From NCBI GenBank assembly GCA_902559305.1, contig CACEHK010000010.1, forward strand, positions 1-33,640: DNA of 33,640 nucleotides, written 5' to 3'. Shown here in pieces: positions 1-33,640 of the stretch; position 1 is the stretch's first letter, and each line of letters begins with the position of its first letter. Under the pieces are notes generated by a model, which ran no database searches, was not told the origin of the DNA, and saw only the letters and a list, made by a program, of their open reading frames with translations. Source of the stretch: an uncultured Pelagibacteraceae bacterium (GTDB taxonomy: Bacteria; Pseudomonadota; Alphaproteobacteria; Pelagibacterales; Pelagibacteraceae). The position numbers were made by a program, and so were the translations under genes.

Positions 1-1101
1 AAAATTTATTGTTTAATTAACAATGGGAAAAGAGAAGAGGCACAGCTACTTTATGATTTAAATTCTGAGTCAGGTTTTCAAGACGATTTTTATGAAAATA
101 AATTTAATTTTTTAATGGGATATACTGACAAGACAAACGAAAAAATTTCAGACAAAAATATATTAAATTTTCACTTATCACATAGAACCAACCAAGAGTT
201 CGATTATAAGCCTGATGAAAATACTCCTAAATTTATTTGGAGATATTTGTCATCTTCAAATCTTTTAGAAAATGTAAATACTATAAACTTAGAGGATGGA
301 GATAAGATCCTTTTAATTGAGAAGGCAACTCATGAAAAAAACTATGAAGAAAAAGAATTATTTGAATTATATAAAAGATTTCAATTTAATATTAACCAAC
401 TATTAAACGTTAAAGATTCTTATAAATTACTTCAAAATTATGAAGGTAGGGCTTTACTTTATCAAAGACTAATATTAACGAAAGAAACAAAAGAGATTTT
501 AGATTTATCTTTTAGATTAAAGAATTCATTTATTGAGGACAAAATAGAGAATGCTTTTAGCAGTGAATTAAGAAAATTTTTAAATAATATTAATGAGGAA
601 GAAGTTCCATCAAATTTTTCGTCATTTTATTTTGATAATTTAAAAATAAAAGTTTTAGAAAAAAAAAATATAAAAATTAATAATAAAATTATTCACCAAT
701 CAAAAATATTGAAATACTTCGAGAACGAAAAGGAACTTAGCAAAACTGAAGATGAGCTTAATAAATTACTTAAATCAATAAAAAAAAATAAGGATTATAA
801 CGTTTCAATTAAAGATTTAATTTTATTGGAGTCCTTAATATCTGATGGACTAGAAATTTCGAAAAAATACAAAAATATGTTTGAATTTGGTCAATCAAAT
901 ATACCTACAGATATCCAGTTATTATTAAATAATAATGAGACTGGTATGGTGCTTCTTCGAATGGTTGAAATTATTGGCGAAGATAATCTAAAAAATTTAG
1001 ACCCAGACACATTATATTTTATGATAACTATATTAAACCAGATGAATTTAGATTCTATTAGAAATAAGATATTATTGGAAGTTCTTCCTTTAAAAATATA
1101 A
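1..1101 (+). CDS. Unrecognised helical protein, C-terminal part (5' end outside window)
   Basis: The reading frame is open from base 1, so the ATG at 115 is internal and the gene begins upstream of the window; 366 codons are visible. The protein is hydrophilic and rich in Lys, Asn, Glu and Leu. I see no signal peptide or membrane segment in this part. The first visible residues (NNGKREEAQLLYDL) read like a TPR-type or other helix-pair repeat, and the rest looks like an alpha-solenoid with a coiled-coil-like stretch near residues 230-260 of the visible part. I recognise no catalytic motif. It precedes def by 25 bases on the same strand, so it probably shares a transcript with def-fmt-truA. The function is unknown; only the existence of the coding region is secure. 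Confidence 0.8.
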   Translation, partial: KIYCLINNGKREEAQLLYDLNSESGFQDDFYENKFNFLMGYTDKTNEKISDKNILNFHLSHRTNQEFDYKPDENTPKFIWRYLSSSNLLENVNTINLEDGDKILLIEKATHEKNYEEKELFELYKRFQFNINQLLNVKDSYKLLQNYEGRALLYQRLILTKETKEILDLSFRLKNSFIEDKIENAFSSELRKFLNNINEEEVPSNFSSFYFDNLKIKVLEKKNIKINNKIIHQSKILKYFENEKELSKTEDELNKLLKSIKKNKDYNVSIKDLILLESLISDGLEISKKYKNMFEFGQSNIPTDIQLLLNNNETGMVLLRMVEIIGEDNLKNLDPDTLYFMITILNQMNLDSIRNKILLEVLPLKI

Positions 1102-1126
1102 AAATTATATTAAAATTAAATTATTT

Positions 1127-1651
1127 ATGACAATAAAAACTATACTAACAGAACCTAATAAAATACTACGTCAAGTTTCAATACCTGTTACAAAAGTAGG
1201 CAAAGAGGAAAAGATTTTAATGAATGATATGCTTGAGACAATGTATGATGCAAACGGTATCGGCTTAGCAGCAATCCAAATTGGGGTTCCTAAGAGAATT
1301 ATAGTTATGGATATTTCAAATAAAGATAAAGAAAAAAAACCAATGTATTTTGTTAATCCAATAATTAAAAATAAGAATTCTGATCATGCTACTTATGAAG
1401 AAGGATGCTTATCGGTTCCAAATCAGTTTGCAGAGATTAATAGACCAAGCACATGTGAAGTTGAGTACCTAGATTATAATGGAGATAAAAAAGTATTAAA
1501 AGCTTCTGGCTTATTGGCTACATGCATCCAGCATGAGATGGACCATCTAGAAGGAATATTATTTATTGATTATCTTTCAAAATTGAAAAAAATGATGATT
1601 GTTAAAAAACTATCTAAACAAAAAAATAAAGTAGACAGAATTGTTGTTTAG
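1127..1651 (+). CDS. def: Peptide deformylase
   Basis: This enzyme removes the formyl group from the N-terminal methionine of nascent proteins, acting at the ribosome exit in the cytoplasm. All three family motifs are present: GIGLAAIQIG (residues 44-53), EEGCLSVP (91-98, metal-binding Cys94) and QHEMDHLEG (135-143, His136 and His140 as metal ligands, Glu137 catalytic). The length of 174 aa is normal for a type 1 bacterial deformylase. It lies 3 bases before fmt, whose product adds the formyl group that this enzyme removes. The def-fmt-truA order is common in alphaproteobacteria. Identification is secure. Confidence 0.97.
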   Translation: MTIKTILTEPNKILRQVSIPVTKVGKEEKILMNDMLETMYDANGIGLAAIQIGVPKRIIVMDISNKDKEKKPMYFVNPIIKNKNSDHATYEEGCLSVPNQFAEINRPSTCEVEYLDYNGDKKVLKASGLLATCIQHEMDHLEGILFIDYLSKLKKMMIVKKLSKQKNKVDRIVV

Positions 1652-1654
1652 TTA

Positions 1655-2578
1655 ATGAGTCAAAAGATAGTTTTTATGGGAACATCAAATTTCGCTGTTC
1701 CTATTTTAAAATCACTTTATCAAAATGGATATCCGATATCTGTTGTTTATACACAACCACCTAATAAATCTAATAGAGGCCAAAAATTAAATAAGTCACC
1801 AATAAATTTATTTTCTGAGAATATAAGTTTAGATATAAGAACTCCTAAATCTTTAAAAAATAACAAAGAAGAAGAGTTATATCTCACCAAATTAAATCCA
1901 GATATAATATTAGTAGTTTCCTATGGTCAGATTATTCCTAAAAATCTTTTAACTATTCCTAAATATGGATTTTTAAATATTCATGCTTCTTTGCTTCCAA
2001 AATGGAGAGGAGCCGCTCCTATACAAAGATCAATAATGAATCGGGACGAAGAAACAGGAATTAGTATAATGAAAATAAATGAAAAATTAGATGAGGGTCC
2101 AATTTGTAATAAATATTCATTTAAAATTTCAGAAAAAATGAACTCAGAAGAACTATCTGAAAAATTATCATTAATTGCATCAGAAAAAATTCTTGATATT
2201 TTAGATAATATCTATGATGGAAATATAGAATTTAAAGATCAAGACCATTCAAAAGCAACATATGCAAAGAAAATTCAAAAAATAGAAGGTAAAATTGATT
2301 GGAATGAAAAAGCAGATAAGATAATTGGAAAAATAAATGGACTTTATCCATATCCAGGTGCTTTTTTCTCATTTAATGGTGAGAGATATAAAATATTAAA
2401 AGCAGAGAGGTCCAGTACAACAGGAAAGCCCGGAGATATAGTAAGTGAAAATTTTGAAGTATGCTGTGGAGAAGGATCAATAAAAGTATTAATTATTCAG
2501 AGAGAAGGTAAAAGAGTTCAACAAATAAATGAATTTTTACTTGGTACTCAAATAAAAAAAGGCTTCAATATTGCTTAA
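1655..2578 (+). CDS. fmt: Methionyl-tRNA formyltransferase
   Basis: The enzyme transfers a formyl group from 10-formyl-tetrahydrofolate to Met-tRNAi for initiation. The N-terminal hydrolase-like domain carries the catalytic triad: Asn108 and His110 in NIHASLLPKWRGAAPIQ and Asp146 in the KLDEGPI segment, matching E. coli N106/H108/D144 with a shift of two. A C-terminal OB-like domain follows after about residue 205. At 307 aa the length is normal. Its TAA stop shares one base with the truA start (TAATG), which suggests translational coupling. Identification is secure. Confidence 0.97.
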   Translation: MSQKIVFMGTSNFAVPILKSLYQNGYPISVVYTQPPNKSNRGQKLNKSPINLFSENISLDIRTPKSLKNNKEEELYLTKLNPDIILVVSYGQIIPKNLLTIPKYGFLNIHASLLPKWRGAAPIQRSIMNRDEETGISIMKINEKLDEGPICNKYSFKISEKMNSEELSEKLSLIASEKILDILDNIYDGNIEFKDQDHSKATYAKKIQKIEGKIDWNEKADKIIGKINGLYPYPGAFFSFNGERYKILKAERSSTTGKPGDIVSENFEVCCGEGSIKVLIIQREGKRVQQINEFLLGTQIKKGFNIA

Positions 2579-3318
2579 TGTATAGATATCAAATTTTGAT
2601 TGAATATGTTGGAACCCCTTTTGTAGGTTGGCAAATACAAAAAAAAGGAAAATCTGTTCAAAAAATAATTCAATCAACTTTATCAAAATTATTTAAGAAA
2701 AAAATTGTTTTATATTCTGCAGGGCGCACTGATCGTGAAGTTCATGCCAGCGAACAATCAGCTCATTTTGATGTTGAAAATAAAATTCAAAATATAGATA
2801 AAATGCTTAAATCTCTAAATTTTTTTTTAAATAAAAAAAAAATTTCTATAATAAATATTATTAAAAGAAATAAAAATTTTCATGCAAGGTATTCTGCAAA
2901 AGAAAGAGTATATAAATATTTAATTATTAATCGTTTAGCTACTCCTGTTTTAGATAATGAAAGGGCATGGCATATAAGAAAGAAACTAGATATTAAACTA
3001 CTAAAAGAAGGTGCTAAAAAATTAGTAGGTACACATGACTTTAGCACAATGAGAGCAACAAATTGTTATGCTAAAAGTCCTATAAAAAAAATTAATAAAA
3101 TAACTATAAAAAATGTAAATAGAAAAATTGAAATTGAATTTAGATCAAAATCTTTTTTAAGAAACCAAGTTAGGTCAATGGTTGGTTGTTTAAAATATTT
3201 AGCAGAAAAGAAATGGAATATTAAAAAATTTGAAAATGTTTTTAAATCAAAAAAAAGAAAAAATTGTGCACCCCCTGCACCAGCTCATGGACTATATTTG
3301 ACTAAAGTTATTTATTAG
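2578..3318 (+). CDS. truA: tRNA pseudouridine(38-40) synthase
   Basis: The enzyme isomerises uridines 38-40 of the tRNA anticodon arm. The catalytic aspartate is Asp52 in the motif SAGRTDREVHA (residues 47-57), and the C-terminal FLRNQVRSMVG segment is the usual second signature. At 246 aa the length is typical. It is the last gene of the def-fmt-truA group, and its 3' end overlaps the convergent SET-domain gene by 11 bases (3308-3318), so no spacer is left for a separate terminator. The protein is very lysine-rich, as expected for this AT-rich genome. Confidence 0.96.
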   Translation: MYRYQILIEYVGTPFVGWQIQKKGKSVQKIIQSTLSKLFKKKIVLYSAGRTDREVHASEQSAHFDVENKIQNIDKMLKSLNFFLNKKKISIINIIKRNKNFHARYSAKERVYKYLIINRLATPVLDNERAWHIRKKLDIKLLKEGAKKLVGTHDFSTMRATNCYAKSPIKKINKITIKNVNRKIEIEFRSKSFLRNQVRSMVGCLKYLAEKKWNIKKFENVFKSKKRKNCAPPAPAHGLYLTKVIY

Positions 3319-3784
3319 TTCTATTTGATATTTTAAATCTTTTATTAATTCTCCAGCGACTTTCAGTTCTAACTATGTAGCCACAGCAATTAATAGATTT
3401 ACAATCGCAAGGAAATTGTTTGTAATCAGAGTCATAACTAAAACCATAGTCACAAGTTATTTCCTCGCCTTTTTTAATTTCTCTATTTGAAACAATCCAA
3501 ATTTTTAAACCTGTTCCTTCATAATCCGCATTGTTTGTACAAGAATGATTGACTAAGCGCGCCGGGTTCCAGGGAACTAGCCCGTCCAAATCATATCTTT
3601 TATTTAAATTAAACAAATAAATTGGTTTTGAATTATCAAATTTATCAGAATCTTCAGTTTGTTTCTTTGTAATAATGTTTCCTACATATTCTATAATTTT
3701 AGTTCCTGCCTTAATATTCTTAGTAGCGTAAAGACCTCGTCCATTTCTATCAATATTTGATTTTTTAATTTTATAAAGCTTCAT
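3308..3784 (-). CDS. SET-domain protein lysine methyltransferase-like
   Basis: SET domains transfer methyl groups from S-adenosylmethionine to protein lysines. The full signature is visible: GRGLYATKNIKAG near the N terminus, RLVNHSC (76-82), EEITCDYG (107-114), and a post-SET cysteine cluster CDC...CCGYI (126-137). I start at ATG 3784 (158 aa). An upstream TTG at 3802 would add six residues that do not belong to the fold, and I see no clear Shine-Dalgarno site for either. It is the last gene of the long rpmH-to-SET run, 31 bases after the HDAC-family gene. The substrate is unknown; ribosomal proteins or a DNA-binding protein are guesses. The fold is sure, the role is not. Confidence 0.85.
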   Translation of the reverse strand: MKLYKIKKSNIDRNGRGLYATKNIKAGTKIIEYVGNIITKKQTEDSDKFDNSKPIYLFNLNKRYDLDGLVPWNPARLVNHSCTNNADYEGTGLKIWIVSNREIKKGEEITCDYGFSYDSDYKQFPCDCKSINCCGYIVRTESRWRINKRFKISNRTNK

Positions 3785-3815
3785 GTGGATGTCTTTAATC
3801 AAAGATTTATTGTTT

Positions 3816-4739
3816 TCAATTAAATTCTAATAGTGCGTTAACATGCTCATTCGCACTTTCAGCCAAGGCATTAAGATCATAGCCACCTTCTAAAATAGAA
3901 ACAACTTTTCCATTACAAAATTTCTTTGTTGTTTCCAAAGCTCTTCTGGTTATCTCATAATAGTCCTTAGACTCTAAATTTAGCTGACATAATGGATCGA
4001 GACGATGAGCATCAAATCCAGCTGACATTAATATAAATTCAGGTCTAAATTGTTTTAATCTTTTAAGCATATGTTCATAAGCATCAAAATATTCTCTAGA
4101 GTTTGTACCCGCAGGCAATGGAATATTTAGAGCATTATTATGATCACCCTTTTCATCTTCTGTTCCACCTCCCGGATAGTATGGATATTGGTGTAAGCTA
4201 GAAAAGAAAACATTGTTGTTAGACTTAAGAATATCATAAGTTCCGTTTCCGAAGTGACAGTCCCAGTCCAAAACTGCAATTCTTTTATATTTATATTTAG
4301 AAATTAAATAATTTGCTGCAACACCAATATTATTTATTACACAAAAACCCATTGCTTTACTTTTCTCAGCGTGATGTCCCGGAGGTCTTGTAACACAATG
4401 AGCGGCTCCAAATTCTTTATTTTCAACTCCATCAATTGCAGCGATTATAGAACCAACTGCATCAAAAGTTGCATCTTTACTCCCTGGCGAAACAACTGTA
4501 TCACCATCTAAAAATACCAAACCTTGTTTTGGAAAAGCTTTTTCAACTGTATCAACATAACTAGAAGAATGTGTTTGTTTAATAATATCTTTATCAAAAC
4601 TAGCTGGATTTTTCCAAATTAATTTTTTATTTTTTTTTAATTTTTCAAGTATCGAGGTAACCCTTGATATACTTTCAGGATGTCCAGAACCAGTATTATG
4701 ATTTAAAGATGATTTCGATGTAATTATTGCTGTTTTCAT
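3816..4739 (-). CDS. Histone deacetylase-family amidohydrolase (AcuC/acetylpolyamine amidohydrolase-like)
   Basis: This is a zinc hydrolase of the arginase-like fold that removes acetyl groups from amines. The motifs match the class II HDAC-like bacterial group: RPPGHHAEK (118-126, catalytic His pair 122/123), LDWDCHFGNG (157-166, zinc ligands Asp160 and His162), SAGFDAHRLDPL (239-250, zinc ligand Asp243) and EGGYDL near 281-286 (transition-state Tyr). At 307 aa it is a single complete domain. It shares one base with dapE upstream (TAATG), so the two are probably co-translated. The substrate could be acetylated polyamines, a protein lysine or a small lysine-like metabolite; the dap context makes the last worth considering, but that is inference. 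Confidence 0.9.
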   Translation of the reverse strand: MKTAIITSKSSLNHNTGSGHPESISRVTSILEKLKKNKKLIWKNPASFDKDIIKQTHSSSYVDTVEKAFPKQGLVFLDGDTVVSPGSKDATFDAVGSIIAAIDGVENKEFGAAHCVTRPPGHHAEKSKAMGFCVINNIGVAANYLISKYKYKRIAVLDWDCHFGNGTYDILKSNNNVFFSSLHQYPYYPGGGTEDEKGDHNNALNIPLPAGTNSREYFDAYEHMLKRLKQFRPEFILMSAGFDAHRLDPLCQLNLESKDYYEITRRALETTKKFCNGKVVSILEGGYDLNALAESANEHVNALLEFN

Positions 4740-5878
4740 TAAAAATAATTTTCTAAAATATTATAATATATTTTAGTCAATTTTTTCAAATCTGAAATTG
4801 GTGATTTCTCATCCACCATGTGGATAGTGGTATTTCTTAATCCTAACTCTAATCTTGGGATTGAACCTAAAAATCTACTATCACTTGTGCCACCTCTACA
4901 ATTTAATTTTGCAGAATTACCTGTAACTTTTTTAACAATTTTTTTAACCATATAAATTTCTTTGTTAGGTTTTGTATAAAAAGCTTCACCACTCACTCTA
5001 TATTCTATTTTAGTTTTACATCTTTCTTTTTTTGCAACTGCATTTATTATTTTACTCAGTTTTTTCTTTAGAGAAGCTGATTTATGTTTAGAGTTAAATC
5101 TAACATTAAATTTTGCACTAGACGATTGAGGTACTACATTTTCAGATAAATTGTCTACATTCATTTTTGTAAACTCTAAGTTAGATGGAGGCATGAATTT
5201 TGTACCATTATCTAAAGATGAACTTTTTAATTTTGCTATTATTTTAGCTAAGGCTGTACATGGATTGATATAAGACCCAGCGAATGCCGAGTGACCACTT
5301 TTTCCATATATAGTTATAATTCCATTCATAGAACCACGTCTTCCAACTCTTATTTCATCCCCAACTGATTTATTTGAAGATGGCTCTCCTACTATAGAAA
5401 AATCTATTTTTTCACCTTTTTTTTTAAGGTGTTTCATAACAGCTGGACAACCATAACCTGTTGTTTCTTCATCTGCTGTAATAATAATTGAGATAGATCC
5501 TTTGAATTTTTTATTTTTAATAAAGTTACTAACTGCACTTATAAAGCATGCTATCCCACCTTTCATGTCTTGAGATCCTCTACCGTTTAAATACCCTTTT
5601 CTTACAACACCTCTAAAAGGTGCAATTTTCCAATCATTTAGATTAGCAACTACATCGGTATGTCCTAAAAAGTTTATGTGAGGTTTTGATTTACCAAATC
5701 TTGCATATAAATTTAAAGCAGGTTTTAGCCCCGTTCCTTTTGACTTAATAATCATACATTTAAAACCAATCGAAGATAGTTTTTTAGATAAAAATTTCAT
5801 TATACCTTTGTCCTCAGTTTTAACTGTCGGAAATCTTATTAGCTCTTGAGCTAATTTTATCTCATTAAAAATTTTCAT
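4739..5878 (-). CDS. dapE: Succinyl-diaminopimelate desuccinylase
   Basis: This M20-family zinc peptidase-like enzyme converts N-succinyl-LL-diaminopimelate to LL-DAP and succinate in the lysine and peptidoglycan pathway. Metal-site motifs are GHTDVV (72-77, His73 and Asp75), the bridging aspartate Asp104 in GRGSQDMKGG, and the Glu-Glu pair in TADEETTGYG near 140. The C-terminal segment GGTSDSRF is typical of DapE. At 379 aa it is full length. It follows dapD by 2 bases in the alphaproteobacterial dapD-dapE order. Identification is secure. Confidence 0.96.
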   Translation of the reverse strand: MKIFNEIKLAQELIRFPTVKTEDKGIMKFLSKKLSSIGFKCMIIKSKGTGLKPALNLYARFGKSKPHINFLGHTDVVANLNDWKIAPFRGVVRKGYLNGRGSQDMKGGIACFISAVSNFIKNKKFKGSISIIITADEETTGYGCPAVMKHLKKKGEKIDFSIVGEPSSNKSVGDEIRVGRRGSMNGIITIYGKSGHSAFAGSYINPCTALAKIIAKLKSSSLDNGTKFMPPSNLEFTKMNVDNLSENVVPQSSSAKFNVRFNSKHKSASLKKKLSKIINAVAKKERCKTKIEYRVSGEAFYTKPNKEIYMVKKIVKKVTGNSAKLNCRGGTSDSRFLGSIPRLELGLRNTTIHMVDEKSPISDLKKLTKIYYNILENYF

Positions 5879-5880
5879 TA

Positions 5881-6711
5881 TTAATCTCTTAATAGGTCAT
5901 TAATAGATGTTTTAGACCTTGTTTTTTCATCAACCTGTTTAATAATAACCGCACAATATAGAGAGGGTGCTGAAGGATTATTTTTGTCAGGCAAAGACCC
6001 AGGTACCACGACTGAATACGGAGGTATTTTTCCATACACAATCTCCCCTGTTTTTCTATTTACAATTTTTGTAGATTGGCCAATATACATTCCCATACTT
6101 ATTACAGATCCTTCTCCTACAATCACACCTTCTACAACTTCTGACATTGCACCTAAAAAAACATTATCTTCAATAATCGTAGGTAACGCTTGTGCTGGCT
6201 CTAATACTCCCCCAACTCCACTTGCAGCAGATATATGACAATTTTTTCCAATTTGACTACAGCTACCTGCTCTAGCAAAAGTGTCAATCATTGTACCTTC
6301 ATCTATGTATGCACCAATATTAACATAACATGGCATTAGGACCGCATTTTTACCAACAAAAGATCCTTTTCTTACAGGTGAGTTTGGAACCATCCTAAAA
6401 CCTGCTTTTTCATGATCTTCTTTTGTCCATCCAGCTGTTTTACCTTTAAGTAAGTGAGCTTTGTCATACCAGCTACTATAAGGGCCATTTAAATTTTCCA
6501 TTGGATAAATTCTAAAACTTAACATGATTGCTTTTTTAAGATGTTGATGGGTTACCCATTCTCCATTAATCTTTTCAGCAACTCTAACCTTTCCACTGTC
6601 TAAATCTGCAATAATTTGATTTATAGTATCTTTAATCTTTTTATCAGAATCAGGGTTTATTTGATCTTTATTTTCCCAAGCATCATTTATAATTTTTTCT
6701 ATTTCACTCAT
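5881..6711 (-). CDS. dapD: 2,3,4,5-tetrahydropyridine-2,6-dicarboxylate N-succinyltransferase
   Basis: The enzyme succinylates tetrahydrodipicolinate using succinyl-CoA in the DAP/lysine pathway. The protein is 276 aa with the family N-terminal helical domain ([11 protein letters not shown] around 52-62) and a central left-handed beta-helix of hexapeptide repeats, including [18 protein letters not shown] and the GVGGVLEP loop. The C terminus carries the DapD signature VVVPGSLP. It lies directly before dapE and 4 bases after the HAD phosphatase gene. Identification is secure from length, repeats and context. Confidence 0.97.
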
Positions 6712-6715
6712 AATA

Positions 6716-7405
6716 TTATTCCTCTTTTAATAACCTTATTTTTTTTAAAAATAAAGCAAGATTATCAATTTTATAATCAATCACATCTTTATATTTTTCT
6801 AAGTCATTAATTGGTTGATCATTAATAAACCAAACTTTTGTCATGTCTTTTGCTGTATCTGATGAGAGGTTTTTAGCAATATCTTCTATATAAACAGTTT
6901 CTTCACTAGTAGGGATTTTAAACATGTCGCACATCAATTTAAGTGATTCAGGGTTAGGTTTTGGTTTAAATTGAAAATCAACAATATCCATGATTTTTCC
7001 TTCAAATAAATCTTCAACACCTATTTTTTTCATGCAATTAATTGCATGTTCTTTGCTGCCATTAGTTGCGCAATATATTTTTAAATCTAATTTTAATAGT
7101 TCTTCTCTTAATTCTATATCTTTTTCAAGACAATCATAATTAATATTGTGTACGTACTTAAGGAACTCTTTAGCATTTATCAAATCTGGGTAATTTTTCA
7201 TTAATCCATTTAAAGAAGTATCGTATTTATAAAAATAATTTGCTTGAATTTCTTTTGCCTTAATTTTATCTATACCAAGTTTAATCGAGATAAATTCTGT
7301 CATTCTGATAGATACTTGACCAAATAAAGTTTTTAAATATTTTGGATGATATACACATCCATCCATATCCAAAATTAAATATTTTACTTTTTTTAAATCC
7401 TTCAT
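6716..7405 (-). CDS. HAD-superfamily pyrimidine 5'-nucleotidase-like phosphatase
   Basis: This is a haloacid dehalogenase-type hydrolase of 229 aa. Motif I is LDMDGCVY with the nucleophile and acid/base aspartates, motif II is the Thr-Asn in CATNGS, motif III is the Lys in FKPKPNPES, and motif IV is the acidic pair in YIEDIAKNL. The cap is helical, as in the SDT1/pyrimidine 5'-nucleotidase group. A gene of this group is commonly found between argB and dapD in alphaproteobacteria, and it is here too. Its start overlaps argB by 4 bases (ATGA). The actual substrate cannot be read from the sequence. Confidence 0.85.
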
Positions 7406-8250
7406 TTTCTAATTAAAGTTCCAGCACCTTTATCAGAAAATAATTCAAATAATATTGAATGAGGTTTTCTTCCATCAACTATAACTACACCTGTCACTCC
7501 ATTATTTACAGCATCAAGGCAGGTATTGATTTTTGGAATCATCCCACCAGAAATATCACCTTCTTTAAGCATTTTTTCTGCAACTAAAGAATTAATCTCT
7601 GGGATTAGTTTTTTATTTTTATCAAGAACACCCTCCACATCGGTCATCAACAATAATCTTCTTGAGTTTAGTTCTTTTGCAACTGAACCTGCAGCAATAT
7701 CAGCATTTATATTATAGGTTTTTTTATCATCACTGGTACCCATAGGCACTACTATTGGAATTTTTTTTTCTTTTATTATTTTTAAAATACCTTTCAAATC
7801 AATTTCTTTTGGCGAACCAACAAAACCAAGTTCTTTTTTTTCTGGTTTAATTTTAATTATATTTTTATTGTGAGGTGCTACAGCTTCTGCGTTTGTTTGA
7901 AGATTTTTTAAATTATTTATAATTTCAGAATTTAATTCTAAAAGTGCTTCTTCAACAACTTTAATAGTTATTTCATCAGTAACTCTCAAACCATCAATAA
8001 ACTTTGATTCTATATTTAATCCATCAAGTTTTTTTTTTATATTTTTTCCACCACCGTGAACAACTATTACTGACAATCCTAACTTATATATTACTGAAAT
8101 GTCTTCAATGAATTGTCTAAATAAATTCTCATTGAGCAATACTGATCCACCACATTTAATTACAATTATTTCTTCTAAATACTTTTCTATATATTTTTTA
8201 ACTTCATCGATGGATGGACCATTAGTAGGTAAAATTTTTTCTAAATCCAT
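7402..8250 (-). CDS. argB: Acetylglutamate kinase
   Basis: This amino-acid-kinase-fold enzyme phosphorylates N-acetylglutamate, the second step of arginine synthesis. Visible motifs are IKCGGSVL near residue 31 (phosphate-binding Lys), VVHGGGKNI (64-72, substrate loop), a central NINAD segment for the acetylglutamate site, and GGMIPKI near 234-241 (second catalytic Lys). At 282 aa it is normal. It abuts yidC with no spacer. In many alphaproteobacteria engB sits between yidC and argB; it is absent here. Confidence 0.96.
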   Translation of the reverse strand: MDLEKILPTNGPSIDEVKKYIEKYLEEIIVIKCGGSVLLNENLFRQFIEDISVIYKLGLSVIVVHGGGKNIKKKLDGLNIESKFIDGLRVTDEITIKVVEEALLELNSEIINNLKNLQTNAEAVAPHNKNIIKIKPEKKELGFVGSPKEIDLKGILKIIKEKKIPIVVPMGTSDDKKTYNINADIAAGSVAKELNSRRLLLMTDVEGVLDKNKKLIPEINSLVAEKMLKEGDISGGMIPKINTCLDAVNNGVTGVVIVDGRKPHSILFELFSDKGAGTLIRK

Positions 8251-9930
8251 TTATTGAACTGTTTTAACAGCTGTTCTTTTCATAATAACATACTGTTGTG
8301 CCATTGTTAAAACGTTGTTGACTGTCCAATAAATTACAAGACCAGATGGGAAAGGCGCCAATATTACAGTTAAAAAAAGTGGAAAGAACATAAATATTTT
8401 TGCTTGTATTGGGTCTGGAGGCGTAGGGTTAAGTTTTTGTTGTAAATACATTGAAACTCCCATTAAACAAGGCCAAGCACCTATCAACAAAAATGATGGT
8501 GGATCCCAGGGTATAATCCCAAATAAATTAAAAATTGAAGTAGGATCTCTTTCTGATAAATCTTGTATCCATCCAAAAAAAGGCTGATGTCTCATTTCTA
8601 TAGTCACGAATAACATCTTATAGATTGCAAAAAAGAACGGTATTTGAATTAAAATTGGCAAACAACCTGAAAGAGGATTGATTTTTTCTTTTTTATATAA
8701 TGCCATCATTTCTTGCTGTAACTTTACCTTGTCTTCTTTATGAAGATCTTTTAATCTTGTCATTTCTGGCTGAAGTACTTTCATTTTTGCCATTGATCTA
8801 AACGAGTAGTTTGCAAGTGGAAAAAATGCCAATCTAATACAAAATGTAATTAAAACGATTGCTATTCCAAAATTACCAGAAATTTTGAAAAAGTAATCTA
8901 TAGCAAAGAATAACGGTTTAACTATAAAATAAAACCATCCCCAGTCTATAGCTAAATCAAATTTATCTATTTTTAAACTTTCTGCATATCCATCAATAAC
9001 GCTTACTTCTTTAGCAGCTATAATAATTTTAATATTATTTGATTTGATTTCATTTGCCCCCACCTCAGTAGGTTTTGTTTCAATAAAATTTGCCTTAAAT
9101 TTATTTTTAAATTCGAAATCTGCTTTGAATTCCTTACTTTTTTCAGGAACTAAACTAGTTATCCAATATTTATCAGTAATCCCAAGCCATCCTTTTTCTG
9201 CAGTTATTGAGTATTTTTTTTCCTCTATATCATCATAATCTTGTTCTATTAGTTGATCGTCAAATACTCCAAGAAGACCTTCGTGAAGAATATAGAAATT
9301 TGTTACTTTTGGAGCTTTATTTCTAACAATTTGACCATATGGATAAAAATTATATTTTTTTTCTGTTGTATTTTTTATTAATTGATCAACCGAAAATAAA
9401 TATTCGTTGTCTATGCTTATTTTTTTTTCAAATATTATTCCTTGATTATTTTTCCATCTAAGCTTAATTGGTGAATTAGGTGTTAATTTATTAGTTCCTA
9501 CAACTTCCCAAACCGTTTTACTATTTGGTACATCAATATTATCACTACTAGTTGCCCAGCCAGTTTCAACATAATATCCACTATTTAAATTTCGAGGGTT
9601 TAATAAAACTACTTGATCACTTCCATTTAAAGTTTCAGTATATTTTTTAAATATTAAATCATCAATTGCAGCACCTTTCAAAGATATTGATCCTTTAATA
9701 CTAATATTTTCAAACTCTATTCTTTGATTTTTAGATTTTGCTTCATCTCTTGAAATCTCTAATACTTTTTCTTCTATTTCAAGGCTTGGTGCTTCAGTGA
9801 TCTTTTCAGATTGATTTTTTTCTTCTTGGACTTTTTTTATTTCCTTTGGGCTCGGTGCAAAAAAAAGGCTGTAGAGAATAATTACTGCTGCGCTAAGTGA
9901 AATTGCTGCTATAACATTTTTTGAATCCAT
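8251..9930 (-). CDS. yidC: Membrane protein insertase YidC
   Basis: YidC inserts and folds inner-membrane proteins, alone or with SecYEG. The 559-aa protein has the Gram-negative layout: one N-terminal membrane helix (about 7-26), a large periplasmic beta domain to about residue 325, then five C-terminal membrane segments. The insertase core carries the conserved arginine in FCIRLAFFPL, the cytoplasmic hairpin with QPEMTRLKD, and the segment FPSGLVIYWTVNN. It follows yidD by a single-base junction in the rpmH-rnpA-yidD-yidC order. Identification is secure. Confidence 0.97.
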   Translation of the reverse strand: MDSKNVIAAISLSAAVIILYSLFFAPSPKEIKKVQEEKNQSEKITEAPSLEIEEKVLEISRDEAKSKNQRIEFENISIKGSISLKGAAIDDLIFKKYTETLNGSDQVVLLNPRNLNSGYYVETGWATSSDNIDVPNSKTVWEVVGTNKLTPNSPIKLRWKNNQGIIFEKKISIDNEYLFSVDQLIKNTTEKKYNFYPYGQIVRNKAPKVTNFYILHEGLLGVFDDQLIEQDYDDIEEKKYSITAEKGWLGITDKYWITSLVPEKSKEFKADFEFKNKFKANFIETKPTEVGANEIKSNNIKIIIAAKEVSVIDGYAESLKIDKFDLAIDWGWFYFIVKPLFFAIDYFFKISGNFGIAIVLITFCIRLAFFPLANYSFRSMAKMKVLQPEMTRLKDLHKEDKVKLQQEMMALYKKEKINPLSGCLPILIQIPFFFAIYKMLFVTIEMRHQPFFGWIQDLSERDPTSIFNLFGIIPWDPPSFLLIGAWPCLMGVSMYLQQKLNPTPPDPIQAKIFMFFPLFLTVILAPFPSGLVIYWTVNNVLTMAQQYVIMKRTAVKTVQ

Positions 9931-10176
9931 TTAGTTTCTCTTTTTTTTTACCGGATCATATCCATCGCCACCCCCTAATATTTTAATTGGATGGCATGTT
10001 AAAATTCTTTTTGTACCCATTATAAAACCCTTTAAAATTCCAAATTCTTTAATGCAATCAATAAAATATTCAGAGCAGGTAGGAAGATATCTACAATTAT
10101 TTCCCAGTATAGGAGATATAACAAATTGATAAATTTTTATTAATGAGATTATAATTTGTGAAAAAATTTTTATCAT
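9931..10176 (-). CDS. yidD: Membrane protein insertion efficiency factor YidD
   Basis: This small membrane-associated protein (81 aa) assists YidC-dependent insertion. It has an N-terminal amphipathic helix (IIISLIKIYQFVISP) and the family motif NCRYLPTCSEYFIDCI with its three cysteines, followed by the GGGDGYDPV tail. It overlaps rnpA by 4 bases and abuts yidC, the usual order. Some lineages annotate this as a haemolysin-like DUF37 protein. Confidence 0.95.
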   Translation of the reverse strand: MIKIFSQIIISLIKIYQFVISPILGNNCRYLPTCSEYFIDCIKEFGILKGFIMGTKRILTCHPIKILGGGDGYDPVKKKRN

Positions 10177-10514
10177 TTTATTTTTTTACAATCTTTTAAT
10201 AAAGCATCTTTAATTTCAGAATACTTTGCATTGATAATTTCTTTTTTTGTAATTAATAAATAAGAATAGGTTAAATTTATTTTTGAAATTTTTATTATTT
10301 GATTCATTATATTTTTAAGTCTTCTTTTTATTTTATTTCTTTTAACAGCATTTCCTAATTTTTTTTGTGCAACAAAACTAATATTTAAATTTTTATTACT
10401 TTTACCAGAAAGATTTTTGAAGAAAATAGTTAGATATTTATTAGAAATTTTCTTACCTTTTAAAAGTGACTTAAAATCTTCATTTTTTGAAAGACTTAAA
10501 ATCATTTTTTTCAT
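10173..10514 (-). CDS. rnpA: Ribonuclease P protein component
   Basis: This is the protein subunit of RNase P, which matures tRNA 5' ends. The basic 113-aa protein contains the RNR signature as [14 protein letters not shown] (residues about 75-88), preceded by the FVAQKKLG strand. Its ATG overlaps the rpmH stop codon in the form ATGA, so the two are probably translationally coupled. Identity is supported by both motif and position. Confidence 0.95.
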
Positions 10515-10648
10515 TTAGTAGTAAGTTTTCTTCTCCCTTTTTTTCTTCGCCTACTCAAAAGAGACCTTCCACCTTTGGTCTTCATTTTTGATCTAAATCC
10601 CAATCTACGGGCTCTTACTAACTTACTTGGTGAATATGTTCTTTTCAT
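10511..10648 (-). CDS. rpmH: 50S ribosomal protein L34
   Basis: This is a 45-aa ribosomal protein. Translation from ATG 10648 gives [18 protein letters not shown], then [17 protein letters not shown] and a basic tail [10 protein letters not shown]. This is the L34 pattern (KRTYxPSxxxRxRxxGFR...GRxxLxxRRxKGRxxL). The stop TGA (10511-10513) overlaps the rnpA start. It heads the minus-strand run down to the SET-domain gene. The 84 bases upstream are shared with the divergent TVP38 gene and must hold the promoters of both; I could not pick a convincing -10/-35 pair. Confidence 0.96.
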
Positions 10649-10732
10649 AATAACTTAATAAAATGTATTTAAAATTTCGGTAGTTATAAGAAATAAGTGT
10701 AATAAAGTACAGTTAATTTTAAAAATTAATGT

Positions 10733-11452
10733 ATGAAAAAAGACAAAAAAATTAAAATATATTTAGCATTAATTTATATAGTAATTTTAACATTATTTTT
10801 GACACTGTTTTTTAACAACTATTCAATAAACGAGATTACAAGTTATGATTTTTTAAAAGAAAATAGAACAAGCTTGATAGCCTTAAAAGAAAATAATTAC
10901 TATCTATCATCTATTTTATTTGTCTTAATAACCATAATTTGGATTTTACTTTTAGGTTTTGGTTCACCGATAATGATAGTTGCAGGTTTTTTGTTTGGAA
11001 AATGGTTTGGTTCATTTTTAGGCATTATCGGAATAACTTTTGGCTCAACAATTTTATATTTATTAGCAAATTATTTTTTTAAGGATGTTATTGAGGAGAA
11101 ATTTGGCAAAAAATTTTCAAATATTCACGAAAAGTTTAAAAAAAATGAATTTTTATATTTTATAATATATAGATTTGTTGGTGGTATTCCAATGCAAATT
11201 CAGAATCTGATACCAATAATATTTAATGTAAAATTAAAAAACTATTTTTTTGGATCACTTATAGGAATGACTCCCCAAATATTTATTTGGAGTTCATTTG
11301 GCAGTGGAATAGAAAAGGTAATTGATCAAAATACAATCGCACCTTCAATAATTGATCTAATTTTTTTCCCAGATATATATATTCCTTTAATTGGTTTTTT
11401 TATTTTATTAATATCAGCACTAATTATTAAAAAATTTTTTTTTAATAATTAA
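10733..11452 (+). CDS. TVP38/TMEM64 family (VTT-domain) inner-membrane protein
   Basis: This is a 239-aa polytopic membrane protein with helices at about 9-28 and 58-80, further helices across 85-115, 130-185 and 205-235. The VTT/SNARE-associated signature is visible as GFGSPIMIVAGFLFG followed by GSFLGIIGITFGST, and the mid-domain contains FIIYRFVGGIPMQIQN, the arginine-containing re-entrant loop shared with DedA-type proteins. Members are putative lipid scramblases or transporters; the substrate is not known. It is divergent from rpmH and ends one base before the convergent SDR/membrane fusion gene. Confidence 0.85.
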   Translation: MKKDKKIKIYLALIYIVILTLFLTLFFNNYSINEITSYDFLKENRTSLIALKENNYYLSSILFVLITIIWILLLGFGSPIMIVAGFLFGKWFGSFLGIIGITFGSTILYLLANYFFKDVIEEKFGKKFSNIHEKFKKNEFLYFIIYRFVGGIPMQIQNLIPIIFNVKLKNYFFGSLIGMTPQIFIWSSFGSGIEKVIDQNTIAPSIIDLIFFPDIYIPLIGFFILLISALIIKKFFFNN

Positions 11453-13585
11453 TTAATTCAGCAGAATTTTAACTACTTTGTAAGGGATTCTGTATCCAGG
11501 AAAAGAAGCAACATCTCCAGTAATTACAGTTTTCGGGTTCCATCCGAAACAAAAAATTATTATTATAAAAATAAAAATCTTTTTATTTATTTTTTTAAAT
11601 AAACTTCTTTCTAAGAATTTTTCTGAAAGAAAAATAAAATTATTTTTATATAAAAAAACAAATATAATTATAGAAAATACGTAACTTATATTAACCCACC
11701 TTCCCCAGTCATATCCCATAGCAAAAAGTAAAATTACTGGTGATAACAATATTAAGAAAGGTATTAAAAGATTATCAAAATTTTTAAAAAAAATTATTTT
11801 AACCTTTAGTTTGGAATTAAATAATAAGATAAATAATGGACCAAATCCAATTAATATTATTAAAAAATATCTTAAAAATATTTCAAATGAATACTTTCCA
11901 AAATTACCTTGAAATTGCTGATAAATTGAAGATTTACTTTTTAAAAGTTCACAAGACATATAACAATTTTCATTGAAATTATTTTTAAGAGAGTTAACCA
12001 TTAAACTGTGAGCCTCTTCTGAAATTGGATTTAAAACTATATATGTAAGAAGAATTAAAGAAGGTATATAAGATACAAAAACAAAAAAAATCTTTTTGTT
12101 TAATGTTGTAATTTTATTTTCAACTAAATCTAAAAAAATAAAAAAGAAAAGAAAAAAAATAACTGGCTCCCATATCAATATAGCTATGGGAAAAATAAAT
12201 AATTTGTATAGAAATTTAAATTTTTTGCTGTTTAAAGAAATAAAAGTATAGGATATTAAATAAATAAATATAAAAATTTCCTTTCTTGCTAATACTTCAA
12301 TTTCAGCTACAGGATATAAAATGAAAATAGGTGTAAAAATAGACAAAATAAAAATTTTATTAAATTTTAAGTTTTTAAAAAAATTAAATAGTAATAAAAA
12401 ATAAATTCCTACGGTAAGTGTTTGAAAAACTAAAATTACATCTCTCAAATTTAAGAATAACAAATTCGACAAATATATTGATATTTGACCTATGAGACCT
12501 CTTTTTGTAAATCCTCCTTCATAATTAATTATCCATTCAGATATTGTTGAATCATTTCCAACATTATGTTTTTGATACAAAAAGAATGTAGCAAATAAAA
12601 ATAATATTAATAAATAGTTTAAAAAATAATTGTTAATGTTTTTTTCATTAATGTAATGATTTATTAGTTTAAATATTAGTTTTTTTCCAAAGATCTTATC
12701 ATTTCTTTTTAACTTGTTTCTTTTAAGACACGATAAATAATTAGACTTTTTTGAAATTGAATCAGCTTTTCTTATAAACTTCTTATCTGTAATAATATAA
12801 TCTGTATATTTTAAATTAAAATGATCAAAGGCATACTTCAACATTTGTTTTGCTGAAAAATATTTACCATTTGATAAAATAAAATCTTGAGGTTTTTTTT
12901 TTATAAATTTTAGTAAGTACTCACACTGTTCATCACACCAATTCCACTCTCTACCTATATTAATATTTCCAAACTTTGTTTTTAATTTTTTTCTATCTGC
13001 CTTTATTGCTGCCATACAAATTTTAGGGATTAAATAATTTTTGGGCCTGTAATAGGATTCTGTATTAAAAATAATTGCGTTATAAGTATTTAAATTATAT
13101 TTTTCTCTATATATCTTTGTCAAATTATGTGCCTTTAATTTTGCCAAACCATATGGACTAATAGGTTTTTTTTTACTGTATAAATTAATTTTATTTTTAA
13201 ATTTACCAAAAATTTCACAGGATGAAAAATTAATGAACTTTGTTTCTAAATTATTTTTTTTTATGATTTCTAAGAAATTTTTACAGCCGTTATAATTACT
13301 CAACATCGTTTCCTTTTTTAAAAAAAATGATTTACCAGGAGAACTTTGTCCAGCTAAAAAAAAAATTATATTTGGTTTATTTTTAATTATCAATTTTTCT
13401 ATTTGTTTTTTATTTAATATATTAAGCTTTTTTATTTCAAATCTTTTTTGATTAAATTTACTTTTTGCTTTTGCAAGTGATCTTGAGGTTATTAAAATTT
13501 TATTTTTTTTTTTTATTAATTGTTCTGATATTGAAAGGCCAAATTGACCAGTACCCCCTACGATTATTGCATTAAGTTTTTCCAT
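11453..13585 (-). CDS. SDR sugar-nucleotide dehydratase/epimerase fused in frame to a polytopic membrane protein
   Basis: The 710-aa frame joins two proteins that each look complete. Residues 1 to about 317 form an extended SDR like GDP-mannose 4,6-dehydratase: GGTGQFG (NAD(P)-binding, 10-16), FFLAGQSSPG, SSCEIFG and catalytic SPYGLAK. From about 320 on there are some ten membrane helices, with a YEGGFTKRGLIGQ motif after the first; such proteins occur in polysaccharide loci as polymerase- or transferase-like components. The junction lies on a run of seven A (12639-12645, minus strand). One extra A would end the SDR at codon 317 with TAA and start a 398-aa membrane protein at the ATG at 12648. 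The fusion may therefore be an indel. The start lies only 18 bases from the divergent glycosyltransferase. Confidence 0.75.
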   Translation of the reverse strand: MEKLNAIIVGGTGQFGLSISEQLIKKKNKILITSRSLAKAKSKFNQKRFEIKKLNILNKKQIEKLIIKNKPNIIFFLAGQSSPGKSFFLKKETMLSNYNGCKNFLEIIKKNNLETKFINFSSCEIFGKFKNKINLYSKKKPISPYGLAKLKAHNLTKIYREKYNLNTYNAIIFNTESYYRPKNYLIPKICMAAIKADRKKLKTKFGNINIGREWNWCDEQCEYLLKFIKKKPQDFILSNGKYFSAKQMLKYAFDHFNLKYTDYIITDKKFIRKADSISKKSNYLSCLKRNKLKRNDKIFGKKLIFKLINHYINEKNINNYFLNYLLILFLFATFFLYQKHNVGNDSTISEWIINYEGGFTKRGLIGQISIYLSNLLFLNLRDVILVFQTLTVGIYFLLLFNFFKNLKFNKIFILSIFTPIFILYPVAEIEVLARKEIFIFIYLISYTFISLNSKKFKFLYKLFIFPIAILIWEPVIFFLFFFIFLDLVENKITTLNKKIFFVFVSYIPSLILLTYIVLNPISEEAHSLMVNSLKNNFNENCYMSCELLKSKSSIYQQFQGNFGKYSFEIFLRYFLIILIGFGPLFILLFNSKLKVKIIFFKNFDNLLIPFLILLSPVILLFAMGYDWGRWVNISYVFSIIIFVFLYKNNFIFLSEKFLERSLFKKINKKIFIFIIIIFCFGWNPKTVITGDVASFPGYRIPYKVVKILLN

Positions 13586-13603
13586 GATATAATCAGTTAT
13601 ATA

Positions 13604-14318
13604 ATGTTAAGTAAAAAAAAAGTATTAATATTTACTGCAACTTATAATGAAAAAGAGAATATAGAAAATCTTATTCATTCTATTATTATTAATAATAGTG
13701 ATGTAGATATTTTAATAATTGATGATAGATCACCAGATTTTACATATAAACAAATCCAAAATTTACAGAATAAATATAAAAATATATTTTTAAAAATTAG
13801 GGACTCTAAGTTAGGCTTAGATACAGCCCATAAAGAAGCATATGATTATGCTATATCGAATAATTATGATTATCTTATTACGATGGATGCGGACCTATCT
13901 CACAATCCAAATGAAATAAATAATTTTATTAAACTTTTAAACGATTATCCTTTTGTAATTGGCTCAAGATATGCAAAGGGAGGCAAATGTATGATGACAG
14001 GTAGTAGACTAATTATGAGTAAGCTTGGTAATAAATTAATAAAAAAAGTTTTAAAAATAAATTCTAGTGAATTTACTACTTCTTATAGAGGTTTTAATTT
14101 AGAAAAACTTAAAAAGTTTCACTTAAATGATGTCAAAAATAAAGGTTATAGTTTTTTTTATGGGAACCCTATTCGAACTGGATCAACTTGGATATGAAAT
14201 TAAGGAAATTCCTATAACTTTTCAGGATAGGAAAAAAGGTGTTTCAAAAATTCCTAAAATAGAAATATTAAGAACATTAAAAAATCTATTAATTTTATTT
14301 GTTAAAAAAAATTTTTAA
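13604..14318 (+). pseudogene. GT2 glycosyltransferase (dolichyl/polyprenyl-phosphate mannosyltransferase-like), frameshifted
   Basis: The N-terminal GT-A domain is clear: FTATYNEKENIENL (10-23), VDILIIDDRSPD (34-45), the metal-binding DAD (95-97) in MDADLSHNP, and GSRYAKGG (120-127). This matches family GT2 enzymes that load mannose or a similar sugar on a polyprenyl phosphate. At the T8 run 14152-14159 the frame shifts. The first frame ends at 14197 in unrelated residues. With seven T the protein continues SFFMGTLFELDQLGYEIKEI and ends at 14318 with the family tail (237 aa in all). It may be a real pseudogene, a slippage-rescued or phase-variable gene, or a sequencing error. I start at ATG 13604, since the longer frame would run into the divergent gene. 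Confidence 0.8.
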
Positions 14319-14324
14319 TTCAAA

Positions 14325-14398
14325 TGGTGCCCCCACCAAGAATCGAACTTGAAATTTAACCTTACCATGGTCACGTTATACCATTTAACTATAGAGGC
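14325..14398 (-). tRNA. tRNA-Thr (anticodon GGT)
   Basis: The minus strand folds into a full cloverleaf of 74 bases with encoded CCA. The acceptor GCCTCTA pairs with TGGGGGC (two G-U pairs), the discriminator is A, the D stem is GTTA/TAAC with G18G19 present, the anticodon stem is TGACC/GGTTA with loop ATGGTAA giving anticodon GGT, and the T stem is TCAAG/CTTGG with the normal loop TTCGATT. It reads ACC and ACU. It stands alone, convergent with the end of the glycosyltransferase gene. Confidence 0.95.
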
Positions 14399-14411
14399 AG
14401 TAATAATCAGC

Positions 14412-14439
14412 ATCTTAGTGTATAAATTTAAATTTTCAA
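14412..14439 (-). promoter_or_regulatory. Probable sigma-70 promoter of tRNA-Thr
   Basis: On the minus strand a -35-like TTGAAA (14434-14439) is followed after 16 bases by a -10-like TAAGAT (14412-14417). The predicted start would be near 14405, seven bases before the tRNA 5' end at 14398, which suits a stable-RNA gene. It is assigned by pattern only in an AT-rich region. Confidence 0.5.
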
Positions 14440-14495
14440 ATTATTGCCATTTTTTTTTATTAAAAAACAGGCTATATCATATTTAAGGAAATGTT

Positions 14496-14696
14496 ATGGG
14501 AATTCATTACGATTACAAAAGTACACGAGGCGCAAAGGCAATGGAAAAGCAGGCAAAGAGAGAGAAAAAGCTTGCTGAGAAAAGAGCAAAAAAACAGGCC
14601 AAAGCAGGTTTGCCAAAAGAAAAAGAGCAAGATAAAACTATTCCATTAGATCAGGTTATTACGTTGGCCCACCTTACTGATCCAGATAAAAAATAA
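14496..14696 (+). CDS. Small lysine/alanine-rich hypothetical protein
   Basis: The 66-aa protein has a highly charged helical middle (AMEKQAKREKKLAEKRAKKQ) and an acidic tail ending in LAHLTDPDKK. A Shine-Dalgarno-like AAGGAA lies at 14485-14490, 5 bases before the ATG, and the stop codon abuts the next small gene, so it appears genuinely translated. I do not recognise a named family with confidence. The basic helix suggests RNA or ribosome contact, which is only a guess. It heads the run leading to dcd and murA. Confidence 0.7.
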   Translation: MGIHYDYKSTRGAKAMEKQAKREKKLAEKRAKKQAKAGLPKEKEQDKTIPLDQVITLAHLTDPDKK

Positions 14697-14798
14697 ATGA
14701 ATAAAAAAGATAAGATTAGTAAATTAGAAATTGCGTTAAAGAGAAATTTAAAAAAGAGAAAAGTTTTCCAAAAAAAACAAAAAAATAAAAAAAACTAA
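14697..14798 (+). CDS. Very small basic protein (33 aa)
   Basis: An ATG directly follows the TAA of the previous gene, and the frame runs 33 codons: [20 protein letters not shown], then [13 protein letters not shown]. Its TAA shares one base with the dcd ATG (TAATG). The start-stop junctions on both sides indicate translational coupling rather than chance. The middle ([13 protein letters not shown]) resembles small basic proteins found near murA in other alphaproteobacteria, as far as I recall, but I cannot name a family. Confidence 0.6.
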
Positions 14799-15352
14799 TG
14801 TCTGTCCAATCTGATAAATGGATTAAGAAAATGGCAAAAGAGCATGCCATGATATCCCCATTTGAAGAAGAGCAAGTTAGAGGAAATAAAATATCATTTG
14901 GTACTTCAAGCTATGGTTATGATGCTCGTGTAAATTCAGAGTTTAAAATATTTACCAATGTAAATTCTGAGATAGTAGATCCAAAAAATTTTAAACCTGC
15001 AAGTTTTGTTTCTAAAACTGGATCAGAGTGTATTATACCTCCAAATTCTTTTGCCTTAGCAAGTACAGTAGAATTTTTTAAAATTCCAAAGGATGTTTTG
15101 GTAATTTGTCTAGGTAAATCTACATATGCCAGGTGTGGTATAATTGTAAATGTTACTCCTTTAGAGCCAGGATGGGAAGGACATGTTACACTTGAATTTT
15201 CAAACACAACTCCATTACCTGCAAAAATTTATGCTAATGAAGGTGTTGCTCAATTCATATTTTTAAAAGGAAATGAAGTCCCAGAAGTGACATATGCTGA
15301 TAGAAAAGGAAAGTATATGGGTCAAACAGGAGTAACTTTACCTAAAGTTTAA
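14798..15352 (+). CDS. dcd: dCTP deaminase
   Basis: The enzyme deaminates dCTP to dUTP, feeding dTMP synthesis. The 184-aa protein carries the family motifs: SSYGYDARV near the N terminus, [10 protein letters not shown] (nucleotide-phosphate contacts, about 105-114), and [15 protein letters not shown] with the catalytic glutamate region. A C-terminal YMGQTGV segment closes the active site of a neighbouring subunit in the trimer. It is followed 2 bases later by murA. Identification is secure. Confidence 0.96.
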
Positions 15353-15354
15353 TA

Positions 15355-16614
15355 ATGGATAAATTAGAAGTTTTCGGAGGAAGAAAGCTCAAGGGAAATG
15401 TCCGCATCTCAGGCTCTAAGAATGCTGCACTACCAATTTTAGCAGCAAGTATTTTATCAAATAAAAAAATTATTTTAAACAATCTTCCCAATGTAAAAGA
15501 TATTAAAACAATGATAAAATTATTGGAGTCGATTGGATCTAAGGTAAAATATACAAAAAAAAAAAATTCATTAATAATAGAAAAGAAAAATAAAATAAAA
15601 ACTTTTGCATCCTATAATTTAGTGAAGACAATGAGGGCTGGTATTCTTGTATTAGGACCAATGTTAGCAAGATATGGAAAAGCAAAGGTTTCTACTCCTG
15701 GAGGTTGCTCTATTGGGGTTAGACCCATAGATATACATTTAAAAGCTTTAGCAAAACTAGGTGTAAATTATAAAATAGTTGATGGCTATGTTTATGCAAA
15801 TTCAAAAAAAAAATTAAAGGGTGCAAAAATAAAATTCTCCAAAATATCAGTAGGAGCAACAGAAAATTTAGTTATAGCGTCATCTATGGCTGAGGGCACT
15901 ACTATTTTATCTAACTGTGCCATTGAACCTGAAATAAAAGATTTAATTAATTTCATTAATTCTATGGGGGGAAAAATAAGGTGGATAGGAAAAAGAACTT
16001 TAAAAATTCAAGGAGTAAATAATCTTAATGAAACTAACTACACTATAATGCCTGATAGAATTGAAGCAGGTACATATTTAATCGCTGCTGCGGTCACTGA
16101 AGGTAAATTGAAAATATTAGGAATTAATCCTAATATCATAAGGACAGAAATAGAAATATTTAAAAAACTAGGCTTAAAAATAAAAATTGAAAAAAATCAA
16201 ATTAATATCTTTGGAAGTAAAGATATAAAAAGTATTAATTTAAAAACTTCACCTTATCCAGGATTTCCAACAGACTTACAAGCGCAACTAATGGTATTGT
16301 TATGTAAAAGTAAAAAACTTTCAATAATCAGCGAAGAAATTTTTGAGAATAGGTTTATGCATGTTGCTGAACTTAATCGAATGGGTGCTAAAATAAAATC
16401 AAAAGGAAATAAAGCATTCATTGAAGGTAATACAAACTTTAAATCAGCAGAATTGATGGCTACAGATTTAAGGGCATCAGCCTCGTTAATTCTTGCCGCA
16501 CTAATAGCAAAAGGAAAAACAACAATTAATAGAATATATCATCTAGACAGAGGTTATGAAGAGATAGAAAAAAAATTGAAAAAAGTAGGGGCCAAAATAA
16601 GAAGAGTTTCTTAA
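15355..16614 (+). CDS. murA: UDP-N-acetylglucosamine 1-carboxyvinyltransferase
   Basis: MurA adds enolpyruvate to UDP-GlcNAc, the first committed step of peptidoglycan synthesis. Family features are the N-terminal GSKNAALPILAA (20-31, catalytic Lys22), the loop TPGGCSIGVRP with Cys118 (the PEP- and fosfomycin-reactive cysteine), PDRIEAGTY, and FPTDLQAQ near 303. At 419 aa it is full length. It precedes the DUF2948 gene and hisD, an order typical of alphaproteobacteria. Confidence 0.97.
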   Translation: MDKLEVFGGRKLKGNVRISGSKNAALPILAASILSNKKIILNNLPNVKDIKTMIKLLESIGSKVKYTKKKNSLIIEKKNKIKTFASYNLVKTMRAGILVLGPMLARYGKAKVSTPGGCSIGVRPIDIHLKALAKLGVNYKIVDGYVYANSKKKLKGAKIKFSKISVGATENLVIASSMAEGTTILSNCAIEPEIKDLINFINSMGGKIRWIGKRTLKIQGVNNLNETNYTIMPDRIEAGTYLIAAAVTEGKLKILGINPNIIRTEIEIFKKLGLKIKIEKNQINIFGSKDIKSINLKTSPYPGFPTDLQAQLMVLLCKSKKLSIISEEIFENRFMHVAELNRMGAKIKSKGNKAFIEGNTNFKSAELMATDLRASASLILAALIAKGKTTINRIYHLDRGYEEIEKKLKKVGAKIRRVS

Positions 16615-17013
16615 ATGAGTCAGAAAAAATATCTTGCAAAAATTATAGCAAAAGACCCAAATGGTTTGCAAGTAATATCTGCCTGTTGTTCAGAAGGAAA
16701 AGTAAAAGTTGATGAGATTAAATTTTTAAAAAAAAATAAATTATTTTTACTATCGATAGAGAGACTAAATAAAGAAAAAGACAAAGATAAAAAAATCAAA
16801 AGTATTTGCAAATTTGAATTTGTGGATATAGTAAAATCAAAAAACATTGATCAAAATGATAAGAATAACATTTTAGAACTGTTGGCAATTGACCTTTTTA
16901 AACAAGGGCAAAATTTTGAGATTACTCTTTTATTTAATAATAATGCATTTATAACGTTATCCACAGAGGTTTTGGAAATTACACTTGAGGATCAAAATAA
17001 AATAAATGATTAA
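16615..17013 (+). CDS. DUF2948 family protein
   Basis: This is a 132-aa protein of unknown function. The pattern of an ISACCSEGKVKVDEI N-terminal stretch, a central FEFVDIVKSKNI strand and a C-terminal ITLSTEVLEITLED strand fits DUF2948, a family largely confined to alphaproteobacteria and usually encoded between murA and hisD, exactly as here. It abuts murA and overlaps hisD by 8 bases. No catalytic motif is visible. Confidence 0.8.
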   Translation: MSQKKYLAKIIAKDPNGLQVISACCSEGKVKVDEIKFLKKNKLFLLSIERLNKEKDKDKKIKSICKFEFVDIVKSKNIDQNDKNNILELLAIDLFKQGQNFEITLLFNNNAFITLSTEVLEITLEDQNKIND

Positions 17014-18274
17014 AATATTAGACTGCAAAAAATTGAATTACTTATCTAGATTAAAACTTATTCTTAATAAAAGAAGATCAGGAAGCAAAATTAATACTAA
17101 TATCGTCACTAAAATTATAAAAGATGTTAAAAAAAATAAACAAAAAGCATTATTAAAGTATGAAAAAAAATTCAGTAAAAATAACAAAATAAAACCATCC
17201 AAAAATGAAATAAATAAATCAATAAAATCTTTAGATCCAAAAATAAAAAATGCAATTGATTTTGCTTATTCTAGAATTTTAAAGTTCCATTCATTACAAA
17301 AAACTAAAAATATTAAATATTTAGATAATCAAAATAACAAAATCGAATATAAATATATGCCTATTCAATCTGTTGGAATATATGTGCCAGCAAATTTACC
17401 TTCAACATTATTAATGAATGCGATTCCTGCAAAAAAAATTGCTAGAGTAAAAAGAGTTGTACTTGCAAATCCAAGATTAAATGGAAAATTAAATCCTGCG
17501 GTAATGTATGCAGCAAAAAAGTGCGGTATCTCTGAAATCATATGTGCTGGTGGAAGCCAAGCTATTGCTAGTTTAGCATACATCCAAAGAGTAAATAAAA
17601 TTATTGGACCAGGTAACGATTATGTTGCAAGGGCCAAACAAGAAGTTTTTGGAGATGTTGGAATTGAAGGAATGATAGCAGGACCAAGTGAAATTACTAT
17701 TGTTGCAGATAAAAATACTAATTTGAATGAAGTCCTTACTTCCATGATCAGTCAAGCCGAACATGATAATAACGCACAATGCATATTGATAACAAATAAC
17801 TTAAATTTAATTAAATCAATACGTAAATTTTTAAATAATGAGTTAAATAAAATACCTAGAAAAGCAATAGCAAAAAAAAGTTTGTTAAAAAATGGTTTAA
17901 TAATTAGAACTTATAATAATAAACAAATAGCAGATTCAATTAATGAAATTGCACCGGAACATTTAGAATTAAATATAAAAAATTATAAAAAAATAATTAA
18001 GAAAATTTATAATGCTGGCAGTATTATGCTTGGAAAATATTCTCCAATGTCCGCTGCTGATTATGCTATTGGACCAACACACTGTCTTCCAACTCTAGGA
18101 TCAGCAAAATTTTCTTCAGGACTTAATGTTTACGAATTTTATAAAAAAACAAGCTATATAAGATTATCAAAAAAAGGCATTGAAGTTATTGGTAAGAAAG
18201 CTATAACTCTTGCCGAGTATGAAGGTTTAATTGGTCATGCTCAAAGTATAAAATCTAGAATAAGGAGAAGTTAA
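17006..18274 (+). CDS. hisD: Histidinol dehydrogenase
   Basis: This zinc enzyme oxidises histidinol to histidine in two NAD-dependent steps. The 422-aa protein shows the NAD site [25 protein letters not shown], the [11 protein letters not shown] segment, [10 protein letters not shown] (metal and substrate ligands) and GPTHCLPT near the C terminus. The [14 protein letters not shown] segment is a few residues shorter than the usual YVPGGTxxYPSSVLM loop. It overlaps the DUF2948 gene by 8 bases and is separate from hisS-hisZ-hisG further on. Identification is secure. Confidence 0.96.
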
Positions 18275-18276
18275 AT

Positions 18277-18492
18277 TTGACAAAACAAGATACACTTGAA
18301 TTTAAAGGAAAAGTTATTGACTTACTTCCTAATGCTATGTTTCGTGTACAATTAGAGAATAATCATATAATTACTGCGCATACAGCTGGAAAATTAAGAA
18401 AGAATAGAATTCGTGTATTGCAAGGAGATAATGTAACAGTTGAAGTTACTCCTTATGATTTAACAAAAGGTAGAATAATTTTTAGATTTTAA
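18277..18492 (+). CDS. infA: Translation initiation factor IF-1
   Basis: This is a 71-aa OB-fold protein that occupies the ribosomal A site during initiation. The sequence has the IF-1 pattern: [20 protein letters not shown], then [17 protein letters not shown] and [13 protein letters not shown]. The start appears to be TTG at 18277, with AAGGAG about 9 bases upstream (18263-18268); no ATG is available at a sensible place. It lies 2 bases after hisD and 3 bases before tRNA-Phe, so its transcript probably runs into the tRNA and is ended or processed there. Confidence 0.95.
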
Positions 18493-18495
18493 AAT

Positions 18496-18570
18496 GGCCT
18501 TGTAGCTCAGTAGTAGAGCAGTACCCTGAAAAGGTATGTGTCGTAAGTGCGATTCTTACCAAGGCCACCA
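18496..18570 (+). tRNA. tRNA-Phe (anticodon GAA), unusual elbow
   Basis: A cloverleaf of 75 bases with encoded CCA. The acceptor is GGCCTTG/CAAGGCC, the D stem GCTC/GAGC, the anticodon stem GTACC/GGTAT with loop CTGAAAA (anticodon GAA), and the T stem GTAAG/CTTAC. The D loop AGTAGTA lacks the GG pair (position 18 reads A) and the T loop is TGCGATT, with G at position 55 where U is nearly universal. The gene sits 3 bases after the infA stop and so is probably transcribed with it. A T6 run follows at about 18583-18588. Confidence 0.95.
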
Positions 18571-18636
18571 TAATTCCTTCAGTTTTTTACTATCTTATTG
18601 CTTGCATTAAATTTTAAAATCTAATAACTAATGTCC

Positions 18637-18653
18637 AAGCTAAATTTTAGCTT
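18637..18653 (+). promoter_or_regulatory. Small hairpin in the leader of the cold-shock gene
   Basis: AAGCTAA and TTAGCTT form a 7-bp stem with a three-base loop, 30 bases before the cold-shock ATG. The 112-base gap between tRNA-Phe and this gene is long for this genome, as expected for a cold-shock leader, and the hairpin is the only clear structure I see in it. A regulatory role is inferred. Confidence 0.3.
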
Positions 18654-18682
18654 AAGTTAATAACAATAAAAGAAAGAGTAAT

Positions 18683-18892
18683 ATGAGTCTAAAAGGTAAA
18701 GTAAAATGGTTCAATGGCAAAAAAGGTTATGGTTTCATTGAACGTGAAGATAAAGAAAAAGATGTATTCGTACATGCTTCAGCTGTAAGAGAAGCTGGTT
18801 TAAGATTTTTAAACGAAGGTGACGAACTTACATTTGAAGTTGAAGACGGAGATAAAGGTCCTTCAGCAGTTAAACTGCAAAAAACCTCTTAA
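18683..18892 (+). CDS. Cold-shock domain protein (CspA family)
   Basis: This 69-aa single-stranded nucleic-acid-binding protein consists of one cold-shock domain. RNP1 is visible as KKGYGFIE (14-21) and RNP2 as DVFVHASA (29-36), preceded by KGKVKWFNG. Such proteins act as RNA chaperones. It has its own leader of about 110 bases, an AAAGAAAGAG Shine-Dalgarno-like stretch before the ATG, and is followed by a strong 22-bp hairpin, so it is probably a monocistronic, abundant message. Confidence 0.93.
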
Positions 18893-18906
18893 TTCTAATT
18901 CAAATA

Positions 18907-18956
18907 AATTGTATAGGAGTATTCTTAGATTTAATCTAAGCTATTCCTATACAATT
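18907..18956 (+). terminator. Long hairpin after the cold-shock gene (terminator or mRNA-stabilising)
   Basis: Bases 18907-18921 pair with 18942-18956 over 15 bp (one G-U), and after a small asymmetric bulge CTTAGAT pairs with ATCTAAG around a TTA loop, giving about 22 bp in total. It begins 15 bases after the stop codon. No uniform T tract follows directly (TCTTCC), so it may act as a 3' protective structure or RNase III substrate rather than a classic intrinsic terminator. Confidence 0.55.
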
Positions 18957-18996
18957 CTTCCTTGCATTTATATTTTTAAATGTTAATAAACCGTCA

Positions 18997-19075
18997 ATGA
19001 TTAAAAAAAATAAAACACTTGTTTTATCACACAGACACCATTTTCATGCTGGCTGCACGCTAGCAATTTAATCAT
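18997..19075 (+). ncRNA. Candidate structured RNA (three-way junction) upstream of tRNA-His
   Basis: A 9-bp closing stem (18997-19005 with 19067-19075) encloses two hairpins. The first is ATAAAAC/GTTTTAT with loop ACTT (19010-19027). The second is TGCTGGC/GCTAGCA with loop TGCAC (19047-19065). The linker between them contains CACACAGACACCA. The region lies in the largest gap of the window (18893-19122) and has no open reading frame. I match it to no known RNA family. An AT-rich background makes weak stems common, but the GC-rich second hairpin is less likely to be chance. Confidence 0.3.
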
Positions 19076-19090
19076 ATAATAAATTTAAAT

Positions 19091-19099
19091 TTATCCACA
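19091..19099 (+). promoter_or_regulatory. Perfect DnaA-box sequence before tRNA-His
   Basis: TTATCCACA matches the consensus DnaA box exactly. It lies within the spacer just upstream of a -10-like TATAAA (19105-19110) that would start transcription near 19117, six bases before tRNA-His. DnaA control of the tRNA-His-hisS operon is possible, but a single box is weak evidence. Confidence 0.3.
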
Positions 19100-19104
19100 T
19101 TTAG

Positions 19105-19110
19105 TATAAA
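19105..19110 (+). promoter_or_regulatory. Candidate -10 element for tRNA-His-hisS-hisZ-hisG
   Basis: TATAAA sits about 12 bases before the tRNA 5' end at 19123, the expected distance for a start site just upstream of a tRNA. The -35 region (around 19082-19088, AATTTAA) is poor, so any promoter would rely on the -10 or an activator. Confidence 0.35.
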
Positions 19111-19122
19111 ACAGTAAAAGGA

Positions 19123-19197
19123 GCTGACGTCGTATAACAGTTATTACTCCCGCCTGTGGAGCGGGCTATCTGGGTGCGATTCCCAGCGTCAGTACCA
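19123..19197 (+). tRNA. tRNA-His (anticodon GTG) lacking G-1
   Basis: A 75-base cloverleaf with encoded CCA. The acceptor is GCTGACG/CGTCAGT with a G1-U72 wobble, the discriminator is A73, the D stem is weak (GTA/TAC), the anticodon stem is CCCGC/GCGGG with loop CTGTGGA (anticodon GTG), and the T stem is CTGGG/CCCAG. The base before G1 is A, so no G-1 is encoded. Loss of G-1 with a changed position 73 is reported for many alphaproteobacteria including Pelagibacter. The T loop is TGCGATT (G55) and D-loop position 18 reads A, as in tRNA-Phe. hisS begins 4 bases after the CCA. Confidence 0.95.
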
Positions 19198-19201
19198 AAA
19201 A

Positions 19202-20593
19202 ATGGAAAAAGAACAAAAATTAATACCTGATTTACCTTCTGGGTTTGAAGACAGATGGAATAAAAAATTAGCTGTCAAAAAAAAGCTAATCAACTCTATT
19301 GAGGCTAATTTTTCAAAATATGGTTTTGCACCATTAGAAACACCATCTTTTGAAAAAAGTATAAATATAGGATCATTTTTGGCAGATGATGAGGCCAATC
19401 CTATGTCTGATGTTTTTTCTTTTAAAAATGACAACGAACAAATAACATTGAGATATGATTTAAGTAGCCCCCTAAGCAGATTTGTTGCACAAAATTACAG
19501 GGATTTAGCTTTTCCATTTAAGAGATATGCAATTGGAAACGTTTGGAGAAATGAAAAAAGTGGGAACGCAAGATACAGAGAATTTACCCAAGCAGATGTC
19601 GATATAATTGGTAATACAAATAAAGCTCAATCAGACGCAGAAATTTGCAATGTAATAATCAGCACACTTTTAAATTGTGGGCTTAAAAAAGATCAATTTA
19701 ATGTTTCCATAAGTAATAGAAAAATAGTTCAAGGATTGATTAAGGAACTTAAAATCACCGATCAAAATCAAGAGCTTAAAGTAATCAGGGCCATAGATAA
19801 ATTAGAAAGAGTCGGAATAAAAGGTGTTGAAGACTTATTAAAAAAAGAGAGAGTAGACATATCAGGCGCGGTTACCAAGGGTGCAAATTTATCAAATGAT
19901 CAAGCATCAGAAATTTTAAATTTTATAAAAATAAAAAATATTCAAGAATTAAAGAAAGTATTGAAAAATCCAATTTCTCTAGAGGGTATAAAAGAAACGG
20001 AAGAGCTTTTAGAAATAGCCAGCCTTGGAAATTGTTCTAATCAAATTAATACAAACTTTACAATAGTGAGAGGACTTGCATATTATGATGGTTTTTGTGT
20101 TGAAACAAAACTAAATTTTAAAGTTAAAAACCCAAAAGGAAAAGAAATAGACATTGGAAGTATTGCTTCAGGAGGAAGATATGACAAGTTAATTTCAAGG
20201 TTTAAAGGAGCAGATTTTCCAGGAACTGGAATGAGTATTGGAGTGGATAGATTATTATTTGCAATAAACCAAATTAATGAAGTTAAATATAAAAGTAATG
20301 AACCAATATTAATCTGCATATTGGAAGAAAAGCTTATGCAAAATTATTATTCAATTTTAAACCTTTTAAGAGACAATGGAATAAATTCAGAATTATATCT
20401 TGATTCTTCAAAAAATTTAAAAAAACAATTAACTTATGCAGATAAAAGAGGCTGTCCCATCGCAATTATAATGGGCGAAAATGAAATTAAAGAAAATAAA
20501 ATTATTTTAAAAAAATTAACTTCTTCGAAAGAAAATGATCAAATAATTGTTTCCAAAGAAAATTTAATTAATGAAATCAAAAAACTTATCTGA
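19202..20593 (+). CDS. hisS: Histidyl-tRNA synthetase
   Basis: This class II synthetase charges tRNA-His. The 463-aa protein has motif 1 in the segment GFAPLETPSFE, motif 2 as VWRNEKSGNARYREFTQAD, the histidine-binding RGLAYYDGFCVE, and motif 3 as GTGMSIGVDRLLFAI, followed by an anticodon-binding domain. The motif 2 loop is of the alphaproteobacterial type that goes with tRNA-His lacking G-1. The ATG lies only 4 bases after the tRNA-His CCA, leaving no room for a Shine-Dalgarno site outside the tRNA itself. Its 3' end overlaps hisZ by 23 bases. Confidence 0.96.
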   Translation: MEKEQKLIPDLPSGFEDRWNKKLAVKKKLINSIEANFSKYGFAPLETPSFEKSINIGSFLADDEANPMSDVFSFKNDNEQITLRYDLSSPLSRFVAQNYRDLAFPFKRYAIGNVWRNEKSGNARYREFTQADVDIIGNTNKAQSDAEICNVIISTLLNCGLKKDQFNVSISNRKIVQGLIKELKITDQNQELKVIRAIDKLERVGIKGVEDLLKKERVDISGAVTKGANLSNDQASEILNFIKIKNIQELKKVLKNPISLEGIKETEELLEIASLGNCSNQINTNFTIVRGLAYYDGFCVETKLNFKVKNPKGKEIDIGSIASGGRYDKLISRFKGADFPGTGMSIGVDRLLFAINQINEVKYKSNEPILICILEEKLMQNYYSILNLLRDNGINSELYLDSSKNLKKQLTYADKRGCPIAIIMGENEIKENKIILKKLTSSKENDQIIVSKENLINEIKKLI

Positions 20594-21626
20594 AAAAATC
20601 CTTAGATTAATAAAGTCTAAAGGGTTCAATAATATTGAATTAGACCCAGTATTAGAAACAAAATATATTTTACAAAGATCAGGAGAGAATTTTAAAAGAT
20701 TATTGTTTTCATTTTATGATCTAAATGGAAAAGAGCTATGTCTAAGGCCAGATTTAACAATTTCATCTGTTTTAAGATATGTTCAAAATAAATCAAATAA
20801 AAAACAAAAAGTTTTTTATAGCGGTGAAGCATTTAGAAAAACTTATAGAAAACAAGATTCTATAATAAAAAATCAAATTGGTTTTGAAATATTAGGTTCA
20901 AAAGACAAACAAAAAGAAGATCGAGAAATTATAGATACTTCAATAAAAATTTTAAAAAGTAGTGGTTTTAAAAAGGGAGTTTTAAAAATTGGAAATGTTG
21001 AATTATTTAATCTCCTTATTAACAAACTTGATATTCCCAAAAGATGGAAAAATAGATTAAAAAGATATTACTGGAACGAAAGTTATTTCAATGAACTTCT
21101 AAAAAGATTAGAAACAAATTTAGATATTGATCCTGTTTTTGTTGAAATTGATAAATCAAGATATTTAAAAATGAGAAAACTTGAAAATTCAAAAGAAGTT
21201 GCAGGAAGAAGTTATAATGAAATATTAGATCGATTTGATATGAAGATAAAAGATCCAAGAAGATCATCTTCAGGTAAAATTAATACAAAAATTATTAAAG
21301 AATTTTTAAATATCAAATGTGAATTAAAAAATGCACCTAAAGTTTTAAATAAATTTTTTCAAAAATATGAACTTAATATATTTGTTGGTAAAGAGTATTT
21401 TCCAATAAATAAAAAAATTAATAAGAATTTAAGAGTAGAATTTTCAGCAGCGAGTGGAAGAGATGTAGAATTTTATAGTTCAATGATTTTTTCTATAGAA
21501 GTGAAAAAAGGCAAAAAAATTAAAAATTTTATTTCGGGTGGAAGATATGATGAATTAACAACTAACTTAGGTTTCAGAAGAGTTTCAGCGGCTGGGGCCG
21601 CTGTTAATATGAGCGTTTATGAATAA
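20571..21626 (+). CDS. hisZ: ATP phosphoribosyltransferase regulatory subunit
   Basis: HisZ is a HisRS-like paralogue without charging activity that forms a hetero-octamer with short-form HisG. The 351-aa protein has the class II-like segments LCLRPDLTISSVLRY, FYSGEAFRKTYRKQD and a C-terminal FISGGRYDEL, but lacks the C-terminal anticodon-binding domain of hisS. It overlaps hisS by 23 bases and hisG by 8. The adjacency to a short hisG confirms the assignment over a second HisRS. Confidence 0.92.
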   Translation: MKSKNLSEKILRLIKSKGFNNIELDPVLETKYILQRSGENFKRLLFSFYDLNGKELCLRPDLTISSVLRYVQNKSNKKQKVFYSGEAFRKTYRKQDSIIKNQIGFEILGSKDKQKEDREIIDTSIKILKSSGFKKGVLKIGNVELFNLLINKLDIPKRWKNRLKRYYWNESYFNELLKRLETNLDIDPVFVEIDKSRYLKMRKLENSKEVAGRSYNEILDRFDMKIKDPRRSSSGKINTKIIKEFLNIKCELKNAPKVLNKFFQKYELNIFVGKEYFPINKKINKNLRVEFSAASGRDVEFYSSMIFSIEVKKGKKIKNFISGGRYDELTTNLGFRRVSAAGAAVNMSVYE

Positions 21627-22308
21627 GAGCACTATCAACATAGGGATACCTTCTAAAGGGAGGTTGAAGAATGATACTTTAAATATTTTTAAGAGGAAAA
21701 AGTTAAGAATTTATTCAGAAAGAGGAGAAAGAGACTTATTCGGCTTTATAAAAAAATCCGATGTAAAAATTATATATTTACATGCAAGAGAATGTATTGA
21801 ACAATTATCTTTAGGAAATATAGACATTGGCTTTTCAGGTATAGATTTACTAAAGGAAAGTGAAATTAATATTCAAAATAAGATTAAAGTTATAAAAAAA
21901 TATGAATTTGGTAAGGCAAATCTTGTTCTTGCGATACCTGATTTATGGATAGATGTACAAACTTTACTTGACCTAGATGAGGTTGCAGATGAATTTAAAA
22001 AAAAGAAAAAAAAACTTTTAAGAGTTGCAACAAAATATCCTAATTTAACTAGACAATTTTTGTATTCTAAAGGAGTAACCCAATTTCAACTTGTTAAAAG
22101 TTTAGGAAGTACTGAGGTAGCTCCGTTTACAGGAACTGCAGAGGTTATATCTGATATAACTAGTACTGGAGCAACATTAAAAGCCAATAGTTTAAGGGTA
22201 TTGAAAGATGGGGAGATCTTGAAATCACAAGCTTCTATGATGCTTTCCAAATTAAGTGCTAACAAGAAGGGAATCAAAAGACTATTAAAAGTACTTTCGA
22301 ATAATTAA
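21619..22308 (+). CDS. hisG: ATP phosphoribosyltransferase, short form
   Basis: This is the first enzyme of histidine synthesis, condensing ATP and PRPP. The 229-aa protein lacks the C-terminal regulatory ACT-like domain of long HisG, consistent with dependence on HisZ next door. Family segments are IGIPSKGRLKNDTL at the N terminus, GNIDIGFSGIDLL, LRVATKYPNLTRQF, and the PRPP loop region SDITSTGATLKAN. It overlaps hisZ by 8 bases. Identification is secure. Confidence 0.95.
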   Translation: MNKSTINIGIPSKGRLKNDTLNIFKRKKLRIYSERGERDLFGFIKKSDVKIIYLHARECIEQLSLGNIDIGFSGIDLLKESEINIQNKIKVIKKYEFGKANLVLAIPDLWIDVQTLLDLDEVADEFKKKKKKLLRVATKYPNLTRQFLYSKGVTQFQLVKSLGSTEVAPFTGTAEVISDITSTGATLKANSLRVLKDGEILKSQASMMLSKLSANKKGIKRLLKVLSNN

Positions 22309-22310
22309 AA

Positions 22311-22997
22311 ATGATCTGGAATAATAAATTTAACTATCCAAAATCATCAAGATCAATCGAAGATGGATTAAGAAAATATTTGTTTAATGATGCTAAACTA
22401 CCGAGTGTTACTTCAATTTTGCAAGTAACCAAATCAGAAGAGGATAAAGCAGCAATAAAAAATTGGATTGAACGTGTTGGTTCTGCTGAAGCTAATAGAA
22501 TTAAAAATGAAGCATCAAACAGAGGTACTTCAATGCATTCTTATATAGAAGACTTTTTGAGAGGACGAATTAATGAAAGTTTTTTTGAAAGTAATGAAAA
22601 CTATAAAAATATGGCAAAAGAAATAATAGATAAAGGTATAAAAGGTAAATTAGAAGAAATATATGGAATAGAAACCACACTTCATTATCCAGAAAAATAT
22701 GCAGGCACAGCAGACCTAGTTGGTGTTTATCAAGGAAAAGAAGTAATTATAGATTTTAAACAAGCAAATAAACCAAAAAAAATTGACTATATTCAAGATT
22801 ACTTTTTACAATTAGGTGCATATACTTTGGCACATAATGTAGTTTATAAAACAAATATTACTTCAGGAGTAATTTTATTATGTACAGTAGATAATTTGTT
22901 TCAAGACTTTAAAATTGAGGGAACAGAATTAATTATGTATCAAAATTTATTTCTTGGAAGGGTAAAAAAATTTAATGAACTAAAAAATTTACCTTGA
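22311..22997 (+). CDS. PD-(D/E)XK exonuclease, MGME1/RecB-like
   Basis: This is a 228-aa single-domain nuclease. The core motifs are ordered as in RecB-family and MGME1-type exonucleases: LPSVTSILQVT (30-40), RGTSMHSYIE with His76 (71-80), GTADLVG with Asp135, IIDFKQA with Asp148 and Lys150, and QLGAY with the Q-x3-Y pair (167-171). MGME1 processes 5' and 3' single-strand flaps in mitochondria. The similarity is by motif order and flanking text; no search was run. It lies 2 bases after hisG and precedes two further DNA nuclease or recombination genes. The exact role is inferred. Confidence 0.8.
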   Translation: MIWNNKFNYPKSSRSIEDGLRKYLFNDAKLPSVTSILQVTKSEEDKAAIKNWIERVGSAEANRIKNEASNRGTSMHSYIEDFLRGRINESFFESNENYKNMAKEIIDKGIKGKLEEIYGIETTLHYPEKYAGTADLVGVYQGKEVIIDFKQANKPKKIDYIQDYFLQLGAYTLAHNVVYKTNITSGVILLCTVDNLFQDFKIEGTELIMYQNLFLGRVKKFNELKNLP

Positions 22998-23021
22998 CAT
23001 TATAAAATTAACGTTTATATT
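22994..23021 (+). promoter_or_regulatory. Probable sigma-70 promoter of rmuC
   Basis: A perfect -35 TTGACA (22994-22999), which contains the stop codon of the upstream nuclease gene, is followed after 16 bases by TATATT (23016-23021). Transcription would start near 23028, giving a leader of about 100 bases before rmuC. This is one of the clearest promoter-like sites in the window. Confidence 0.6.
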
Positions 23022-23035
23022 AGAATTACTAAATT

Positions 23036-23111
23036 AAAGTTACTTGTTTAGACACGGCGATTTAGTTTCTTTTAAGAAATTACTCCCAAATCACACTAAA
23101 CACTTAACTTT
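23036..23111 (+). promoter_or_regulatory. Structured leader of rmuC (candidate cis-regulatory RNA)
   Basis: A long stem closes the leader: AAAGTTA (23036-23042) pairs with TAACTTT (23105-23111), then a CT/CT internal loop, then TGTTTAG (23045-23051) pairs with CTAAACA (23096-23102). Inside are GATTT/AAATC (23059-23063 with 23088-23092) and a small TTTCT/AGAAA hairpin. An asymmetric loop ACACGGC and the segment TACTCCC remain unpaired. The stem ends just before the Shine-Dalgarno AAAAAAGGAG, a layout that could control translation. No ligand or known family is recognised. Confidence 0.4.
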
Positions 23112-23129
23112 TTAAAAAAGGAGTTATTG

Positions 23130-24059
23130 ATGTTGGAATATATAATTATTGGTTTTCTAGGGGTTCTTTTAGTTTTAATTTTTTTAATTTATCAAAAAAT
23201 TAATAGTGGTGACAGTCTTGGGGTAGAAAGAGCAGTAAATACAGGACTTGGAGAAATAAGAACAAAACTTACAACAATTGCAGAAACAAAAGAAAAAATT
23301 GAAGGTTTACAAGGTGATATGGTTGATTTTAAAAATCTTTTTAATAACAAAACTGAAAGAGGCAAATTTGGAGAGGAATATCTTGAAGATATCGTAAAAG
23401 ATTCAATTAATAAAAAACACTATAAATTTCAACATACATTAAGCAATGGTAAAAGACCTGACTGTTTTTTAACTTTTGGTTCCGCAGAAGAGTCAATATG
23501 TATTGATTCAAAGTTTAGCTGGGAAAATTATAAAAAAATGCATGAAGAAAAAGATGAACAAATTAAGAAAAGCTTAGCAAAATCATTTAGAGAAGATATT
23601 GAAAAACATATCAAAGATATTTCAGAAAGATATATAATTACAGGAGAGACCGCTCCTTTGGCTTTAATGTTTGTTGCTTCAGAGGGGGTTTTTAGAGATA
23701 TTGCAAAACATCCTGAAAATTTTATTAAAAAAGCCAGAGAAAAAAATGTAGTTATTGTATCTCCCGATACAATTTTTGGTTTTTTAAGAACTTATAGATT
23801 ATTAATACAAAATAGAGAAATGTACATGCTATCTGGTATTATTCAAAAACAAGTTGCAGCATTGGATGAAGATGTAGCAAGGTTATCAAAAAGGATTACT
23901 GATGCTGATATTAAACATAGTCAAATTTCAGAACTTTTTAGACAAGCAAGAACATCTGTGGAAAAAATTCAAAAGCATACATCAAAAATTGCTGAATTAG
24001 ATTTAGAAGAAAAAAAAACTAAAGAAATCGAAACAGAAGATTCAAACAAATTTCATTAA
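23130..24059 (+). CDS. rmuC: DNA recombination protein RmuC
   Basis: RmuC is a membrane-anchored protein with a PD-(D/E)XK-like nuclease fold, reported to limit inverted-repeat-induced recombination. The protein (309 aa from ATG 23130) has one N-terminal membrane helix (about 4-23), a short coiled coil, the RmuC core with KFGEEYLEDIV, NGKRPDCFLTF and CIDSKFSWENY, and a charged coiled tail. I choose ATG 23130 rather than TTG 23127 because AAAAAAGGAG lies 6 bases before the ATG. It is 11 bases ahead of the exonuclease I gene. Confidence 0.93.
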   Translation: MLEYIIIGFLGVLLVLIFLIYQKINSGDSLGVERAVNTGLGEIRTKLTTIAETKEKIEGLQGDMVDFKNLFNNKTERGKFGEEYLEDIVKDSINKKHYKFQHTLSNGKRPDCFLTFGSAEESICIDSKFSWENYKKMHEEKDEQIKKSLAKSFREDIEKHIKDISERYIITGETAPLALMFVASEGVFRDIAKHPENFIKKAREKNVVIVSPDTIFGFLRTYRLLIQNREMYMLSGIIQKQVAALDEDVARLSKRITDADIKHSQISELFRQARTSVEKIQKHTSKIAELDLEEKKTKEIETEDSNKFH

Positions 24060-24070
24060 ACAAGGAGATT

Positions 24071-25501
24071 ATGAATTTAGCTATTTGGGACATAGAAAGC
24101 TCATCAGCTTCAACAGATTTTGGAAGTATAATTGAAATTGGTGGAATATTAGTCGATAAAAATTTTAAAGAAAAGGACAGATTTAATTTTAGATGTAGAT
24201 TACCAGAAGGTGAAATTCCACAAGCAATGGCTTTAATTGTTAATAAAACGAGTATTAAACAGTTAACCCAAGGAAATTTAAGTCACTATCAAATGCTCAA
24301 TGAAGTTGAAAAAACTTTTAAGAAATGGAGCCCAGCAATCTTCTTAGGATGGTCAAATATAGGATTTGATGATGAAATGATAAGAAAAGAATTTTTCAAA
24401 GGTATAAGGTACCCTTATATTACCAATGCAACTCCAAATAAAAGACATGACGGTATTAATATTGCAAGAGCTGCTTACGCAGTAGACACCTCTGTTTTAG
24501 AAACAGAAATAAATGAAAAGAATAACCCAGTATTTAAACTCGAGTCTCTTTCTCGAATGCAAGGTTTAGACTCAAGTGATGCTCATAGTGCACTAACAGA
24601 TGCAACTTTGACTGCAAAAATTTTAGCTATAATTAAAAAAAGACAACCAAGTACTTGGGATATGTTCTTAAGAACATCAAATAAATTAGATACTGAAACA
24701 ATTTTTAAAAAAGAAGAAATTATTAGTTTAAACGAATATTTTTATGGAAAATCAAGATTATATCTATGTGCTCCTTTACACCCAAAACATTGTATTCATC
24801 CTATTTATAATTGGGGACAATGTGTGGATATTAGGGTTGATATTGAACCGATATTAAATATGTCCATCAATGAATTAAAAGTAGAAATGAAAAAAACTCC
24901 TAAATTTTTAAGAACTATTAGATCAAATAAAGCTCCTATTATTCTTGATGCAGAATATGCAATGAAAGTTGAACCCTATAATGCAATGGATCTAAGTTTG
25001 ATTAAAAAAAGAGCAAAATTAGTTAGAGAAAATGAAAAATTTTCACAAAATATCCTTACAGCGCTTAGGGAAATAGCAGAAGAAAAAGAGCAATCAAAAT
25101 CACAGGAAGATATATATGCAGAAGAAAGTATTTATAATAAATTTACTTCAAACAAAGATACTGCACTTTTTCCTGCATGGCACGCTGCATCTTGGCAAGA
25201 TAAATTGAAATTATTAGATAAATTTGATGATGAAAGACTTGTAGGTTTTGGTAAAAAAATAATTTATCAAGAAGCACCAGAAGTATTACCTGCCGAAATG
25301 TTTAAATCTATAAAAAGGTCTATATCAAAAAGAATTTTAAGCGAAAAGTTTGAAAAATGGTGGACTGTTTCTGCGTGCTACAACGAAATTGATACACTTA
25401 GAGACAAATATTCAAATGAAAATGATCAAGAAAAATTAAAATTTTTGGATGAACTTAATTCCCATGTAATGTCAATACAAAAAAAATATGAAAATTCTTA
25501 G
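24071..25501 (+). CDS. sbcB: Exodeoxyribonuclease I
   Basis: This 3'-to-5' single-strand DNA exonuclease of the DEDDh family acts in recombination and mismatch repair. The 476-aa protein begins with the exonuclease motif I IWDIESS (Asp7, Glu9), has motif II around GWSNIGFDDEMI, and motif III as DSSDAHSALTDA (His and Asp). The C-terminal half matches the SH3-like and helical ExoI extension (YLCAPLHPKH, PKFLRTIRSNKAP). An AAGGAG site precedes the ATG. With the MGME1-like gene and rmuC it forms a DNA-end-processing group. Confidence 0.93.
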   Translation: MNLAIWDIESSSASTDFGSIIEIGGILVDKNFKEKDRFNFRCRLPEGEIPQAMALIVNKTSIKQLTQGNLSHYQMLNEVEKTFKKWSPAIFLGWSNIGFDDEMIRKEFFKGIRYPYITNATPNKRHDGINIARAAYAVDTSVLETEINEKNNPVFKLESLSRMQGLDSSDAHSALTDATLTAKILAIIKKRQPSTWDMFLRTSNKLDTETIFKKEEIISLNEYFYGKSRLYLCAPLHPKHCIHPIYNWGQCVDIRVDIEPILNMSINELKVEMKKTPKFLRTIRSNKAPIILDAEYAMKVEPYNAMDLSLIKKRAKLVRENEKFSQNILTALREIAEEKEQSKSQEDIYAEESIYNKFTSNKDTALFPAWHAASWQDKLKLLDKFDDERLVGFGKKIIYQEAPEVLPAEMFKSIKRSISKRILSEKFEKWWTVSACYNEIDTLRDKYSNENDQEKLKFLDELNSHVMSIQKKYENS

Positions 25502-25510
25502 TGTGGATAA
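25502..25510 (-). promoter_or_regulatory. Perfect DnaA-box sequence between sbcB and trxA
   Basis: TGTGGATAA is the reverse complement of the consensus TTATCCACA. It starts right after the sbcB stop codon in the 66-base gap before trxA, which also holds a T13 run and an AGGAG about 35 bases before the trxA ATG. Function is unproven. Confidence 0.25.
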
Positions 25511-25567
25511 TTTAATTTTTTTTTTTTTAGGAGTTGAAATAATAAATTAAAATTATATAAAAGTTTT

Positions 25568-25936
25568 ATGGCAACAGTAAATGTAACAGATGAGAATTTT
25601 GAGACGGAAGTCATTAAAGCTGGTAAACCAGTTATAGTTGACTTTTGGGCGGAATGGTGTCGATAGCCCCCTGATCTTTTGATCAGGGGGCTATCGACAT
25701 AAACTTGAGGACCTTGTAAACAAATTGCACCGACGTTAGAAGAAATCTCTAATGAGATGGCAAATGATGTTGTAATTGCAAAACACAACATTGATAATGA
25801 ACCTAATACTCCTACAAAATATGGTATTAGAGGAATTCCTACGATGCTACTTTTTTCTGGTGGAGAATTAAAAGCTACCAAAGTTGGAGCAACTACAAAA
25901 TCAAATATTGTTTCTTGGATAAAAGAAAATATTTAA
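25568..25936 (+). pseudogene. trxA: Thioredoxin gene interrupted by a 48-base palindrome
   Basis: Codons 1-31 give a normal thioredoxin start ending in [10 protein letters not shown]. After the insert the gene resumes in the same frame with GPCKQIAPTLEEIS, then KYGIRGIPTMLLFSGG with the cis-proline, and ends SWIKENI. Without the insert the protein is 106 aa with the WCGPC redox site, the usual length. The 48 extra bases (25661-25708) separate the first Cys from Gly and read CGA-TAG first, so ordinary translation stops after 32 residues. The stop codon overlaps that of convergent folC by 4 bases; trxA is commonly a neighbour of folC in alphaproteobacteria. It is dead unless the insert is bypassed, removed or artefactual. 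Confidence 0.9.
25658..25708 (+). repeat. GC-rich perfect inverted repeat inserted in trxA
   Basis: The arms TGTCGATAGCCCCCTGATC (25658-25676) and GATCAGGGGGCTATCGACA (25681-25699) are perfect 19-bp complements around a TTTT loop; one more G-U pair is possible. The first three bases, TGT, are the host Cys codon. A nine-base tail TAAACTTGA follows before trxA resumes at GGA. In the thioredoxin frame it contains TAG, TAA and TGA. No target-site duplication is visible. Its GC content is far above that of the surroundings, and no other copy was noticed in this window. Confidence 0.9.
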
Positions 25937-27204
25937 TTTAGATTTAAAACTTCACCAGCAAGATATAAGGATCCGGTAATAATAATTATATCATTATCTT
26001 TTAAATTTATTGAACTAATAGCTTCTTCAATTGATTTTTTATAACTAATATTTTTAAAATTTTTTAATTTTTTCATTAAATCTTTACCATTAATTGCATT
26101 CGGTTGGTTTGGAATATCTACAGTTGTTAAAGAAGATATTTTATCTTTAAAATAATTAATATATTCAACATGATTTTTATTATTCATCATTCCTAAAATT
26201 ATATGCTTATTACTTTCTAATGAATTTAAATGTTTACTTAAAACACTAGCCCCAAGAGGATTATGAGATCCATCAATATAAATTTTATTTTTTTTCACCA
26301 AATTTTTTAATTTTCCATTTTTTATCTCTGAAAATCTTGCAATACATTTAATTTTTTTTATTCCATTTTTTATATTTTGGTCTGAAATATTTAATTCTTC
26401 TATATTTCTTATAGTGGCTATGGCTGTTGATATATTTGATAATTGAAATTCACCTTCTAAATTTGGCAGTGGAAGTTTAATAGCTCCATATTTATCCTCA
26501 TAATAAAAAAATCCATTTTCATTTAAAGAATAGTTAAAATCCTTACCAAAAATAAATTTTTTTGAAGGATTTTTCTCAATTGACTTTGTTATTTTATTTA
26601 AAGTTTCGTTTGAGCTTTGTTTTGAGACAATAATTTTTGAAGTTAATAAAGATGAAGTTTTTTCAAATATTATTTGATCTATTGTTTGTTTATTTTTTGG
26701 GAGCCAATCTAGATGATCTAAACCTATAGCTGTGATAATAGTTGTTAAATTTGAATTAATTATAGAACATGCATCTGCCCTATGAAATAAACCACTTTCA
26801 AGTAAGTTAATATTATTTTTGAATTTTTTAGCATTATAAAAATAAGCAGCAGAAATTATTTCAAAATAAGTAATAGGATCACCCGCATTAATATCTTCTA
26901 CTTCAGTTAATAATTTTACAAGGTTTTCGTCAGATATTTCCTCGTCATTATATATAAATCTTTCATTAATTTTTTGTATATGAGGACTTGTGTAGATATT
27001 GCAATTTATATTAGCATCTTTCAGAATAGCTCTTATTGCTTGAATTGTTGAATACTTTCCATTTGTTCCAACTACAGATATATATTTTAAATTATTTTGG
27101 GGATTTCCAAGTTTATTACAAAGTCTATTAATTCGATTTAAACTTAAATCTATTTCTTTAGGATGCAGTCTTTGTAGTCTGTTCAATATTTGCCGAAGTT
27201 TCAT
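25933..27204 (-). CDS. folC: Bifunctional folylpolyglutamate/dihydrofolate synthase
   Basis: This ATP-dependent Mur-ligase-like enzyme adds glutamate to dihydropteroate or folates. The 423-aa protein begins with the family segment RLHPKEIDLSLNRINRL, then YISVVGTNGKYSTIQA (P-loop, 46-52), NIYTSPHIQKINERF, AIGLDHLDWL, and IDGSHNPLGA in the C-terminal domain. The P-loop has Tyr where GTNGKGS is expected, and the usual GLGGRLDATN is changed to GLFHRADACS. It overlaps accD by 47 bases, yet its start matches the family N terminus. Last gene of the cmk-to-folC run. Confidence 0.9.
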   Translation of the reverse strand: MKLRQILNRLQRLHPKEIDLSLNRINRLCNKLGNPQNNLKYISVVGTNGKYSTIQAIRAILKDANINCNIYTSPHIQKINERFIYNDEEISDENLVKLLTEVEDINAGDPITYFEIISAAYFYNAKKFKNNINLLESGLFHRADACSIINSNLTTIITAIGLDHLDWLPKNKQTIDQIIFEKTSSLLTSKIIVSKQSSNETLNKITKSIEKNPSKKFIFGKDFNYSLNENGFFYYEDKYGAIKLPLPNLEGEFQLSNISTAIATIRNIEELNISDQNIKNGIKKIKCIARFSEIKNGKLKNLVKKNKIYIDGSHNPLGASVLSKHLNSLESNKHIILGMMNNKNHVEYINYFKDKISSLTTVDIPNQPNAINGKDLMKKLKNFKNISYKKSIEEAISSINLKDNDIIIITGSLYLAGEVLNLN

Positions 27205-28093
27205 TTAATAATTCTGAATTTACCCCAGAATTTTTCTTTAGCAATATCTCAAGTAATTTTCCGATTTCAATTTTTAGGTCTTTTCTATTAATAACTTTGT
27301 CAACAAAACCATGTTTTTCAACAAATTCAGCTGTTTGAAAATCTGGGCTTAATTCCTCTTTTACAGTTGCTTGTATTACGCGTTTACCTGCAAATGCTAT
27401 TAAACAACCAGTTTCTGCAAAATGTATATCACCCAACATAGCAAATGATGCTGTTATTCCTCCTGCACAAGGATCCACAAAGCAAACTATATATGGAAGA
27501 TTATTTTTTTTTAATTCATTTATTGCTAGAGTTGTTCTAGTCATATTTGCTAAAGCAATAGGACTTTCAAACATTCTCTGACCTCCACCACATGGAAAAA
27601 AAACATAAGGAGTTTTATTATCTATTGCATGTTGAGCACCATAGATAATAGCCTCTCCTTCTGCAGCTCCAACTGACCCTCCTATAAAATCAAAATTAAT
27701 TGCACCTGCTGTAATTTGAATACCATTAATTTGACCTTTTGCAATCATCACTGCACAATCTTGTTCAGTTTTTTTTTTAGCTTGTAATAATCTTTCTTTA
27801 TACGATTTAGTATCTTTCCAATTTAATGGATCTTCTGCCGGAATTGGAGTTTCGAGTATTTCATAGTTATTTTTTCCAAAAAATACATCAAATCTTTGTC
27901 TGCAACTTATTCTATGATGTTTTCCGCAGGAACTACAAACCCATAAATTTTCTGCTAAATCTTTCTTAAGAATTGGACCTTTGCAACAACTTGTCCAGGC
28001 TGAATTTTCTATTTCTTTTTTAGTTGGAAATTTTTTTTGAAAATTTCTTTTTATTTTATCACCAAAAACTTTTATTTTTGTTAACCAGTTCAT
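27158..28093 (-). CDS. accD: Acetyl-CoA carboxylase carboxyltransferase subunit beta
   Basis: AccD with AccA transfers the carboxyl group from biotin to acetyl-CoA, the first step of fatty acid synthesis. The 311-aa protein shows the crotonase-like core: GAINFDFIGGSVGAAEGEA, FFPCGGGQRMFES and DPCAGGITASFAMLGD. The N-terminal zinc ribbon normally has two C-x2-C pairs; here the second (Cys53/Cys56, VCSSCG) is intact but the first is an adjacent Cys36-Cys37 pair. It overlaps trpA by 4 bases and folC by 47. The trpA-accD-folC order is alphaproteobacterial. Confidence 0.94.
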   Translation of the reverse strand: MNWLTKIKVFGDKIKRNFQKKFPTKKEIENSAWTSCCKGPILKKDLAENLWVCSSCGKHHRISCRQRFDVFFGKNNYEILETPIPAEDPLNWKDTKSYKERLLQAKKKTEQDCAVMIAKGQINGIQITAGAINFDFIGGSVGAAEGEAIIYGAQHAIDNKTPYVFFPCGGGQRMFESPIALANMTRTTLAINELKKNNLPYIVCFVDPCAGGITASFAMLGDIHFAETGCLIAFAGKRVIQATVKEELSPDFQTAEFVEKHGFVDKVINRKDLKIEIGKLLEILLKKNSGVNSELLNETSANIEQTTKTAS

Positions 28094-28890
28094 GAGATTC
28101 TACGTTTAAGTCTACCTACCATATTACTTACATTTATGACAGGATTTTGTCTATTGTTTAAACTTCTACTAATTTCTTTACAAATAGCACTTCCAACTAC
28201 TAGACCATCTGCAGATTTAAAATTTCTGATAGTTTTTTCTGTAATTCCAAATCCAATAACAATATCTTTTTTTTGATTAATTTTTTTAATTTTTTTATAG
28301 TTTTTAAGTATTTCTTTAGGTGATACTTTTAATTTTCCTCCCGTTGTGCTTAACATCGAGATAAAATAATTCATTGGATGGGAATCTTTTATAATTTTTT
28401 TAAGTCTCTCCCTTGTAGTTGTGGGGGATAAAAGTTGAATAAAATATATCGATTTTTTTTTGCATTTTTTTGCGAAATTCTTATTTTCAGGCCATGGTAA
28501 ATCTACAACAATCAAACCATTAACTCCTGCATTTGCGCACTTATTCAGGTAATTATTTTCTCCATATTGAAAAATCATATTGTAATAGCCCATCAATATA
28601 ATTGGTTTTTTTTTATTTGTTTTTTTAAAATCTTTTACAATTTTAAAAATATCATCCATTTTAATTCCATTATTTATAGCTCTATAAGCACTGGTTTGGA
28701 TTTGATTACCATCAGCAACAGGAGTGTTGTGAGGGACTCCAACTTCTAAAATATCTGCATTCTTGGAAATTGATTTCAATATATCTAAAGATTGTTTTTT
28801 TGAGCTATCACCAGCTACAGTGTAAGTTAACAAGGCAGGTCTATTTTCCTGTTTTGCTTTTTTAAATGCAGCACTAATTGGATTTAACAT
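28090..28890 (-). CDS. trpA: Tryptophan synthase alpha chain
   Basis: TrpA cleaves indole-3-glycerol phosphate to indole, passed to TrpB. The 266-aa TIM-barrel protein keeps the catalytic acids: Glu in LEVGVPHNTPVADG and Asp in the PVADG part. Also visible are the LLSPTTTRERL loop, the STTGG segment and the C-terminal phosphate-binding GFGI and GLVVGSAI motifs. The sequence is clearly divergent from enterobacterial TrpA but complete. It overlaps trpB by 17 bases and accD by 4. Confidence 0.93.
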   Translation of the reverse strand: MLNPISAAFKKAKQENRPALLTYTVAGDSSKKQSLDILKSISKNADILEVGVPHNTPVADGNQIQTSAYRAINNGIKMDDIFKIVKDFKKTNKKKPIILMGYYNMIFQYGENNYLNKCANAGVNGLIVVDLPWPENKNFAKKCKKKSIYFIQLLSPTTTRERLKKIIKDSHPMNYFISMLSTTGGKLKVSPKEILKNYKKIKKINQKKDIVIGFGITEKTIRNFKSADGLVVGSAICKEISRSLNNRQNPVINVSNMVGRLKRRIS

Positions 28891-30118
28891 ATTTTTTTCC
28901 TAATCTTTTTTCTAAAATTCCTTGGTCCTTGTAAGCGTCACCACAACTGTTAACTACCACAATAGTATCTTTACTGAATTTTTTTGATTCTTTAATTGCA
29001 ACTGAGAAGGCATGACTTGGTTCTAAAGATGGTCTTAATTTTTCATATTTAGTAACTAATTTATAAGCGCTTAAAGTTTCTTCATCGCTAGCTGCAGTAT
29101 ACCTTGCTCTCTTTGTATCTTTTAAAAAACAGTGAAGTGGAGAAACACCACTATAGTCAAGTCCAGCAGATATAGATTCGGTCTCTTCAATTTGACCATC
29201 CTTGTTCTGAACAACATATTGCATGGCACCATGCAAAATTCCAATTTTAGAATTGTTTGTTAAGGGTGCTGCATGCTTTCTTGAATTCGATGGGCCTCCA
29301 GCTTCTACTCCAATAAACTCAACTTGTTTTTTATCATAATCCATAAATTCATTCCAAAAACCAAAGCTTGAACTACCTCCACCTACACAATTATAAAGCT
29401 TAAGTTTTTTAGGAATTGATCCAAATTCATCAATTAATTGGACTTTAAGTTCTCTTGAAATTTGACTAGTGCTCCATCCACATATACGAACAAACACGGC
29501 TGGTCCCACGGTGCTACCAACGCACATCGCTGTTGTGTCACAGTTAGCAACCCAAAAACGCATACACTCTGAAACAGCATCCACTAGAGTTTGACTTCCA
29601 GAATAAACAGGTATGACTTCAGCTCCATTTTTTTTCATAGCTTTTACATTGGGCTGCTGTCTCTCGATATCCTTTGCACCCATGAAAATTTTGCACTTAA
29701 GACCGAACTTTTTAGCAGCCATACTTAACATTTTACCTGCGTACCCTGCGCCTGTGTCTCCACATATAACTTTTTTACCAGATCGTTTTGCAAGCAAACA
29801 ATGAACTGTAGCATTGTATATTTTGTGTGCACCTCCATTTGCATCAGATACAACTTTGGACCATATTTGTGCTCCACCCACGTGTTTTGTTAGATTGTTT
29901 AGTTTAATGAAACGAGTTGGGGTACCTATCCAATTTTTAAAATATTTATCTCTTTCTCTAATAAATTTTTTGTCTTTTTTTAGCTTATTAAAAAGTATTT
30001 CTAAATCTTCGATTGGTTTTTTTAATGTTTCAGGAACAAAGTTTCCACCAAATTTTCCCCCCCAAAATCCTAGCTTATCTCCTTGATCAATTACTGGAAT
30101 CCTTTTTTTTAGTTTCAT
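28874..30118 (-). CDS. trpB: Tryptophan synthase beta chain, divergent active site
   Basis: This PLP enzyme makes tryptophan from indole and serine. The 414-aa protein begins with the TrpB pattern FWGGKFGGNFVPETL and has the PLP lysine Lys99 in GGAHKIYN. Twenty-two residues on, as in E. coli (Lys87 to Glu109), the catalytic glutamate position carries Asp121 in GDTGAGYAG instead of the usual ETGAGQHG. The phosphate loop is GGGSSSFG rather than GGGSNA, and the C-terminal SGRGDKD region reads NSCGDAYKD. Position between trpF and trpA strongly supports TrpB. It may be a clade-specific variant. Confidence 0.88.
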   Translation of the reverse strand: MKLKKRIPVIDQGDKLGFWGGKFGGNFVPETLKKPIEDLEILFNKLKKDKKFIRERDKYFKNWIGTPTRFIKLNNLTKHVGGAQIWSKVVSDANGGAHKIYNATVHCLLAKRSGKKVICGDTGAGYAGKMLSMAAKKFGLKCKIFMGAKDIERQQPNVKAMKKNGAEVIPVYSGSQTLVDAVSECMRFWVANCDTTAMCVGSTVGPAVFVRICGWSTSQISRELKVQLIDEFGSIPKKLKLYNCVGGGSSSFGFWNEFMDYDKKQVEFIGVEAGGPSNSRKHAAPLTNNSKIGILHGAMQYVVQNKDGQIEETESISAGLDYSGVSPLHCFLKDTKRARYTAASDEETLSAYKLVTKYEKLRPSLEPSHAFSVAIKESKKFSKDTIVVVNSCGDAYKDQGILEKRLGKKYVKSN

Positions 30119-30732
30119 ATTTTTGCAGCTAAATTTAACAAATTATTAATTTTATTTATATCTTTTTTGCCTTCATTATTTTCAACTGATCCTGATAAAT
30201 CAATGTGAAAGTCTTTATTTTTAAAGCTAGGAATATCATCTATTTGAATATTTCCTGCAATCATTTTATTTAATCTGCTAGGTACCCAATCTAGCAGATC
30301 ATGATCAAAACTTTCAGATTTATGGTAACCTTTACTATCAAATAGAATTATATCTGAAATATCAGAATAGTTTTTATATTTATCTACATCTTCTCTATTT
30401 GAAACTGTGAGTGCTGTAATAATTTTTATTTTGTATTTATTTTTAATTTCTTTAGTTCTATTTGGACCAACATCATAAAGCTGATAATAATCAAAATTTA
30501 AATCTTTAACCTTTTCTAAAATTTCATTAGTTGGGTTTACAAGAACTGAAACAAAATTAGTTTGCTTTTTATCCACTGCTGTTAAATCTTTTAATTTTTC
30601 AAATTCAACAAATCTTTTACTTTTTTTATAATTTGTTATGAAACCAATAAATTTTGGTGGATGAGGATGATTTAAAATATAGTTTAAAGTTTTAGGATCT
30701 GAGATCCCACAAATTTTTAAACCTTTGATCAT
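30115..30732 (-). CDS. trpF: Phosphoribosylanthranilate isomerase
   Basis: This TIM-barrel enzyme performs the third step of tryptophan synthesis from anthranilate. The 205-aa protein starts with the signature LKICGIS (general-base Cys), has YYQLYDVG in place of the usual QLHG segment, an ILFDS strand with the general-acid aspartate, IAGNIQIDD, and the C-terminal phosphate site DLSGSVENNEGKKD. It overlaps trpB and pyrF by 4 bases each, so the group is tightly coupled. The sequence is divergent, but context and motifs agree. Confidence 0.9.
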   Translation of the reverse strand: MIKGLKICGISDPKTLNYILNHPHPPKFIGFITNYKKSKRFVEFEKLKDLTAVDKKQTNFVSVLVNPTNEILEKVKDLNFDYYQLYDVGPNRTKEIKNKYKIKIITALTVSNREDVDKYKNYSDISDIILFDSKGYHKSESFDHDLLDWVPSRLNKMIAGNIQIDDIPSFKNKDFHIDLSGSVENNEGKKDINKINNLLNLAAKI

Positions 30733-31400
30733 TGATTTAAATGATCAATTAAATTTTGAATATTTCTCTTGATATTGCCCTTGGTAATTGGTCTTCCTAT
30801 AACAAGCCAATCACTTCCATTTTTATAAGCCTGATTAGGAGTTAAAATTCTCTTTTGATCATTTTTTTTTGAAGCAAATCTAATTCCAGGAGTAATTATT
30901 TCTTTTTTAAATACTTTTTTTACTATTTTTATTTCTTGAGCACTACATACTATAGCATCCAATCTAGCTTTATTTGCTATTCTGGCTTGATCGAGAACTA
31001 TTTTTTTAAGATCTTTATTAAATCCAATCTTTTTTAATGCTTTGTTATCTAAAGATGTAAGTATGGTAACTCCAACTAATTTTATTTTACCTGATGCTTT
31101 TTTTGATGCTTTTAAAGCCTCTAATCCAGAGCCAATATGTATAGTTAAATAATTTACTCCAATATCTTTTATTGATTTTATCGTGGAGACACATGTATTA
31201 GGTATGTCATGAAGCTTTAAATCTGCAAAAATAATTTTATTTTTTAGTTTTGATACAAAAAACCTTCCATTTTTAGAATTCATAAACTCCAATCCAAATT
31301 TGTATGCAATTTTTACTTTTTTTGTTTCTGTATCTCTTATTATTTTTTTAGCTACAGAGATTTTATTTGTATCGCAGGCAATAAATATTTTTTTATTCAT
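30729..31400 (-). CDS. pyrF: Orotidine 5'-phosphate decarboxylase
   Basis: The enzyme decarboxylates OMP to UMP, the last step of pyrimidine synthesis. The 223-aa TIM-barrel protein has the catalytic Lys/Asp array in FADLKLHDIPNT, an N-terminal IACDTN strand, TIHIGSGLEA, the substrate-binding ITPGIRF and the phosphate-binding VIGRPITKG. It overlaps trpF by 4 bases and ihfB by 8. Identification is secure. Confidence 0.95.
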   Translation of the reverse strand: MNKKIFIACDTNKISVAKKIIRDTETKKVKIAYKFGLEFMNSKNGRFFVSKLKNKIIFADLKLHDIPNTCVSTIKSIKDIGVNYLTIHIGSGLEALKASKKASGKIKLVGVTILTSLDNKALKKIGFNKDLKKIVLDQARIANKARLDAIVCSAQEIKIVKKVFKKEIITPGIRFASKKNDQKRILTPNQAYKNGSDWLVIGRPITKGNIKRNIQNLIDHLNQ

Positions 31401-31680
31401 TATTTAAATGATTAAACCATTTTTTTGACATTTTAAAACGCACTAATTTCTTTTCAGGTATTTCAATTTTTTCATTTGTTTTAGGATTTCTTGATATTCT
31501 TTTTTTTTGAATTTTTGTTTCTAGCGTAAAAACATCTCTTAGCTCAACCCTTTCTCTTTTAATAAGTGCGTTTTCTACTTGAGAAAGTATAATTTCAATA
31601 AATTTTGATAGCTCTTTTTTTTGAAAATTTGGCCAATTATTTGATAATTGGTCCAGAATTTTTGATTTAACTGTTGCCAA
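31393..31680 (-). CDS. ihfB: Integration host factor beta-like (HU/IHF family)
   Basis: This is a DNA-bending nucleoid protein of 95 aa. The beta-arm carries the RNPKTNEKIEIPEKK motif with the intercalating-proline region of HU/IHF proteins, followed by the C-terminal FKMSKKW helix. The GFG turn common in this family is replaced by RDVFTLE. Position directly after rpsA is the usual place of ihfB, which decides the symbol; the divergent sequence alone would allow only HU/IHF family. Confidence 0.85.
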   Translation of the reverse strand: MATVKSKILDQLSNNWPNFQKKELSKFIEIILSQVENALIKRERVELRDVFTLETKIQKKRISRNPKTNEKIEIPEKKLVRFKMSKKWFNHLNNE

Positions 31681-31686
31681 ATTAAA

Positions 31687-33414
31687 TTATTTTTTTTTTT
31701 TATTTTTTTCTAATTTATCTGAAAGTGACGAAAATGGAAGATTTTTTCCAGATAATGGTGAAGAAAACTTATTCACCGCCTCTTTATTCTGCAATTCTTC
31801 CAATAGTTTAATGCTCAAATTTACTTTTCTTTTACTGATATCCAAATCTGATATTGCAGCATCGATTCTTTCTCCTCCCACAAATCTTGATGGTCGAGCG
31901 TCAGCAGAATTAATAGCTATTTGAGATTTTCTTATCAAAAATTCCATTTCGGAACCTTCTGGTTTAACAAGCAAACCTCTATTATCTGCAGAAGATACTT
32001 TTACTGTTATAACATCGTTTACTTTTTTATCTTTAAACCATTCAATAGGATCCTTCATCATTTGTTTAAGACCGACCCTAACTTTTTGATCTTCTTTTTT
32101 AATCTCTAAAATTTTAACTTTTAATGTTTCTCCTTTTTTATACTTCTTTAATTCTTCTTCAGGGTTTCCAACATAAGAAAGATCATTTGCATGTAAAAAT
32201 GCTTCTATTTCAATATCTTTTAATTTTAAATAAATTGCATATTCATTAATATTTGAAATTTTTCCTTCTATATCTGAGCCAACTGGAAAATTAGCCTCAA
32301 GTTTTTGAAAGGGATTCTCTTGTGTTAATCTATGAGATATGGCTATTCTTCTTTTTTCTTTATCAATTTCAGTGATCACACATTCTATTTCATCTCCAAT
32401 TTTGAATAATTTTTTTGCAGAAATATTTTTTTTAGTCCAGCTTAGCTCTGAACTATGCAATAAACTTGTCAATCCAGGTTCTAATTCACAAAAGCAACCA
32501 TAATCAGTTATTTTAACGACTTTAGCTTTATATTTTTTATTAAGTTCGTAGTTATCAATATGATTGAATGGATCAGGAGAAAGTTGTTTAATTGAACAAC
32601 CTACCTGTTGCTTTTCTTTATCCACAGAAATAACTAATAGATCATGCTTTTCACCTAGATTAAAAATTTCATCAGGATGACCAACTCTTGAATATGATAT
32701 TTCTTGAAGATGAACCAAAACATCAAGCTCACCATTATTTACATCAAAAAAACAGCCAAAAGAACTATAACCTTTAACCACCGCGTCTTTTATAATTTGT
32801 CCAACTTTGTATGAATCAATTATTTTAGCTTTATCAATTCTTTTATTTGAAGATATAATTTGTTTTCTTGATACACATGCATTACCTCTAATTTTGTCTA
32901 ATTTGATTAGAGAGAATTTTTGAGGCTGATTCAATAAATGAGATATATCTTTAATTGGCTTATCAGATATTTGCGAACCCGGACAAAACATTAAAGACCC
33001 ACTTTCTATATGCTCAACAATAACACCGCCTTTACATTTAGATGTAATTTTACCCATAATTGGTTCGTTCGCTTCGTATGCTTTTTCTAAAACATGCCAA
33101 CCTTTAAGTTTTTGAGCCTTAGATAAGGAGACAACGACAGCTCCATCTTTGTCTTCTTTTTTTTCCAATAATACCTCTAATTTAGATCCAAGTTTAATCT
33201 CATCTGTTAAGTTAAGTGATTTTAATTCGTTTATATCAAGTATTGGCTCAGACTTTAATCCTTCAATAAAAAGAAATACAAATTTATTCGTAATTTTCGT
33301 AACTGTACCAGTTATTAACTTTCCTTCTTCAATTTTTGTTTTAGACAGCTGGCTATTTAAAAGTGATTCAAACTCTTTCACTCCTGGGTTTGATAAATCT
33401 TTATAAATTTCCAT
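31687..33414 (-). CDS. rpsA: 30S ribosomal protein S1
   Basis: S1 binds mRNA leaders and brings them to the 30S subunit. The 575-aa protein contains six S1/OB repeats, at roughly residues 34-99, 117-183, 203-276, 290-363, 376-446 and 463-532, for example GYSSFGCFFDVNNGELDVLV and ITDYGCFCELEPGLTSLLH, with a short lysine-rich tail. It follows cmk with a 14-base overlap and precedes ihfB by 6 bases. Identification is secure. Confidence 0.97.
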   Translation of the reverse strand: MEIYKDLSNPGVKEFESLLNSQLSKTKIEEGKLITGTVTKITNKFVFLFIEGLKSEPILDINELKSLNLTDEIKLGSKLEVLLEKKEDKDGAVVVSLSKAQKLKGWHVLEKAYEANEPIMGKITSKCKGGVIVEHIESGSLMFCPGSQISDKPIKDISHLLNQPQKFSLIKLDKIRGNACVSRKQIISSNKRIDKAKIIDSYKVGQIIKDAVVKGYSSFGCFFDVNNGELDVLVHLQEISYSRVGHPDEIFNLGEKHDLLVISVDKEKQQVGCSIKQLSPDPFNHIDNYELNKKYKAKVVKITDYGCFCELEPGLTSLLHSSELSWTKKNISAKKLFKIGDEIECVITEIDKEKRRIAISHRLTQENPFQKLEANFPVGSDIEGKISNINEYAIYLKLKDIEIEAFLHANDLSYVGNPEEELKKYKKGETLKVKILEIKKEDQKVRVGLKQMMKDPIEWFKDKKVNDVITVKVSSADNRGLLVKPEGSEMEFLIRKSQIAINSADARPSRFVGGERIDAAISDLDISKRKVNLSIKLLEELQNKEAVNKFSSPLSGKNLPFSSLSDKLEKNKKKK

Positions 33415-33640
33415 ATTTTCTAGTTTTTATATAAATTTTTTTTTTCGTTATCTTGTACAATTTGTCCTTTAACTGTTTTTTACTTAAATTTGTGGTGTCA
33501 ACTAATACAGCACCTTTTACAAAAAGCAAGGGACTTTGTTTTCTATTTTTATCATTAAAATCTCTTACTTTTAAAGCTTTTTCTACATCTTTATATTTAA
33601 TTTTTTTATTTTTTTTTTTTAATTCAAGATATCTTCTTCT
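33401..33640 (-). CDS. cmk: Cytidylate kinase, C-terminal part (5' end outside window)
   Basis: The minus-strand frame from the window edge gives 79 residues beginning RRRYLELKKKN and containing VRDFNDKNRKQSPL, then AVLVDTTNLS. This matches the end of CMP kinase (RRxxxL...RDxxDxxRxxxPL...DxTxLS). The enzyme phosphorylates CMP and dCMP. Reading through, the frame ends at a TAA inside the first codons of rpsA (14-base overlap), giving a basic tail KKKIYIKTRKYGNL. The cmk-rpsA-ihfB order supports the call. Confidence 0.88.
   Translation of the reverse strand, partial: RRRYLELKKKNKKIKYKDVEKALKVRDFNDKNRKQSPLLFVKGAVLVDTTNLSKKQLKDKLYKITKKKIYIKTRKYGNL

Follow-up and report, generated by a model that had tools for sequence, protein, structure and literature searches.

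A thioredoxin gene split by a hairpin in its active site

The window, the whole stretch of 33,640 nt that was analysed, is contig C10 of the assembly of an uncultured Pelagibacteraceae bacterium (G000; 1.08 Mb, 52 contigs, 83% complete). It carries the thioredoxin gene trxA (25568-25936), flanked on one side by a gene encoding exonuclease domains and on the other by one of Mur-ligase type, here called folC; the window's other large ORFs follow one another closely, and no obvious break is visible in them. Within trxA, 48 extra bases at 25661-25708 separate Cys31 (TGT) from Gly32 (GGA), exactly as described in the first-pass annotation, giving the junctions GAA TGG TGT / CGATAGCCCCCTGATCTTTTGATCAGGGGGCTATCGACATAAACTTGA / GGA CCT TGT AAA. 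The in-frame reading of the insert given there, CGA TAG ... TAA ACT TGA, also proved correct. The annotation had further described a perfect 19-bp hairpin with a 4-nt loop contained in the 48 bases. The stem is indeed 19 bp with 100% complementary arms and 4 nt between them, but it is not confined to the insert: the exon's own TGT pairs with ACA, leaving only 16 of the 19 bp inside the 48 bases, so the codon before the gap sits within the stem. The features of the locus, in window coordinates, are:

25568-25660, + strand: 5´ part of trxA, codons 1-31 (M...EWC), differing by 1 residue from the intact thioredoxin P0001
25658-25660, + strand: putative take-off codon TGT (Cys31) at the base of the stem, from sequence, fold and the table of inserts
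25658-25676, + strand: 5´ arm of the 19-bp stem, from arm complementarity
25661-25708, + strand: 48-nt insert and putative coding gap, missing from intact relatives (e.g. L009, L010, L021)
25664-25666, + strand: in-frame stop TAG, the second codon of the insert
25681-25699, + strand: 3´ arm of the stem, from arm complementarity
25700-25708, + strand: single-stranded tail TAAACTTGA
25706-25708, + strand: putative landing triplet TGA, a 2/3 match to TGT, from comparison of inserts
25709-25936, + strand: 3´ part of trxA, Gly32 to the stop, with the same protein as P0001 and a signal of purifying selection

The segment 25640-25720 has a fold energy of -42 kcal/mol, compared to -19.3 (sd 3.2) for shuffled sequences, and none of 200 shuffles was as stable. 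The arm sequence does not occur a second time within the window, and the pattern GTCGATA...TATCGAC was found nowhere else in the genome assembly.

Inserts are found in trxA of three genera

A DNA search of 201 same-genus genomes detected inserts of 52 nt at the window's codon in both G101 and G118; their hairpins are unlike that of the window yet mostly pair-preserving. A hairpin scan of genome contigs gave 28 stretches, three of them from Pelagibacteraceae with the hairpin in trxA, namely AG-435-J18 (G101), AG-893-J08 (G118) and AG-899-G03 (49 nt); the remaining 25 carry other titles. Covariation among the first four hairpins was slight (37 of 500 shuffles reach the score). A covariance model built from four inserts and run on 399 same-genus genomes added G719, with an insert after Cys31, and G571, with one after Cys34, the two hairpins being alike. 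Weak matches to the model in G152, G158, G174, G145 and G646 were judged by eye to be other hairpins and set aside.

The intact thioredoxin P0001 was then used as a query against the same-genus set of 399 genomes. Among the matches listed, which reach E ~3e-16, a limit beyond which more divergent split genes may lie, 134 of 143 trxA genes are uninterrupted and nine are split (G000, G101, G118, G497, G095, G069, G630, G719 and G571). Further inserts in these genomes are 28 nt after Trp27 in G497 and G069, 29 nt after Ala28 in G095, 46 and 49 nt at Gly70 in G069 and G630, respectively, and a second insert in G719 of 49 nt at Gly73. In genus g4, where 116 of 161 genomes match at E 1e-12, eight split genes were found, five after Cys31 (G544, G474, G408, G426, G392) and three after Gly32 (G347, G394, G517). 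Genus g2 (25 of 31 genomes matched) has two, both after Gly32 (G266, G331). No split trxA was seen among the matches listed for genus g3 (15 of 23 genomes matched) or for genus g15 of family f2 (40 of 43 matched), nor in 24 f2 genomes that largely overlap the g15 set. Collectively, this search of other SAR11 trxA genes, which the first-pass annotation had proposed, yielded 22 inserts. They are distributed over 20 genomes of genera g1, g2 and g4 and occupy seven codons (27, 28, 31, 32, 34, 70, 73).

Several candidates were not counted. The trxA genes of G735 and G747 stop at contig ends, that of G770 (L449), which like G735 is among the g15 matches, has a one-base frameshift, possibly a sequencing error, and the short trxA-like DNA matches in G009, G138, G194, G002, G179, G102, G167 and G143 correspond to no trxA ortholog. 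Shredded trxA copies in genomes without a close trxA were likewise rejected: in a folC-based search of 20 such genomes, in which three gave no usable locus, 17 loci hold a different, uninterrupted allele at this position, as do G127 and G131 beside folC. Of 30 further genomes, 25 gave no match to folC and another three break off within it, and the trxA region is thus missing in those 28. Two very different thioredoxin alleles (~32% identical) occupy one locus beside folC in different SAR11 genomes, the second being uninterrupted in the 19 loci read (L248-L263, L267, L368, L369). We also noted that folC of G065 (L264, L267) has a one-base frameshift, possibly a sequencing error.

The survey bears on two alternatives. 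Amplification can create inverted chimeras, and the AG- codes of the three named carriers are presumably those of single-cell genomes, such that an assembly or amplification artefact, which had been raised at the outset, deserved consideration. We give it almost no credence: the same codon carries different, mostly pair-preserving hairpins in several genomes, inserts are present in three genera, and a codon rule holds at their far end (see below). Alternatively, the insert could be excised from DNA in part of the population, acting as a switch, or the cells could hold an additional intact copy, in keeping with insert-free relatives being the rule among the 143 listed genes. The window genome has five thioredoxin-domain matches, two of which are the halves of the split trxA, and the remaining three carry CNTC, WCAPC and WCAPC motifs. 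The check for a second trxA that had been suggested thus gave no other CGPC thioredoxin in this 83%-complete genome. In addition, inserts differ between sister genomes, like standing sequence, and we regard a DNA-level switch or second copy as very improbable.

Inserts share a hairpin and an early stop

All 22 inserts fold into a hairpin, and in 20 of them the stem extends into the preceding codon by one base or more. Lengths range from 28 to 52 nt, with 9, 11 and 2 inserts being 0, 1 and 2 mod 3. Since 13 of the 22 lengths, though not the window's 48, are not divisible by three, read-through of the stop cannot explain the inserts, and the frame would generally be restored only if the gap is skipped. 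A stop is present at the first or second codon of 19 of the 22 inserts (at the first in five, at the second in the window), and in the ten inserts after Cys31 the early stop is always there, as TAG, TAA or TGA. The three inserts without an early stop are those of G095 and G630 (stop at codon 8 in both) and that of G719 at Gly73 (none in frame). The tail after the stem is 1-13 nt long; many tails have TAAA or another A-rich run between the stem and the landing triplet.

Removal of the inserts from RNA before translation, by an unknown splicing or cut-and-ligate process, would restore the protein whatever the insert length, and a hairpin in every insert would suit such a process. Only six of the 22 inserts force the cut onto a codon boundary; in the other 16 it can slide with the protein unchanged, so that removal could take place off the codon boundary. 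Against removal, inspection of the 22-insert table by eye revealed no boundary sequence common across sites at either end. Rfam at gathering scores, applied to 15 sources, matched only three tRNAs, all in the window, and no structured RNA or intron family.

Likeness of the pre-gap codon and the triplet ahead of the resume codon

We compared the codon before each gap with the triplet immediately preceding the resume codon, the presumptive landing triplet. With wobble allowed, 49 of 66 positions match, compared to 18.2 expected from neighbouring triplets, and 0 of 200,000 draws, which ignore relatedness, were as high as 49. At Gly sites we set the boundaries so that a Gly codon stood on either side, a choice that favours matching; the 14 non-Gly inserts match at 26 of 42 positions (11.9 expected, p 2e-5). 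When one insert per hairpin family and site was retained, 25 of 33 positions match (9.2 expected), or 11 of 18 without Gly (5.3 expected, p 0.005). The resemblance extends across seven sites and several dissimilar hairpins.

Exact identity of the two codons is rare. Bases 1, 2 and 3 are strictly identical in 12, 21 and 4 of the 22 inserts, respectively, with the third base in the same purine/pyrimidine class in 16 (49 - 12 - 21). UGU and UGA of the window match at 2/3 positions, and G101, AG-899-G03 and G544 at only 1/3. Outside the codon, the three preceding bases are identical in 0, 0 and 2 of 22 and the next base after it in 2 of 22; the second base after it is identical in 10 of 22 (3 of 11 when each family is counted once), mostly owing to the C31 family. 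Strong agreement at the middle base, with the third base conserved by wobble class, is expected from codon-anticodon re-pairing but not from a target duplication. Removal at the RNA level does not predict this codon-rule similarity of the ends either, and we consider it unlikely.

Split genes among compared ORFs are limited to trxA

To define how specific the inserts are, we cross-compared ~426 kb, comprising the window and stretches of G118, G069, G719, G630, G497 and G095, with 16 folC loci as extra targets. Among the 422 ORFs in these parts of seven genomes, of which 227 could be matched across genomes over 80% or more of their length, split matches were observed in trxA alone, by a test that caught six of nine known inserts and missed that of G000, that of G497 and the first of G719. 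The byp elements, which we take to be the bypassed inserts of Magnusiomyces capitatus mitochondria, interrupt many genes of one genome; in the parts of genomes compared here trxA alone was seen to be interrupted, and the inserts appear to be trxA-focused.

Further copies, a trait of REP and IS200/IS605 elements, were not found outside trxA with the pattern (G000, G118) or the model (G000, G101, G118), and the dispersed mobile element considered initially accordingly fares worse as an account of the insert. A viral source was also explored and set aside: scanning viral contigs with a pattern returned 119 stretches, and among the best-folding 45 of 144 matches no viral one resembled the hairpin of the window. 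The W27 element had no match in viral contigs. Separately, two converging ORFs of an uncultured bacterium were seen to flank a perfect palindrome of 46 bases (L172:3747-3792), which has C-rich arms and the same outer ends (TGTCGATA...TATCGACA).

Codons downstream of the inserts are conserved

For ten pairs with a common insert site, which are not independent since five fall within one group of four genomes, downstream dN/dS is 0.012-0.061 with dS of 0.28-1.76. The underlying synonymous and non-synonymous differences are 18 and 1 for G000/G101, 28 and 5 for G118/AG-899-G03, 11-20.5 and 2-4.5 for five pairs among G474, G408, G426 and G392, 31 and 10 for G347/G394, 15.5 and 3.5 for G266/G331, and 34 and 17 for G497/G069. 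The distant same-site pair G118/G000 gave a higher ratio, 0.241/1.572 (33 synonymous, 36 non-synonymous). Judged from these substitution patterns, the codons downstream of the inserts are under strong purifying selection; selection that acted before insertion would leave the same mark if the inserts spread after the genes diverged.

The ten carriers placed in a tree of 62 trxA genes, which left out the g2 and g4 carriers, appear to fall in several separate places among intact genes. The 5´ and 3´ parts differ in relatedness: in codons 1-31, G118 and AG-899-G03 are 85-89% identical to G000 and G101, compared to only 68-71% in codons 32-106, and among 249 intact pairs that are just as far apart in codons 32-106, 13 have so close a 5´ part. 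The 5´ part (L020, L169) was thus probably exchanged between lineages. The insert may have travelled together with codons 1-31, but the intact G603 is as close to G118 in that region (90.3%) as the carriers are.

The scattered distribution of carriers, together with the similar hairpins that follow Cys31 in G719 and Cys34 in G571, gives the inserts a mobile look and would suit plain disruption, in which trxA is a pseudogene, the inserts are small palindromic mobile elements and the end similarity is a decayed target duplication. The low dN/dS downstream argues against this interpretation, as do the end similarity, which lies mainly in codon bases 1 and 2 with base 3 following wobble class, unlike a duplication, and the failure to find copies outside trxA in the searches described above. 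Disruption, another of the initial alternatives, is therefore quite improbable in our assessment.

Programmed bypassing as the probable explanation

What the DNA contains is a hairpin-bearing gap in which an in-frame stop comes early, flanked on either side by coding sequence under selection, and a take-off-like triplet before the resume codon. Given these features, trxA of the window probably makes normal thioredoxin via programmed translational bypassing. A ribosome would translate up to Cys31 (UGU), where the stop two codons ahead and refolding of the stem-loop would cause peptidyl-tRNA(Cys) to release UGU. The mRNA would then slide through without being decoded, the tRNA would re-pair at the near-cognate UGA (25706-25708), and decoding would restart at GGA (Gly32) to give EWC-GPCK. 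This route, from UGU to a near-cognate UGA by a gene-60- or byp-like bypass, was suggested in the first-pass annotation and, on the comparison of 22 inserts, is the reading best supported. As in known bypasses, a non-coding gap lies between selected parts of one frame, landing matches take-off as a group (49/66 vs 18.2), and the take-off codon is in a stem-loop by at least one base (20/22). Recurrent bypassing is likewise the best reading of the inserts across SAR11 trxA genes, in which similar gaps would have arisen or moved repeatedly.

T7-like phages use host thioredoxin as a processivity factor, and one may speculate by analogy that the inserts affect such phages. We put forward, as a tentative and rather doubtful proposal, that SAR11 trxA holds a gene-specific family of bypass elements, hairpins that recur in its two most conserved segments, are tolerated because ribosomes hop, and are perhaps kept as a nuclease shield or as a throttle on T7-like phages that use host thioredoxin.

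If confirmed, these observations would represent recurrent ribosome hopping in a bacterial housekeeping gene. The 22 inserts offer natural variation in take-off, stop, stem, tail and landing within a small redox enzyme, in bacteria that are very abundant in the ocean, making the rules of hopping directly testable, and they raise the question of why thioredoxin is the gene struck. They also serve as a warning that annotation may label such split genes as broken.

Comparison with known bypassing systems

Among the matches listed in a search of open-access titles and abstract openings, a scope mostly outside subscription papers and preprints, none was on bypassing in SAR11 trxA. According to the portion of PMC5009743 drawn on here and below, the efficient bypassing known so far comes mainly from a single phage gene and from yeast mitochondria. 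Analyzed with the same script, T4 gene 60 has its take-off GGA in a stem, UAG next, a 50-nt gap and landing at GGA. It resembles trxA in the pre-gap codon within a short stem-loop, the early stop, the gap of ~50 nt, a landing triplet that matches the take-off codon and resumption at the next codon (PMC5009743, in part). In contrast to gene 60, trxA is a cellular housekeeping gene with mostly longer stems and seven sites, its landing triplet is often near-cognate, and the stop is more often the second codon than the first; we note the likeness and claim no homology. Bypassing is stimulated by a nascent-peptide signal and a Shine-Dalgarno-like element before the landing site, and the gene 60 insert has been proposed to protect against a homing nuclease (both from the same part of PMC5009743). 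By analogy, and as speculation, the trxA inserts may protect against a nuclease.

Two further systems described in that source invite comparison. The adhesin gene of Prevotella loescheii, with a reported 29-nt hop, is like trxA a candidate on a bacterial chromosome, and its gap is similar in size; it is a report without follow-up as presented in that part of PMC5009743, whereas trxA has 22 inserts and comparative sequence evidence. The mitochondrial inserts of Magnusiomyces capitatus are, like those of trxA, short skipped blocks whose take-off and landing codons do not always match perfectly, but they number 81 in 12 of 15 mitochondrial protein genes (PMC5009743, in part), while the inserts described here occur so far in one bacterial gene.
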